Source: an uncultured Rhodospirillaceae bacterium | GTDB lineage: Bacteria > Pseudomonadota > Alphaproteobacteria > Rhodospirillales > Magnetospirillaceae | Length of the DNA stretch: 56,978 nucleotides | Reading direction: 5' to 3' | Assembly: GCA_903899885.1 (NCBI GenBank) | Contig: CAIULK010000088.1 | Span: 1 to 56,978 of the forward strand | In this document: positions 1 to 56,978 of the stretch, piece after piece | Numbering within the stretch: the first letter of the stretch is position 1 | Layout: every line of letters starts with the position of its first letter | Notes under the pieces: model-generated | Databases searched by the model: none | What the model saw: only the letters and a program-made list of their open reading frames with translations | Told to the model about the DNA's origin: nothing | Program-made: the position numbers and the translations under genes

Positions 1-45
1 GAACTTATGGGTACTTTCCATACCGAACTTATGGGTACTTTCCAT
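1..45 (-). repeat. Tandem 21-base repeat at left edge, possible start of a truncated gene
   Basis: The same 21-base sequence occurs at 1-21 and 25-45, separated by three bases, so the period is 24. On the minus strand each copy reads as ATG followed by codons for ESTHKF, in one open frame (MESTHKFG MESTHKF) that runs off the edge. A third copy lies in the 5' end of the epimerase gene at 1938-1958. It lies 4 bases downstream of the kinase stop codon. It may be the start of another gene, or a contig-end assembly artefact. Confidence 0.6.
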
Positions 46-49
46 CGGG

Positions 50-832
50 CTATAAGCGCACATGGACTTTGAAAGCGCCGGGCACAGGTTCTTCCGATAC
101 CACATACAGATACCCCCCGCCGCAGCCTGAATACATGGCCCCGGCATATCGCTGCTGGTAGTAACCCAACAATTCCATCAAGTCCATCGTGATGAGCGGG
201 TGGCGAACGGTACGCGGCAGGATGGTTTCCCAGCAAGACATACATTCGTTGAAAGATGCACCCAGGGCGATTGCATCTTTTTCGAAAATGGCTTGATAAC
301 AGGCATGCCCACTCTGGCCAAGCCGCCGGATCCACTCCGCATCGAGGTTATCATCCGGGCTGAAGGGGTTATATCCAACCGGCCGGGGCGCCACGGGCAA
401 AACATTAATAACGCCTTCCAACCAGCCAGCCGTTTCGGGATCGTTATTTGACTCTACATGCGCCGGAAAATAACCGCCTGTGTATTGGAAATCATAATCC
501 AGGCGGTTGATGCCTGGGTAGATCAACCCGGCCATATCCTGCGAACCAGACGGCTCAGATTTGCCCTCATTTTCGGCCGCGTATAGCTCCTGTACCATCC
601 GGGCCGGATCGCCCCTGGGCAGGCCTCCGTCCCACAGGCGGCTTGCCACCTGGCGTGTACTGGTGCCCATTCCGCAGCGATCCATAAACCGGAATTCGGG
701 CAGGACCCCAACCACGACCATCGCGCCCGGCGGAGTGGGGTTATGCCGTGAGATAAACGGTTGGTCGATCCAGCCACCGGCCAACGCGAGCCTGTAAGGG
801 ATGTTACTGATGATCTGCGTGATCTCGGCCAT
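50..832 (-). CDS. GHMP-family sugar kinase, stand-alone paralogue
   Basis: A 260-residue protein of the galactokinase/mevalonate kinase (GHMP) superfamily, HddA-like group (COG2605), expected to use ATP to phosphorylate a sugar in the cytoplasm. Visible motifs are the N-terminal IPYRLALAGGWIDQP, the phosphate-loop equivalent CGMGTSTRQ, the acidic motif GSQDMAGLIYPG and the C-terminal SGCGGGYLYVV. It is clearly homologous to the C-terminal domain of the fused protein at 3388-4530. I chose the ATG at 832 because the longer frame to 868 would start inside a strong hairpin. The substrate is unknown; the neighbouring epimerase, importer and mutarotase suggest an aldohexose or 6-deoxyhexose (inference). 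Confidence 0.75.
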   Translation of the reverse strand: MAEITQIISNIPYRLALAGGWIDQPFISRHNPTPPGAMVVVGVLPEFRFMDRCGMGTSTRQVASRLWDGGLPRGDPARMVQELYAAENEGKSEPSGSQDMAGLIYPGINRLDYDFQYTGGYFPAHVESNNDPETAGWLEGVINVLPVAPRPVGYNPFSPDDNLDAEWIRRLGQSGHACYQAIFEKDAIALGASFNECMSCWETILPRTVRHPLITMDLMELLGYYQQRYAGAMYSGCGGGYLYVVSEEPVPGAFKVHVRL

Positions 833-850
833 AGGTTTTTTTCCGCGAAA

Positions 851-887
851 CCCGCGGCCTGTTCTCAAGTTGGGAACAGGCCGCGGG
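851..887 (-). terminator. Perfect 14-bp hairpin between epimerase and kinase genes
   Basis: Arms at 851-864 and 874-887 (CCCGCGGCCTGTTC and its complement) enclose a 9-base loop. The GC-rich stem lies between the stop of the epimerase gene and the start of the kinase gene. No T-tract follows on either strand, so it may act as an RNA-stabilising or attenuating hairpin rather than a classic terminator. Confidence 0.6.
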
Positions 888-902
888 ATAAGGAGAGGAT
901 GA

Positions 903-1970
903 TTAATCGATCACAACGCGTTTGCCAGCCTTGCGGTCAACATACTGCTGCTCAATCCAGGCATAGGTTTTGGTAAGTCCATCGCGGAAAGAGGTCTTTG
1001 GTTCCCAACCCAACATCTTTTGGATGAAAGTATTATCGCTATTGCGCCCAGCCACACCGCGCGGCGCATTCAGATCATAACTGCGTTCCAACTTCACGCC
1101 GCCGATTGATTCTGCAATACTGACCAGTTCGTTGACCGAGATCAGCTCACTGGAGCCCAGGTTGATGGGCGTTGCCAGCAACGCATCGCAGTGCATGATC
1201 ATGTCGATGCCCTTGACGCAGTCTTCAATATACATATAGCTGCGGGTCTGGTGTCCGTCACCCCAGATCGTGATTTCAAGTTTACCGGTGTCCTTGGCGC
1301 TGATGACCTTGCGCGTGATGGCAGCGGGCGCCTTTTCACGGCCACCATCCCAGGTGCCATTCGGGCCGTACACATTATGGAAGCGAGCAATAAAGGTTTT
1401 CATACCGCGTTCGGCGGTATATTCCTGGCACATCATCTCGGACATCAGTTTTTCCCAACCGTAACCGCGCTCGGCAAAAGCCGGATAAGCATCGCCTTCA
1501 CGCAGCGCGCGCACATTTGGATCCTGCTGGAGCTGGGTATTGTACGCGCAAGCAGAAGATGAGAAGAAGTAACGCTGAACCCCGGCGCGGTAAGCGGATT
1601 CGAGCATGTGGGTATTGATCAGAATGCTGCGCATGCACTCAACGCGGAAGCGTTCGATAAAGCCCATACCACCCATATCGGCTGCCAGATTGTAGACTTC
1701 CGTGGCGCCTTCCACGGCGCGGATGCAGTTCTTTTCCTGGCTCAAATCCATGCACAAACATTCCACACCGGGCACGCGCTGGTACCACTCCGGCAGCGGT
1801 TTCTTATCGACAGCTCGCAGATTGGTAAAACCTTGATCGTGAAAATAGCGCACAAGTGAACCCGCGATAAAACCACCTGCGCCAGTTACAACGATAAGAT
1901 CGTCTTTTTCAAGATTCGGATCGGTTGCTGCAATACTGAACTTATGGGTACTTTCCATCATGTTAGTCAT
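903..1970 (-). CDS. GDP-mannose 3,5-epimerase-like NAD-dependent epimerase
   Basis: A 355-residue extended short-chain dehydrogenase/reductase. The NAD-binding TGAGGFIAG is near residue 30, followed by NLAADMGGMGFI, then SSSACAY and YGWEK (catalytic Ser/Tyr/Lys), FHNVYGPNGTWDGGREKAPAA and GDGHQTRSYMYIEDC. These blocks are the signature of plant and bacterial GDP-mannose 3,5-epimerase, which makes GDP-L-galactose (and GDP-L-gulose) from GDP-D-mannose. The ATG at 1970 has an AAGGAG site about 7 bases upstream. Residues 5-11 are encoded by the 21-base repeat also seen at 1-45. The true nucleotide-sugar substrate is unproven; a related NDP-sugar is possible. Confidence 0.85.
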   Translation of the reverse strand: MTNMMESTHKFSIAATDPNLEKDDLIVVTGAGGFIAGSLVRYFHDQGFTNLRAVDKKPLPEWYQRVPGVECLCMDLSQEKNCIRAVEGATEVYNLAADMGGMGFIERFRVECMRSILINTHMLESAYRAGVQRYFFSSSACAYNTQLQQDPNVRALREGDAYPAFAERGYGWEKLMSEMMCQEYTAERGMKTFIARFHNVYGPNGTWDGGREKAPAAITRKVISAKDTGKLEITIWGDGHQTRSYMYIEDCVKGIDMIMHCDALLATPINLGSSELISVNELVSIAESIGGVKLERSYDLNAPRGVAGRNSDNTFIQKMLGWEPKTSFRDGLTKTYAWIEQQYVDRKAGKRVVID

Positions 1971-1995
1971 TTTTTTCTCCTTGAGGAATAATCCC

Positions 1996-2017
1996 TACGA
2001 TTTACTGGGAAATCGTA
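1996..2017. promoter_or_regulatory. Inverted repeat upstream of the epimerase gene
   Basis: TACGATTT at 1996-2003 and AAATCGTA at 2010-2017 form a perfect 8-bp inverted repeat with a 6-base spacer. It lies between lacI and the epimerase gene and could be an RNA hairpin or an operator. It does not match the LacI-type operator found elsewhere in the window. Confidence 0.35.
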
Positions 2018-2058
2018 CAAGATTCGTTTGGCGTCCAGAACCCGCAGGTTCAGAACAT

Positions 2059-3075
2059 TTATTTTAAAGTTTCGATTTTTACACCGCTTGATTTCCGGAC
2101 AATCAAAGTGGTGGGAAATACAATATCCTGAAAGTCATACACTTGCGTAGCAGCCAGGCGTTCGATCAATAACTCCGTAGCCCTGGCGGCCATTTCATAA
2201 ACCGGCTGCGCCGCCACCGTCAAAAATGGGGATATCACCAGAGATTCGGGTAAATCATCAAAGGTTACCACGGCCATGTCTTCGGGCACCCGTAGACGCG
2301 CGTCTTCCAGGGCGCGCAAGACACCCAGCGCAATAAAGTTATTGCCCGCGAACAAAGCCGAGGGGCGGGGGGTCATTTCCAGAACCTGGCGGGCCATCTC
2401 AGCGCCGCTGGCGCGGGTAAACGCGCCAAAGATGACCGACTGGCTGGCAGTATCCAACCCGGCATCTGCCAGAGCCCGATTGAAGCCTGTAAAGCGATCA
2501 GCAGCCGTGGAGACATTTTGCGGGCCGTTCAACAGGGCGATGTGAGTATGCCCGAGTGAAATCAGCAATTTCGTCAGTTCGTAGGCGCCATTCAAAGAAT
2601 CGCAGCGCACCTGGTCAACTTTCTGGCTGGATACATGCCGGTCCACCACCACCACCTGCACGCCATTCTGCTGGAGCGTTTCAACCGACTCAGAGTCGGA
2701 GCCGCTCGGCACCAGTACAACCCCATCCACCTGGTTTTGCATCAGAACCTGGATGTAGTTCTGTTCCTTCTGTTTGTCTTCGTCCGTGTTACAAAAAATG
2801 ACAGTATATCCGGCCCGGCTGGCGACATCTTCCACACCGCGCGCCGCCACAGTGAAAAACGGGTTGGTGATATCGGTCATGACCAGAGCCAGTACCTTGC
2901 TGCGCTTGGAACGCAAACTGCCCGCCAGCCGGTTGGGTACATAGCCCATTTCCTTGACTGCCGCCAGGACTCGCTGACGAATATCTTCACTGGCATACCC
3001 GGAGTTATTGATCACCCGCGAAACGGTGATCGAGGCCACCCCGGCGCGTCTGGCGACATCGTGGATGGTTGTCAT
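2059..3075 (-). CDS. LacI/GalR-family transcriptional repressor
   Basis: A 338-residue regulator. The N-terminal helix-turn-helix IHDVARRAGVASITVSRVIN is followed by the hinge helix region NRLAGSLRSKRS near residues 48-60 and a periplasmic-binding-protein-like sensor domain (for example DITNPFF and TFDDLPESLVISP). Family members bind about 14-16 bp palindromes and are released by a sugar or sugar phosphate. A perfect palindrome of that kind lies 27 bases upstream of the start codon (3102-3115), which suggests autoregulation. Related sites in front of the ABC operon and fucU suggest it controls the whole cluster. The ATG at 3075 has no strong ribosome-binding site. Confidence 0.92.
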   Translation of the reverse strand: MTTIHDVARRAGVASITVSRVINNSGYASEDIRQRVLAAVKEMGYVPNRLAGSLRSKRSKVLALVMTDITNPFFTVAARGVEDVASRAGYTVIFCNTDEDKQKEQNYIQVLMQNQVDGVVLVPSGSDSESVETLQQNGVQVVVVDRHVSSQKVDQVRCDSLNGAYELTKLLISLGHTHIALLNGPQNVSTAADRFTGFNRALADAGLDTASQSVIFGAFTRASGAEMARQVLEMTPRPSALFAGNNFIALGVLRALEDARLRVPEDMAVVTFDDLPESLVISPFLTVAAQPVYEMAARATELLIERLAATQVYDFQDIVFPTTLIVRKSSGVKIETLK

Positions 3076-3101
3076 CTTTCAAACCTGGGCGCGAGATGAT
3101 G

Positions 3102-3115
3102 TGGTATCGATACCA
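3102..3115. promoter_or_regulatory. LacI-type operator upstream of lacI
   Basis: TGGTATCGATACCA is a perfect 14-bp palindrome with the central CG typical of LacI/GalR operators. It lies 8 bases past the proposed -10 box of the lacI promoter. Near-copies occur at 8489-8502 and 8799-8812 and a half-site at 8568-8581. Confidence 0.75.
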
Positions 3116-3122
3116 TGTTGTT

Positions 3123-3152
3123 ATGATATCACAAGATTGCAAAATTTTACAA
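3123..3152 (-). promoter_or_regulatory. Proposed promoter of lacI
   Basis: On the minus strand, TTGTAA (3152-3147), an 18-base spacer and TATCAT (3128-3123) give a moderate sigma-70-type promoter. The palindromic operator follows immediately. Confidence 0.5.
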
Positions 3153-3286
3153 GGGAATTGGTGAAATTTCTTACAAACAGGTGCGCCGTATTTCCCAATT
3201 ACGCCGCCCACCGGCCGGGTAAGGCTGATTAAAGTGGTTCATCTGCTTGCCAACCAGGCAGAGCCTCGCTGCTCTGAAGAAATAAA

Positions 3287-3315
3287 AAATTCGCCGCGCA
3301 AGTGACGGCGAATTT
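3287..3315 (-). terminator. Rho-independent terminator, distal of two
   Basis: A 10-bp stem (3287-3296 with 3306-3315) encloses a 9-base loop. On the minus strand it is followed by a run of six T and TATTT. It lies downstream of the fused kinase gene. Confidence 0.8.
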
Positions 3316-3335
3316 GGAAATAACGGTATAAAACC

Positions 3336-3368
3336 CACGGTCACAAACACAGTGGATTTGTGACCGTG
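3336..3368 (-). terminator. Terminator-like hairpin directly after the fused kinase gene
   Basis: A 12-bp perfect stem (3336-3347 with 3357-3368) encloses a 9-base loop and is followed on the minus strand by GGGTTTTAT. Together with the hairpin at 3287-3315 it forms a tandem terminator. Confidence 0.7.
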
Positions 3369-3387
3369 AAGGGTATAACCGGGCGGC

Positions 3388-4530
3388 TCAGTCGCTTTCG
3401 CGGCGTATGCTGATGCGCACGGCATCCTGGATGGGTTTGTCTGCCACCAGGATCAAATAGCCCCCGCCTCCTGCGCCGGAAACCTTCCAACCCAGCGCAT
3501 CTTTGCGATACATATTGATCAACTCCAGCATGGTATCGGTTACCATGTTTGGGAACATTGCCACCTGGGCCTCATAACTCCTGCGCAGGCTGTGCCCAAA
3601 TGCAGCGATATCCCTGTCCAAAATCGCGCTCCAGCAGGCTTCAGCCGCATCCGCCAGCGCCCGGGCCCCTTCCAATGTGATATGGGTATTATCCAGCACA
3701 TGATAGCCTGAAGGGCGCGGGCTCAACGGAATCAGGTAAAAAGCTTCTTCAATAAAATTCAAGGTGGCTTCATCCTGACAAGGACTGATTTTCACCGGCC
3801 AGTATTTACCGGCGTAATCTGCTTTGGCCAGACCCGGGTAAATGATTCCGATCGAATCCTGGGAACCTGAAATTTCTTTCGTGCCAGGAGGGTTATCGTA
3901 GGCAAACAGCATTTTCGCAAGCTTCTCATAGTTATCCATTGGCAGCCGGGCGCCCCACATCTCCACCGCCGAAGCGCGTGTACTGGAGGCCATGCCACTC
4001 CGCTGGTTAAAATCAATGGTGGGATGGATCGAAACAGTAATTACCGGCCCGGGGTAATGTTGTGAAACAAAAGGTTGATCAAGCCAGCCACCCGCGATAT
4101 CAATCCGGTAAGGGATGGTGCTCATCCCGCGCAGGGAGGTCGTGGAACGCGGCAGCAGCCCCGGGTGCGGGTCGCGCTTCAGGATAATATATTCGATCCC
4201 CAGTTCCTCGCACAGTTTACGTTTTTCGAGCAGGTTACCATCTTCATTCACCACAAAATAATCCGGTTGGACCTGCTTTAATTCATCCACAAAATCCAGC
4301 ATCCCGGAGCCTTTGGCGATCAGGACATCCTTGACATAAGACAGGGCCTGGATCATGTATTTTCTTTCATTCTCTTTGTTGATGGTCGGGCGGTTTTTTA
4401 GTTCGAAAACGGTGCGGTCCGAACCAATCGCCACATACAAGTCACCATATTTGGCTGCCTCCTGAAAAAATGCCACGTGACCGCTGTGCAGCAGATCGAA
4501 ACAACCGCTCACAAAAACCTTTTTAGGCAT
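3388..4530 (-). CDS. Fused nucleotidyltransferase / GHMP sugar kinase
   Basis: A 380-residue two-domain enzyme. Residues 1 to about 130 are a cytidylyltransferase-like fold, with FVSGCFDLLHSGHVAFF (the GxFDxxHxGH nucleotide motif) and RSTTSLR as the equivalent of the second signature, as in HldE and glycerol-3-phosphate cytidylyltransferase. From about residue 135 it is a GHMP kinase (IPYRIDIAGGWLDQP, RSGMASSTRAS, SGSQDSIGIIYPG, SGAGGGGYLILV). The pairing suggests phosphorylation of a free sugar at C1 followed by transfer of a nucleotide, analogous to the bifunctional fucokinase/pyrophosphorylase but from different families (inference). GGAGGG lies 8 bases before the ATG. The kinase half is a paralogue of the protein at 50-832. 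Confidence 0.82.
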   Translation of the reverse strand: MPKKVFVSGCFDLLHSGHVAFFQEAAKYGDLYVAIGSDRTVFELKNRPTINKENERKYMIQALSYVKDVLIAKGSGMLDFVDELKQVQPDYFVVNEDGNLLEKRKLCEELGIEYIILKRDPHPGLLPRSTTSLRGMSTIPYRIDIAGGWLDQPFVSQHYPGPVITVSIHPTIDFNQRSGMASSTRASAVEMWGARLPMDNYEKLAKMLFAYDNPPGTKEISGSQDSIGIIYPGLAKADYAGKYWPVKISPCQDEATLNFIEEAFYLIPLSPRPSGYHVLDNTHITLEGARALADAAEACWSAILDRDIAAFGHSLRRSYEAQVAMFPNMVTDTMLELINMYRKDALGWKVSGAGGGGYLILVADKPIQDAVRISIRRESD

Positions 4531-4702
4531 ACCGCTTACCCTCCAATGACAAAATAATTTCTGCTCACCGTGAGCGGCATGGATGGGCGCCAGCCTACCA
4601 GATTACCGCGTTGCAAGACAGGCCTATTATACAGAATAAAAAAAATTAGAGCTGAAATCACACGTTTTTCAATTGAAACACATCCCCACCTATCCTGGGA
4701 TA

Positions 4703-4731
4703 TAAAAAGCTGCCGGCTTTTGACCGGCAGC
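4703..4731 (-). terminator. Rho-independent terminator of the transporter operon
   Basis: The stem GCTGCCGG/CCGGCAGC (4709-4716 with 4724-4731) is followed on the minus strand by TTTTTATA. It lies 25 bases after the stop codon of the binding-protein gene. Confidence 0.85.
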
Positions 4732-4756
4732 CATTTTATTTCAAAAAACGAGCAGC

Positions 4757-5758
4757 TTACTTGTACAGAACTGCCTGGATCTTGGGATCGTCAATGTTGG
4801 TCTTGTCATACCACATGAAGCCGGTATCAATGGTCTTGGGCAGGGTTTCGCCCTTGGCGGCCTTGAGGGCAGCTTCAACGCACTTGTAACCAATGCCGAT
4901 CGGGTTCTGGGTGATGGCGCCCGCTTCGGTACCAGCGCGGATGGCATCCATCTGCTGTTGGCCGGAGTCATAGCCGATTACAACCAGTTTGCCTTCCATC
5001 TTGAGTTCCTTGACAGCGTTCAGAACGCCGATGATCGAGCCTTCATTACCGCCAAAGAAACCCTTCAGGTTCGGGTGAGCCTGGATGATGGCCTTGGCCA
5101 GATCGGTGGATTTAAGCTGATCGCCGCCGCCGTACTGGGTGTCAACGATTTTAATGTTCGGGTACTTGTTTGTGATTTGGTCAGTGAAACCCTTGGTGCG
5201 GTCAATGCCGGTGCGGCTGGTCTGATCGTGCATGATAATGGCGACTTCGCCGGAACCACCGATCAGGGAAGCCATCTTGTCAGCGGCAGTGGCGGCAGCG
5301 GCAATGTTGTCGGTAGCGGCGGTGCTGACGGGGATGTTACTGTCAACGCCGGAGTCGAAACCGATCACGGGGATGTTGGCGGCTTTGGCTTTTTCGAGCA
5401 GGGGTTGGAAGGCCTTGGAGTCAACTGCGGCGAGGCAGATGGCGGCTGGTTTCTTGTCAAGAGCGGTCTGGAACATTTCGACCTGCTTGTCAACCATGGC
5501 TTCGGTTTCTGGGCCTTCGAAGGTCATAGTGGCGCCCAAGTCATTGGCGGCCTGTTCGGCGCCCTTCTTGACTGCTTGCCAGAACTGGTGCTGGAAACCC
5601 TTGGAAATAACCGGGATATAGGGCTTGGCAGCAGCCGCAGCGGGCGCGGTGGTGGCAGCGGCAGCCGGGGCGGCCGGGGCGGCGGCAGGAGCGCAGCCGG
5701 TGATCATGGCAGCAATTGCCACAATTGTTACCAGGGTGAAGATCAATTTCTTTGTCAT
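4757..5758 (-). CDS. Sugar ABC transporter substrate-binding lipoprotein (RbsB-like)
   Basis: A 333-residue periplasmic-binding-protein type 1 protein. It has a signal peptide and lipobox (AAMITGC), then a long Ala/Pro/Thr linker, then the RbsB-like two-lobed domain (SKGFQHQFWQAVKKGAEQAA, IPVIGFDSGVD, GYDSGQQQMDAIRAG). It should capture a monosaccharide outside the membrane for the permease and ATPase encoded just upstream. I chose the ATG at 5758 because GAGGAG sits 7 bases upstream and the signal peptide starts there. The frame remains open to an ATG at 5854, which has its own AGGAGG but almost no spacing. Sugar specificity cannot be read from sequence. Confidence 0.9.
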   Translation of the reverse strand: MTKKLIFTLVTIVAIAAMITGCAPAAAPAAPAAAATTAPAAAAAKPYIPVISKGFQHQFWQAVKKGAEQAANDLGATMTFEGPETEAMVDKQVEMFQTALDKKPAAICLAAVDSKAFQPLLEKAKAANIPVIGFDSGVDSNIPVSTAATDNIAAAATAADKMASLIGGSGEVAIIMHDQTSRTGIDRTKGFTDQITNKYPNIKIVDTQYGGGDQLKSTDLAKAIIQAHPNLKGFFGGNEGSIIGVLNAVKELKMEGKLVVIGYDSGQQQMDAIRAGTEAGAITQNPIGIGYKCVEAALKAAKGETLPKTIDTGFMWYDKTNIDDPKIQAVLYK

Positions 5759-5847
5759 ACTCATTCTCCTCAATTTTTGTTCCTGAATTTTGATTGAATC
5801 TTGAAACTGGGCCAGAGACTTTATTCTGTTTGATATTAATCCACTAG

Positions 5848-5870
5848 TTAACATACCTCCTGAATGTTAA
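5848..5870 (-). promoter_or_regulatory. Inverted repeat enclosing an AGGAGG site upstream of the binding-protein gene
   Basis: TTAACAT (5848-5854) and ATGTTAA (5864-5870) flank the minus-strand sequence TCAGGAGGT. A hairpin would hide this ribosome-binding site in its loop. It lies in the gap between the permease and binding-protein genes. Confidence 0.35.
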
Positions 5871-5881
5871 ATGAATGGGAT

Positions 5882-6871
5882 TTATTTACGACGCCGGCGC
5901 AGAATGTCAGCGTAAACCGCCAGAACAACAATACAACCGGTCACTACCAGTTGCAATTCCTGCGGCACCGAAAGGATGCGCAGGCCATTGGTCAACGTAC
6001 TGATGATAAAAGCACCGATGACCGTTCCAACAATCGAACCCTCGCCGCCACTCAGCGATGTACCGCCGATGACAGTGGCCGCGATGGCGTCCAATTCATA
6101 ACCAGCGCCCAGCGCGGGTTGGGCAGAGTTTAAACGCGCGGCAATCACCACACCGGCCAATCCGGCAAAAAGACCGCACAAGGTGTAAACGCCTATCTTC
6201 CAAGCATCAACATTGACACCCGAGAGACGTGTAGCCTCTTCATTACTGCCGATGGCAAAGTTGTAACGCCCAAAAACGGTTTTTGAGAGGATCAGGTTGG
6301 CGATAATAGCGGCCATGAACAATACCAGCACCGCATTAGGGATATCCAACTTTGGGATAACCTGCCCAATAATGGAGTCCATCGCCAGGCTGCGAAAGAT
6401 CGGGGTATCGTTGAAATAAATAGGTTTCAGCCCCGAGATGACCAGGGCCAGTCCCTTGGTGACGTTTAACATACCCAGGGTGGCGATAAAGGGCGGAATT
6501 TTCATTTTGGCGATCACCACACCATTCACAAAACCCGCCAGACCGCCGGTCAGGATACCGCCCAACATGCCCAACCAGATGGGCCAATGATTATTGGTGA
6601 TAAACACACCTGTCATGACGGCAGAAACGGTCAAAACCGTTCCCACGGACAGGTCAATACCACCCGAGATGATGACAAAGGTCACACCTAACGCCAGGAT
6701 GCCGTTGACCGCCGTAGCCAACAGGATGCCAATTACATTATCAAAAGTCAGGAAATAGGGGGAAGCGATCGAAAAACCGACAAACAAAATGATCAAAGCA
6801 CCGAAAGCCAGCAATCTCTGCATGGCATCCGATCGGAATAAAGACTTTCGAGCTACAGCTTCAATTTTCAT
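5882..6871 (-). CDS. Sugar ABC transporter permease (RbsC-like)
   Basis: A 329-residue integral membrane protein of the BPD_transp_2 family used by ribose-type importers. Hydrophobic segments span most of the length, starting near residue 19 (LLAFGALIILFVGFSIA). Diagnostic stretches are VIISGGIDLSVG near residue 70 and ATVIGGTSLSGGEGS, the cytoplasmic loop that contacts the ATPase. It follows the ATPase gene after three bases, so the two are probably translationally coupled. It would form the homodimeric channel with the ATPase at 6875-8413 and the lipoprotein at 4757-5758. Confidence 0.93.
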   Translation of the reverse strand: MKIEAVARKSLFRSDAMQRLLAFGALIILFVGFSIASPYFLTFDNVIGILLATAVNGILALGVTFVIISGGIDLSVGTVLTVSAVMTGVFITNNHWPIWLGMLGGILTGGLAGFVNGVVIAKMKIPPFIATLGMLNVTKGLALVISGLKPIYFNDTPIFRSLAMDSIIGQVIPKLDIPNAVLVLFMAAIIANLILSKTVFGRYNFAIGSNEEATRLSGVNVDAWKIGVYTLCGLFAGLAGVVIAARLNSAQPALGAGYELDAIAATVIGGTSLSGGEGSIVGTVIGAFIISTLTNGLRILSVPQELQLVVTGCIVVLAVYADILRRRRK

Positions 6872-6874
6872 AGT

Positions 6875-8413
6875 TTAGGCCCTTCCAGCTTCTGGGATAA
6901 GGTTGGTAGAAATAATGCCGCCACGTTGTGTGGCCAACTTCATGATACTTTCCTGTGTGGCATCACCTGCATTCAAAATACCGGTGATGCGGCCTTCGCA
7001 CATCACCACCACGCGGTGGCTCATGCGCAAAACCTCTGGAAGCTCTGACGAGATCATAATGATCGATTTGCCCTGACGCGTCAAATCATTCAGAAGTTTA
7101 TAAATTTCGCTCTTAGCGCCTACGTCAATCCCACGGGTGGGTTCGTCAAAGATCAATATTTCGGTATCCGCTACCAGCCATTTACCAATGACAACTTTCT
7201 GCTGGTTTCCGCCGGAGAGAAATTTCACCTTTTGATCCAGGCTGGGTGTCTTAATGTTGAGGGACTGGGCGTATTTTTGGGCCGTTAAAGTTGTCTGCGC
7301 CATATTGACCCAACCAATCGCATTCAGGAATTTTTTCAAGGAAGCCAGCACAATGTTATCTTTCACGTCCATGCCAACTGTTAGCCCACAGCGTTTGCGA
7401 TCTTCGGAAAGATAACCGATTCCATGTTGGACAGCTTGCTGCGGGCTATGGATCTGCACCCGCTTACCTTTGACATAGAATTCGCCGGCATCATAGGGAT
7501 CGGCGCCAAAAATGGCCCGTGCCACCTCAGTACGCCCGGCGCCCATCAATCCGGCGAAGCCCAGGATTTCGCCTTTCTTCAAGCTGAAACTGATATCCTT
7601 CAACAGGCTGCCCTGCTGCAAGTTTTTTACTTCCAGGACAACTTCCTGGCTGGGATTTTCGGGGAGCTCGGGTGAAGTCTCATAAATGGTACGCCCTACC
7701 ATCATGCTGATGATTTTATCGATGGAAGTCTCGCTGGTTTTGACTGTATCAATATACTGCCCATCGCGCATAACCGTCACCCGGTCGGAGATCTGCTTCA
7801 ACTCCTCCAAGCGATGGGAAATATGCACAATCCCAACGCCCTTGGCACGCAGTTGCCGAATGATATTGAAAAGCTCATCAATTTCCGATTCGGTCAGGGC
7901 GGCCGTTGGCTCGTCCATGATCAAAACCTCAGAGTTGAAAGACAGCGACTTGGCAATTTCAACCATCTGCTGCTTTGCAACCGTCAAATCAGCGACCTTG
8001 GTGCGCGGATCCAACGCCAGGTGCATCGATTTAAAAAGCTCGGCTGTTTTTCTATTTATCTCATCATCGTTGAGAATAATTTTTGCGGTACGTGGTTCAC
8101 GCCCGATAAAAATATTCTGCGCGATCGTGAGGTGATTCATCAGGTTGAGTTCCTGGTGAATGATGCTAATCCCCAAATGCTGGGCAGCACGCGGATTCGG
8201 AATTTCGACCTCTTTGCCCTTAAAATAAATTTTTCCGGCATCCTTACTATAAACACCGGAAAGAATCTTCATCATGGTTGATTTGCCAGCCCCATTTTCG
8301 CCAACCAGCGCATGAATTTCACCGGGCTGTAATTCAAAACGGCACTGGTTAAGCGCATGCACGCCCGAAAAAGATTTGACAATGCCTTCCATCAAAACCA
8401 GTGGTTCGCTCAT
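6875..8413 (-). CDS. Sugar ABC transporter ATP-binding protein (RbsA-like, two ABC domains)
   Basis: A 512-residue cytoplasmic ATPase with two ABC cassettes. The first has Walker A GENGAGKS near residue 40 and Walker [13 protein letters not shown]. The second has the degenerate GLMGAGRTE loop typical of RbsA, the signature LSGGNQQK and [14 protein letters not shown]. It energises import through the permease. I prefer the ATG at 8413, since GAGG lies 7 bases upstream; the ATG at 8419 overlaps that site. It is the first gene of the operon, about 76 bases from a strong promoter with an overlapping LacI-type operator. Confidence 0.93.
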
Positions 8414-8488
8414 AAGCATTCCTCATCCAAAATGATAACTTTTTATAAAATGAGATAACAGGCCGGTATCAGGATAAAATCAGATTCA

Positions 8489-8502
8489 TGGTAACGTTAA
8501 CA
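8489..8502. promoter_or_regulatory. LacI-type operator of the ABC operon
   Basis: TGGTAACGTTAACA matches 11 of 14 bases of the lacI-proximal palindrome. It begins at the edge of the minus-strand -10 box, a position that would block transcription start. Confidence 0.65.
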
Positions 8503-8530
8503 TTGTAAGATTTCACAAGAAGATTGTCAA
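8502..8530 (-). promoter_or_regulatory. Sigma-70-type promoter of the ABC operon
   Basis: On the minus strand TTGACA (8530-8525), a 17-base spacer and TACAAT (8507-8502) form a near-consensus promoter facing the ATPase gene. Confidence 0.8.
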
Positions 8531-8567
8531 GAGCTTAAAATATGGTTAGTGTCACTAATCTGTAACA

Positions 8568-8581
8568 CATAATCGTTATCA
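8568..8581. promoter_or_regulatory. Possible upstream LacI half-operator
   Basis: The right half CGTTATCA is identical to that of the site at 8799-8812; the left half is poor. It could be an auxiliary site for repression loops between the two divergent promoters. Confidence 0.35.
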
Positions 8582-8770
8582 AAATAAGTCTGAAATAAAC
8601 ACCCAGACAAGTACTTATAGTGCAATATCGGTATAAATACGTAATAAATATCTTATTTAAACCCCAAATCGTCATATTTTCGAGTTTATTGATGAATATC
8701 GAGGGGTTGGCATGCCAATCTCAATGCTTAATAACAACCGAAAGTATTTCCAGCAAAACACAAATATTTC

Positions 8771-8799
8771 TTGACTGTATCTCCGGCAGTCACTATAAT
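8771..8799 (+). promoter_or_regulatory. Sigma-70-type promoter of the mutarotase gene
   Basis: TTGACT (8771-8776), a 17-base spacer and a consensus TATAAT (8794-8799) face fucU, which starts 173 bases downstream. The 559-base gap between the ATPase and fucU genes holds these divergent promoters and three operator-like sites; nothing else was recognised there. Confidence 0.8.
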
Positions 8800-8812
8800 G
8801 GTATCGTTATCA
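8799..8812. promoter_or_regulatory. LacI-type operator of fucU
   Basis: TGGTATCGTTATCA matches 12 of 14 bases of the lacI-proximal palindrome and starts at the last base of the -10 box, so it would cover the transcription start. Confidence 0.7.
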
Positions 8813-8972
8813 TTGAATTTTGGCTAAATATTTTCGGATTTACAAGTGAAGGTGCCGCCTGATTGAAATCTGAACAAAAGGCTCCCTGTTAGAAAATTTC
8901 ACCAGTAAAATTGTGTATTTATAAAATAAACAGCGCAAGCAGTCATTAAAATATTGCCTGAGAGAGGTACCT

Positions 8973-9302
8973 ATGCTTAAAGGAATCAGCCCTATCATTT
9001 CACCCGAACTGCTCAAGGTATTGATGGAAATGGGACACGGAGATGAGCTCGTCATCGCGGATGGCAATTTCCCGTCCGCCAGCATCGCCCAGCGCCTGGT
9101 ACGCAGCGATGGCAACAACGTACCCGAACTGCTGGAAGCCATCCTGCAGCTCTTCCCGCTCGATCAATATGTGGAAAAACCCGCCGCGCTAATGGCGGTG
9201 GTACCCGGCGACCCGACTGTGCCGGTCATCTGGGAAGAATACCGCGCCGCGCTTCTTCAGAACGACGCCATTCGGCTGACGCTCAAAACGGAGCTCCTCT
9301 AA
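8973..9302 (+). pseudogene. FucU/RbsD-family sugar mutarotase, 3'-truncated
   Basis: A 109-residue frame. Residues 1 to about 97 match L-fucose mutarotase (LISPELLKVL-like start, MGHGDELVIADGNFP with the catalytic His, PLFPLDQYV, VVPGDPTVPVIWEEYR). Family members are about 140-150 residues and end with a conserved FAFYERA...YGNILLKKG block that carries further active-site residues. Here that block is missing, and the last dozen residues (NDAIRLTLKTELL) do not resemble the family. The truncation coincides with the change in base composition, so it probably marks a junction rather than a functional short protein. Its promoter carries the regulon operator, linking it to sugar anomer conversion before phosphorylation. 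Confidence 0.75.
9240..9302. other. Composition and gene-content junction
   Basis: FucU homology ends near 9263-9270. Immediately afterwards the sequence changes from the moderate-GC sugar regulon to GC-rich alphaproteobacterial genes that continue to the window end. No transposase, integrase, tRNA end or flanking repeat was seen at the join, which favours an assembly chimera over an insertion. Confidence 0.65.
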
Positions 9303-9943
9303 TGGCTGTGCTTGGAACCTCCGAGATTATTCGTCATTTGCGCGATGGATTATTGGTCGTCTCTCCGATCCTGTCGAGGAGTCAAATTGGCCCGGCAAGC
9401 ATTGATCTGCGGATGGGAACCGTCGTTCTGATGCCCCGTTCACGGGGATCGTCCCATGTCGATCCCGCCGCCGCCAAGGCGATGCGAGCCACCACCGGTC
9501 ACGCGCTTGAAATCGACCGCCAACAGAAGCAGGAGCGATACGAAGTTCCGTTCAATGCTCGTTTTTTGCTCCATCCCGGCGCGTTGGCCCTAGTCCCAAC
9601 ATTGGAATGGGTCAAGCTGCCCGGCAATCTCCAAGGATCGGTCACCGCCCGTTCGACATGGGCGCGCGAGGGCCTGAGCATTGCAACCGCGACGTTCATA
9701 GAGCCCGGTTATCAGGGCATCGTTACTTTGGAATTGGCCAATCTTAGCCCCATCCCAATCGCCCTATATCCCGGACTAAAATTAGCGCAAATCGCTTTCA
9801 TGACCGTCGATGGTGAAACGCAGCGGAGCGACAATGGCCAGTTTCACCTGTCTTTCGAACCGAAACAGGGGCAGATCGCCAAGGATGATGAACTCCGTTT
9901 CATCCCGACCCTGCTCGGTTCCGAACTAGCCGCAGACCGCTAA
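9302..9943 (+). CDS. dCTP deaminase/dUTPase-like protein
   Basis: A 213-residue protein of the trimeric dUTPase/dCTP deaminase fold, which supplies dUMP precursor by deaminating dCTP or hydrolysing dUTP. Recognisable parts are ASIDLRMG near residue 35, GSVTARSTWAREGLSIATA near residue 110, IEPGYQGIVTLELANLS (including the catalytic Glu of deaminases) and LYPGLKLAQIAFM. It is longer than E. coli Dcd (193 residues) because of a lysine- and glutamine-containing insert near residues 50-80. The ATG overlaps the stop of the truncated fucU frame by one base (TAATG), so the true upstream neighbour may have been lost at the junction. Exact activity (deaminase or bifunctional) is not certain. Confidence 0.75.
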   Translation: MAVLGTSEIIRHLRDGLLVVSPILSRSQIGPASIDLRMGTVVLMPRSRGSSHVDPAAAKAMRATTGHALEIDRQQKQERYEVPFNARFLLHPGALALVPTLEWVKLPGNLQGSVTARSTWAREGLSIATATFIEPGYQGIVTLELANLSPIPIALYPGLKLAQIAFMTVDGETQRSDNGQFHLSFEPKQGQIAKDDELRFIPTLLGSELAADR

Positions 9944-9950
9944 GACGCGA

Positions 9951-9979
9951 AAGGCCGGGTTTTTCACCCGGCCTTCTTT
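9951..9979 (+). terminator. Rho-independent terminator
   Basis: A 10-bp stem (9951-9960 with 9966-9975, AAGGCCGGGT arm) encloses a 5-base loop, followed by CTTTC. It lies 8 bases after the dCTP deaminase-like gene. Confidence 0.75.
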
Positions 9980-10009
9980 CGTACCGCCGCCAACTTCCTA
10001 CCGGAAATT

Positions 10010-10084
10010 TGGAGCGGGCGAAGGGATTCGAACCCTCGACCCCAACCTTGGCAAGGTTGTGCTCTACCCCTGAGCTACGCCCGC
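10010..10084 (-). tRNA. tRNA-Gly (GCC)
   Basis: The minus strand folds as a 75-base tRNA. The acceptor arm is GCGGGCG/CGCCCGC, the D-arm GCTCAGGGGTAGAGC, the anticodon loop TTGCCAA (anticodon GCC at 10052-10050) and the T-arm GAGGGTTCGAATCCCTT. The discriminator is T and CCA is encoded. Confidence 0.97.
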
Positions 10085-10123
10085 GCTCCGCCGACACACA
10101 TTCGTTCGCGTCGGGAGGCCCGG

Positions 10124-10151
10124 ATAATACGAAAACCGAAGACCGGTGCAA
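10124..10151 (-). promoter_or_regulatory. Promoter of tRNA-Gly
   Basis: On the minus strand TTGCAC (10151-10146), a 16-base spacer and TATTAT (10129-10124) lie 39 bases upstream of the tRNA 5' end. Confidence 0.55.
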
Positions 10152-10240
10152 GCGGTTTTTTTTGCCAAGCGATAACTCTTGCCAGCCGCCCGGCGACACG
10201 CCATCTATTGCCGGGTCACAGAGCTATCGGGGCGATCGTC

Positions 10241-11164
10241 ATGGAGTACATCATCGGTTCCGGCGCCAAGCCCGCGCCGGGGGCGGGAACGGGCGGCGAT
10301 TTCATCAAGGACGGCAGCACCGCCACCTTCATGGCCGACGTTTTGGAGGCCTCGCGCAAGGTTCCGGTCATCGTCGATTTCTGGGCCACCTGGTGCGGCC
10401 CCTGCAAACAGCTGGGACCGGCCATCGAAAAAGTGGTCCGCGAGATGCGGGGCGCGGTGCGGCTGGTCAAGATCGACGTCGATAAGAATCAGGATCTGGC
10501 CGCCCAGCTGCGCGTGCAGTCGGTGCCGATGGTCTATGCCTTCAAGAACGGCCAGCCGGTCGATGCCTTTGTCGGCGCCTTGCCGGAAAGTCAGATCCGC
10601 ACCTTCATCAAGCGGTTGGGCGCGGAGCCCGGCGCGGCACCGGTCGATGAGATCCTCGTTCAGGCCAACGCGTTGTTGGCCGAGGGCGATCCCGAAACCG
10701 CCGCCCAGATTTTTCAAGATATCCTGGCCGAGGTCCCCGATTTCGCCCCGGCCCATGCCGGGCTGCTGCGCTGCTTGATGGCGGCGGGCGACCTTGAACA
10801 AGCCAAACAATTTTTGGCCGCGATGCCCGAGGCGATCGCCAAACACGCCGATATCCTTGCCGTGCGCACCGCGCTGGAGCTGGCCGACAAGGCGGGCAAG
10901 GCCGGATCGTCCGCCGATCTGCGCCGCCGGGTCGCCACCGATCCGGGGGATTTGGCGGCACGCTTCGATCTGGCGATGGCCTATTACGCCGACGGCGAAT
11001 TCGAGGCGGCGATCGACGAGCTGCTGGAGATTTTCCAGCGCAACCGTGCCTGGAACGACGAAGCCGCCCGTAAGCAGATTCTCGAGTTTTTCCAAGCCTT
11101 CGGCCCCACCCACCCATTGACGGTGTCCGGACGGCGGCGGCTGTCGGCGTTGATGTTTTCATAA
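10241..11164 (+). CDS. cnoX: Thioredoxin-TPR co-chaperone (CnoX/YbbN family)
   Basis: A 307-residue protein. Residues about 25-130 form a thioredoxin domain with the intact active site [11 protein letters not shown], followed by tetratricopeptide repeats to the C-terminus. This is the CnoX/YbbN architecture: a cytoplasmic redox-active holdase that protects substrates and works with GroEL/ES and DnaK. An intact CxxC implies thioredoxin-like reductase activity, unlike E. coli CnoX. The ATG at 10241 gives the usual short N-terminal tail; the frame is open further upstream. It starts a three-gene run with the Trm112-like and DUF971 genes. Confidence 0.88.
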
Positions 11165-11178
11165 AGGAGAGGACGGCG

Positions 11179-11379
11179 ATGATCACGGTTCCCGGCCTGG
11201 ACCCGAAATTGTTGGAAATTCTAGTGTGCCCCGTCACCAAGGGGCCGCTGCGCTTCGATGGCGACCGCCAAGAGCTGATTAGCGACAAGGCCGGCTTGGC
11301 CTATCCCATCCGGGACGGCATTCCCATCATGTTGCCCGACGAAGCGCGGGCGTTGGCGGACAGGGAGATCGCGTCATGA
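11179..11379 (+). CDS. Trm112/YcaR-family small zinc-type protein
   Basis: A 66-residue protein matching the Trm112p-like/YcaR family: [17 protein letters not shown] at the N-terminus and [17 protein letters not shown] at the C-terminus. Bacterial members are thought to stabilise or activate methyltransferases. Only one cysteine of the usual pairs is visible (LVCP), so metal binding may be lost. AAAGGAG lies just upstream of the ATG. The stop overlaps the next start by 4 bases. Confidence 0.85.
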
Positions 11380-11822
11380 AGAATTTGGTTCCCGAAAGCA
11401 TCAAGGTGCTGCGGGCGGAAAAACGGCTGGTCATCGCCTTTCCCGGCGGCACCGAATATTCGTTGCCGGCCGAGCTGCTGCGGGTCGAAAGCCCCTCGGC
11501 CGAGGTGCAGGGGCACAGCCCGGATCAAAAAACCTTGGTGTCGGGCCGCCGCGACGTGGCGATCGTCGGGGTCGAGCCGGTCGGCAACTATGCCGTCCGC
11601 ATCCTGTTCGACGACGGGCACGACAGCGGGCTGTACAGCTGGGACTATCTCCACGCCATGGGCCGCGATCAAGACACGCTGTGGGCCAATTATCTGCGCG
11701 ACCTGGAGCAAGCCGGGCTGTCGCGTGAACCCGGCAGCGAGCCCTTGTTGCCGATGTTCGAAAGCGGCGGCTGCGGATCGTCGGGAAAAAAGAGCGGCGG
11801 CGGCTGCGGGTGCGGGCACTAA
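11376..11822 (+). CDS. DUF971 (GBBH-like N-terminal domain) protein with Cys-rich tail
   Basis: A 148-residue protein. The core is the DUF971/gamma-butyrobetaine-hydroxylase-like N-terminal domain ([40 protein letters not shown]). This domain also occurs next to or fused with Mrp/ApbC iron-sulfur carriers. The last 20 residues are Gly/Cys rich ([11 protein letters not shown] then GGGCGCGH), with three cysteines and a terminal histidine suited to metal binding. It overlaps the Trm112-like gene by 4 bases, implying coupled translation. A role in Fe-S handling is inference. Confidence 0.78.
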
Positions 11823-11942
11823 CCGTCTGCCCGCGCAGGAAACAGGCATCGCCCGACCGGGCCGCCTAAGGAATGGGCAAATGGGGGTTTTCGGGGGTGC
11901 CCGAACGGTCGTGAAACCCCGGAACTCCGCCGCTGGGGCCAA

Positions 11943-11959
11943 TCGGCACACCTCTTGAA
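11943..11959 (+). promoter_or_regulatory. Sigma-54-like promoter upstream of glnK
   Basis: TCGGCAC, a 5-base spacer and TTGAA resemble the -24/-12 sigma-54 consensus, with the -24 GG present and the -12 GC replaced by GA. It lies about 150 bases before glnK. The rest of the 289-base gap holds only the hairpin at 12007-12048. Confidence 0.4.
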
Positions 11960-11997
11960 TAGATAGTGGTGCGGAAGGGCTGCCGGATTCCCGGTAG

Positions 11998-12450
<453 letters not shown>

Positions 12451-12476
12451 TCCTCTTCCTTCGAAACATTGCGCCG

Positions 12477-12508
12477 AAAACCCGGAAGGTCCGCCTTCCG
12501 GGTTTTTT
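12477..12508 (+). terminator. Rho-independent terminator after glnK
   Basis: A perfect 13-bp stem (12477-12489 with 12494-12506) encloses a 4-base loop and ends in a run of T. It implies that amtB has its own promoter. Confidence 0.9.
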
Positions 12509-12635
12509 GTTGGCTGCTCACCAGAGTGGCATGCTATCCCTCTCGTGCCTAATTTCACGCCACCCAGTCCGCGTGATTTCCGGGCAGAAACGCCGATGAA
12601 GGGCGAACGGCGCGGAATTTGGCGCTTTTTATCAC

Positions 12636-12652
12636 TTGGCACGGTTCTTGTT
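12636..12652 (+). promoter_or_regulatory. Sigma-54-type promoter of amtB
   Basis: TTGGCACGGTTCTTGTT matches the sigma-54 consensus TGGCACG-N4-TTGC at all positions except the -12 GC, here GT. It lies 100 bases before the amtB start, in the 301-base gap after the glnK terminator. This fits nitrogen control by NtrC. Confidence 0.65.
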
Positions 12653-12751
12653 ACGGAAAGGGCAAGCCGGTACGCGCTGTCTGGGGCCAAATCCTGGTTC
12701 CAGGGGACAACCGGCGCGACCTTGTAGAGCTGAGCCGCTTCGGGGGTAATC

Positions 12752-14116
12752 ATGAGCAAACGTTTTAAAACCTTTTTGTTCGGCGTGGGCCCGGCGCTCG
12801 GCCTGACGCTTTTGGCGCAGACCGGCTTCGCGCAGGAGGCGGCACCCGCCGCCGCCGCCGCGGCCCCGGCCATCGATACGGGTGCCACCGCGTGGATGTT
12901 GACCTCCACCGCGCTGGTCCTGCTGATGACCATTCCGGGTCTTGCCCTGTTCTACGGTGGCATGGTCCGTAAGAAGAACGTGCTGGCGATGCTGATGCAA
13001 AGCTTCGCCATCACCTGCTTGGTGACCATTCTTTGGACGGTGGTGGGGTACAGCTTCGCCTTCACCGGGTCCGATCCGATCATGGTCGGCTTTGACCGCA
13101 TCTTCCTGGCCGGCATGGACAAGCTGGCGATTTCCGGCGGCACGGGTTCGCCCGCCTCGCCGGTCATCCCGGAATCGGTCTATATGATGTTCCAGATGAC
13201 CTTCGCCATCATTACCCCGGCCCTGATCACCGGCGCCTTCGCCGATCGCATGAAGTTCTCGGCGATGATGGTGTTCATGGCTCTTTGGTCGGTTCTGGTT
13301 TACTCGCCGATCGCCCACTGGGTTTGGTCGACCGATCCCCAGGGCAATCCCTTGGGCTTCCTCGGCAAGATGGGCGTTCTCGACTTCGCCGGCGGCACCG
13401 TCGTTCATATCAACGCCGGTATCGCGGGTCTGATCGGCTGCTTGGTCATGGGTCCCCGCAAGGGCTATGGCCAGGACAACATGGCTCCGCATAACCTGAC
13501 CTTGTCGCTGGTCGGCGCCTCCCTGCTGTGGGTGGGCTGGTTCGGCTTCAACGCGGGTTCGGCGGTCGCGGCCGATGGCCGTGCCGGCATGGCGATGGCC
13601 GTCACCCAGATCGCCACGGCGGCCGCCGCCCTGGCCTGGATGACCGCGGAATGGGTCATGCGCAAGAAGCCGTCGGTGTTGGGCATCATCTCGGGCGCGG
13701 TGGCCGGTCTGGTCGCCATTACCCCGGCCTCGGGCTTCGTCGGTCCGATGGGTGCCATCGCCATCGGTCTGGCGGCGGGCGTTATCTGCTACTGGGCCTC
13801 GACCAGCCTGAAGGGCGCTCTGAAGTACGACGACTCGCTGGACGTCTTCGGCGTTCACTGTGTCGGCGGCATCGTCGGCGCGATCCTGACCGGCGTGTTC
13901 GCGGTCGAAGCGATCGGCGGCACCAAGGGTGCTCTGGAAGGCAATGTCGACCAGATCATGATCCAGTGCATCGGCGTCGGCACCACCTTGGCCTACACCG
14001 CCGTGGTCTCCTTCATCTTGTACAAGCTGGTCGATCTGGTGATCGGGCTGCGGGTCTCGCATGAGGAAGAGCGCGAAGGCCTCGATCTCGCCCTGCATGG
14101 CGAGACCATCCACTAA
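12752..14116 (+). CDS. amtB: Ammonium transporter AmtB
   Basis: A 454-residue integral membrane ammonium channel with a cleavable signal peptide (residues 1 to about 27, ending GFAQEA), an Ala-rich linker and about 11 membrane segments. The twin pore histidines are visible in GTVVHINAGIAG and FGVHCVGGIVG. LWTVVGYSFAF and the GFNAGSAVAADGRA stretch are also typical. It would conduct ammonia and be gated by GlnK binding to the C-terminal tail (GLRVSHEEEREGLDL). It has its own sigma-54-like promoter and is closed by a strong terminator. Confidence 0.95.
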   Translation: MSKRFKTFLFGVGPALGLTLLAQTGFAQEAAPAAAAAAPAIDTGATAWMLTSTALVLLMTIPGLALFYGGMVRKKNVLAMLMQSFAITCLVTILWTVVGYSFAFTGSDPIMVGFDRIFLAGMDKLAISGGTGSPASPVIPESVYMMFQMTFAIITPALITGAFADRMKFSAMMVFMALWSVLVYSPIAHWVWSTDPQGNPLGFLGKMGVLDFAGGTVVHINAGIAGLIGCLVMGPRKGYGQDNMAPHNLTLSLVGASLLWVGWFGFNAGSAVAADGRAGMAMAVTQIATAAAALAWMTAEWVMRKKPSVLGIISGAVAGLVAITPASGFVGPMGAIAIGLAAGVICYWASTSLKGALKYDDSLDVFGVHCVGGIVGAILTGVFAVEAIGGTKGALEGNVDQIMIQCIGVGTTLAYTAVVSFILYKLVDLVIGLRVSHEEEREGLDLALHGETIH

Positions 14117-14146
14117 GCACTTTATCCCCGTTCGGGGATGGGCAGG

Positions 14147-14185
14147 GGGCGCGGGGAGAAATCCCCGCGCCCTTCTTCTTTTTTA
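14147..14185 (+). terminator. Rho-independent terminator after amtB
   Basis: An 11-bp GC-rich stem (14147-14157 with 14162-14172) with a GAAA loop is followed by TTCTTCTTTTTTA. Confidence 0.93.
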
Positions 14186-14223
14186 TTCTGCCGGGGAACC
14201 TCGGAATCAGGTAAAAAGCGCGG

Positions 14224-15405
14224 ATGCTTGATCCTCGACTCGACGCCCTCGCCGATTATCCCTTCCGCCGTCTGGCCGACCTGTTGGGGCCGCCCGCCGA
14301 AGGCAGCCTTGTGATGTCGATCGGCGAGCCGCAGCACGCGCCGCCGCCGTTCGTCGCCGACTGTTTGGCCGCCCATGCCGGTCTGTGGGGCAAATATCCG
14401 CCGCTTCAAGGCACGCCGGATTTCCGCGCCGCCGTCGCCGCATGGTTGAACCGCCGGTTCCAGCTTCCCGCCGCGATGATCGACCCCGAACGCGCGATTC
14501 TGCCGGTGGCGGGCACGCGGGAGGCCTTGTATCTGATCGCCCAGGTGGTTTGCGGCGAACGCCAAGGGCGCCGGCCCGTGGTTCTGTTGCCCAATCCCTT
14601 CTATCAGGTCTATGCCGGGGCCGCCGTAATGGCCGGGGCCGAACCGGTTTACGTGCCGGGGGCGGACGGCCCGTTCTCGCTGCCCGATTACAGCACGCTG
14701 CCGCGCGAGATTCTGGAACGCACCGCCTTGGCCTATCTGTGCTCGCCCGCCAACCCGGAAGGGACGGTGGCCGACGCGGCGTTGCTGGAACGTTCGATCG
14801 CCACCGCCCGCCACCATGGATTCCTGCTGGCGGTGGACGAATGTTATTCCGAGATCTGGGACAAGGCCGAACCCACCGGCGCCCTGACCGTCTGCGCCCG
14901 GGGCAATGGGTCGATGGACAATGTCATGGTGTTTCATTCGCTTTCGAAACGATCCAGCGTGCCGGGTTTGCGCTCGGGCTTCGTGGCGGGCGATCCGGCG
15001 GTGATGGCGGGATTCGCGCGCCTTCGGTCTTACGGCGGCGCGGTTCAGCCGCTGCCCGTTCTGGCCGCCGCCAACGCCCTGTGGCGCGACGAAGCGCATG
15101 TCGTGGAAAACCGCGCGCTCTACCGCGCCAAGATCGACGCCGCCCAGGAACGCTTGGGTCATCGCCCGGATTTCCGGCGGCCCGAGGGCGGGTTCTTTTT
15201 ATGGCTGCGGGTCGGCGACGGCGAGGCCGCCGCCCGGAAACTGGCAGCCGAGGCGGGCCTGCGCGTGCTGCCCGGCGCTTATCTGGCCAAGGCGGGGGCC
15301 GATGGAATCAATCCCGGTCAGGCTTTCATTCGGGTGGCCTTGGTCCACGATCTGGACACCACGCGCGCGGCGCTGGACCGGATGGCGGCGGTTCTTGATG
15401 CGTAA
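14224..15405 (+). CDS. PLP-dependent class I/II aminotransferase, probable succinyldiaminopimelate aminotransferase
   Basis: A 393-residue fold-type I aminotransferase. It shows [44 protein letters not shown] and the PLP-lysine motif [16 protein letters not shown] near residue 245, and ends with an arginine in FIRVALVHD. The closest recognised group is DapC, which transfers an amino group to N-succinyl-2-amino-6-ketopimelate in lysine and peptidoglycan precursor synthesis. DapB is encoded at 53545-54342. Other aspartate-family aminotransferases cannot be excluded. Its end overlaps ftsK by 8 bases. Confidence 0.8.
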
Positions 15406-17710
15406 CGCCCCGGCGCGATCCCGCTTTTTTCCGGCCGGGACCGTTTTGGCGGCGCGGCGGGCGGGAATCCGGCTGGCGGGGTTCGGATTGATCGGGTTGA
15501 CCGTGGCGATGGCGGCGGCGTTGCTGACCGCGAACGCCTCGGACCCCAGTTTCAATACCGCCGCCGATGGCCCCGTCCAAAATCTGGTGGGGACCGCCGG
15601 GGCGATTTTCGCCGATTTGATGCTCCAAACGCTGGGCGTGGCGGGTCTGATTCCGATCACGCTGCTGGCGGCCTGGGGATTTCGGATGGCCGGGGCCGCA
15701 GATGTGCCGAAAAGGCCGAGCCGCCGAATCACGCTGGGGATCGTGGCGATGATGGGCGGGGCGATCACCGGCGCGGGATTGCTGGATGGATCGATGTTGC
15801 CGGCCGGACCGGGCGGCGCGGTCGGCAGCTTGGGTTTGGCGGGATTCGTTCTTGTCGTGCCGCCCGATTACGCCTGGGTGGTCATCGCCGTCGCGGCATT
15901 GGTCACCACGGCCGCCTGGATCTTCGCGCTGGGCTTGGAGCGCGGCGATGCCGATGGTCTGGCCCTGGGCGTGCGAACCCTGAGCACTCGTTTCGCACGC
16001 GAACCGACCGCCGAGCGTCCGACCGGTAACGACCGGATCGAGCCGACGATGGCGCGTGCCCAGCCGGAAACGCCGCCGCCGCCGCCGCCCGAGCCGCGCG
16101 CCGCCCCCATCGTCGAGCCCAAGCGCGCCGCCGTCGTACCCAGCAAACGCGACATCGCCAGCCGGCAAGGAACCCTCGATCTGGGCGAGGCACCGGCTGG
16201 CGGCTATGCCCGTCCGCCCCTGGACCTGCTGGGCGACCCGCCCGAAACCGGGCTGCCGAAACTGAATCAGGACGCTTTGAGCCAAAACGCCAAGGTGTTG
16301 GAGTCGGTTCTCGAGGATTTCGGCGTCACCGGCCGCATCACCAAGGTCCGTCCCGGACCGGTGGTCACCTTGTACGAACTGGAACCCGCCCCCGGCATCA
16401 AGACCGCCCGGGTCATCGGGCTGGCCGACGATATCGCGCGGTCGATGAGCGCGTTGAGCGTGCGCATCGCCACCGTGCCCGGCCGCAGCGTGATCGGCAT
16501 CGAATTGCCCAACGCCCGACGCGAAACCGTGTATCTGCGCGAATTGATGGCCGCCGACGTGTTCGAAAAGGCGCAAGCGCCGCTGACCTTGGTGCTGGGC
16601 AAGGATATCGGCGGCGCCCCGGTGATGGCGGATTTGGCCCGCATGCCGCATCTGCTGGTCGCCGGAACCACCGGATCGGGCAAATCGGTGGCGATCAACA
16701 CCATGATCCTGTCGCTGCTGTACCGGCTGTCGCCCGACGAATGCCGCCTGATTCTGGTTGATCCGAAAATGCTGGAACTGTCGATCTATGACGGAATCCC
16801 GCATCTGCTGACCCCGGTGGTTACCGAACCCGGCAAGGCGGTGGTCGCCTTGAAATGGGCGGTCCGCGAGATGGAAGACCGCTACCGCGCGATGAGCCAG
16901 CTGAATGTCCGCAATATCGGCGGCTATAACCAGCGCTTGGCCGAGGCGGCGAAGGCCGCCGAGGTGCTGACCCGCAAGGTGCAGACCGGCTTTGATCCCG
17001 ACACCGGCAAACCGACCTGGGAAGAACAGGTGCTGCCGCTCGACCCCTTGCCGCATATCGTGGTGGTGGTCGATGAAATGGCCGATCTGATGCTGGTGGC
17101 GGGCAAGGATATCGAAGGCGCCGTTCAGCGTTTGGCGCAGATGGCGCGCGCCGCCGGCATTCATTTGATCATGGCGACCCAGCGCCCTTCGGTCGATGTC
17201 ATCACCGGCACCATCAAGGCGAATTTTCCGACCCGGATTTCCTTCCAGGTAACCTCGAAGATCGACAGCCGCACGATTTTGGGCGAGCAGGGCGCCGAGC
17301 AGTTGCTGGGCCAAGGCGACATGCTGTACATGGCCTCGGGCGGGCGCATCCAGCGCGTTCACGGGCCCTTCGTCTCGGACGAGGAGGTCGACCGCGTGGT
17401 CCGCCATCTGCGCGATCAAGGCGAGCCGCGCTATCTCGACGCGGTCACCGAGGACATCGACACGCCCGAGCCGGGCGGCGGCGAGGAGGGCGGCAACGGC
17501 GGCGGCTCCGACGATTTGTATGATCAAGCGGTGGCCTTGGTGGCCCGCGAGGGCAAGGCCTCGACGAGTTTCATACAGCGCCAACTGCAAATCGGGTATA
17601 ACCGCGCCGCCCGTCTGGTCGAACGGATGGAAAAGGAAGGCGTGGTCGGCAAGGCCAACCATGTCGGCAAGCGCGAGGTTCTGGTGCGCCGGACCCATGA
17701 GGATTTTTAG
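15398..17710 (+). CDS. ftsK: DNA translocase FtsK
   Basis: A 770-residue protein. The N-terminal 190 residues hold four or five hydrophobic segments, then comes a Pro-rich linker (PPPPPPEP) and the RecA-like motor from about residue 300: Walker [12 protein letters not shown], Walker [14 protein letters not shown] and [12 protein letters not shown]. The C-terminal winged-helix gamma domain ([25 protein letters not shown]) reads KOPS sequences and activates XerCD. It pumps chromosome DNA during septation. The true start is the ATG at 15398, which overlaps the preceding gene; the frame is open further upstream but lies inside that gene. Confidence 0.95.
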
Positions 17711-17723
17711 GAGGACGACAGCG

Positions 17724-18377
17724 ATGACGACGCGGCGGCGGTTTTTGGCGGCGGGTTTGGCCCTGGCCGCCGTGGCGATGCTTTCGTCCGCACCGGCCCG
17801 GGCGGCGGCGGCCAAGCATCCCAGTTTAAGCGAGCGCGACCGCGCCGATATCGCCAGCGCCGAAAACTACCTGAACGCGGTAAAAAGCCTGAAGGCGCGC
17901 TTCCTGCAAATTTCCGACAATGGCGCGCAGGCCGAGGGCATGGCCTATTTGGCGCGCCCCGGTCATTTGCGGCTGCAATATGATCCCCCCAGCCCCTTGC
18001 TGGTGGTCGCCGACGGTCACTTCTTGATCGTCCAGGACAAGACCCTCGACAATCCCTCGTGGATTCCGCTGGATTCGACCCCCGCGGGAATTTTGGTGCG
18101 CTCGGACGTCACGCTCGACGGCAAGGATTTGATGGTGACCAAGGTCAAGCATCTGCCGGGGGTGGTTGAAATCTCGGTGGTCCAGGCCAATGACACGCAA
18201 AGCGGGGATTTGACCCTGGTGTTTTCCGATGCGCCGTTTCAATTGCGGCAATGGCGGGTCACCGACGCACAGGGGCTCACCACCACGGTGTCCTTGTTCG
18301 ACATGCAGACCGGGATCCCGCTCGACGCCAAATTGTTCGAGTTCCGCGATACCAAATTCCTGCGCCCGAACATCTGA
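17724..18377 (+). CDS. lolA: Outer-membrane lipoprotein carrier protein LolA family
   Basis: A 217-residue periplasmic protein. An N-terminal signal with a twin-arginine-like TRRRFLAAG and cleavage near APARAA precedes the LolA fold (YLNAVKSLKARFLQISDNG, LARPGHLRLQYDPPSPLLVVADG, LTLVFSDAPFQLRQWRVTDAQG). LolA shuttles lipoproteins from LolCDE to the outer membrane. GAGGAC lies 8 bases before the ATG, which follows ftsK by 13 bases; the ftsK-lolA order is widespread in proteobacteria. Confidence 0.9.
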   Translation: MTTRRRFLAAGLALAAVAMLSSAPARAAAAKHPSLSERDRADIASAENYLNAVKSLKARFLQISDNGAQAEGMAYLARPGHLRLQYDPPSPLLVVADGHFLIVQDKTLDNPSWIPLDSTPAGILVRSDVTLDGKDLMVTKVKHLPGVVEISVVQANDTQSGDLTLVFSDAPFQLRQWRVTDAQGLTTTVSLFDMQTGIPLDAKLFEFRDTKFLRPNI

Positions 18378-18453
18378 TTTTGCATGGCTGCCATGATTCA
18401 TAGGGGGCTGAACTGTTCGAAAACCCACCCCATCTTGTTGTCATAGAGGCCAG

Positions 18454-18556
18454 GTTCGCAACGAACCGGCCGAGTGGCGCCGGTTCCCCCTGCCAGCGCC
18501 ACGCTCCTCTGACAGGAGCCGGGCGCTCGGTGTCCCCCTCACCGGGCGCCCTTCTT
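18454..18556 (+). ncRNA. Candidate structured RNA between lolA and exonuclease III
   Basis: The 199-base gap holds consecutive hairpins: GAACCGGC/GCCGGTTC (18463-18470 with 18479-18486, with an alternative 5-bp stem at 18454-18466), GCTCCT/AGGAGC (18503-18508 with 18514-18519) and GGGCGCTCGGTG/CACCGGGCGCCC (18521-18532 with 18540-18551, one wobble pair), followed by TTCTTATT. The last is a good terminator. The upstream stems suggest a small RNA or a structured 3' end of lolA mRNA. No known RNA family was recognised. Confidence 0.4.
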
Positions 18557-18576
18557 ATTGAACGGATCTCCCCGTC

Positions 18577-19371
18577 GTGAGGGTCATGACCTGGAACATC
18601 AATTCGCTACGCCTGCGCATGGGGCTGTTGGCGGAATTGGTCGAGGCGACGCGCCCCGATATCGTCTGCCTGCAAGAAACCAAGGTGATGGATCCCGACT
18701 TTCCCGCCGAGGATTGCCGCAGCCTGGGTTTTCCCCACATCGCGTTCAGCGGCATCAAAAGCTATAACGGCGTCGCGGTGCTGTCGCGCCGGCCCTTGGG
18801 CGATATCCGGATTCCGCAACGCTGCGAGCGCGCCGATGCCCGCCATCTGGCGGTCCGGGTCGAGGGGATCGATCTGCATTGCCTGTATGTTCCGGCCGGC
18901 GGCGATATCCCCGACCCCGAGGCCAACCCGAAATTCGCCCACAAACTGGCCTTTCTGGACGATATCGCGGCGTGGTGCGGGCATCATGTCGATGCGGATG
19001 CTCCCGCGATGATCGTCGGCGATTTCAACGTGGCACCGTTGGAGACCGATGTTTGGTCGCACCGGCAAATGCTGGGGGTGGTCAGCCACACGCCCGTCGA
19101 GGTCGCGGGATTGGCCGGATTTCAGCGCTCCGCCCAGTGGCTGGACGCCGTGCGCCACTTCATTCCGCCAAGCGAACGGCTTTATACCTGGTGGAGCTAC
19201 CGCTCCAGCGATTGGACCAAGAACGATCGCGGGCGCCGCTTGGACCATATCTGGGTGACCCCGGCCCTGGCCGATCGGCTGTCCGGCGCGATGGTGCTGC
19301 GCGAGGTGCGCGGCTGGGGCAAACCCTCGGATCATGTGCCGGTGATCCTTGACCTGACGGAAGCGGTCTGA
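18577..19371 (+). CDS. xthA: Exodeoxyribonuclease III
   Basis: A 264-residue endonuclease/exonuclease/phosphatase-fold enzyme that cuts abasic sites and degrades DNA 3' to 5' in base-excision repair. Conserved blocks are TWNINSLRLR, the metal ligand in LQETKVMD, YVPAGG, VGDFNVAP, RRLDHIWVTP and SDHVPVI at the C-terminus (catalytic Asp and His). The start is GTG at 18577, since the family starts directly with the first strand (here RVMTWNINS); ATG at 18586 is possible but would shorten it. Confidence 0.93.
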   Translation: MRVMTWNINSLRLRMGLLAELVEATRPDIVCLQETKVMDPDFPAEDCRSLGFPHIAFSGIKSYNGVAVLSRRPLGDIRIPQRCERADARHLAVRVEGIDLHCLYVPAGGDIPDPEANPKFAHKLAFLDDIAAWCGHHVDADAPAMIVGDFNVAPLETDVWSHRQMLGVVSHTPVEVAGLAGFQRSAQWLDAVRHFIPPSERLYTWWSYRSSDWTKNDRGRRLDHIWVTPALADRLSGAMVLREVRGWGKPSDHVPVILDLTEAV

Positions 19372-19418
19372 CGCCGCCGGGGGGGAGACCTCCGGGAATC
19401 ACTTTGCTTTAACAGCCT

Positions 19419-19501
19419 GTTGAAAAAGTATTTTCGCACCTCGTTTCTCGTCACTCCCGCGAAGGCGGGAGTGACGGCTATAGAACGCAGACTTTTTCAA
19501 C
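19419..19501. repeat. MITE-like element with terminal inverted repeats and internal hairpin
   Basis: GTTGAAAAAGT (19419-19429) and its perfect complement (19491-19501) bound an 83-base element. It also contains a 12-bp perfect hairpin CGTCACTCCCGC/GCGGGAGTGACG (19449-19460 with 19465-19476). It carries no gene. The right end provides the last codons and stop of the methyltransferase gene. Confidence 0.6.
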
Positions 19502-20200
19502 GCCCGGCTTGTCCGCGATCGGGCGCCGGGCGATGTAAAGACGGTTTAGGCCGTAAACGAATCCCCGGTTTTCCATCTCGGCAAAGCCCGCCGCGGTAAG
19601 CAGGGCCACCATCTCGGCCGGATCCAATCCCCCGGTTTCGCCTTCGGCTTCCTCGCGGTGTTTGTCCTCGGAATACCACCACAGCCGGTGGCCCAGATTG
19701 CCCAAGGCCCGCCCGATCATGGTCAGCACCACGCGGCCCCCGGGACGCAACACCCGCCGCGCCTCGGCCAAGGCGACGGCCCGTTCCGGAATATGGTTAA
19801 GGCAGGCAACGAAACTCACGGTATCGAAACTGGCGTCGGCGAACGGCAGATGGGCGGCGGACGGCAGCACGACGCAGCCGCCACCCCAATCGACCACATC
19901 GATTCCGACGCTGGCGGTCGGCCCATTGGCCTGCTCGTAAAGCCGCAGCAAAACATTGTCGCCCGCGCCGATATCAAGACAGCGCCCGCGCAAGACCGGC
20001 AGCACCGCCGCGAATCGCTCGGCCCGCAGCGATGTCAGGCCCAGCCCTTCACAGGTTTGATCGGGCAACGCCACCATGCGAAGCGGCGCCGACAGGAAAT
20101 CGGTGACCACCCGCCACGGCGCTTTCGGCCGCGCCAGCGCCCAGTCCGGCGGCAGGGTTCCGCTCATCCCCGGATTTGGCTTGTGCTCCCGCGTTTCCAT
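19478..20200 (-). CDS. Class I SAM-dependent methyltransferase
   Basis: A 240-residue Rossmann-fold methyltransferase. Motif I CLDIGAGDNVLLRLYE is near residue 75, VGIDVVDW follows, then LPFADASFDTVSFVACLNHIPE and RVLRPGGRVVLTMIG, the pattern of the UbiE/Methyltransf_11 group. The substrate is unknown. The C-terminal residues GVEKVCVL and the stop are encoded by the end of the MITE-like repeat, so the native C-terminus has probably been replaced. The ATG at 20200 has AGGGGG 7 bases upstream. It is divergent from the asparagine synthetase gene, 30 bases away. Confidence 0.82.
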   Translation of the reverse strand: METREHKPNPGMSGTLPPDWALARPKAPWRVVTDFLSAPLRMVALPDQTCEGLGLTSLRAERFAAVLPVLRGRCLDIGAGDNVLLRLYEQANGPTASVGIDVVDWGGGCVVLPSAAHLPFADASFDTVSFVACLNHIPERAVALAEARRVLRPGGRVVLTMIGRALGNLGHRLWWYSEDKHREEAEGETGGLDPAEMVALLTAAGFAEMENRGFVYGLNRLYIARRPIADKPGVEKVCVL

Positions 20201-20230
20201 GGATCGTCCCCCTATGTTACCCTTTCCGCC

Positions 20231-22159
20231 ATGTGCGGGATCGTCGGCATTTATCACCTTGAAGGACGCCCTGTCGAGGCGGCGCGCCTAACGGCCATGA
20301 CCGGCATGCTGGCGCATCGCGGTCCCGATGGCGAGGGGATTTGGCACGAAGGCCCGGTTGGCCTGGGGCACCGGCGGCTGGCGATTCGCGGATTGGGGGC
20401 CGAGGGCGCCCAACCGATGCGCGATCCCGGCGGCCGCGTGGTGGTCAGCTATAACGGCGAGGTCTACAACGACGGGGAACTGCGCCGCGCGCTGTCCCGG
20501 GAAACCGGTTATGTGTTCCGCACAACCTGCGACACGGAAACGCTGATTGCCGGTTGGTTGGCGTGGGGCGAGGCAATCTTCGAGCGTCTCGACGGCATGT
20601 TCGCGGTGGCCCTTTGGGACCGGCGCCAGAACAAGCTCGTGCTGGCCCGCGACCCGGTTGGCATCAAGCCGCTGTACCTGTACCGGACGGGACCGACCAT
20701 CGCGTTCGCCAGCGAGATCAAGGGGCTATTGCCCGCCTTGGACAATCCGCCGGCCTTGAATGCCGCCGCGCTGCACGGTTTTCTTGCTCAAGGTCATGTG
20801 GGTCCGGGCGGGAGTCTTCTGACGGACGTCGAGCAGGTGATGCCCGGCACCGTGCTGACCTGGAACGGCGAGGTTTGGAGCGAGCGGCGGTTCTGGCGCC
20901 CGGCGCGGCGGCCCGAGATTCACCGCCTGGACGATGCCGTCGCCGCCTTCAACGAGATTTGGCCGCGCACCGTCGCCGACATGCTGGTCAGCGAGGTTCC
21001 GGTCGGCATCTTGCAAAGCGGCGGTATCGACAGTTCGCTGGTGACGATGGCGGTGGACCGGTCCGCCGGCTTGCCGGTCTTCGTCGCGGGATTCAACGAG
21101 GCCAGTCATGATGAAACCGGGCTGGCCGAAGTGGTGGCGGCCAAGGCCGGGGCGACGCTGATTCGGGTGTCGGCCGATTTGGAGGACGATGCGGTAAACA
21201 TCTTTCGGGCGCTGGTCCATCATGTCGATGGCCAATTGGCGGATTCCAGCGCCCTTGCCGCCTATCGCCTGTGCGCCGAGGTGCGGCGCCATGTGTCGGT
21301 GGCGTTATCGGGCGACGGCGCCGATGAATTCTTCGCGGGGTACGGCACCTATGCCGCCAGCCGCTTGGCCCACACCGTGCGGCCGTTCGTGCCCAAATCC
21401 ATGGCCGCCGGGCTTGGGGCGGCGCTTGCCCGCCTGGGTGGTGGCGATGAACGCCGGTTACCGCCCGTCGAGATTCTATCGCGTTTTCTGCTGGGGCTGT
21501 CGGCTCCCCAGCCTCATTGTGCGTGGCGCCAGCTTTTACCGTCCTTCCTGCACGCCGAATTGGCGGGGCCGAACTTGGCCGCGGGCGTTGATCTTGATCC
21601 GGCCGCCGATTACGCGGCGGCGATGGGCGAGGTTGGCGCGATTACCGACCGTTGCCTGTTGGGCGACCAAAGCCATTATCTCCCCGGCGATATGCTGATG
21701 AAAATGGATGCGATGAGCATGGCCCATGGTCTGGAAATCCGCGTGCCGTTCCTGTCGCGCGCGGTGATGGATCTGGCCGGAAGCATCGATGCCGCCGTCC
21801 TTTATCCGCGCGGGGGACCGCCCAAGGCGCCGTTGCGCCGCGCCCTCGCCGGGATGGGCCTGCCCAGCGCGATCACGGACGGGCGCAAGAAGGGATTTAA
21901 CATTCCGGTGAACCGGTTCCTGCGCGGTCCACTGCGGCCCTTGTGCGAGGACTTACTCGACCGGCGCGCCGACGCCCTGTATCCATGGCTACAGCCCGAG
22001 GTGGTGCGGCGGTTGTGGCGCCAGCACCGCGACCGGCAACGGCGTTGGGGGTATTGTCTGTGGACGATTTTGACCTTCGCCACATGGATCGACTCCCGCG
22101 AGGCGATCTCCGGCGCCGTCCTCAGCTCAGCCAAATCGGCGATTTCAGTTTCGCGATGA
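20231..22159 (+). CDS. asnB: Asparagine synthetase (glutamine-hydrolysing) family
   Basis: A 642-residue enzyme. The N-terminal Ntn glutaminase domain starts with the nucleophile Cys2 (MCGIVGIYHLEG) and has HRGPDGEGIW and SYNGEVYND; the C-terminal ATP-pyrophosphatase domain has LQSGGIDSSLVTMA near residue 260 and SGDGADEFFAGYGTY. It makes asparagine from aspartate, glutamine and ATP, or amidates a related acceptor such as a surface sugar. The divergent methyltransferase leaves a specialised role possible. Its 3' end overlaps the convergent dnaQ by 38 bases. Confidence 0.88.
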   Translation: MCGIVGIYHLEGRPVEAARLTAMTGMLAHRGPDGEGIWHEGPVGLGHRRLAIRGLGAEGAQPMRDPGGRVVVSYNGEVYNDGELRRALSRETGYVFRTTCDTETLIAGWLAWGEAIFERLDGMFAVALWDRRQNKLVLARDPVGIKPLYLYRTGPTIAFASEIKGLLPALDNPPALNAAALHGFLAQGHVGPGGSLLTDVEQVMPGTVLTWNGEVWSERRFWRPARRPEIHRLDDAVAAFNEIWPRTVADMLVSEVPVGILQSGGIDSSLVTMAVDRSAGLPVFVAGFNEASHDETGLAEVVAAKAGATLIRVSADLEDDAVNIFRALVHHVDGQLADSSALAAYRLCAEVRRHVSVALSGDGADEFFAGYGTYAASRLAHTVRPFVPKSMAAGLGAALARLGGGDERRLPPVEILSRFLLGLSAPQPHCAWRQLLPSFLHAELAGPNLAAGVDLDPAADYAAAMGEVGAITDRCLLGDQSHYLPGDMLMKMDAMSMAHGLEIRVPFLSRAVMDLAGSIDAAVLYPRGGPPKAPLRRALAGMGLPSAITDGRKKGFNIPVNRFLRGPLRPLCEDLLDRRADALYPWLQPEVVRRLWRQHRDRQRRWGYCLWTILTFATWIDSREAISGAVLSSAKSAISVSR

Positions 22160-22811
22160 AGGCGGCGTGCGCCGCCTCTTCCTCGGGGCTGGCGGCGTGC
22201 GGACGGGGTGCCCGAAAGGGCCGGGTGACCGCCACCGGGGCGCTTCCCGCCGTGACCGCGAGATCGGCGGTTTTGCCCTGGCCCAGTTGCAGGCCGGGCT
22301 CGCGGCCGCCGATCAGCGCCAGATACACCTCGGCCAGCAATTCCGAATCCAGCAAGGCGCCGTGTTTATCGCGGTGGGTATTGTCGATGCCGAACCGGCG
22401 GCAGAGCGCATCGAGATTGGCTTGGGCGCCGGGAAAGCGGCGGCGCGCCATCACCACGGTGTCGGTCGCGCGGGCGGACGGCAGGGCCGGTTTGTTCAAA
22501 CGGGCGAGTTCGGCATTCAGGAATTTCAGGTCGAACTCGGCGTTGTGGATCACCAGGGGATCCTCGGCCAGAAAATCGAGAAACTCGTCGGCGATCTCGG
22601 CGAACAGCGGTTTGTCGGCAAGAAAGCCGTTGGTGAGACCGTGAATCCGCACCACCTCGTCCGGCACCTCGCGTTCCGGGTTGAGGTAGCGATGAAAATT
22701 CTTGCCCGTGGGCAGGTGGTTGATCAGCTCGACGCAGCCGATTTCGACGATCCGGTGCCCGGCGGCCGGGTCGAGCCCGGTGGTTTCGGTATCCAAGACG
22801 ATTTCGCGCAT
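22122..22811 (-). CDS. dnaQ: DNA polymerase III epsilon subunit (3'-5' exonuclease)
   Basis: A 229-residue DEDDh exonuclease that proofreads for the replicative polymerase. Exo I is VLDTETTGLDP, Exo II is VIHNAEFDLKFLNAEL and Exo III is HGALLDSELLAEVYL; the conserved THRDKHGALLDS stretch is typical of alphaproteobacterial DnaQ. The C-terminal tail (PEEEAAHAAFIAKLKSPIWLS) matches the region that binds the polymerase alpha subunit. The ATG at 22811 was chosen by family alignment and lies inside the 3' end of the coaE frame. Confidence 0.93.
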   Translation of the reverse strand: MREIVLDTETTGLDPAAGHRIVEIGCVELINHLPTGKNFHRYLNPEREVPDEVVRIHGLTNGFLADKPLFAEIADEFLDFLAEDPLVIHNAEFDLKFLNAELARLNKPALPSARATDTVVMARRRFPGAQANLDALCRRFGIDNTHRDKHGALLDSELLAEVYLALIGGREPGLQLGQGKTADLAVTAGSAPVAVTRPFRAPRPHAASPEEEAAHAAFIAKLKSPIWLS

Positions 22812-23428
22812 CGGCGGTTGCTCTGGCTGGAAACAAAAGTGGGTGCGGTCAGCAGTGTGACGAGGCGGACCACCCGGCGCAAGGTGAAGGCGCGGCCCAA
22901 GCCGGTCGGAAGCACGAAATCGGCGCGGCGGCGCCGCGCCGCGTCCGGCCATTGCCGTGACCGGATCGCGGCCAAGCGATCCGCCGTCATGCCGGGGCGC
23001 CTCAACACCCGTTGGGTCTGCAAGAAGGCCGGGGCACTGACCACCGCGACCGCGTCGCAACGTCGTTCCGCACCCGTTTCGAACAGCAGGGGGATATCGA
23101 GAACCACCAAGCCGGTGCGGCGGCGGCGGTGACGGCCGAGAAACCGCCGCTCGGCACGGCGAACCAGCGGGTGCAACAGCGATTCCAAATCTCGCAGCGC
23201 CGTGGGGTCGCCGAACACGCGGGTCCCCAACCGGGCGCGATCGACCTGTCCGTTCGCAACACAGCCTTCGAAGCGGCGGCCGATCAAGGCCACCGCCGCG
23301 CCGCCCTTGGCCAGCAGGCGGTGAACCTCGGCGTCGGCATCGTGAACCGGAATCCGCATGCGGCGCAGCATCGCCGCCGTCGTGCTTTTGCCCATGCCGA
23401 TCCCGCCGGTAAGGCCCAGGATACGCAT
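22724..23428 (-). CDS. coaE: Dephospho-CoA kinase
   Basis: A 234-residue P-loop kinase for the last step of coenzyme A synthesis. It begins MRILGLTGGIGMGKST (P-loop) and has VHDADAEVHRLL and LVVLDIPLLFETG. The family core ends near residue 200 (RRVVRLVTLLTA). The frame continues about 30 residues more over the start of dnaQ, an 88-base overlap. That Ser/Pro-rich tail is read from the dnaQ sequence in another frame and is unlikely to be conserved. It starts one base after the aroE stop. Confidence 0.9.
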   Translation of the reverse strand: MRILGLTGGIGMGKSTTAAMLRRMRIPVHDADAEVHRLLAKGGAAVALIGRRFEGCVANGQVDRARLGTRVFGDPTALRDLESLLHPLVRRAERRFLGRHRRRRTGLVVLDIPLLFETGAERRCDAVAVVSAPAFLQTQRVLRRPGMTADRLAAIRSRQWPDAARRRRADFVLPTGLGRAFTLRRVVRLVTLLTAPTFVSSQSNRRCAKSSWIPKPPGSTRPPGTGSSKSAASS

Positions 23429-23429
23429 G

Positions 23430-24266
23430 TCAGCCCAAAACGAACGGGCGCAGCGCGGGCTCGACCTCGGGCCGGACGCCGAACCAAGCCTCGAAGCCGG
23501 GCACCGCTTGCCACAACAGCATGCCCAGGCCATCGACCACCGGATTGCCGCGAGCCCGCGCGCGGGCCAGCAAGTCGGTTTCCAGGGGGACATAGACGAT
23601 GTCGTTGACCACGGCGGTCGGCGGCAGGGCGTCGAGCGGTAAATCGAGCGGCGGCGCGCCGTCCATTCCCAAGGTCGTGGTGTTGATCAGCAGGGCGGCG
23701 CCGTCCAAGGCGGCGGCGGCTTCGGTCCAGGCGACCGGTTTCACGGTGGCGCCGAAGGCGCCCGCCAAATTTTCGGCCCGTTCGAGCGAGCGGTTCGCCA
23801 AGCGGATCTCGCTCGCCCCGGCATCGGCCAACGCGGCGACCACGGCCCGCGCGGCCCCCCCGGCCCCCAACACCACCGCCGGTCCCCGCGGAACCACGCC
23901 CCCCGGCGAACCCCGGCGGAGATTTTCCAGAAAACCGAAGGCATCGGTGTTGCGGCCCAACAAGGACCCGTCGGCGCCCACCACCACGGTATTGACCGCG
24001 CCGATCCGCGCCGCCAGCGGGTCCACCGCGTCGAGCAACTCGATCACCGCTTCCTTGTGCGGCACCGTCAGATTGACCCCGGCGAATCCCATTTTCGCAA
24101 GCGCCGCGATCACCGCGGCCAAATCGTCCGGCGCCACCGCCAGCGGGACATAAGCGCCGTCGATACGATATCGATCCAACCACCAGCCGTGCAGGCGCGG
24201 CGACCGGGAATGTTTAACCGGCCAGCCGATCACTCCGGCCAGGCGGGCTTTTCCGCTTAGGATCAT
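23430..24266 (-). CDS. aroE: Shikimate dehydrogenase (NADP+)
   Basis: A 278-residue enzyme that reduces 3-dehydroshikimate in aromatic amino-acid synthesis. Landmarks are GVIGWPVKHSRSPRLHGWWL (shikimate site), NLTVPHKEAV with the catalytic Lys, GRNTDAFGFL, the NADP loop VLGAGGAARAV and GLGMLLWQAVPGFEAWFG. The ATG at 24266 overlaps the end of maf by 4 bases. The order maf-aroE-coaE-dnaQ is a conserved alphaproteobacterial block beside the replication origin. Confidence 0.95.
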   Translation of the reverse strand: MILSGKARLAGVIGWPVKHSRSPRLHGWWLDRYRIDGAYVPLAVAPDDLAAVIAALAKMGFAGVNLTVPHKEAVIELLDAVDPLAARIGAVNTVVVGADGSLLGRNTDAFGFLENLRRGSPGGVVPRGPAVVLGAGGAARAVVAALADAGASEIRLANRSLERAENLAGAFGATVKPVAWTEAAAALDGAALLINTTTLGMDGAPPLDLPLDALPPTAVVNDIVYVPLETDLLARARARGNPVVDGLGMLLWQAVPGFEAWFGVRPEVEPALRPFVLG

Positions 24267-24844
24267 GACGGACACACTCCCCTCGCCCGCAGAAAGGCCA
24301 GCAGCGGCAACAGGGGCAAACCCAAAATGGTGAAATGGTTGCCGTCGACCGCTTCGAACAGCGTCGCGCCCAGCCCTTCCAGATGATAGGCGCCGACCGT
24401 GTTGCGAACCGCGACCCCGGCCTTGGCGAGATACTCGCCCAGAAATCCCTCGGAAAAGGCGCGCATGGTCAGGCGTGCCTCGTCGCTCGCCGTCCACAGC
24501 ACATGGCCATCCTGAACAACCGCCGCCGCGCTGATCAACCGGTGGGTCCGGCCGCGAAGAAGCATGAGGTGGGCGCGGGCGTCGGCAAGATCGCGGGGCT
24601 TATCGAACAGAACGCCGTCGAGTTCGAGCAGTTGATCGGCGCCGATCACCAAGGCGCCGGGATGGCGGGCCGAGATCGTCCGCGCCTTGGCCTCGGCCAA
24701 CCGCGGGGCCAATTGTTCAGGCGGACCGTCATGGGCGTTTTTGACGGCGGTTTCATCGATATCTGCGGCATCGACGGTGAAGGACAGACCGGCGTTCTCC
24801 AGCATCGAACGGCGCGCCCCGGACGCCGAGGCCAGGATTAACAT
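24263..24844 (-). CDS. maf: Maf-family nucleoside triphosphate pyrophosphatase
   Basis: A 193-residue Maf/YhdE-like enzyme that hydrolyses non-canonical or pyrimidine nucleoside triphosphates and is associated with septum inhibition. It shows LILASASGARRSMLENAG (the usual ASxSPRR loop reads ASASGARR here), KARTISARHPGALVIGADQ with the catalytic Asp and GRTHRLISAAAVV. It begins on the last base of the preceding PPRP gene, and its end overlaps aroE. Confidence 0.92.
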   Translation of the reverse strand: MLILASASGARRSMLENAGLSFTVDAADIDETAVKNAHDGPPEQLAPRLAEAKARTISARHPGALVIGADQLLELDGVLFDKPRDLADARAHLMLLRGRTHRLISAAAVVQDGHVLWTASDEARLTMRAFSEGFLGEYLAKAGVAVRNTVGAYHLEGLGATLFEAVDGNHFTILGLPLLPLLAFLRARGVCPS

Positions 24845-25662
24845 CACTCCTCCGCCGCGCGGAAGGTATTGTAGAGCCCGATGATCGCGGCGGCGGCTTC
24901 CTCGATCGACCGGCGCGTCATATCGACGACCGGCCAATTTTGATCGCGGAACAGCCGGCGGGCCCACAACACCTCTTCCTTGACGGTTTCGAACTGGGCG
25001 TAATGCGAATCCGGCCGCTGGTTTAAATGGGCCAGCCGGATGCGGCGGATCTCCGCCAGGCTTTCCGGTTCCATCGTCAGGCCGACCACCAGCGGGTGCC
25101 GCGCGTTCGTCAATTGCGGCGGCGGGATAACCCCGGGCACCAACGGATAATTGGCGCATTTGTAGCCGCGATACGCCAGATACATCGTGGTCGGGGTTTT
25201 CGAAGAGCGCGATACCCCGACCAGCACGATATCGGCGCTTTCGACATCGTCGAGCATCTGACCGTCGTCATGGGCGTGGGTGAATTGCATGGCGTCGATG
25301 CGGGCGAAATATTCCTCGTCCAGCTGATGCTGGCGGCCGGGGATCGAGCCGATTTCGACCTGGAAATGGCTGGCCAGCGCCGCCAGGGTCGGACCCAGCA
25401 CCGGAACGCACGGGGTTTTCATCTTGCGGCAGATTTCTTCCAGCTGCGTGCGGATCGATGGATCGACCAGGGTGAACAGCACGATGCCCGGCTGTTCCTT
25501 CAGACCTTCCACCACCCGGGCCAGAAGGTCGGTCGAGCGGATAAACCACCAAGAGTGGATTTCGACATCGATTCCTTCAAGCTGGGCGATACAGGCCCGC
25601 GCCACGCTGGCGACCGTTTCACCGGTCGCATCGGATACCAGATGGACATGGGCTTTGCGCAT
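24844..25662 (-). CDS. Pyruvate, phosphate dikinase regulatory protein (DUF299, RP001 family)
   Basis: A 272-residue bifunctional kinase/pyrophosphorylase of the PPRP family, which switches pyruvate-phosphate dikinase or PEP synthase by ADP-dependent threonine phosphorylation. Conserved blocks are HLVSDATGETVASVARA near the N-terminus, HAHDDGQ and the P-loop-like VGVSRSSKTPTTMYLA near residue 150, and YPLVPG. The ATG at 25662 follows the family; the frame is open 42 bases further into the origin region. RP001 beside hemE is the known flank of alphaproteobacterial replication origins. Confidence 0.93.
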   Translation of the reverse strand: MRKAHVHLVSDATGETVASVARACIAQLEGIDVEIHSWWFIRSTDLLARVVEGLKEQPGIVLFTLVDPSIRTQLEEICRKMKTPCVPVLGPTLAALASHFQVEIGSIPGRQHQLDEEYFARIDAMQFTHAHDDGQMLDDVESADIVLVGVSRSSKTPTTMYLAYRGYKCANYPLVPGVIPPPQLTNARHPLVVGLTMEPESLAEIRRIRLAHLNQRPDSHYAQFETVKEEVLWARRLFRDQNWPVVDMTRRSIEEAAAAIIGLYNTFRAAEE

Positions 25663-26033
25663 CGATGAACACCGTCGCAAAACGGGGATAAGTCGGGCTT
25701 TCAAGGCACGGCCCGAAATTTGGTCCCCGGATCGGGGTCGGCCGTCCCCGGAGCCGTACCCATGGGGATAACCGAAGATGACCTTTCCGGCAAGAGCGGG
25801 GATAAAATGTCATACCCATTATCCCCAGGTTTACGGCACCCGCGAATCGGCGGTTCATCCCGCCTTATCCCCCGGATATAAGCGAGCGCCAATTCCTCCA
25901 CATCCCTCGGGATGAATTGTGGACAATCTCGAATTCCCGCTTTCCACAGGCATCCACTACAGCAACCACTTTTTTTCCTAAACCAAACAAGGTATTGAGG
26001 AGGTCATTCTACCGCTCCGCCGGGAACCGATCC
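25663..26033. other. Candidate chromosomal replication origin (oriC)
   Basis: This 371-base gap between the PPRP gene and hemE carries five TTATCCCC motifs: on the minus strand at 25684-25691, 25764-25771 and 25798-25805, and on the plus strand at 25819-25826 and 25865-25872. A near-consensus DnaA box, TTGTCCACA, lies on the minus strand at 25918-25926. A CTTTCCACA-like site at 25940-25948 and a pyrimidine-rich T-tract stretch near 25967-25981 follow. Gene polarity diverges on either side. In Caulobacter and Rickettsia the origin lies between hemE and the RP001 homologue (established knowledge). Confidence 0.8.
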
Positions 26034-27068
26034 TTGACCACAAAACCCCTTCTTCGTGCCCTCTCCGGCGAATCCCATTCGCCTCCGCCGATTTGGTTGA
26101 TGCGTCAAGCCGGGCGATATCTTCCCGAGTACCGCGCCACCCGGTCGGAAGCGGGCAGCTTTCTCGATCTGTGTTACAACGCGGATCTGGCGGTCGAGGT
26201 CGCCTTGCAGCCATTACGGCGCTATGAGCTCGACGCCGCCATCCTGTTTTCCGACATTCTGGTGGTCCCGCACGCCTTGAAGCAACATCTTGCCTTCCGG
26301 GAAGGCGAGGGTCCGGTGCTGACGCCGATTCGCTCGGCAATGGATTTGGAAGGTCTCGACATCGAGGGCTTTCTCGAACGCCTTGGCGCGGTCTTCGATG
26401 TTCTCAAGAAGCTCGGCACGATGTTGCGGTCGGCAACCACTTTGATCGGCTTCGCCGGTGCGCCCTGGACCGTTGTGACCTATATGATCGAGGGTCACGG
26501 GTCGAAGGATTTCGCCGAAACCAAAAAGCTTATGTGGGGCAATCCCGCGCTGTTCGCGGCGATCATGGATCTGGTGACCAAGGCGACCCGCGATTATCTG
26601 TTGGCCCAGATCGATGCCGGAGCCGACACCGTGCAGATTTTCGACACCTGGGCGGGCGCGTTGCCGGAAACCGAGTTTCGCCGCTGGGTGATCGAGCCGA
26701 CCCGCCAGTTGGTCGAGGCGATTCATCACCACCGTCCCGGGTTTCCGGTGATCGGGTTTCCGCGCGGGGCCGGGGCGCTGTACCCGACCTATATCCGCGA
26801 GACCAAGGTTGCCGGGGTCGGGTTGGACACCGGGGTCCCATTGGACTGGGCCGCCGAGGTGCTACAGCCCTTGTGCGCCGTGCAAGGCAATCTCGATCCG
26901 CTGTTGCTGGTCGCGGGCGGCGAGGCACAGGACCTGGCGGTGGACCGGATTCTGTCCATTCTCGGCAAGGGGCCGTTCATTTTCAATCTTGGTCATGGGA
27001 TCGTGCCGCAAACGCCGCCCGATCATGTCGAGCGGTTGGTCGAGCGGGTTCGGCAATGGCGGGGATAA
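26034..27068 (+). CDS. hemE: Uroporphyrinogen decarboxylase
   Basis: A 344-residue enzyme that converts uroporphyrinogen III to coproporphyrinogen III. It shows [17 protein letters not shown], the catalytic Asp region [28 protein letters not shown] and [12 protein letters not shown]. No ATG fits the family start: the frame is open upstream to 25917, but homology begins at [11 protein letters not shown], preceded by a TTG at 26034. A strong GAGGAGG lies about 30 bases upstream of that TTG, oddly far. It is the first gene of a hemE-hemH-hemJ operon and borders the candidate origin. Confidence 0.93.
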
Positions 27069-27988
27069 GAACCGCCGTTGTGATGTTCAATCTCGGCGGG
27101 CCGGATGGACCCGGCGCGATCGAGCCCTTTTTGATCAATCTGTTTTCCGATCCGGCGATTTTTCCGCTGCCGGGACCGTTGCGGCGGTTCGTTGCGCGGG
27201 TGGTTGGGCGGCGGCGGGCGAAAACGGCGCGCGCCATTTACGATCAGATCGGCGGTTCGTCGCCGTTACTCGCGCAAACCCGGGCGCAAGCCGATGCCTT
27301 GCAACAGGTTTTGGGACCGGATTACCGGGTGATCGTCGCGATGCGCTATTGGCATCCGTTGATCGAGGAAGCGGCGGCCGAGGTTGCGGCCTTGGCGCCG
27401 GAACGGGTGGTTCTGTTGCCGCTCTATCCGCAATATTCGGCGACCACCACCGGGTCGGCGCTGCGCCGCTGGTTCGAGGTGGCGGGGTTCGAGCGGCCGA
27501 CCGACATCGTCGATGCCTATTCGGAAGATGCGGGCTGGATCGAGGGTGTGGCGGACACGGTCGCCGAGGCGGTGGCCAAGCTGGAAAACCCGCGGGTGAT
27601 TTTTTCGGCGCACGGATTGCCGAAATACATCGTCGCCCTGGGTGATCCCTATCCAAGGCAAGTCGGGAAGACCGTCAAGGCCGTGGTCGCCAAGCTGGGA
27701 TTGACCGATTGGGCTATTGCCTATCAAAGCCGGGTCGGACCGCTGAAATGGATTGGTCCGTCTTTGGACGAGGTGTTGCGACAAGCGGCGGCCGACAAGG
27801 TGCCGGTGGTGGTGGTGCCGGTGTCGTTCGTCTCGGAACATTCGGAAACCTTGGTCGAATTGGACATTGAATACCGGCACCGGGCCGTGGCGTTCGGGGT
27901 CCCCGCCTATGAGCGGGCGGCCACGGTGGGATGTCATCCGGCCTTCATCAAGGGCTTGGCGACGCTGGTGAAATGGAACCGGGCATGA
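27056..27988 (+). CDS. hemH: Ferrochelatase
   Basis: A 310-residue enzyme that inserts Fe2+ into protoporphyrin IX. Conserved parts are [50 protein letters not shown] with the catalytic His, [14 protein letters not shown] and [19 protein letters not shown]. The ATG at 27056 overlaps the end of hemE by 13 bases. No C-terminal Fe-S cysteine cluster is evident. Confidence 0.95.
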
Positions 27989-28419
27989 CCGGCGGGCTGT
28001 ACCTGATCCTTAAGGCGGTGCATGTGATCGCGGTGCTGTCTTGGATGGCGGGGATGCTGTATCTGCCGCGCCTGTTTGTCTATCACGCCGACGCGGTCCC
28101 CGGATCGGATAAGGCCGAGACCTTCAAGATCATGGAACGGCGCCTCGTGCGGGCCATCATGACTCCCGCCATGGCGGTCGCCTGGGCGTTGGGTCTCACC
28201 ATGGCGATCTCGGGCGGCCTGTTCGACGAACATTGGTTTCATGCAAAGCTGGTCCTCGTGTCATTGATGACCGTGAGCCATGGCGTGCTGATGAAATACA
28301 AGAACGACTTCGCGGCGGATCGGAATCGGCGGTCCGCCCGGTTTTTCCGGGTGTTGAACGAGGTTCCCACCCTGCTGATGATCGGCATCGTTTTTCTGGT
28401 GATCACCAAACCGTTTTAA
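27985..28419 (+). CDS. hemJ: Protoporphyrinogen IX oxidase HemJ
   Basis: A 144-residue membrane protein with four predicted helices, of the HemJ (UPF0093) family that oxidises protoporphyrinogen IX in many alphaproteobacteria. The haem-ligand His lies in LKAVHVIAVLSWMAGMLYLPRLFVYH, and a conserved Lys in HAKLVLV. The ATG at 27985 overlaps the hemH stop by 4 bases. Context in a hemE-hemH operon strongly supports the call. Confidence 0.93.
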   Translation: MTGGLYLILKAVHVIAVLSWMAGMLYLPRLFVYHADAVPGSDKAETFKIMERRLVRAIMTPAMAVAWALGLTMAISGGLFDEHWFHAKLVLVSLMTVSHGVLMKYKNDFAADRNRRSARFFRVLNEVPTLLMIGIVFLVITKPF

Positions 28420-28577
28420 AGAGGGTTTGACAGGACGGCCCGATTTGCCGCATCTTGGCGGAACTTCGCTGGCCGACCCTGACCACGGGTGGCCGTTTTC
28501 CCAGACCGACCTTGCCGCACTCCCCCCTCGGGCCGTTGGTCCGTTCCGGGTTGCCGCCGTCGATACGGATATCCCCA

Positions 28578-29834
28578 ATGCATCTCCAAGAATTAAAAAA
28601 GATGACGCCGGCCTCGTTACTGGCCTATGCCGAGGAACTTCAGATCGAGAACGCCAGCACGCTGCGCAAGCAGGATATGATGTTCGCGATTCTCAAGCAG
28701 TTGGCGGATAATGACCAACCCATTTATGGGGATGGCGTGCTTGAAATCCTCCAAGACGGGTTCGGATTTCTGCGTAGCCCGGAAGCGAACTATCTGCCCG
28801 GTCCCGACGACATCTATATCAGCCCCAGCCAAGTGCGGCGCTTCGGTCTGCGGACCGGCGACACCGTGGAAGGGCAGATTCGCTCGCCGAAGGATGGCGA
28901 ACGCTATTTCGCGCTGCTCAAGGTCAACAGCATCAATTTCGAGCCGCCGGAAAATGTCCGTCACCGGATCAATTTCGACAATCTGACGCCGCTCTATCCC
29001 GATCGTAAGCTGAAGTTGGAAATCGACAATCCGACCGCCAGGGATCTGACGACGCGGGTCATCGATCTGGTTGCCCCGCTGGGCAAGGGGCAGCGCGCCT
29101 TGATCGTGGCGCCGCCGCGCACCGGTAAAACGGTGATGCTGCAAAACATCGCCCACGCGATCGCCGCCAACCAGCCGGAAGTCTATCTGATCGTGCTGCT
29201 GATCGACGAGCGGCCGGAAGAAGTCACCGACATGGCCCGCTCGGTCAAGGGCGAGGTTATCAGCTCGACCTTCGACGAACCGGCCTCGCGGCACGTGCAG
29301 GTCACCGAGATGGTCTTGGAAAAGGCCAAGCGGCTGGTCGAACACAAACGCGACGTGGTGATCTTGCTGGACTCGATCACCCGGCTGGCGCGCGCCTATA
29401 ACACCGTGGTGCCCAGCTCGGGCAAGGTGCTGACCGGCGGCGTCGATGCCAACGCCTTGCAGCGGCCGAAGCGCTTTTTCGGTGCCGCCCGCAATATCGA
29501 GGAAGGCGGCAGCCTGACCATCATCGCCACCGCGCTGATCGATACCGGCAGCCGGATGGACGAGGTGATCTTCGAGGAGTTCAAGGGCACCGGCAATTCG
29601 GAAATCATCCTCGACCGCAAACTGTCGGACAAGCGGACCTTCCCGGCGATCGACATCACCAAGTCGGGCACCCGGAAAGAGGAATTGCTGGTCGATAAGG
29701 GCGTGTTGTCGAAGATGTGGGTGCTGCGCCGCATCCTGATGCCGATGGGTGTGACCGACGGCATGGAATTCCTGGTCGATAAGTTGAAGCAGTCGAAGAA
29801 CAACGGCGACTTCTTCGAAGCGATGAATAGTTAA
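28578..29834 (+). CDS. rho: Transcription termination factor Rho
   Basis: A 418-residue hexameric RNA helicase. The N-terminal RNA-binding region ([21 protein letters not shown], then [33 protein letters not shown]) precedes the ATPase: Walker [12 protein letters not shown] near residue 180, [14 protein letters not shown] and [13 protein letters not shown]. The ATG at 28578 matches family starts. The 158-base leader after hemJ is available for the autoregulation known for rho; no clear promoter was identified there. Confidence 0.97.
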
Positions 29835-29868
29835 AGCGGTTTGCGCTTAATCTGGCGCAAACCACTTT
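29833..29868 (+). terminator. Hairpin after rho
   Basis: AAAGCGGTTTGCGC (29833-29846) pairs with GCGCAAACCACTTT (29855-29868) with one mismatch and starts within the rho stop codon. The A- and T-ended stem is terminator-like. Confidence 0.6.
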
Positions 29869-29935
29869 AGCGAGTATTGAGCGAGCGGCCAAGGGCGCGG
29901 ACGCGCCCGCTTAGGCCGAGGGGCATATGAATAGT

Positions 29936-29971
29936 AAAGCCTTTTGCTTCACATCAGACGCAAAAGGCTTT
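29936..29971. terminator. Bidirectional hairpin after the minus-strand membrane-protein gene
   Basis: AAAGCCTTTTGC (29936-29947) and its perfect complement (29960-29971) form a 12-bp stem between convergent rho and the gene at 29970-30434. Confidence 0.65.
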
Positions 29972-30434
29972 AGGTTTCATCCTTCGGTGGAAACATGGGC
30001 GGCCGGGACTGAGCCAATCGGTCCCGAGCCGCCTTTTTCCAATCCGCTTTCGGCGCGTCGCTTGCGCCTTCACCCTCGGTTTTGCCATGGGCGGGATGGT
30101 CGGGGGGCAGGGCGAAGACCTTCGTTTTATGGGGATCGCGAAAGCGGGTCCTGGCCAATCCCCACAACAATCCCGGCACCACCACCACCACCGCCAAGCG
30201 CAGCGACAAATTGGCGAAGGTATCTTGGCTGGTTTCCAAGATGATCTGTTCCTTGCAGGCGTAGCGGTCGGTGTAGGGGCCGTTGCATTCCAGCGCCAAA
30301 CGGTCCTGCACCTCGGGCGATTCCATGGACTGGATTTCGCTGTCGGGCAGATAAGCGAATTGAATCCAACTGACGCCGACCAGCCAGCCGACGCTGATGA
30401 TCCCCAGGAATTTTCGGATCTCGCGTCGGGTCAT
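29970..30434 (-). CDS. Hypothetical membrane protein with two transmembrane segments
   Basis: A 154-residue protein not assigned to a known family. A hydrophobic segment lies near residues 9-27 (FLGIISVGWLVGVSWIQF) and a second near residues 77-95 (LRLAVVVVVPGLLWGLA). The loop between contains a cysteine pair (LECNGPYTDRYACKEQ), probably periplasmic. The C-terminal 55 residues are hydrophilic and Lys/Pro rich. Its ATG overlaps the stop of the quinone oxidoreductase gene by 4 bases, so it is the last gene of a three-gene minus-strand unit. Confidence 0.75.
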   Translation of the reverse strand: MTRREIRKFLGIISVGWLVGVSWIQFAYLPDSEIQSMESPEVQDRLALECNGPYTDRYACKEQIILETSQDTFANLSLRLAVVVVVPGLLWGLARTRFRDPHKTKVFALPPDHPAHGKTEGEGASDAPKADWKKAARDRLAQSRPPMFPPKDET

Positions 30435-31405
30435 GGCAACAACACCAGCGATCCGGTGGTTCGCCGCGCTTCCAGATCGCGGTGGGCTTGGGCCGCCTCG
30501 GCCAGCGGATAGGTGTGGCCGACGCCGATCCGGACCGCCCCGGAAGCGACGACCGCGAACAGATCCTCGGCCATCGCCACCATGTCGGCGCGAGTCGCGG
30601 TATAGGTCATCAAGCTGGGCCGGGTCAGGAACAGCGATCCCTTGGCGGCCAGCAGACCGATATCGAAGGGATCGGGTTTTCCCGAACTTTGGCCGAAGCT
30701 GACCATCATGCCCAGCGGCGCCAAACAGTCGAGCGATCCCAAAAAGGTATCCTTGCCGACCGAATCATAAACGGCGGTAACGCCCTTGCCGCCGGTAATG
30801 CCGCGCACGCGGGTGACGAAATCCTCGGTGCGGTAGTTGATCGGATGGTCGCAACCCAGCGCCTTGACCTCGGCCGCCTTGGCGTCGGACCCCACGGTGC
30901 CGATCACCGTCGCCCCCAGATGTTTGGCCCACTGGCAAAGAATTTGACCGACCCCGCCCGCGCAGGCATGCACCAAAATCGTGTCGCCCGCTTCGATTCG
31001 CTTGGTCCGGCGCAGCAGGAATTGCGCGGTCATGCCTTTCAGCATCATCGCGGCGGCGGTGGTGTCGGCGATGGCGTCGGGCAGTTTGATGACCCGGTGG
31101 GCGGGCATCACGCGGCGCCCGGCATAGGCGCCCGTCGGCGGATTGGCGTAAGCGATGCGGTCACCGGGTTTGACCTCGGTCACGCCGGGTCCCACCTCCT
31201 CGACCACAGCGGCCGCCTCCAGCCCCAAGGTGGCGGGCAGGGCCAGCGGATACAGGCCGATGCGGTGATAGACGTCGATGAAATTGACACCGATCGCCGT
31301 GTTGCGGACCAGAACCTCGCCCTCGCCCGGGGCGGCAACCGTGACCTCTTCATGGCGCAGAACCTCGGGGCCACCGGTTTGGTGGATGCGGATGGCATGG
31401 GTCAT
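30431..31405 (-). CDS. NADPH:quinone oxidoreductase (zinc-independent MDR family)
   Basis: A 324-residue medium-chain dehydrogenase/reductase of the zeta-crystallin/QorA type, which reduces quinones with NADPH. It shows GVNFIDVYHRIGLYP, LGLEAAAVVEEVGPGV, the NADPH loop VHACAGGVGQILCQWAK and VYDSVGKDTFLGSLDCL. No zinc-binding cysteine motif is present. The ATG at 31405 overlaps the upstream methyltransferase gene by 4 bases. Confidence 0.9.
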   Translation of the reverse strand: MTHAIRIHQTGGPEVLRHEEVTVAAPGEGEVLVRNTAIGVNFIDVYHRIGLYPLALPATLGLEAAAVVEEVGPGVTEVKPGDRIAYANPPTGAYAGRRVMPAHRVIKLPDAIADTTAAAMMLKGMTAQFLLRRTKRIEAGDTILVHACAGGVGQILCQWAKHLGATVIGTVGSDAKAAEVKALGCDHPINYRTEDFVTRVRGITGGKGVTAVYDSVGKDTFLGSLDCLAPLGMMVSFGQSSGKPDPFDIGLLAAKGSLFLTRPSLMTYTATRADMVAMAEDLFAVVASGAVRIGVGHTYPLAEAAQAHRDLEARRTTGSLVLLP

Positions 31406-31851
31406 GGCGAACATCCTTCCAGGGTGAGCAGGAATGTCTTGGTCTCGATGCCGTCGCCGCCGGAATAGCCGCCAAGATGGCCGTGCAGGCCGATCACGCG
31501 GTGACAGGGGATCAGGATCGGGATGGGATTGCGGCCGCACGCCCCGCCGACCGCGCGGGCCGAGGTGCCAAGCTCGGCGGCGATATCGCCGTAGGTGCGG
31601 GTCGTGCCATAAGGGATCGCGGCCAGCACCGCCCACACCCGGCGTTGAAAGGGCGTGCCGAACGGCTTGAGCGGCAGCTCGAACACCCGGCGGGTTCCGG
31701 CGAAATAGGCCTCGATCTGATCGCGGGCCTCGCACAGCAACGGGGTTTCGGTGACGGCCATCGGCCATCCCCAATCCAGCGAGACGATGTGGCCCTGATC
31801 CTCGGCGATCGCCAAGGGTCCGGCCGGGCTATTGACGGTGATCTGTGACAT
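31402..31851 (-). CDS. ogt: Methylated-DNA-protein cysteine methyltransferase
   Basis: A 149-residue suicide repair protein that removes alkyl groups from O6-alkylguanine. The active-site motif is IPCHRVIGLHGHLGGYSGG near residue 115, preceded by FQRRVWAVLAAIPYGTTRTYGDIA (DNA-binding helix-turn-helix with the Arg finger). It lacks an Ada-type N-terminal domain. It is the first gene of a minus-strand unit divergent from the ferredoxin gene. Confidence 0.93.
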   Translation of the reverse strand: MSQITVNSPAGPLAIAEDQGHIVSLDWGWPMAVTETPLLCEARDQIEAYFAGTRRVFELPLKPFGTPFQRRVWAVLAAIPYGTTRTYGDIAAELGTSARAVGGACGRNPIPILIPCHRVIGLHGHLGGYSGGDGIETKTFLLTLEGCSP

Positions 31852-31934
31852 GGGAAAAGTTTAGCGCGATGGACAAGGACGGGCAACGCCCCTTACCTTG
31901 GGAGCTCTTGCCTGTTAACAAAAGGATGTTTCCC

Positions 31935-32252
31935 GTGACCGGACATTATCGCCTGCATCTGTTCGTCTGCACCAATCGGCGCGACGGCGATAAAAAATCC
32001 TGCGGCGCCTCGGGCACCGACGATCTGCGCGGCTGGATGAAGGACCGGGTCAAGGAGCTGAAAATCGAGGGCGTGCGGATCAATTCGTCCGGCTGCTTGG
32101 GCCGTTGCGACGAAGGCCCGCTGGCGGTGATCTATCCCGACGAAGTGTGGTACCGCCTTTCGAACCGCGACGACGCCGAGGCGATCATTCAAGGTCATCT
32201 TAGGAACGGGACCATCGTCGATCATCTGCGGGTGCCCGGGGGCAAGGGGTGA
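31935..32252 (+). CDS. Thioredoxin-like [2Fe-2S] ferredoxin
   Basis: A 105-residue Shethna-type ferredoxin. Four cysteines are placed as in the family: LFVCTNRRDGDKKSCGASG near the N-terminus and INSSGCLGRCDEGPLAVIYPD in the middle. It would carry one electron in the cytoplasm; the partner is unknown. I chose GTG at 31935, with AAAGGA 8 bases upstream; ATG at 31926 sits directly on that site. Its end overlaps mnmE by 4 bases. Confidence 0.88.
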   Translation: MTGHYRLHLFVCTNRRDGDKKSCGASGTDDLRGWMKDRVKELKIEGVRINSSGCLGRCDEGPLAVIYPDEVWYRLSNRDDAEAIIQGHLRNGTIVDHLRVPGGKG

Positions 32253-33544
32253 GCGATACCATCGTCGCCAGGGCCAGCGGGACCGGGCGGGCGGGGATCG
32301 CGGTGTTCCGGCTGTCGGGGCCGGGAACGGCCGCCGCCGTGCAAGGCCTGACCGGGCGGCCGCTACCGCCGCCCCGGCAGGCCCGGCGGGTTGCGGTGGT
32401 GGATGCGGCGGGCCTCGGCATCGACGACGGGTTGCTGCTGTGGTTTCCGGCTCCGGCCAGTTTTACCGGCGAGGATGTCGCGGAATTCCATCTGCATGGC
32501 GGGCGGGCGGTGGCGGCGGCGTTTCTGCGCCGGGTGGGGGACTTGGGCATCCGCCCCGCCGAGCCGGGCGAATTTTCCAAACGCGCCGTGCTGAACGGCA
32601 AGATCGATCTCACCCGCGCCGAGGCGATCGCCGATCTGGTCGATGCCGAGACCGAGGCGCAACGCCGCCAAGCCAAGGCGCAATTGGACGGCGGCCTGGA
32701 ACGCCGTGTCGAGGGGTGGCGGGGCGAACTGGTCGATCTGCTGGCCTGGCTGGAAGCCTCGATCGATTTTTCCGACGACGGCATTGGCGAGGATATCGCG
32801 TTGCAAGCCCGGTCCCGCATCGCGCCGTTGCTGACCCGGCTGAACGCCGCGCTGGCGGATGGGCGGCGCGGGGAACGGCTGCGCGACGGGGTCGAGGTGG
32901 CGATCATCGGCGCCCCCAATGCCGGGAAGTCGAGCCTGTTGAACCGGATCGCCGGGCGCGAGGCGGCGATCGTCTCGGCGACCGCCGGAACCACCCGCGA
33001 TATTATCGAGGTTCATCTGGACCTGAACGGATTGCCGGTGACCCTGGCCGATACCGCCGGGCTGCGGGACGCGGCCAGCGAGATCGAGGCCGAGGGCATC
33101 CGCCGGGCCTTGGCGCGGGCCGACCGCGCCGATTTGAAGATCGCGGTGTTCACGGCGGGGCAAGCCCGTGACGAGGCGACCGCCAAGATGGTGGACGCCG
33201 ATACCATCATCGTCGTCAACAAGGCCGATCTCGCCCCGGTGAATGGTGGGGATTTGGCGGTGTCGGCCCGGACTGGCGACGGCATCGACACCCTGCTGGC
33301 GCGCCTGACCGCCGAGGCGGAACGGCGGCTGAGCGGCGGCGGAACCCCGTTGAACCGCGAGCGTCACCGGGTGGCGGTGGCCGAGGCGGTGGGCGCTTTA
33401 ACCCGCGCCGGGGCGCAATCGGCCATCGAGTTGGCCGCCGAGGAGGTACGGGCGGCCGGCCGGGCCTTGGGCCGTATCACCGGGCGGATCGATGCCGAGG
33501 AAATTCTCGACGTGGTGTTCCGCGATTTTTGTATCGGAAAATAG
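32249..33544 (+). CDS. mnmE: tRNA modification GTPase MnmE
   Basis: A 431-residue GTPase which, with MnmG, places the 5-carboxymethylaminomethyl group on wobble uridine 34. The formyl-tetrahydrofolate-binding domain comes first (GRAGIAVFRLSGP, FTGEDVAEFHLHGG), then a helical domain, then the G domain: G1 GAPNAGKSS, G2 TAGTTRD, G3 DTAGL and G4 NKAD. The protein ends with the family's FCIGK. The start is GTG. It lies just upstream of mnmG, as in many alphaproteobacteria. Confidence 0.96.
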   Translation: MSDTIVARASGTGRAGIAVFRLSGPGTAAAVQGLTGRPLPPPRQARRVAVVDAAGLGIDDGLLLWFPAPASFTGEDVAEFHLHGGRAVAAAFLRRVGDLGIRPAEPGEFSKRAVLNGKIDLTRAEAIADLVDAETEAQRRQAKAQLDGGLERRVEGWRGELVDLLAWLEASIDFSDDGIGEDIALQARSRIAPLLTRLNAALADGRRGERLRDGVEVAIIGAPNAGKSSLLNRIAGREAAIVSATAGTTRDIIEVHLDLNGLPVTLADTAGLRDAASEIEAEGIRRALARADRADLKIAVFTAGQARDEATAKMVDADTIIVVNKADLAPVNGGDLAVSARTGDGIDTLLARLTAEAERRLSGGGTPLNRERHRVAVAEAVGALTRAGAQSAIELAAEEVRAAGRALGRITGRIDAEEILDVVFRDFCIGK

Positions 33545-33551
33545 GGAGGGA

Positions 33552-33567
33552 CGTTTCACGTGAAACG
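33552..33567. promoter_or_regulatory. parS site overlapping the mnmG start codon
   Basis: CGTTTCACGTGAAACG is a perfect 16-bp palindrome that differs from the consensus parS TGTTTCACGTGAAACA only at the outer pair. It contains the GTG start codon of mnmG. Confidence 0.88.
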
Positions 33568-35440
33568 GACGGATGTGGTGGTGATCGGCGGCGGACATGC
33601 CGGGTGTGAAGCGGCGGCGGCGGCGGCGAGGGCGGGAGCGGCGACCATTTTGCTGACCCAACGCGCGGCGACCATCGGCGCGATGTCGTGCAACCCGGCG
33701 ATCGGCGGCCTCGCCAAGGGCCAGCTGGTCCGCGAGGTCGATGCGCTGGATGGGTTGATGGGGCGGGTGATCGACCGCGCCGGGATTCAGTTCCGCATGC
33801 TCAACCGCAGCAAGGGCCCGGCGGTGTGGGGTCCGCGCGCCCAGGCCGATCGCAAGCTCTACGCGACCGCGATGCAAGCGGCCTTGGCCGAACAGGCCGG
33901 GCTATCGGTGATCGAGGCGACCGCCGAGGATATCGTCGTCCGCGGTGGCCACGTCCAGGCGGTGGTGCTGGCGGACGGACGGGAGATCCCTTGCGGCGCG
34001 GTGGTCGTCACCACCGGCACTTTTTTGCGCGGATTGATCCATTGCGGCGAGCGCCGATGGGCGGCGGGCCGGGTCGGCGACGCCCCGTCCTATGGTCTCT
34101 CGGCGATGCTGCGGCGCGAGGGGTTCCGGGTGGGGCGGCTAAAGACCGGCACCCCGGCGCGGCTGGACGGGCGCACCATCGATTGGGCCGGGATCGACCG
34201 GCAGGTGGGCGATGATCCGCCGGTTCCTTTTTCCTATCGCACCGAGCGGGTGTCGGTACCGCAGATCGCCTGCGGCATCACAGCGACGACGCCCCAGACC
34301 CACGCGATCATCCGCGCGAATTTGCACCGGTCCGCGATGTATTCGGGACGCATTGAATCACGGGGCCCGCGTTATTGCCCGTCGATCGAGGATAAAATCG
34401 TGCGGTTCGCCGACCGCGACCGCCATCAGATTTTCCTGGAACCCGAGGGGTTGGACGATCCCACCGTCTATCCCAACGGCATTTCGACCTCGCTGCCCGC
34501 CGAGGTTCAGACCGCGATGATCCACACCATCCCGGGGCTGGAGCGGGTGACGATCCTGCGGCCGGGCTATGCCATCGAATATGATTATGCCGATCCGCGC
34601 GAGCTGCACCGCACGCTGGAAACCCGCCGCCTGAGCGGCCTGTTTTTGGCCGGTCAGATCAACGGCACCACCGGGTATGAGGAAGCCGCCGCGCAAGGTT
34701 TGCTGGCCGGGCTGAACGCCGCCAAACGGGCGGGGGCGGGTGACCCGATCACCATCGACCGCGCCGATGGTTATTTGGGGGTGATGGTCGATGATCTGGT
34801 GACGCGCGGCACGGAAGAGCCCTATCGCATGTTCACCTCGCGCGCCGAATATCGGCTACGGCTGCGGGCCGACAACGCCGACCTCCGGCTGACCCCGATC
34901 GGCCTTGCGGCGGGCTGTATCGGCGCCGAGCGGCAAGCCCTGTTCACGGCGACCCAGCAAGCCCTTGATGACGGGCGGGCACTGTTGCAACGCTTGTCGG
35001 CGTCGCCGACCGAGCTGGGGCGGGCGGGCTTGGCGATCAATCAAGACGGGGTGGCGCGGTCGGCAATGGTTCTGCTGGGCTATCCCGAGGTGACCTTCGA
35101 ACGCCTGGTTGCGATCTGGCCCCAGCTGGCGGCCGTTCCCCAGGGCGCCCCCGAGCGCCTGGCGATCGAGGCGGTGTATTTCGGATATGAGGATCGGCAA
35201 AACGCCGAAATCCGCGCCTACCGGCAGGAGGAGGAGTGGCATCTTCCCGGCGACCTGGATTACCGTTCGATCGGCTCGTTATCGAACGAGGTCCGCGAGA
35301 AGCTGGCGGCGGCGCGGCCGGAGACCCTGGCGGCGGCGGGCCGAATCCCCGGAATGACCCCGGCGGCGCTATCCGCGCTGCTTGGCCACTGTCGGCGCAG
35401 CCCCACCTATTGTGTTTCACGTGAAACAGAGACGCGATAG
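33560..35440 (+). CDS. mnmG: tRNA uridine 5-carboxymethylaminomethyl modification enzyme MnmG
   Basis: A 626-residue FAD enzyme, partner of MnmE. It begins with the dinucleotide-binding [20 protein letters not shown] and has [73 protein letters not shown] and [18 protein letters not shown]. The GTG start has GGGAGGG 9 bases upstream. parS sites lie across both its first and last codons, so its termini also serve as ParB loading sites. Confidence 0.97.
35413..35428. promoter_or_regulatory. parS site in the 3' end of mnmG
   Basis: TGTTTCACGTGAAACA is an exact consensus ParB-binding palindrome. It encodes part of the C-terminal CVSRETETR of MnmG. Confidence 0.93.
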
Positions 35441-35480
35441 ATAGGGTGCCGATTAAGGCCGAAAACTCACTAAGCAAGGG

Positions 35481-36149
35481 ATGGTGTTTCACGTGAAACA
35501 GACCCACGATAGGCTGATGACTGCCGCCGACTTTCAAAAAGCCACCGGGGTGGAGCATGACACCCTCGCCCGGCTGTCGGCCTATGCCGATCTGCTGATC
35601 AAATGGCAGGCGCGGATCAATCTGGTCGGCCCCTCGACCCTGCCCGATCTGTGGCGGCGCCATTTCCTCGACTCGGCGCAACTCAAGGCCTTCATCCCGC
35701 CAACCACCCGCCGCCTGGCCGATCTGGGGTCGGGCGCTGGATTTCCGGGCTTGGTCCTTGCCATCCTCGGTGTGCCGGATGTCCATCTGCTGGAAAGCGA
35801 CGGGCGCAAGGCCGCCTTTCTGGCCGAGGCGGCGCGGGTCACCGGCACCAAGATCACCCTGCACGCCGACCGGATCGAGCGTGTTCCGCCCCTGGCCGCC
35901 GACGTGGTGACGGCCCGCGCCCTGGCCCCCCTGGCGGAATTGTTGCCCTTGGCGCTGCATCACCGCGCCCCCGGCGGACTCTGCCTGTTTCTGAAGGGGA
36001 AAACCTGCGAAGACGAATTGACCCAGGCCCGGAAAGGATGGATTATCGCGGCCGACCGGAGCCCGTCATTGGCGGACCCGGCAGGAGTCATCCTTCACGT
36101 AAACGAGGTAAGCCGTGGCCCAGGACAACGCGAGTGCCGCCCTGCCTAG
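35481..36149 (+). CDS. rsmG: 16S rRNA (guanine527-N7)-methyltransferase RsmG
   Basis: A 222-residue (at most) SAM methyltransferase that modifies G527 in the 530 loop of 16S rRNA. It shows LLIKWQARINLVGPSTL, the SAM motif LADLGSGAGFPGLVLAI and VTARALAPLAELLPLA. The start is ambiguous: ATG 35481, GTG 35493 or ATG 35517 are in frame and none has a well-spaced ribosome-binding site. With the last choice the parS palindrome at 35485 would be intergenic. The 3' end overlaps parA by 35 bases. Confidence 0.93.
   Translation: MVFHVKQTHDRLMTAADFQKATGVEHDTLARLSAYADLLIKWQARINLVGPSTLPDLWRRHFLDSAQLKAFIPPTTRRLADLGSGAGFPGLVLAILGVPDVHLLESDGRKAAFLAEAARVTGTKITLHADRIERVPPLAADVVTARALAPLAELLPLALHHRAPGGLCLFLKGKTCEDELTQARKGWIIAADRSPSLADPAGVILHVNEVSRGPGQRECRPA
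35485..35500. promoter_or_regulatory. parS site at the rsmG start
   Basis: TGTTTCACGTGAAACA is a second exact consensus parS, 72 bases after the previous one and about 0.6 kb before parA. Confidence 0.93.
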
Positions 36150-36924
36150 TCGCATTATCGCCATCGCCAATCAGAAGGGCGGGGTGGGGAAAACCACCAC
36201 GGCCATCAATTTGGCGACCGCGATGGCGGCCTGTCACAGCACGGTTTTGATTATCGACCTCGATCCCCAGGGCAATGCCAGCACCGGGTTGGGTATCGAT
36301 CGTTCGCAACGCGACGTCAATTCCTATCATGTGCTGATGGGCGAGGCGTCGATTGCCGATGCCGTATTGCCGACCGAAATTCCCGGCCTGTCGTTGGTTC
36401 CGTCGGGCATCGATCTGTCGGGCGCCGAGATCGAATTGGTCGATGTCGGCGGCCGTGAGACCCGCCTGCGCACCGCCTTGGGCACCGTGCACGGCTATGA
36501 TTACGTGCTGATCGACTGCCCGCCCTCCTTGAACCTGCTGACCCTGAACGCGCTGGTCGCCGCCCATGCGGTGATGGTGCCGCTGCAATGCGAGTTCTTC
36601 GCGCTGGAGGGCATCAGCCATCTGGTCAAAACCATCGAGCGGGTCAAGCAAGCCTTTAATCCGGCGCTGGAATTGCAGGGCATCGTCCTGACCATGTTCG
36701 ACAAGCGCAACAACCTGTCCGACATGGTGGCGGCCGATGTCCGCGGCTATTTCGGCGACAAGGTCTACAACACGGTGATCCCGCGCAATGTGCGGATCTC
36801 GGAAGCGCCGTCGCACGGCAAGCCGGTGTTGATCTATGACCACAAAAGTTCGGGGGCCGAGGCGTATATTCACTTGGCCAGCGAAGTCTTGAAGCGCGAA
36901 CGCGCCATCCGTATGGGAGCCTAA
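36115..36924 (+). CDS. parA: Chromosome partitioning ATPase ParA
   Basis: A 269-residue deviant Walker ATPase. It shows IIAIANQKGGVGKTTTAINLA (deviant Walker A), IIDLDPQGNASTGLGI, YVLIDCPPSLNLLTLNAL and the chromosomal-type ending RNVRISEAPSHGKPVLIYD. It forms the gradient that moves ParB-parS complexes after origin duplication. The start is GTG at 36115, within the end of rsmG. The parB gene follows after 5 bases. Confidence 0.96.
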   Translation: MAQDNASAALPSRIIAIANQKGGVGKTTTAINLATAMAACHSTVLIIDLDPQGNASTGLGIDRSQRDVNSYHVLMGEASIADAVLPTEIPGLSLVPSGIDLSGAEIELVDVGGRETRLRTALGTVHGYDYVLIDCPPSLNLLTLNALVAAHAVMVPLQCEFFALEGISHLVKTIERVKQAFNPALELQGIVLTMFDKRNNLSDMVAADVRGYFGDKVYNTVIPRNVRISEAPSHGKPVLIYDHKSSGAEAYIHLASEVLKRERAIRMGA

Positions 36925-36929
36925 CCACC

Positions 36930-37826
36930 GTGGCCGAGGAAAAGCGCCGTAATTTGGGCCGTGGCCTGAACGCCCTGTTGGGCGAGACCGGGATGAACGC
37001 CAATCCGCCGTTGGCGGCCGCCGCCGGCGAGGTGGGGGAGCAAACCCGTGGTTTGCGCACCCTGCCGATCGAACGCCTGAAACCCGGCCGGTTCCAGCCG
37101 CGCCGGGTGTTCGACGAGGCATCGATCGCCGATCTGGTCGAATCGGTGCGCGAGAAGGGCATCTTGCAGCCGATCCTGGTTCGTCCCGATGGCGGCGATT
37201 ACGAGATCATCGCCGGGGAACGCCGCTGGCGGGCCGCTCAACGGGCCTCGATCCACGAGGTGCCGGTCATCGTCCGCGAGATGACCGACCGCGAGGCGCT
37301 GGAAGTCGCCCTGGTCGAAAACCTGCAACGCCAGGATTTGTCGCCGCTGGAAGAAGCCGACGGTTATCGCCGCCTGGCCGAGGAATTCAACCACACCCAG
37401 GAAGAGCTGGCCAAGGCGGTTGGCAAAAGCCGCAGCCACGTCGCCAACATGATGCGCCTGTTGGCACTGCCCGAGGCGATCAAGGGCATGGTCGATAAAT
37501 CGGAACTCACCGCCGGCCATGCCCGCGCCCTGCTGACGGCGGCCGATCCGGTGGGTTTGGCCCGCCACGTTGTGGAAAAGGGCTTGAACGTCCGCCAGAC
37601 CGAGAAATTGGCGGGCGAGGCGGCTGGGGCCGCCAAGGCCAAACCGGCCAAGAAGGCCGAGGTGCCGCGCGATGCCGACCTGGCCGAACTGGAACGCGAT
37701 TTGGCCGCCAGTTTGGGCGTTAAGGTGAAGATCGCCTCGACCGGCAAGGGCGGCGATATCACGATCACCTACGGCAGCTTGGAACAGCTGGACGATATCT
37801 TGTCGCGGCTGACCGGCAAGCGGTAA
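36930..37826 (+). CDS. parB: Chromosome partitioning protein ParB
   Basis: A 298-residue CTP-dependent DNA clamp. It starts RRNLGRGLNALLGE (the ParA-stimulating N-terminal peptide), then LPIERLKPGRFQPRRVFDE, the CTP-binding GERRWRAAQRA and ENLQRQDLSPLEEADGY. The helix-turn-helix TQEELAKAVGKSRSHVANMMRLL is near residue 155, and a C-terminal dimerisation domain ends LEQLDDILSRL. It should load at the three parS sites upstream. The start is GTG. Confidence 0.96.
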   Translation: MAEEKRRNLGRGLNALLGETGMNANPPLAAAAGEVGEQTRGLRTLPIERLKPGRFQPRRVFDEASIADLVESVREKGILQPILVRPDGGDYEIIAGERRWRAAQRASIHEVPVIVREMTDREALEVALVENLQRQDLSPLEEADGYRRLAEEFNHTQEELAKAVGKSRSHVANMMRLLALPEAIKGMVDKSELTAGHARALLTAADPVGLARHVVEKGLNVRQTEKLAGEAAGAAKAKPAKKAEVPRDADLAELERDLAASLGVKVKIASTGKGGDITITYGSLEQLDDILSRLTGKR

Positions 37827-37856
37827 CGGCGGTTGATCCATCGGGGGGGACTGGGG

Positions 37857-38207
37857 ATGGTGGCGAACGCGGATGGGCTTGAAACCCTGCTGGAAAAACT
37901 TCCGCCGGAGATCGTGGAAAGCTTCACGCCCGAGCAACGGGCCGCCCTGTGGCAGGCCTCGAAGCCGATGTCGTGGCGGCGTCACCCGATCAATCTGCGG
38001 ATGTCGATGCCGATTTTCGGCCGGCGCTATTTTCTAACCGTGGTCGGCGGCGAGGAACGGCGCAATCCCGACCGTTTGGTGCGCGAACGCCATCTTTATC
38101 CCTTGCGCACGGCTGGCAATCTGTTGTTTCTGCTGGGCGTCGGCGGCGCCTTCTATCTGGCGGCGGTGGCCGGTATTCTGATCTTTTCCAACTTGGTCGA
38201 GTTTTAA
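37857..38207 (+). CDS. Hypothetical small single-pass membrane protein
   Basis: A 116-residue protein, not recognised. The N-terminal 45 residues resemble an amphipathic region ([25 protein letters not shown]), the middle is basic and hydrophobic ([29 protein letters not shown]) and one transmembrane segment lies near residues 90-112 ([22 protein letters not shown]). It sits between parB and a YchJ-like gene. The ATG at 37857 follows GGGGACTGGGG; TTG at 37833 is an alternative start. Confidence 0.7.
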
Positions 38208-38209
38208 CG

Positions 38210-38686
38210 ATGTCTCAGTGCCCCTGCGGTTCCGGCCGCCTGTTCGATGAGTGCTGCCGTCCCATTCTGGCCGGTGGCGCCGCCGCCAGCCCGGAAGCCT
38301 TGATGCGGTCGCGCTATTCCGCGTTCGTCACCGCCGATATCGATCACCTGGAAAACAGCCTTGCGGCCGATGCCCGCGACGGGTTCGACCGCGCCGATAC
38401 CGAAAGCTGGGCCAAGGAAGCCGATTGGCAAGGCCTGGAAATCCGTTCCGCCGCCGAGGACGGCGATATGGGGTCGGTGGAATTCGTCGCCCGCTATCGC
38501 TTCCGGGGCAAGCCGCTGGCGCATCACGAGCTGGCCAGCTTCCGCCGCGACAATGGGCGCTGGGCCTATGTCGATGGCATCGTCAATCCGAAGCCGCCGC
38601 AGCGGGTCGCCACCGAAAAGGTCGGGCGCAACGATCCCTGTCCCTGCGGATCGGGTCAAAAATTCAAGAAGTGCTGCGGCGCGTAG
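38210..38686 (+). CDS. YchJ-family protein with two SEC-C zinc motifs
   Basis: A 158-residue protein. It starts with one SEC-C type motif ([17 protein letters not shown]) and ends with another ([18 protein letters not shown]), flanking an NTF2-like YchJ domain ([44 protein letters not shown]). SEC-C motifs bind zinc and occur at the end of SecA, so contact with the translocation machinery is possible but unproven. It is followed after one base by the glycosyltransferase gene. Confidence 0.88.
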
Positions 38687-38687
38687 G

Positions 38688-40451
38688 ATGACGCCGGACC
38701 CGGCGGCCGAGGCAATCGCACTGGCCGAGGCCGGGCGTCTGCCCGAAGCCGAGGCCGCGTGCCGACGGGCGATGAAGGCGCGCCCGGGCCGGGCGGATCT
38801 GATGGTGTTGTTGGCGCGCATCCTGTTCGCCCAGGGCCGTGCCGCCGAGGCCGCCCGCGAACTCGATAAGGCGGCCCTTGCCCGGCAAAAGGACGCCGTT
38901 CCCTGGGGCTTTGCCGGGGTGGTGTATGAGCGGGCGGGCGATGATGCCAAGGCGGAAAAAGCCTATCGCCACGCCGTGCGGATCAGCCCGGCCGCGCCCT
39001 TGTGGTTCAACCTCGGCAATGTATTGCGCAGGCGGAACGAACCCGCCGAATCCCTGGCCGCCTATGCCGAGGCCCACCGGTTGGCGCCGGGGGATCCGAA
39101 AATCCTGGGGGCCTTGGTTGCCCGCAAGCAAGCCTTGTGCGATTGGGACGGGCTCGACGCGCTGTCGGCGGCGTTGGCCGCGTTGGTCGTGCGGGGCGGG
39201 GCGGGGGCGCAGCCCCTGCGCATGCTGGCCATCGACGGCTGTTCCGAAGCGGCCCATCAAATCTGCGCGCGGGAATGGAGCGCGCGGGTCCGCCCCACCC
39301 CGCGAACCTTTCCGCCGCCCGCCGCCAAGCAACGCCTGACCCTTGGCTATCTCTCGGCCGATTTTCACCGTCATGCCACCGCGTGGCTGGCCGCCGAATT
39401 GTTCGAGCGCCACGACCGCGAACGCTTCGAGGTGATCGCCTATTCCCTGGGTCCCAACGACGGCAGCCCGATCCGCCACCGGCTGGAAGCCGGGTTCGAT
39501 CGTTTCCACCATTTGGCCGAAGCCTCCAGCGCGGCGGTCGCCGACCAAATTCTTGCCGACGGCGTCGATATCCTGATCGATCTGAAGGGCCACACCCGCG
39601 ACGCCCGTCTCGACGTGCTGGCCGCCCGCCCGGCACCGATCCAGGTCAATTATCTGGGCTATCCCGGAACCATGGGCGCGCCGTATATCGACTATATCCT
39701 GGCCGACCCCGTGGTGCTGCCGTTCAGCCAGCAAGGGTTTTATGACGAGGCGATCGTCCATCTGCCCGATTGCTATCAAATCAACGACCGCCAGCGTCCG
39801 ATCCCCCCGGCCTTGCCGCGCGCGGCGCATGGTTTGCCCGACACCGGGGCGGTTCTGGCCTGTTTCAACGCGCTGTACAAGATCACCCCGGCGGTTTTCG
39901 CGCGCTGGACGCGGATCCTGGCCGCGGTTCCCGACTCGGTGCTCTGGCTGCTGGCTGGCGAGGCAGCGGCGGAAAGCAATTTGCGCCGCGCCGCCGCCGG
40001 GTCGGGGCTGGACCCCGCGCGGTTGGTGTTCGCCCGCCCGGTCCCGCTCGACGAGCATTTGGCCCGTTATCACGCGGCCGACCTGTTTTTGGACACGCGG
40101 CCCTATAACGCCCATACCACCGGCAGCGACGCGCTGTGGATGGGCTGCCCGCTGCTGACGTGGCCGGGGGAAAGTTTCGCGTCACGGGTCGGGGCCAGTC
40201 TGACCAAGGCGGCCGGTCTGCCCGAGATGATCGCCGCCGATGGCGAGGAGTACGAAGCCAAGGCGATCGCCCTGGTGCGCGATCCCGCCCGGCTGGCGGC
40301 GCTGCGCCAGAAATTACAGCAAGGCCGGTTCACCAACCGGCTGTTCGACACGCCGCGTTTCGTGGCGGGGGTCGAGGCGGCGTATCAAACCATGTGGGCT
40401 CGTTACGCCAGCGGATCGAAACCCGAGGCATTCGCGGTCGCGGAAATCTGA
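38688..40451 (+). CDS. TPR-containing O-GlcNAc transferase-like glycosyltransferase (GT41, SPINDLY type)
   Basis: A 587-residue protein. Residues 1 to about 160 hold tetratricopeptide repeats (ALAEAGRLPEAEAACRRAM, AEKAYRHAVRISP, WFNLGNVLRRRNEPAESLAAY). The rest is the GT41 catalytic region: LTLGYLSADFHRHATAWLAAEL, ILIDLKGHTRDARLDVLAARPAPIQ, NYLGYPGTMGAPYIDYILAD, CFNALYKITPAVFARW and LDTRPYNAHTTGSDALWMGCPLLTWPGESFASRVGASL. Such enzymes transfer a sugar (GlcNAc, fucose or other) to protein Ser/Thr. The target is unknown; flagellin or envelope proteins are possible. Its 3' end overlaps the convergent L,D-transpeptidase-like gene by 49 bases. Confidence 0.88.
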   Translation: MTPDPAAEAIALAEAGRLPEAEAACRRAMKARPGRADLMVLLARILFAQGRAAEAARELDKAALARQKDAVPWGFAGVVYERAGDDAKAEKAYRHAVRISPAAPLWFNLGNVLRRRNEPAESLAAYAEAHRLAPGDPKILGALVARKQALCDWDGLDALSAALAALVVRGGAGAQPLRMLAIDGCSEAAHQICAREWSARVRPTPRTFPPPAAKQRLTLGYLSADFHRHATAWLAAELFERHDRERFEVIAYSLGPNDGSPIRHRLEAGFDRFHHLAEASSAAVADQILADGVDILIDLKGHTRDARLDVLAARPAPIQVNYLGYPGTMGAPYIDYILADPVVLPFSQQGFYDEAIVHLPDCYQINDRQRPIPPALPRAAHGLPDTGAVLACFNALYKITPAVFARWTRILAAVPDSVLWLLAGEAAAESNLRRAAAGSGLDPARLVFARPVPLDEHLARYHAADLFLDTRPYNAHTTGSDALWMGCPLLTWPGESFASRVGASLTKAAGLPEMIAADGEEYEAKAIALVRDPARLAALRQKLQQGRFTNRLFDTPRFVAGVEAAYQTMWARYASGSKPEAFAVAEI

Positions 40452-40936
40452 AGTCCGTCGCCTGGCCGCGCCGCCGCCAGCAGCGCCAGTAAATCACTCA
40501 GCCCCAGCGCGACACAGCCTTCGGTCGGCCGGAAATCCGGGTGGGCCAGATGCAGAAAGATCGCGCTGCCCAGTCCCGCCTTCGGCGGATCATCGTTATG
40601 ACCCAGCACGACAATCAGGTCGTAAACCCCGTCGTCGCGCCACAGATGTTCGCAGCGGGCGGGGTGGGGCAGGGTGACGAAGCGGTTATAATCGGGATGC
40701 GCCGGGTCGTCACACCAGCCATCGGCGGGGGTCAGGGCATCCACCGGTAGCGCGCATTCGGGAAACGGCAGGCGATCCGGGCGATGGAATACCCGGCGAA
40801 ACGGATAAAACCCGGTGGGCGTGGCGCCGTCCCCCTCGCGTTTGTCGGCGCGAATGCCGCCCTTGCCCAAGGCGCAGCGCATCCGGCGTCCGTTCCAGAT
40901 CAAGCGGTTTTCGGGAAACACCAAGCCGGCGTTCAC
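40403..40936 (-). CDS. L,D-transpeptidase (YkuD-fold) family protein
   Basis: A 177-residue protein with the catalytic YkuD motif IFLHLAHPDFRPTEGCVALG near residue 130, including the nucleophilic Cys and the upstream His. Earlier parts KGGIRADKREGDGATPTGFYP and GHNDDPPKAGLGSAIFLH are typical of this class. Members cross-link peptidoglycan or attach proteins to it. No signal peptide is visible, so export is uncertain; some cytoplasmic or truncated homologues exist. It is coupled by a 4-base overlap to the Pro/Ala-rich gene upstream. Confidence 0.85.
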   Translation of the reverse strand: MNAGLVFPENRLIWNGRRMRCALGKGGIRADKREGDGATPTGFYPFRRVFHRPDRLPFPECALPVDALTPADGWCDDPAHPDYNRFVTLPHPARCEHLWRDDGVYDLIVVLGHNDDPPKAGLGSAIFLHLAHPDFRPTEGCVALGLSDLLALLAAARPGDGLQISATANASGFDPLA

Positions 40937-41862
40937 GGCGCCGCCAAATCGGTTTTGACCTGACCGGCCTTGGCGGCGCGCTCGTATTTATCCAGCGCCG
41001 TCATCATATTGGCGGCGAACCAATCTTGCCCGGTCAGACCGCCCGGGCCAGGGGCGCTGGCGGGAATGGCGGCCAGTTGCTGGGTATCGGCCGCCAAGGC
41101 GGGCTGCGCCGAGCGTTTGGGATTGTGAGCCTGTTGCGGGATCGCGACATACTGGCCGTTGTTCGACAGAAAGGCGGGAACCAGCGGCGGCTGCACGGGA
41201 TCGACCGCGCGGCGCTGCGGCACCGCCATGTATTTCGCCGCCGCCATCGCCGCCGAGGCTTGATCGACCGGTTTGGCGGGCGGTACCGGCGGCGTGGCGG
41301 CCGCGACGGCGACGGGAGGCGTGCTGGCGGCGGCGGCCGCCGCCGGCGGCGGCGGAGCGGGCGCATCGAAGATCACCGCCTGCGCGACACTGGGTTGGGG
41401 GGCGGCGGCGGGAACCGGGGGCTCGGCTTGGGTGTCGGGCGTGGCTGCCGCTGCTGAGGCCGGCGGTGCATCTTGCGCCACGGCGGTGCCGCCGTCGGAC
41501 GATCCGCCAAAGGCGTCCTCCAAAAAGGCGATGCCATGACCGCCGACATCCTTGCCGGTGTTATCGTCGATCGCCGAATTGATCACTTCGCTGAACAGCC
41601 CGATCGGACCGCCATATAAGGCGGCCCCGGCAACCCGGGCGACGGCGCCGGGTTGATCGCCGGTCACCTCGCGGTAGATCGCGCTGATGATCGGCAGATG
41701 CTGCAAGGGATTGAGGGTGTCGATGACATCCTTGAACGATGGGCCGTCGCCGCCCTCGGAATAAACCGGCAACTGATGCTGTACCGGTTCCGTCTGCCCG
41801 TAATAATCGGGTGGGAACAGGGTGTCGCGAATCGGAAACGAGGGTGTGTTGGTGCCGGTCAT
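40933..41862 (-). CDS. Hypothetical Pro/Ala-rich protein
   Basis: A 309-residue protein of unknown function. The first 125 residues look structured and conserved in style (FKDVIDTLNPLQHLPIIS, GDQPGAVARVAGAALYGGPI, GLFSEVINSAIDDNTGKDVG). The middle 110 residues are low-complexity Ala/Pro. The C-terminal 75 residues are again mixed (LTGQDWFAANMMTALDKYERAA). The Ala-Gly segment near residue 75 could insert in or lie against a membrane. It has no signal peptide. The overlap with the L,D-transpeptidase-like gene suggests a linked envelope role (inference). Confidence 0.72.
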   Translation of the reverse strand: MTGTNTPSFPIRDTLFPPDYYGQTEPVQHQLPVYSEGGDGPSFKDVIDTLNPLQHLPIISAIYREVTGDQPGAVARVAGAALYGGPIGLFSEVINSAIDDNTGKDVGGHGIAFLEDAFGGSSDGGTAVAQDAPPASAAAATPDTQAEPPVPAAAPQPSVAQAVIFDAPAPPPPAAAAAASTPPVAVAAATPPVPPAKPVDQASAAMAAAKYMAVPQRRAVDPVQPPLVPAFLSNNGQYVAIPQQAHNPKRSAQPALAADTQQLAAIPASAPGPGGLTGQDWFAANMMTALDKYERAAKAGQVKTDLAAP

Positions 41863-41965
41863 GGGACGCCTCGACGGTGGACACCCCTACTTAAGCAATC
41901 ATCGTGCCAACTCAAGGCGGTGTTTATCGCGGGTTTCGAGGGCACCACCGGCAATTATTTCCCGG

Positions 41966-43489
41966 TCAGCGGCCCCGGCTGGGCAGGCTTCGCCGGTAGG
42001 ACAGGGCCTCGGCGATATGAATCCGCCGCACGCCGCCGCCGCCATCAAGATCGGCGAGGGTGCGGGCAACGCGGAGAACCCGGTGATACCCCCGCGCCGA
42101 TAGCCGCAAGCGTTCGGCCGCCTCGACCAGCAACGCTTGTCCGGGGGCGTCGGGGGCGGCGGCGGCGATCAGGCGTTCGCCGTCCACCTCGGCATTGACC
42201 CGAAGACCGCTTGGCCGATAGCGCTCGGCCTGAAGGGCGCGGGCGGCGCCGACCCGGGCAGCCACCTCGCGGCTGCCCTCGGCGGGTGGCGGCAAGGCCA
42301 GATCGGCGGCGCGCACGGCGGGCACATCGACATTCAAATCGATGCGGTCGAATAGCGGCCCGGAGATTTTGGCTTGGTATTCCTGGGCGCATTTGGGAAC
42401 CCGCGAACAGGCCAGCATCGGATCGTCGAGATGGCCGCAGCGGCAGGGATTCATCGCCGCGACCAACTGCACCCGCGCCGGATAACGGACATGGGCATTG
42501 GCGCGCGCGACGCTGACCCATCCGGTTTCCAAGGGTTGCCGAAGCGCTTCCAGCGCGCCGCGCTGGAATTCCGGCAGCTCATCCAGAAACAACACGCCGC
42601 CGTGGGCCAGCGAAATCTCGCCCGGCCGCGCCCGGCTGCCGCCGCCGACCAACGAGGCGGTCGAGGCCGAATGATGGGGGTCACGATACGGGCGGCGGCG
42701 CAGCAGCCGCCCCTCGGGCAACTGTCCGGCCACGGAATGAATCAGGCTGACCTCCAGCGCCTCGGCGGCCGACAGCGGCGGCAACAATCCGGGCAGGCGG
42801 GCGGCCAGCATCGACTTGCCCGAACCCGGCGGCCCGGTCATCAACAGGTGATGCCCCCCGGCGGCGGCGATTTCCAAGGCCCGCTTGGCGCCTTCTTGCC
42901 CCCGGATATCGCGCAGATCGGGCAGGGCGGCGCTATCCTCGCCGTCGTCTTCCAGCATTATGCCGGGGCGGCCCAAAACTTGGGTGCCCTTGAAATGATT
43001 GATCAGGGCCAGCAGGCTGGGCGCGGCCAGAATCTCCAAGTCCCCCGCCCAGGCCGCCTCGCTTCCTTGCGCATGCGGGCAGATCAGCCCCCGGCCCCCG
43101 GCGTTGGCGGTGATCGCGGCGGGCAGAACCCCGGCGACGGCGGCGATGCGTCCGTCCAATCCCAATTCGCCCAGCGAAAGATAACCGGCGATCTCGTCGG
43201 GCGGCACCACCCCCATCGCGCCCAGCAGACCCAAGGCGATCGGCACATCGAAATGGCTGCCCTCCTTGACGATATCGGCGGGCGCCAGATTCACGGTGAT
43301 TCGCTTTGGCGGCAAGGCCAGCCCCAGCGCGTTGAAGGCGGCGCGCACCCGCTCGCGGCTTTCGCCCACCGCCTTGTCGGGCAGGCCGACGATGGTGAAG
43401 GCGGGCAGGCCGTTGCCGATCTGGACCTGGACGTCGATATCCAGGCATTCGATTCCGGAAAAGGCGACGGTGGGGGCTCGCGCGGTCAT
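41966..43489 (-). CDS. comM: ComM/YifB-family AAA+ ATPase (Mg-chelatase-like)
   Basis: A 507-residue protein. An N-terminal Lon-like domain (VQIGNGLPAFTIVGLPDKAVGESRERVRAA) is followed by a AAA+ Mg-chelatase-type ATPase with Walker A LLMTGPPGSGKSMLAARLPGLLPP, Walker B GGVLFLDELPEF and NPCRCGHLDDP, and a C-terminal domain (LSARGYHRVLRVARTLADLDG). ComM is the hexameric helicase that promotes branch migration during natural transformation, though homologues occur in many non-competent species. It overlaps the LysR gene by 4 bases. Confidence 0.93.
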   Translation of the reverse strand: MTARAPTVAFSGIECLDIDVQVQIGNGLPAFTIVGLPDKAVGESRERVRAAFNALGLALPPKRITVNLAPADIVKEGSHFDVPIALGLLGAMGVVPPDEIAGYLSLGELGLDGRIAAVAGVLPAAITANAGGRGLICPHAQGSEAAWAGDLEILAAPSLLALINHFKGTQVLGRPGIMLEDDGEDSAALPDLRDIRGQEGAKRALEIAAAGGHHLLMTGPPGSGKSMLAARLPGLLPPLSAAEALEVSLIHSVAGQLPEGRLLRRRPYRDPHHSASTASLVGGGSRARPGEISLAHGGVLFLDELPEFQRGALEALRQPLETGWVSVARANAHVRYPARVQLVAAMNPCRCGHLDDPMLACSRVPKCAQEYQAKISGPLFDRIDLNVDVPAVRAADLALPPPAEGSREVAARVGAARALQAERYRPSGLRVNAEVDGERLIAAAAPDAPGQALLVEAAERLRLSARGYHRVLRVARTLADLDGGGGVRRIHIAEALSYRRSLPSRGR

Positions 43490-44418
43490 GTCCGGAACCA
43501 GGGGGATTCCACGAACATCTCGCCCAAGGTGTCGTACAACACCCGCAGCGCCGGTTCCCGCAAGGTGTCTTCATGCGCCGATAGCCACAAATCGACCGCA
43601 AGGCGCGGCGCCTTGGTCGTCAGGGTCACCACGCGGGAATCGTACAGCCGGGAATAAGGCGGCAGAATCGTGATGCCGTTCCCCTCGATCAGGGGCTTTT
43701 GCACCGACGAGGTATTATCGGCGATCAGCATCGGCGGCCGGGGGGCCTGGCTGACCAGCCCGTGCCAATCGTCGAGCGCGCGCACCCCGCGATAGATGGC
43801 GATGTCGAGCAACGGCGCCTCGGCGAGGTCCTCGAACCGTTCGGGCATGCCGTGGGTTTTCAGATATTTCTCGCTGGCCACCGGGACGAAGGTCATCGTG
43901 CCGATGCGGCGCACCCGCACCGCGCCCCGAACCTTGGGCAGATCGCCCGGGTTGGTGGCGATCACCGCGATATCGCCCCGCCCCGGCACGGTGGTGAAAG
44001 CCAGCTCGGGCACCGGTTGGCGGATCAAGCGGCGGTCGAGCGGGATTTCGGCGGCCGGACTGCCCAGAAGCGCCGGAATCACCAGATAGGTCAAAATTCC
44101 TTCGCTGGCCGAAATGGTTACCGTGGGGGGCGGCAAAAAGCCGAGACCGGCCATCGCCCCTTCCAGGGCGCGGACGTGATCCTCCAACGCGCGCGCGCGT
44201 TCCAACACCGCCTCGCCCGCCGGGGTTGGCGAGGCGCCGGACCGCCGCCGGGTGAACAGGGGGCGGCCGACCATGGCCTCGATCGCGGCGACCCGGCGGC
44301 TGACGGTGGTCTGATCCAGCCCAAGCGACTGCGCCGCCGCCGCGAACCCGCCATGTTCGGCGCAGGCCAACAACAATCGCGCGTCATTCCAGTCGTGCAG
44401 CCGAAAAGTCGACACCAC
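43486..44418 (-). CDS. LysR-family transcriptional regulator
   Basis: A 310-residue regulator. The N-terminal winged helix-turn-helix is DARLLLACAEHGGFAAAAQSLGLDQTTVSRRVAAIEAMVGRPLF, followed by the linker helix and an effector domain with a PBP2 fold (PTVTISASEGILTYLVIP). The start is GTG (two GTG codons in tandem). It is divergent from the GNAT gene and overlaps comM. Its target is unknown; regulation of the divergent GNAT operon would be typical for LysR proteins (inference). Confidence 0.92.
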   Translation of the reverse strand: MVSTFRLHDWNDARLLLACAEHGGFAAAAQSLGLDQTTVSRRVAAIEAMVGRPLFTRRRSGASPTPAGEAVLERARALEDHVRALEGAMAGLGFLPPPTVTISASEGILTYLVIPALLGSPAAEIPLDRRLIRQPVPELAFTTVPGRGDIAVIATNPGDLPKVRGAVRVRRIGTMTFVPVASEKYLKTHGMPERFEDLAEAPLLDIAIYRGVRALDDWHGLVSQAPRPPMLIADNTSSVQKPLIEGNGITILPPYSRLYDSRVVTLTTKAPRLAVDLWLSAHEDTLREPALRVLYDTLGEMFVESPWFRT

Positions 44419-44518
44419 CCCAAACCCTATCGGTATTCAGATTCCACCCTATACCGCAATCGAATGCGGCTGGGCCATCATGAACTCAGCCCGATACACC
44501 CAGCAAGGTCATTTTGCC

Positions 44519-45136
44519 ATGACGCAGACCACAGAAAATAAGGTTCGCATCCCCTCATCCTCCGTAACGGTAAAAATCGCCGCGACCCCAGACGAATTCG
44601 CGATGGCCATGGCGATCCGCGCCGCGGTGTTTTTGGCCGAGGAGGACAACATTACCTACCACGACGAATTCGATGGCAACGACATGATGTCGACCCATCT
44701 GGTCGCCTATGTCGATGGTGATCCGGCGGGCACCTTCCGCATCCGCTGGTTCGCCGGCTTTGCTCGCCTCGAGCGGTTGGGCATCCGCAAGCGGTACCGC
44801 TGTTTGGCGGTGCTTAACGCCCTGGCCAAGCACGCCATGGATTTGTGCCGCCAAAAGGGCTACCGCATCGCCTCGGGCAAGTCACGGTCCGATGTCGTCA
44901 GCTTCTGGCGCCGCTTCGGCGGCCGCCCCTCGGGCGACGCGGTCGAAATGTTCCGGGGCACCCTGGTGCCGATGGTCTACGACATTCCGGCGAAACCCGC
45001 CTTGGGTGAAATCTCGGCCGAGATGTTGGGCGACCACGATTTCGAGGAGCTGATCGTTCAGCGCGAGGGCGAGTGGGACTTCGCGGGTTACGGCCGCGCC
45101 GAAACCCCGGTGTCCGCGATCGTTGCGGCGGAGTGA
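44519..45136 (+). CDS. GNAT-fold acyltransferase
   Basis: A 205-residue protein with a GNAT-like core. It shows VKIAATPDEFAMAMAIRAAVFLAEED near residue 15, HLVAYVDGDPAGTFRIRWFAGFARLERLGIRKRYR (acyl-CoA loop region) and LCRQKGYRIASGKSRSDVVSFWRRFGG. The substrate is unknown. The first third also recalls N-acyl amino-acid or acyl-homoserine lactone synthases of the same fold, so an acyl-chain product is possible. I chose the ATG at 44519, with AAGG upstream; ATG at 44480 is an alternative. The next gene overlaps its stop by one base. Confidence 0.75.
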   Translation: MTQTTENKVRIPSSSVTVKIAATPDEFAMAMAIRAAVFLAEEDNITYHDEFDGNDMMSTHLVAYVDGDPAGTFRIRWFAGFARLERLGIRKRYRCLAVLNALAKHAMDLCRQKGYRIASGKSRSDVVSFWRRFGGRPSGDAVEMFRGTLVPMVYDIPAKPALGEISAEMLGDHDFEELIVQREGEWDFAGYGRAETPVSAIVAAE

Positions 45137-45555
45137 TGGGCATGGGCGATCAAACCAACCGCACCGTCGCCGACATCAATCTGCGCATCGAGCTGAACCG
45201 CCTGGCGCATCAGGCCGCCGATCGCGGCGACGGACCGTTGCTGGCCATTCTGGGGGCGGCGGTCCGCACCCTGGACGAGCGGATCTGCGAGGCCGAAAGC
45301 CACCCGACGGTCGATCGGCCCAGCGGCTCGACCTCGCTGATTTGCCGGAACGTCCGGGTTCGCGGACGCCGGACCAGCGTCAAGCTGGAGAACGAATTTT
45401 GGTCCGCCCTGGAAAATCTCGCCAAGCGGTCGAACTGTTCGATCACCGCGCTGTGCGATGTCGCCCATCAGCTGAAGGGTGCTGGATCGCTGACCTCGGC
45501 CCTGCGCGTGTTCATCTTGCGCAACGCCGCGCCGACCCAGCCAGACCGCGCCTAA
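45136..45555 (+). CDS. Ribbon-helix-helix domain protein
   Basis: A 139-residue protein. The C-terminal half (SLICRNVRVRGRRTSVKLENEFWSALENLAKRSNCSITALC, then SLTSALRVFILRN) matches the alphaproteobacterial ribbon-helix-helix family RHH_4 (PF13467), with RRTSVKLENEFW as the DNA-contacting strand. The N-terminal half (TNRTVADINLRIELNRLAHQAADRG) is helical. It is probably a small transcription regulator. Translation is coupled to the GNAT gene (TGATG overlap), which suggests a common process. Confidence 0.78.
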   Translation: MGMGDQTNRTVADINLRIELNRLAHQAADRGDGPLLAILGAAVRTLDERICEAESHPTVDRPSGSTSLICRNVRVRGRRTSVKLENEFWSALENLAKRSNCSITALCDVAHQLKGAGSLTSALRVFILRNAAPTQPDRA

Positions 45556-45592
45556 CCCCCCCTTGGTCCCGCCAAAAAGATAAGGAAACGCC

Positions 45593-45805
45593 ATGACCTC
45601 GCGCCCGACGACACTTTATTCCCTGGGTTCCGGCACCACGCGGTTGCTGTTGGGTGATACCCGCAAACGGCTGGAGGAGGCCAAACGGCTGTTGGGCCAT
45701 GCCGGTGCCGATCCCGATGAAACCCGCACCATCACCCTGTTGATCGATTGCGCCTTGGTCGCCCTGCGGGAACAGACCAACCATCATGCCGAGGCGGCGG
45801 AATAG
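45593..45805 (+). CDS. Hypothetical 70-residue protein
   Basis: A short protein (SLGSGTTRLLLGDTRKRLEEAKRLLGHAG, then ETRTITLLIDCALVALREQ) with two likely amphipathic helices. AAGGAAA lies 6 bases before the ATG. It follows the ribbon-helix-helix gene by 37 bases in the same direction and is closed by two hairpins. No family was recognised. Confidence 0.6.
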   Translation: MTSRPTTLYSLGSGTTRLLLGDTRKRLEEAKRLLGHAGADPDETRTITLLIDCALVALREQTNHHAEAAE

Positions 45806-45833
45806 GACATTCGTCCTAATGCTGGCCGAGGCC

Positions 45834-45868
45834 GTTGCGACGCCGGAAGGGCGCCTTCCCGTCGCAAC
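45834..45868 (+). terminator. Hairpin after the small-protein gene
   Basis: GTTGCGACG (45834-45842) and its complement (45860-45868) enclose a second perfect stem GGAAGG/CCTTCC. There is no clear T-tract. Confidence 0.5.
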
Positions 45869-45897
45869 CACATATGAAGATGCGCCCATCAAGGCCG

Positions 45898-45937
45898 CCG
45901 GGCGATAACGCCGATCGCAGTTATCGCCCGGTTTCCT
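45898..45937 (+). terminator. Terminator between convergent genes
   Basis: A perfect 12-bp stem CCGGGCGATAAC with its complement (45898-45909 and 45920-45931) is followed by TTTCCTTA. It separates the small plus-strand gene from convergent dolP. Confidence 0.7.
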
Positions 45938-46533
45938 TACCCTGAAACCCGCTTCGGGTCATCCTTCATCACCACATGTTGGACCACGCGGCGCACGTTC
46001 GCAATGTCGCGGGCATAGGCGAGAACGCGGTCCAGCTCGCCTTGATCTTGTGCAATTCCAATGACATAGATCACCGCATCGACGACATCGACGTCGTAAT
46101 TGACGTTGCGGATGTTCTTATCGAACAGCAACTTCGCCTTCAGTTTTTGAGCGATCACGATATCGCGGCTTTGGTCGATGGTCGCCTCGCCCTCGGCCGA
46201 GACCACGATTTCGTCGTACACGTCCTTAACACCGGCAACCTGCCAGGTCAGCCGGACCGCGTCGATGTGGGCTTGTTCGGCGGGCACCACGCCGGTCAGC
46301 AAAACCCGGCCCTCGACGATGGTCAGCCCGACCTTGCGGAACATTTCCTCGCTGGCGCGGAACCAGGCCTCGTTGATTTGTACCCTGATCTTGGTATCCG
46401 ACAGGGCGCCGCTGAGGCCCCGGTCCTCCACCGTCGCCACGCCCGCCGCCGCCCCCGCGCCGACAACCGTTCCAGCACAACCACTTAACAGGACGGCCCC
46501 GACGGCCGCCAATACCCCATGACGCAGCTTCAC
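45937..46533 (-). CDS. dolP: BON-domain outer-membrane lipoprotein (DolP/YraP-like)
   Basis: A 198-residue lipoprotein with signal peptide and lipobox (AVLLSGCAG). Two BON domains follow: residues about 45-115 (DTKIRVQINEAWF, GLTIVEGRVLLTGVVP) and about 120-190 (DIVIAQKLKAKLLFD, NYDVDVVDAVIYVIGIAQDQGELDRVLAYAR). DolP binds anionic phospholipid in the outer membrane and supports envelope integrity. The neighbourhood yraN-rsmI-lpoA-like reproduces the E. coli yraLMNP cluster, which supports the assignment. Confidence 0.88.
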   Translation of the reverse strand: MKLRHGVLAAVGAVLLSGCAGTVVGAGAAAGVATVEDRGLSGALSDTKIRVQINEAWFRASEEMFRKVGLTIVEGRVLLTGVVPAEQAHIDAVRLTWQVAGVKDVYDEIVVSAEGEATIDQSRDIVIAQKLKAKLLFDKNIRNVNYDVDVVDAVIYVIGIAQDQGELDRVLAYARDIANVRRVVQHVVMKDDPKRVSG

Positions 46534-46594
46534 GGCATAACTCCTTCTTCAACGCCCCGCCCGCGCACAGTGTACCGGGCACCACCACCCGCCC

Positions 46595-46957
46595 TCAAGA
46601 GCCGAACCGCCATGCATCCTTGTGATGACGCGGCCAATGGCCGGGCGCAAGCAGAACGGCGTCAAAACGGATTTCCAGCCTAGCCAATTCGGGATGGAGG
46701 GCAAGAAAGGCCCCCGCCGCCCGCTCGATCCGGCGCCTTTGCCGGGGCTGGACCGCCCACAGGGCGGCATCCCGGGTCCGGCGATGTTTGATCTCCACAA
46801 AGGCAACGCAGCCGCCGCGTTGGATGACGGCATCGATTTCACCCATCCCGCTGCCCCGGTGCGCCGACCACCGCCGGGCCAAAATCCGGTGTCCGGTCAA
46901 TCGCAGCCAGGCAATGGCGACCGCCTCGGCGATCCGGCCCTTGGTATCGCTGTTCAT
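46595..46957 (-). CDS. yraN: YraN family protein (UPF0102, endonuclease-like fold)
   Basis: A 120-residue protein with the restriction-endonuclease-like pattern of UPF0102: GRIAEAVAIAWLRLTGHRILARRW, GEIDAVIQRGGCVAFVEIKHRR (the D-x(n)-ExK catalytic signature) and FLALHPELARLEIRFDAVLL. The biological substrate is unknown. It overlaps the end of rsmI by 4 bases and lies in the same unit. Confidence 0.9.
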   Translation of the reverse strand: MNSDTKGRIAEAVAIAWLRLTGHRILARRWSAHRGSGMGEIDAVIQRGGCVAFVEIKHRRTRDAALWAVQPRQRRRIERAAGAFLALHPELARLEIRFDAVLLAPGHWPRHHKDAWRFGS

Positions 46958-47790
46958 CGCCGGAACAGGATCAGGGCGCGGGCATAAACCTCGCGGCGGG
47001 GCCGCCCGGTTTGCGCGGCGACCAGACTGGCGGCGTCCTTGACCCCCGAACCGCCGTCGATCTCGGCACGCAAGCGATCGTCGATCGCTTCGTCCCCCAG
47101 CGGAATCGCGGTTCCGCCCGGTGGGCCGACCACCAGAACGATTTCCCCCTTGGGCGCATTCTCCCCACGATACCCGGCCGCCAGAGCACTCAACGTGCCC
47201 CGCCGGATTTCCTCATGCCGTTTGGTCAATTCGCGGGCCACCGCCGCCGGGCGATCCCCCAAAACCAGCGCCAAGTCGGCCAGCCCGGCGCAAATCCGGT
47301 TGGGTGATTCCAAAAAAACCAGGGTCGCCGGGACCGAGGCGAAGCGGCTGATCGCGGCGCGGCGCTCGGCCGCCCCCTTGGGCAAAAACCCCGCGAACAG
47401 AAACGGCGCCGAGGGCAGCCCCGACAATTGCAGCGCGGTCAGCACCGCCGAGGCGCCGGGGACCGCCGTCACCATGATACCGGCTTCGATACAAGCCGCG
47501 ACCAGCCTTTCCCCGGGGTCCGAGACCAGCGGGGTGCCCGCGTCCGAGACCAGGGCCACCACCCCGTTGTGACGCAAGCGCTCGATCAGCACCGCGCCCG
47601 CCGCCTCGGCATTGTGCTCGTGATACGGCATCAGCTTGGCCGACAAGCCCAACAGGTTCAGCAATTTGCCGGTGACCCGGGTGTCCTCGCAAGCGACGAT
47701 GTCGGCCGAGCGCAGCGCCAGCCGGGCGCGCTCGCTGATATCGCCAAGATTCCCGATCGGGGTGGCCACCAGATAAAGACCGGGCGCCAT
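46954..47790 (-). CDS. rsmI: 16S rRNA (cytidine1402-2'-O)-methyltransferase RsmI
   Basis: A 278-residue tetrapyrrole-methylase-fold enzyme that 2'-O-methylates C1402 in 16S rRNA. It shows GLYLVATPIGNLGDISERARLAL, ACEDTRVTGKLL, LVSDAGTPLVSDPGERLV, TAVPGASAVLTALQLSGLP and FLPKGAAERRAA. The ATG at 47790 matches the family; the frame is open further upstream but would run into the divergent lpoA-like gene. It is divergent from that gene with 77 bases between starts. Confidence 0.95.
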   Translation of the reverse strand: MAPGLYLVATPIGNLGDISERARLALRSADIVACEDTRVTGKLLNLLGLSAKLMPYHEHNAEAAGAVLIERLRHNGVVALVSDAGTPLVSDPGERLVAACIEAGIMVTAVPGASAVLTALQLSGLPSAPFLFAGFLPKGAAERRAAISRFASVPATLVFLESPNRICAGLADLALVLGDRPAAVARELTKRHEEIRRGTLSALAAGYRGENAPKGEIVLVVGPPGGTAIPLGDEAIDDRLRAEIDGGSGVKDAASLVAAQTGRPRREVYARALILFRR

Positions 47791-47867
47791 GGTCCCCAAT
47801 GGTTTACTTCGCGGTCCGGCGGGGCTACCCTCCGCGCTTTCCTGGGTTCCAGTCGGGGAGCTGTCCG

Positions 47868-49250
47868 GTGCGCCGTGAATTCGTCGTGTCATGTCTTTTA
47901 AGCGTGCTCCTGCTGGGCGGCTGTCAGACCGCCGAGGTGTCGTCTTGGCTGCCGGGAAGCAAACCGGCGCCGCTGGTTCGCCTGGACGCGCCGCCGCCTC
48001 CCGCTCCCGCCCCGGTTCCGGTTCCGGTGGTGATCTCACCGCCGCCGCCGGTCGCCATCGCCGCTCCGGCCCCTATTCCGCTCGCCTCGCGCCCGATGGT
48101 CAAGGACGAGATTCGCGCCGCCTTGCTGGTGCCGTTGAGCGGACCGAACGCCAGCCTGGGCGCCGTGCTGTCGAACGCCGCGCAACTGGCCTTGTTCGAA
48201 ACGGCGGACGAGCATTTCAATCTGATCCCGATCGACACCAAGGGCACCCCGGACGGGGCGGTCGCCGCCACCCGCATGGCGCTAGGCCAGGGCGCCGATA
48301 TCGTTTTGGGTCCGATGTTTTCGGCCGAGGTTAGGGCCGCCGGGCCGGTCGCCCGCGAACAGGGCATCCCGATGCTGGCGTTCACCACCGATCGCTCGGT
48401 CCTGGGTGGCGGGGTGTGGTCGCTGGGCGTGTTGCCGGGATCGCAGGCGCGCGCCGTCGTGCAGGCGGCCGTCGCCGACCACCGCGGCCGCTTTGCCGTG
48501 CTGGCGCCCAACAACGACTATGGCAAGACCCTGGTCGAGGCGTTGAAGGCGGCGGTCGCCGAAGCCGGGATGCGCATGGTGCGGGTCGAATATTACGACC
48601 CTTCGGTGATCGATCCGACGGCGGCGGCCAAGAAGTTCGTCGATTACGAACGCCGCCGGGGCGATTTGGACAAGGAAAAGAAGGTGACCGCCGGCCGCAG
48701 CAGTGCCGCGGCGGCGGCCAGCGCGCTGGCCGAGCACGAAACCACCCTGCCCTACGACGCCGTGTTTCTTCCCGACGAAGGGGTGCGGCTGAAAAGCGTG
48801 GCGTCGCTGGTGACCTATTACGGCATCGATCCCGGGCCGGTGCGGTTGCTGGGCACCTTGTTGTGGAACGACCCGAAGCTGGCCGACGAGCCGTCGCTCG
48901 ACGGCGGCTGGTTCCCCGCACCCCCCGAAGCCTCCCACGCCGAGTTCGAGGCGCATTATCAAACCGCCTTCGGCACCTTGCCGCCTCGGCTGGCGATGTT
49001 CGCCAGCACCGCCTATGACGCGACCCGGCTGGCCGCGACGATGGCCAAGCGCGGCCAGGGCGATTTTTCGATCGGTGCCCTGACCGACCGCCAAGGGTTC
49101 AACGGGGTCGATGGGCTGGTGCGGTTGAATGCCGACGGCACCTCGGACCGGATCTTGGCGATCCGGGAAATGACCCGGGGCGGCTCGCGCGAGGTGGCCG
49201 CCGCGCAGTCGGCCTTTACCCCACCAACAATCGCGCCGTTACCGCATTAA
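47868..49250 (+). CDS. Penicillin-binding protein activator, LpoA-like lipoprotein
   Basis: A 460-residue outer-membrane lipoprotein. A signal peptide with lipobox (LLLGGC) and a Pro-rich linker (PPPPAPAPVPVP) precede a type 1 periplasmic-binding fold (AALLVPLSGPNASLGAVLSNAAQLALFE, DIVLGPMFSAEVRAAGPVAREQG, RFAVLAPNNDYGKTLVEALKAAV, FNGVDGLVRLNADGTSDRIL). This is the LpoA C-terminal domain type that stimulates PBP1A from the outer membrane. I chose the start GTG at 47868, with GGGGAG upstream. Its 3' end overlaps convergent hemW by 35 bases. Confidence 0.85.
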   Translation: MRREFVVSCLLSVLLLGGCQTAEVSSWLPGSKPAPLVRLDAPPPPAPAPVPVPVVISPPPPVAIAAPAPIPLASRPMVKDEIRAALLVPLSGPNASLGAVLSNAAQLALFETADEHFNLIPIDTKGTPDGAVAATRMALGQGADIVLGPMFSAEVRAAGPVAREQGIPMLAFTTDRSVLGGGVWSLGVLPGSQARAVVQAAVADHRGRFAVLAPNNDYGKTLVEALKAAVAEAGMRMVRVEYYDPSVIDPTAAAKKFVDYERRRGDLDKEKKVTAGRSSAAAAASALAEHETTLPYDAVFLPDEGVRLKSVASLVTYYGIDPGPVRLLGTLLWNDPKLADEPSLDGGWFPAPPEASHAEFEAHYQTAFGTLPPRLAMFASTAYDATRLAATMAKRGQGDFSIGALTDRQGFNGVDGLVRLNADGTSDRILAIREMTRGGSREVAAAQSAFTPPTIAPLPH

Positions 49251-50289
49251 GCAGAACGCGGCCCCGTGGGGTAACCCGCAATCCGGCGGCGGTGGTTTCG
49301 ATCAAACCGTCGGCGGTTAGCAGCGCCTGTTGGCCGGGGTCGATCGCGTCGCTTAAGGCCAGGCCGGTGACGGCCCCGAACCGCGCCGCGTTCAACCCCT
49401 CGGTCAGGCGCAGGCCCAGCATCGCGATCTCGGCGGCGCGTTGGCCTTGGGTCAGGGTGTCGTCGCCCACGCTGCCGTGGCCGGCCCGCGCGACGGCGGC
49501 CCGCCATCGTTCCGGGTTCGCAATCTGATGGAAGGCGCGCCGCCCCAACCGGCCGTGCGCGCCCGGCCCCAGGCCGATATAGTCGGCCCCTTGCCAGATA
49601 TCCAGATTGTGGCGGCATTCCTGGCCGGGACGCGCGAAATTGCTGATCTCGTAGCCGGGCAGGGTTTGGCCGTGGCACGCCGCGAACATCGCCAAGGCGT
49701 CGTCGTCGGATGGGGTTGGAAAAACCGGGCTGTCCAATTGATACAGCGACAGATGGCCGTCGGCCAACGCGGTGGCCTGTTTCAGCTCGGCCTCCCACCC
49801 CGCCGGGGTTTGACCGGGGCGGCCCCAAATCAGATCGAACGACACCCGCTCGAAACACGACCGCCCGCGATCCAATGCGGCGGTCGCGTCCCGCGTGCTG
49901 TGGGTGCGGCCCAGCACCGCCAGATCCGAATCGTTCAGGGCCTGAATGCCCAGCGACAGCCGGGTTACCCCGGCGGCGCGGAAATCACGAAAGCGGGCTT
50001 GATCGGCGCTGGTCGGATTGGCTTCCAAGCTCACCTCGCCCCGGGGTGCGAGGGTTTCGAGCAGGCCCGCGATCAGCCGGGGATCCATCAGCGACGGCGT
50101 GCCGCCGCCGAAGAACACGGTGTCGACCGGGCGGCCCGGACACAGGGCGCGAAACCACGCCCATTCCGTGCGGTAGGCGGTCAGCCAATCGGCCCAATCA
50201 CCGCCCTCGCCGGGGCGGCTGTTGAAATCGCAATAGCGGCACTTGGTCCGGCAATAGGGCCAGTGGATGTAAACCCCAAGCGGGATCAC
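49216..50289 (-). CDS. hemW: Radical SAM protein HemW (haem chaperone)
   Basis: A 357-residue radical SAM protein of the HemW family (formerly annotated as anaerobic coproporphyrinogen oxidase). The 4Fe-4S motif is [20 protein letters not shown] (Cys-x3-Cys-x2-Cys); then come [33 protein letters not shown] and a C-terminal winged-helix-like HemN_C region. HemW binds haem and hands it to respiratory enzymes. The start is GTG, overlapping rdgB by 4 bases in an rph-rdgB-hemW operon. Confidence 0.94.
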
Positions 50290-50882
50290 GGGAAGCAGGC
50301 GGCGACCAGCTTGCGGAAGGCGTCCGCCCGATGGCTGAGTTGGTGTTTCGCGTCGCCCGCCATTTCCGCGAAGGTGATGGTGTGTCCCAAGGGCTGAAAG
50401 ATCGGGTCATAGCCGAAGCCTTGCCCGCCGCGCGGCGGCCAGACGATATCGCCCGCGACCGTGCCTTCGAAGGTGGCGATCTCGCCGTCTGGCCAGGCCA
50501 CCGCCAGGGCGCAGACGAATCGTGCCCGCCGGTTGGGGTGGTCGCCCAGCGCCTCGGCCACCTTCCTCATCGCCAGATCGAAATCCTTGCCCGGCCCGCC
50601 CCAGCGCGCCGAATAAATCCCGGGGTCGCCGTTCAAGGCCTCGACCGCCAAGCCGGAATCGTCGGCCAGGGCGGGCAGACCGGCGGCCATCGCCGCCGCC
50701 CGCGCCTTCAATTCCGCGTTCGCAACGAATGTCGCGCCGGTTTCCTCGGGCTCGGGCAAGCCCAGGAAACCGGCCGAGACCACCTCGACGCCATAAGGCG
50801 CCAGCAGCTCGCCGATCTCGCGGACCTTGCCCTGGTTATGGCTGGCGATCACCAGCTCGGCATTGGCCAGCGACCGGGTCAT
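50286..50882 (-). CDS. rdgB: Non-canonical purine NTP pyrophosphatase RdgB/HAM1
   Basis: A 198-residue enzyme that hydrolyses dITP, XTP and ITP to keep them out of DNA and RNA. Landmarks are [49 protein letters not shown] with the metal-binding Asp pair, [23 protein letters not shown] and [11 protein letters not shown]. The ATG at 50882 overlaps the end of rph by 4 bases. Confidence 0.96.
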
Positions 50883-51598
50883 GCCAACCCCAACGCCTTT
50901 TTCTGCAAGGCGATCAATTCGCCCACCCCTTTTTCCGCCAGATCCATCAGCTGATTGAATTGAGCGCGGGTGAAGGCGCGTTCCTCGGCGGTGCCTTGGA
51001 TTTCGACCAAACCGCCCGCCCCGGTCATCACGAAGTTGGCGTCGGTCTCGGCATCGACATCCTCGGCGTAATCCAGGTCGAGAACCGCGACCCCCTGGTG
51101 CAGGCCGCACGAGACGGCGGCGACGTGATCGACCAGCGGCACGGCGGCCAGCGTGCCCTTTTTCACCAGGCCCTGAAACGCCAGATGCAGCGCGACATAG
51201 GCGCCGGTGATCGAGGCGGTGCGGGTGCCGCCGTCGGCCTGCAAAACGTCGCAATCGACCTTGATCTGACGTTCACCCATCGCCGCCAAATCGACCACGG
51301 CGCGCAAGGACCGCCCGATCAGGCGCTGAATTTCGTGGGTACGGCCCGATTGCTTGCCCTTGGCCGCCTCGCGGTCCGAGCGTTCGTGCGTCGAACGCGG
51401 CAGCATGCCGTATTCGGCGGTCACCCAGCCGCGCCCCTTGTTGCGCAGGAACGGCGGCACGCGGTCCTCGACCGAGGCGGTGCACAACACGTGGGTATCG
51501 CCGAATTTGATCAGGCACGACCCTTCCGCGTGCTTGGAGACGCCGGTCTCCAGGGTGACGGAACGCAAGGCATCGGGCTGACGGCCACTGGGTCTCAT
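50879..51598 (-). CDS. rph: Ribonuclease PH
   Basis: A 239-residue phosphorolytic exoribonuclease that trims tRNA 3' ends. It starts [19 protein letters not shown] and has [57 protein letters not shown] and [24 protein letters not shown]. The length is typical. It is the first gene of the rph-rdgB-hemW operon and is divergent from hrcA. Confidence 0.97.
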
Positions 51599-51683
51599 GA
51601 TGCGGAACCTCGGGGTTTGGGATCGTTAATGATCGGCGGCACCCTAAACGGTGACGGCGGCCTCGTCCAGAGCGGTGGCGTCG

Positions 51684-51712
51684 TTGACGGCGGGCCAACC
51701 CCTCACTAGATA
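51684..51712 (+). promoter_or_regulatory. Promoter of hrcA-grpE
   Basis: TTGACG (51684-51689), a 17-base spacer and TAGATA (51707-51712) lie 37 bases before hrcA. No CIRCE inverted repeat (TTAGCACTC-N9-GAGTGCTAA) is present in this gap. Confidence 0.55.
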
Positions 51713-51748
51713 TGGTCGGGCGGAATTTTTTGGATTCATTCGGCCCCG

Positions 51749-52813
51749 ATGCAGCATGATTTCGGCCCAGTGGTGAGCGAGCTCAACGACCGGTCGCGGG
51801 AGGTCTTCCGCCGGTTGGTGGAAGCCTATGTCGAAACCGGCGAACCGGTCGGCTCGCGCACGCTGTCGCGCCGGTTGCTGATGTCGCTGTCGCCCGCCTC
51901 GATCCGCACGGTGATGGCGGAACTGGAACGGGCCGGGCTGCTGTACGCGCCGCATGTCTCGGCCGGCCGCTTGCCGACCCGGGCGGGCATGCGTCTGTTC
52001 GTCGATGGCTTGCTGGAAGTCGGCGCCCTGGCCGAGGATGAGCGCGCCCGCATCGACGGCGAATGCCGCGCCGCCGGAAAAAGCATCGATCATGTCTTGG
52101 CCCAGGCGGTCGGGGCCTTGTCGGGGCTGGCCCGCTGCGCCGGGATGGTGATGGCGCCCAAGACCCATCGCTCGTTGCGGCAGATCGATTTCGTGCCGCT
52201 GGACCGCGCGCGCGCCCTGGTGGTGCTGGTGACCGACGACGGCTTGGTGGAAAACCGGGTAATCGACTTGCCCGAGGGGGTCGAGGTCCAGGCCCTGGTC
52301 GAAGCCGCCAATTTCATCAATACCCGGTTGACCGGCCGCACGCTGGACGAGGTGCGCGAGGAACTGGGCCAAGAACTCGACGATCAGCGCCATCAGCTCG
52401 ACGAACTCGCCCGCCGGGTGATCGAGGCGGGCATCGCGGTGTGGGCGGGCGACGGCCAGGGCCGCCAGCCCCCGGCCTTGATAGTGCGCGGCACCGGCCA
52501 TCTGCTGGAGGATGTCACCGCCGTCGCCGATCTGGAACGCATCCGCACATTGTTCGACGCGCTGGAAACCGGCGGACGGTTTCTGGAATTGCTGGATGTC
52601 GCCGCCAAGGCCGACGGCGTGCAGATTTTCATCGGCTCGGACAATGATTTGTTCGGGGTCACCGGCTGTTCGATGATCGTGGCGCCCTACAGGGATTCCC
52701 GCGAGCGTATCATCGGCGCCTTGGGGGTGATTGGGCCGCAACGGCTGAATTTCGCGCGCATTATTCCGATGGTCGATTACACTGCCAAGGTGGTCGGCCG
52801 CTTTTTGGGCTAA
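51749..52813 (+). CDS. hrcA: Heat-inducible transcription repressor HrcA
   Basis: A 354-residue repressor of class I heat-shock genes. The N-terminal winged helix is LNDRSREVFRRLVEAYVETGEPVGSRTLSRRLLMSLSPASIRTVMAELERAGLL, then YAPHVSAGRLPTRAGMRLFVDGLLEV and the C-terminal GAF-like domain (FIGSDNDLFGVTGCSMIVAPY, IGALGVIGPQRLNFARIIPMVDYTA). HrcA binds CIRCE elements with help from GroEL; none is seen here, so its targets (usually groESL) lie outside. grpE follows after 25 bases. Confidence 0.95.
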   Translation: MQHDFGPVVSELNDRSREVFRRLVEAYVETGEPVGSRTLSRRLLMSLSPASIRTVMAELERAGLLYAPHVSAGRLPTRAGMRLFVDGLLEVGALAEDERARIDGECRAAGKSIDHVLAQAVGALSGLARCAGMVMAPKTHRSLRQIDFVPLDRARALVVLVTDDGLVENRVIDLPEGVEVQALVEAANFINTRLTGRTLDEVREELGQELDDQRHQLDELARRVIEAGIAVWAGDGQGRQPPALIVRGTGHLLEDVTAVADLERIRTLFDALETGGRFLELLDVAAKADGVQIFIGSDNDLFGVTGCSMIVAPYRDSRERIIGALGVIGPQRLNFARIIPMVDYTAKVVGRFLG

Positions 52814-52838
52814 GGAAAAAAGGGTAGAGAAGGACATC

Positions 52839-53432
52839 ATGAGCCAAGATCAAGACACTCCCGCCGCCGCTCCGGCCGAAGAGGCCGCCGTTGCCGCGCC
52901 CGCTCCGGCGGAACCCGATGCGGAAACCCGGATCGCGCAGCTCGAGGCCGACGTCGCCCGCCTGAAGAACGAACTGCTGTATGCCAAGGCCGACACCGAA
53001 AACGTCCGCCGCCGCCTGGAACAGCAGGCCGAGGACCGGGGCCGCTACGCGGTGGCCGGATTCGCCCGCGACGTGCTGACCGTGGCCGACAATCTGCGCC
53101 GCGCCCTCGACGCGGTGCCCCCCGCCGCGCGCGGCGCCGACGAGCTGGCCAACACCCTGGCGGTCGGGGTCGAGATGACCGAACGCGATCTGTTGACCAC
53201 CCTGGAACGCCACGGCATCCGCTTGGTCGATGCCCACGGCAGCCGCTTCGACCCCAATCTGCATCAGGCGATGATGGAGATGGACGACAAAACCCAGCCG
53301 GAAGGCACGGTGGTGGTGGTGATGCAGCAGGGCTATACCCTGCACGACCGCCTGCTGCGCCCGGCGATGGTCGGCATCGCCAAGGGCGGGCCGAAATCCC
53401 CGGTCGGCGATCAGGTCGATACCAAGGTTTGA
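52839..53432 (+). CDS. grpE: Nucleotide exchange factor GrpE
   Basis: A 197-residue DnaK co-chaperone. An Ala/Pro/Glu-rich N-terminal tail precedes a long coiled coil (ETRIAQLEADVARLKNELLYAKADTENVRRRLEQQ) and the C-terminal beta domain (GVEMTERDLLTTLERHGI, FDPNLHQAMMEMDD, LHDRLLRPAMVGIAKGG). It releases ADP from DnaK. It lies in an operon with hrcA and convergent to dapB-dnaJ-dnaK. Confidence 0.96.
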   Translation: MSQDQDTPAAAPAEEAAVAAPAPAEPDAETRIAQLEADVARLKNELLYAKADTENVRRRLEQQAEDRGRYAVAGFARDVLTVADNLRRALDAVPPAARGADELANTLAVGVEMTERDLLTTLERHGIRLVDAHGSRFDPNLHQAMMEMDDKTQPEGTVVVVMQQGYTLHDRLLRPAMVGIAKGGPKSPVGDQVDTKV

Positions 53433-53444
53433 GCGATTACCGTC

Positions 53445-53523
53445 ACCCCCACGAAAGTGGGGGTCCATGGTTGGGGCGAATCGAGGTGGCGGGCGGACGC
53501 ATGGATTCCCGCCTTCGCGGGAA
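53445..53523. repeat. REP-like paired palindromes
   Basis: ACCCCCAC with its complement (53445-53452 and 53457-53464) and TTCCCGC with its complement (53506-53512 and 53517-53523) form two short hairpins in the convergent gap after grpE. They are flanked by CCATGG and CATGG. The second hairpin shares its CCCGC/GCGGG core with the hairpin in the element at 19419-19501. Confidence 0.55.
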
Positions 53524-53544
53524 GGACGATGAAGGTTCCGCCTT

Positions 53545-54342
53545 CTACAGCCCCAACACGTCGCGCATCGTATACAGCCCCGGCGCGCGGCCCTCGCACC
53601 ACAGGGCGGCGCGGACGGCGCCCTTGGCGAAGACCATGCGGCTTGATGCCTTGTGGCCGATCTCGAAGCGTTCGCCGTCGCCCGCGAAAATCACCGTGTG
53701 ATCGCCGACCACGTCGCCGCCGCGCAGGGTGGCGAATCCGATTTGGCCCTTGGGGCGGGCGCCGGTATGACCATCCCGCGCCCGGCACCAGACATCGTCG
53801 AGGGCGACCTCGCGGCCCGCCGCCGCCGCGCGGCCCAGGCCCAGAGCGGTGCCCGACGGCGCATCGACCTTGTGGCGATGATGCATCTCGACGATTTCGA
53901 TGTCGTAATCATCACCCAGCACGGCGGCGGCGCGTTCGGTGAGCGCCATCGCCAAGGTAACGCCGACCGAGAAATTCGGGGCATAGACCACGGGAACGCT
54001 GCCCGCCGCGTCGGTCAACACGGCTTCATCCATGTGCGACAGGCCGGTGGTGCCGACGATCAGCGCGGTGCGGTTGGCAACCGCCAAGACCGCATGGTGC
54101 CGGGTGGCGGCCGGACTCGTGAAGTCGATCACCGCGCCGGACAGCGTGAACAACGCATTCGGGTCGTCGCCGACCGTCAGATCCTGGTCGATCCGTCCGG
54201 CCAGCCCGCCGAGATCGGCGCCCAAAAAGGCCGAGCCCGGTTGCTCGGTGCCGCCGGCCAAGAACGCGCCCTCGGTGTCCAGCACCGCGTTGATCAGCAT
54301 CCGGCCCATCCGGCCGGCACAGCCGACGATTCCGATCTTCAT
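53545..54342 (-). CDS. dapB: 4-hydroxy-tetrahydrodipicolinate reductase
   Basis: A 265-residue enzyme of the lysine/diaminopimelate pathway. The NAD(P)H loop is IGIVGCAGRMGRML, VIDFTSPAATRHHAVLA and VYAPNFSVGVTL follow, and the active-site signature is EMHHRHKVDAPSGTALGLG. The ATG at 54342 starts exactly at the first strand. It follows dnaJ by 13 bases and probably shares transcription with dnaK-dnaJ. Confidence 0.96.
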   Translation of the reverse strand: MKIGIVGCAGRMGRMLINAVLDTEGAFLAGGTEQPGSAFLGADLGGLAGRIDQDLTVGDDPNALFTLSGAVIDFTSPAATRHHAVLAVANRTALIVGTTGLSHMDEAVLTDAAGSVPVVYAPNFSVGVTLAMALTERAAAVLGDDYDIEIVEMHHRHKVDAPSGTALGLGRAAAAGREVALDDVWCRARDGHTGARPKGQIGFATLRGGDVVGDHTVIFAGDGERFEIGHKASSRMVFAKGAVRAALWCEGRAPGLYTMRDVLGL

Positions 54343-54355
54343 GGTGGTTCTCCGC

Positions 54356-55519
54356 CTACTCGGTCAAATCTTGCCAGAATTCCTTGACCTTCGAGAAAAA
54401 GCCGTGGGATTCCGGGCTGTTATGGCGCGCGGGTTCGGCGTCGCCGGCCGTCTCGAATTCCTTGAGCAGCTCGACCTGGCGTTTGCTGAGATTGACCGGG
54501 GTTTCCACCACGACCTGGATGAACATGTCGCCGCGCGACGGGCTGCGCAGCACGCTCATGCCTTTGTTGCGCAGCCGGAACTGATTGCCGGTTTGGGTGC
54601 CCGGCGGAATCGTCACCTTGGCCAGGGTGCCGTCGATGGTGGGAACATCGATCGAGCCGCCCAGCACGGCGGTGGTCATCGGGATCGGCACGCGGCATTG
54701 AATGTTGGCGCCGTCGCGCTGGAAAATCCGGTGCGGCGCGATGGCCAGGAACAGATACAGGTCGCCGGGGGCGGCGCCGCGCATCCCCGCCTCGCCCTCG
54801 CCGGTCAGCCGGATGCGGTTGCCGTCCTCGACCCCGGCCGGAATGGTGACGCTGAGGGTCTTTTCCTTGCGGGTACGGCCCGACCCGCCGCAGGCGCGGC
54901 AGGGATCCTTGATCACCTTGCCCATGCCCTGACAGGTCGGACAGGTGCGTTCGATGGTGAAGAAGCCTTGCTGCGAGCGAACCTTGCCCGCCCCCCGGCA
55001 CGAGGTGCAGGTAACCGGCGCCGCACCCCCCGCCCCGCCGGTGCCCTTGCACTGTTCGCACGGGGCCGAGGTGGGCCCGGTGATGGTGGCCGCCTTGCCG
55101 GAAAACGCGTCTTCCAGCGAGATTTCCATGTTGTAACGCAGATCGGCGCCGCGCCCCTGGGCGCCGCCTTGGCCGCCGCGCCGTCCGCCGCCGCCGCCCA
55201 TGAACTCGCCGAACATCTCCTCGAAGAGGTCCGAGAAGCCGCCCGCCGCGAAGCCGTCGAAACCGCCGCCCGCCGCCCCCGGCCCGCGTCCGCCTTCAAA
55301 GGCGGCATGGCCGAAGCGGTCATAGGCCGCCTTTTTCTGCTCGTCCTTGAGAACGTCGTACGCCTCGTTCAATTCCTTGAAACGGTCGGCCGCCGAGGGA
55401 TCATCCGGGTTACGATCGGGATGATATTGCATGGCCAACTTGCGGTAGGCCTTTTTCATCTCGTCGGCCGAGGCGGATTTCGACAAGCCCAGAACGTCGT
55501 AATAATCGCGCTTGCTCAT
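54356..55519 (-). CDS. dnaJ: Chaperone protein DnaJ
   Basis: A 387-residue Hsp40. The J-domain (residues about 4-70) has the HPD motif in [13 protein letters not shown], followed by a long Gly/Phe-rich region ([16 protein letters not shown]). Next are four CxxCxGxG zinc repeats ([32 protein letters not shown]) and the substrate-binding C-terminal domains. It delivers clients to DnaK. A hairpin lies in the dnaK-dnaJ gap. Confidence 0.97.
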
Positions 55520-55550
55520 CGGGGGGTCTTTCGCACGCTCAAACAGGAGT

Positions 55551-55579
55551 CCGCCCCGGAAAGGCTGTTTCCGGGGCGG
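55551..55579 (-). terminator. Hairpin between dnaK and dnaJ
   Basis: A perfect 12-bp stem CCGCCCCGGAAA with its complement (55551-55562 and 55568-55579) has a 5-base loop. It lies in the dnaK-dnaJ gap without a T-tract, so it may act as a partial terminator or mRNA-stability element that lowers dnaJ relative to dnaK. Confidence 0.6.
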
Positions 55580-55588
55580 TTTCGGGTC

Positions 55589-56978
<1,390 letters not shown>

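Follow-up and report, generated by a model that had tools for sequence, protein, structure and literature searches.

A metagenomic alphaproteobacterial contig is very probably chimeric, with a 9,248-base Anaerolineae piece ending at a seam inside fucU

Misassembly of fragments from several sources gives rise to chimeric contigs in metagenome-assembled genomes (MAGs), an error that the GUNC paper (PMC8201837) describes as relatively rare beside mis-binning. The contig analysed in this study is like those described there in that fragments of two organisms stand in one contig, with intact versions found elsewhere, and we see no substantial difference from them, beyond the circumstance that the seam happens here to yield a short fucU-like open reading frame (ORF). 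Two described protein families are also touched by the locus. The first is FucU (PF05025, NF011949), from which the first 92 codons of the seam ORF truly derive; unlike FucU, its last 17 codons belong to another gene of another organism. The second is dCTP deaminase (TIGR02274), the curated cut-off of which is exceeded by the gene next to the seam, although this gene is rare among relatives and overlaps the stop codon of a peptidase gene.

The window, i.e. the whole stretch of 56,978 nucleotides that was analysed, is the entire contig C88 of genome G000, which totals 3,437,273 bases in 269 contigs. The features around the seam are as follows.

1-9248, unstranded: Anaerolineae piece, very probably foreign here, with sugar ABC transporter genes, a LacI-type regulator, an epimerase, a cytidylyltransferase/GHMP fusion gene and the front of fucU (from domains and identity to CAIWAX010000386.1)
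8973-9248, plus strand: 92 codons from the start of the Anaerolineae fucU, which the seam truncates (complete gene in the same Anaerolineae contig)
9249-9276, unstranded: 28 bases that recur at the end of C202, another contig of the same genome (C202 positions 1-28, minus strand; 28/28 identical)
9249-9302, plus strand: 3' end of a weakly M48-like peptidase gene, comprising its last 17 codons and the stop (same frame as the terminal ORF of C202; PF01435)
9302-9943, plus strand: dCTP deaminase-like gene (TIGR02274, 121.3 bits against a cut-off of 92.8; PF22769), its start overlapping the peptidase stop as TAATG
10010-10084, minus strand: tRNA-Gly (gcc), at the edge of a variable slot

Positions 1-9248 match contig CAIWAX010000386.1 (L043, titled as uncultured Anaerolineae bacterium isolate Umea3p4_bin-0630) at 99.924% identity over 9248 bases, with no gaps and seven mismatches (at 850, 852, 867, 872, 1026, 1149 and 7127), and the match stops at 9248. 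Beyond that point the Anaerolineae contig completes its fucU, which encodes 143 residues (counted by hand), the first base already being unlike the window. At the other edge it stops 33 bases past window position 1, amid copies of a 24-base repeat unit. This unit, GAACTTATGGGTACTTTCCATACC, is present in copies at window 1-46 and at the end of L043, and both assemblies stop there. There is also a near-perfect hairpin at window 851-887, in or beside which four of the seven mismatches (850-872) are located.

The cytidylyltransferase/GHMP fusion protein, taken from 3391-4530, recovered 32 loci in a scan of named genomes, the best being CAIWAX010000386.1 with 100% protein identity. The next five carry the titles Chloroflexota, Chloroflexi, Anaerolineales and, twice, Anaerolineae (72, 69, 63, 63 and 60% identity, respectively), and most of the remaining loci have Bacteroidota names. 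Among 149 genomes the fusion gene was found in one, the window's own, and thus in none of the relatives. The gene itself lies at 3388-4530 on the minus strand and combines a cytidylyltransferase-like domain with a GHMP-kinase-type C-terminal part, its relatives occurring in Chloroflexota and Bacteroidota, Tannerella among them; a second GHMP-like copy that lacks the cytidylyltransferase is found at 50-868, also on the minus strand, with 36% identity.

Searching the window's own genome with positions 1-9240 returned the block itself and only 13 short matches (E up to 1), the best of which outside C88 covers 34 bases at 88%. The same genome lacks the 5,282 bases with which the Anaerolineae contig continues past the seam, save for one 62-base match of 82% in the ABC ATPase gene of the window. 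In the reciprocal direction, window positions 9249-12000 gave only two short matches in the Anaerolineae genome (78 and 80%), both tRNA-sized and lying within the tRNA.

Composition changes at the same place, with a GC content of 0.512 at 1-9248 versus 0.653 at 9249-56978. The tetranucleotide correlation between these two parts is 0.567, whereas 20 overlapping stretches of 9,248 bases taken from the right part all correlate with its remainder at 0.973-0.990. For C202 the correlation is 0.990 with the right side and 0.571 with the left side, and for the left block with the remainder of the Anaerolineae locus it is 0.875. The initial annotation, which had two unrelated genomes meeting abruptly near 9240-9302 with a sharp rise in base composition, and which suggested a tetranucleotide comparison of the two sides, is therefore borne out by these values and by the DNA comparison, which narrows that interval to a single base step, 9248/9249, where the Anaerolineae identity ends. 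The further remark that all genes to the right are alphaproteobacterial is backed by the uniform composition of that part and by one protein followed through the relatives, that of a thioredoxin/TPR gene at 10241, which is present in 133 of the 149 genomes, own counted.

The ORF that spans the seam has 109 residues (8973-9302). PF05025 (RbsD/FucU) covers its residues 3-98, corresponding to profile positions 1-95 of 138, with a score of 92.2 against the profile's own cut-off of 25. The NCBIfam model for L-fucose mutarotase, NF011949, scores 100.7 bits over residues 1-97 (profile 1-96 of 140), short of its cut-off of 141 bits, and so the ORF does not belong with full-length FucU / L-fucose mutarotase. 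It had previously been noted that FucU homology ends near residue 97. The truncation stands, but the true break is earlier, after residue 92, from where the window reads RAALLQ and the intact protein RAIIAR, and the profile-matched residues past residue 92 are there by chance.

What lies to the left of base 9249 in the alphaproteobacterial chromosome is indicated by C202. When positions 9000-9600 were searched against the window's own genome, the only match other than self was the 28-base identity at the very end of this contig. C202 differs from the window at base 9248, the same base that ends the Anaerolineae match. The terminal ORF of C202 has 418 codons, is open at the contig end, and finishes in ALLQNDAIR, which are the letters and the frame of the tail of the seam ORF. 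Extended into the window, it continues in frame to ALLQNDAIRLTLKTELL-stop, with LTLKTELL last, giving a predicted protein of 426 residues that scores 20.7 bits against PF01435, for which the cut-off is 20.3, hence our description of it as weakly M48-like. No homologue of this peptidase was found outside its own genome in the 149 genomes or in 385 genomes of the class (two overlapping sets), and there was no match in plasmids or, in a search directed at close relatives only, in viral contigs. Contig overlap of this kind was sought at the right end of the window alone, where none was found, so there is no sign from it that 28 bases is a habitual overlap between contigs of the assembly.

Gene order in a genome of the same family, G008, agrees with this arrangement. 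A single contig there carries matches to the C202 genes hisA, hisH, hisB, hslV and hslU, followed after ~7.7 kb by tRNA-Gly and then by cnoX-like and DUF971-like genes; these gene names are ones that we assigned from our own reading of the proteins, and are presumed accordingly. The tRNA-Gly of G008 is identical to that of the window in 75 of 75 bases and has the same orientation. Reversing C202 and attaching it to the window through the shared 28 bases reproduces the order of G008, with ~10 kb from hslU to cnoX.

Across the family, hslU is present in 50 of 55 genomes, own counted, and by our reading of the search tables hslU shares a contig with cnoX in 17 of 49 relatives. Distances were measurable in 16 of these, G051 being left out since the interval spans the end of its single contig, and the nearer of two cnoX matches being used for G049. 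The distance is below 50 kb in 14 of the 16 and about 145 and 174 kb in the other two. Order and orientation are as in the proposed join in eight of the 16; in the other eight, cnoX is on the other strand (seven) or upstream (one). With only half of the measurable relatives concordant, the hslU-cnoX neighbourhood is loosely conserved, with G008 as the close match. A FAD-dependent oxidoreductase-like gene of C202, found in 70 of the 149 genomes (own counted), proved unsuitable as a marker of synteny: in genomes that are near-complete or in one contig, G018, G027 and G038 among them, it and cnoX lie far apart. In our reading C202 is the true left neighbour of base 9249, on the strength of the 28 shared bases, a single reading frame and the gene order of one closely matching genome.

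We conclude that the contig is almost certainly chimeric, in that 9,248 bases from an unrelated freshwater bacterium of the Anaerolineae (Chloroflexota) have been fused at 9248/9249 to alphaproteobacterial chromosomal DNA. Its parts come from different organisms, as seen in the near-complete identity to an Anaerolineae MAG and in the break in composition. A chimera is strongly favoured because an uninterrupted version of each side exists elsewhere, namely the fucU of the Anaerolineae MAG and the peptidase gene of C202, the latter supported by both the 28 bases and the frame. Of the two options raised in the initial annotation, a chimeric contig and a foreign insertion, these intact versions support the former, and no support was found for the latter. 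The broken-looking sugar gene at the seam is then an artefact and not biology, since the piece was almost certainly joined by error.

Both intact alternatives leave the window sequence at the same base, with no microhomology. No further base is shared at the seam, either between the Anaerolineae contig and the right side or between C202 and the left side, which makes collapse at a shared repeat unlikely and would instead favour a chimeric read or a wrong choice of path. The join may thus have arisen in library preparation or assembly, the likely cause being a chimeric read, acting either directly or by way of a graph branch that it created and that was followed wrongly. The 28-base overlap equals k-1 for k = 29, which would fit a branch point in a de Bruijn graph. 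The Umea3p4 MAG probably belongs to the dataset of PMC8121793. That paper reports the use of Megahit at default settings and Metabat; the unaccented word "Umea" is absent from its main text, which says little as accented spellings were not matched. Undoing the join removes a spurious transfer between phyla together with a spurious short FucU, and gives a corrected list of genes for the seam region. Such seams can be settled without reads once intact continuations of both sides have been found.

Horizontal transfer between phyla does occur, and a recent real transfer, in which an Anaerolineae fragment was inserted in the alphaproteobacterial peptidase gene in some members of the population and C202 represents the uninterrupted allele, would account for DNA that is contiguous in the assembly and for a donor sequence that is near-identical, as expected if the event were very recent. 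We nevertheless consider it very improbable. Both uninterrupted versions exist, and the uninterrupted allele would have to sit in the same bin. The foreign piece ends in the middle of a gene, and a second junction is not seen, colinearity at the left end instead persisting until only 33 bases of the Anaerolineae contig remain; any other border lies outside the contig. Nor are there signs of a mobile element: no integrase or transposase domain was found by Pfam in nine proteins (eight from the left side, including the seam ORF, plus the dCTP deaminase-like protein), and no strong repeat crosses the seam at 8900-9700, where there are one 17-nt direct pair (82%), one 12-nt pair and no inverted pairs. 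This agrees with the earlier remark that no integrase, transposase or repeat marks the join.

That the left block is truly alphaproteobacterial, from chromosome or plasmid, and that it is the Anaerolineae bin, or else C202, that is misplaced, is barely credible even though foreign contigs do occur in bins, as stated in PMC8201837, given that the composition of the block is unlike that of its own genome (0.567 and 0.571) and nearer to that of the remaining Anaerolineae locus (0.875), that the five next relatives of the fusion gene have Chloroflexota, Chloroflexi, Anaerolineales or Anaerolineae titles (72-60%), that no relative of the window's own genome carries this gene, and that fucU is whole in the Anaerolineae MAG.

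With the contig read as a chimera and C202 restored as the left neighbour, the variable slot between hslU and tRNA-Gly contains a row of three genes: a gene of 178 codons for a protein without a Pfam match, the M48-like peptidase gene and the dCTP deaminase-like gene. The first of these and the front of the peptidase gene are on C202 (L003:2-1801), and the end of the peptidase gene and the dCTP deaminase-like gene are in the window (9249-9943). The dCTP deaminase-like gene, which had been reported beside the join and is confirmed there by its TIGR02274 score, is present in only three of the 149 genomes, own counted (E <= 1e-20), the other two copies having 38 and 35% identity. As the peptidase is found in its own genome only, its pairing with the dCTP deaminase-like gene is seen only via the link between C202 and C88. 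PADLOC models returned no families for any of five proteins (E up to 0.1), those of the three-gene row among them, and thus no known anti-phage defence system was recognised. The row could conceivably form an accessory cassette not described before, such as a defence module that works by nucleotide depletion and in which the protease would act as sensor or switch, but we consider this unlikely. Between hslU and the contig end, C202 also encodes an avidin-family protein (L003:5217-5633) and a protoglobin (L003:7182-7916).
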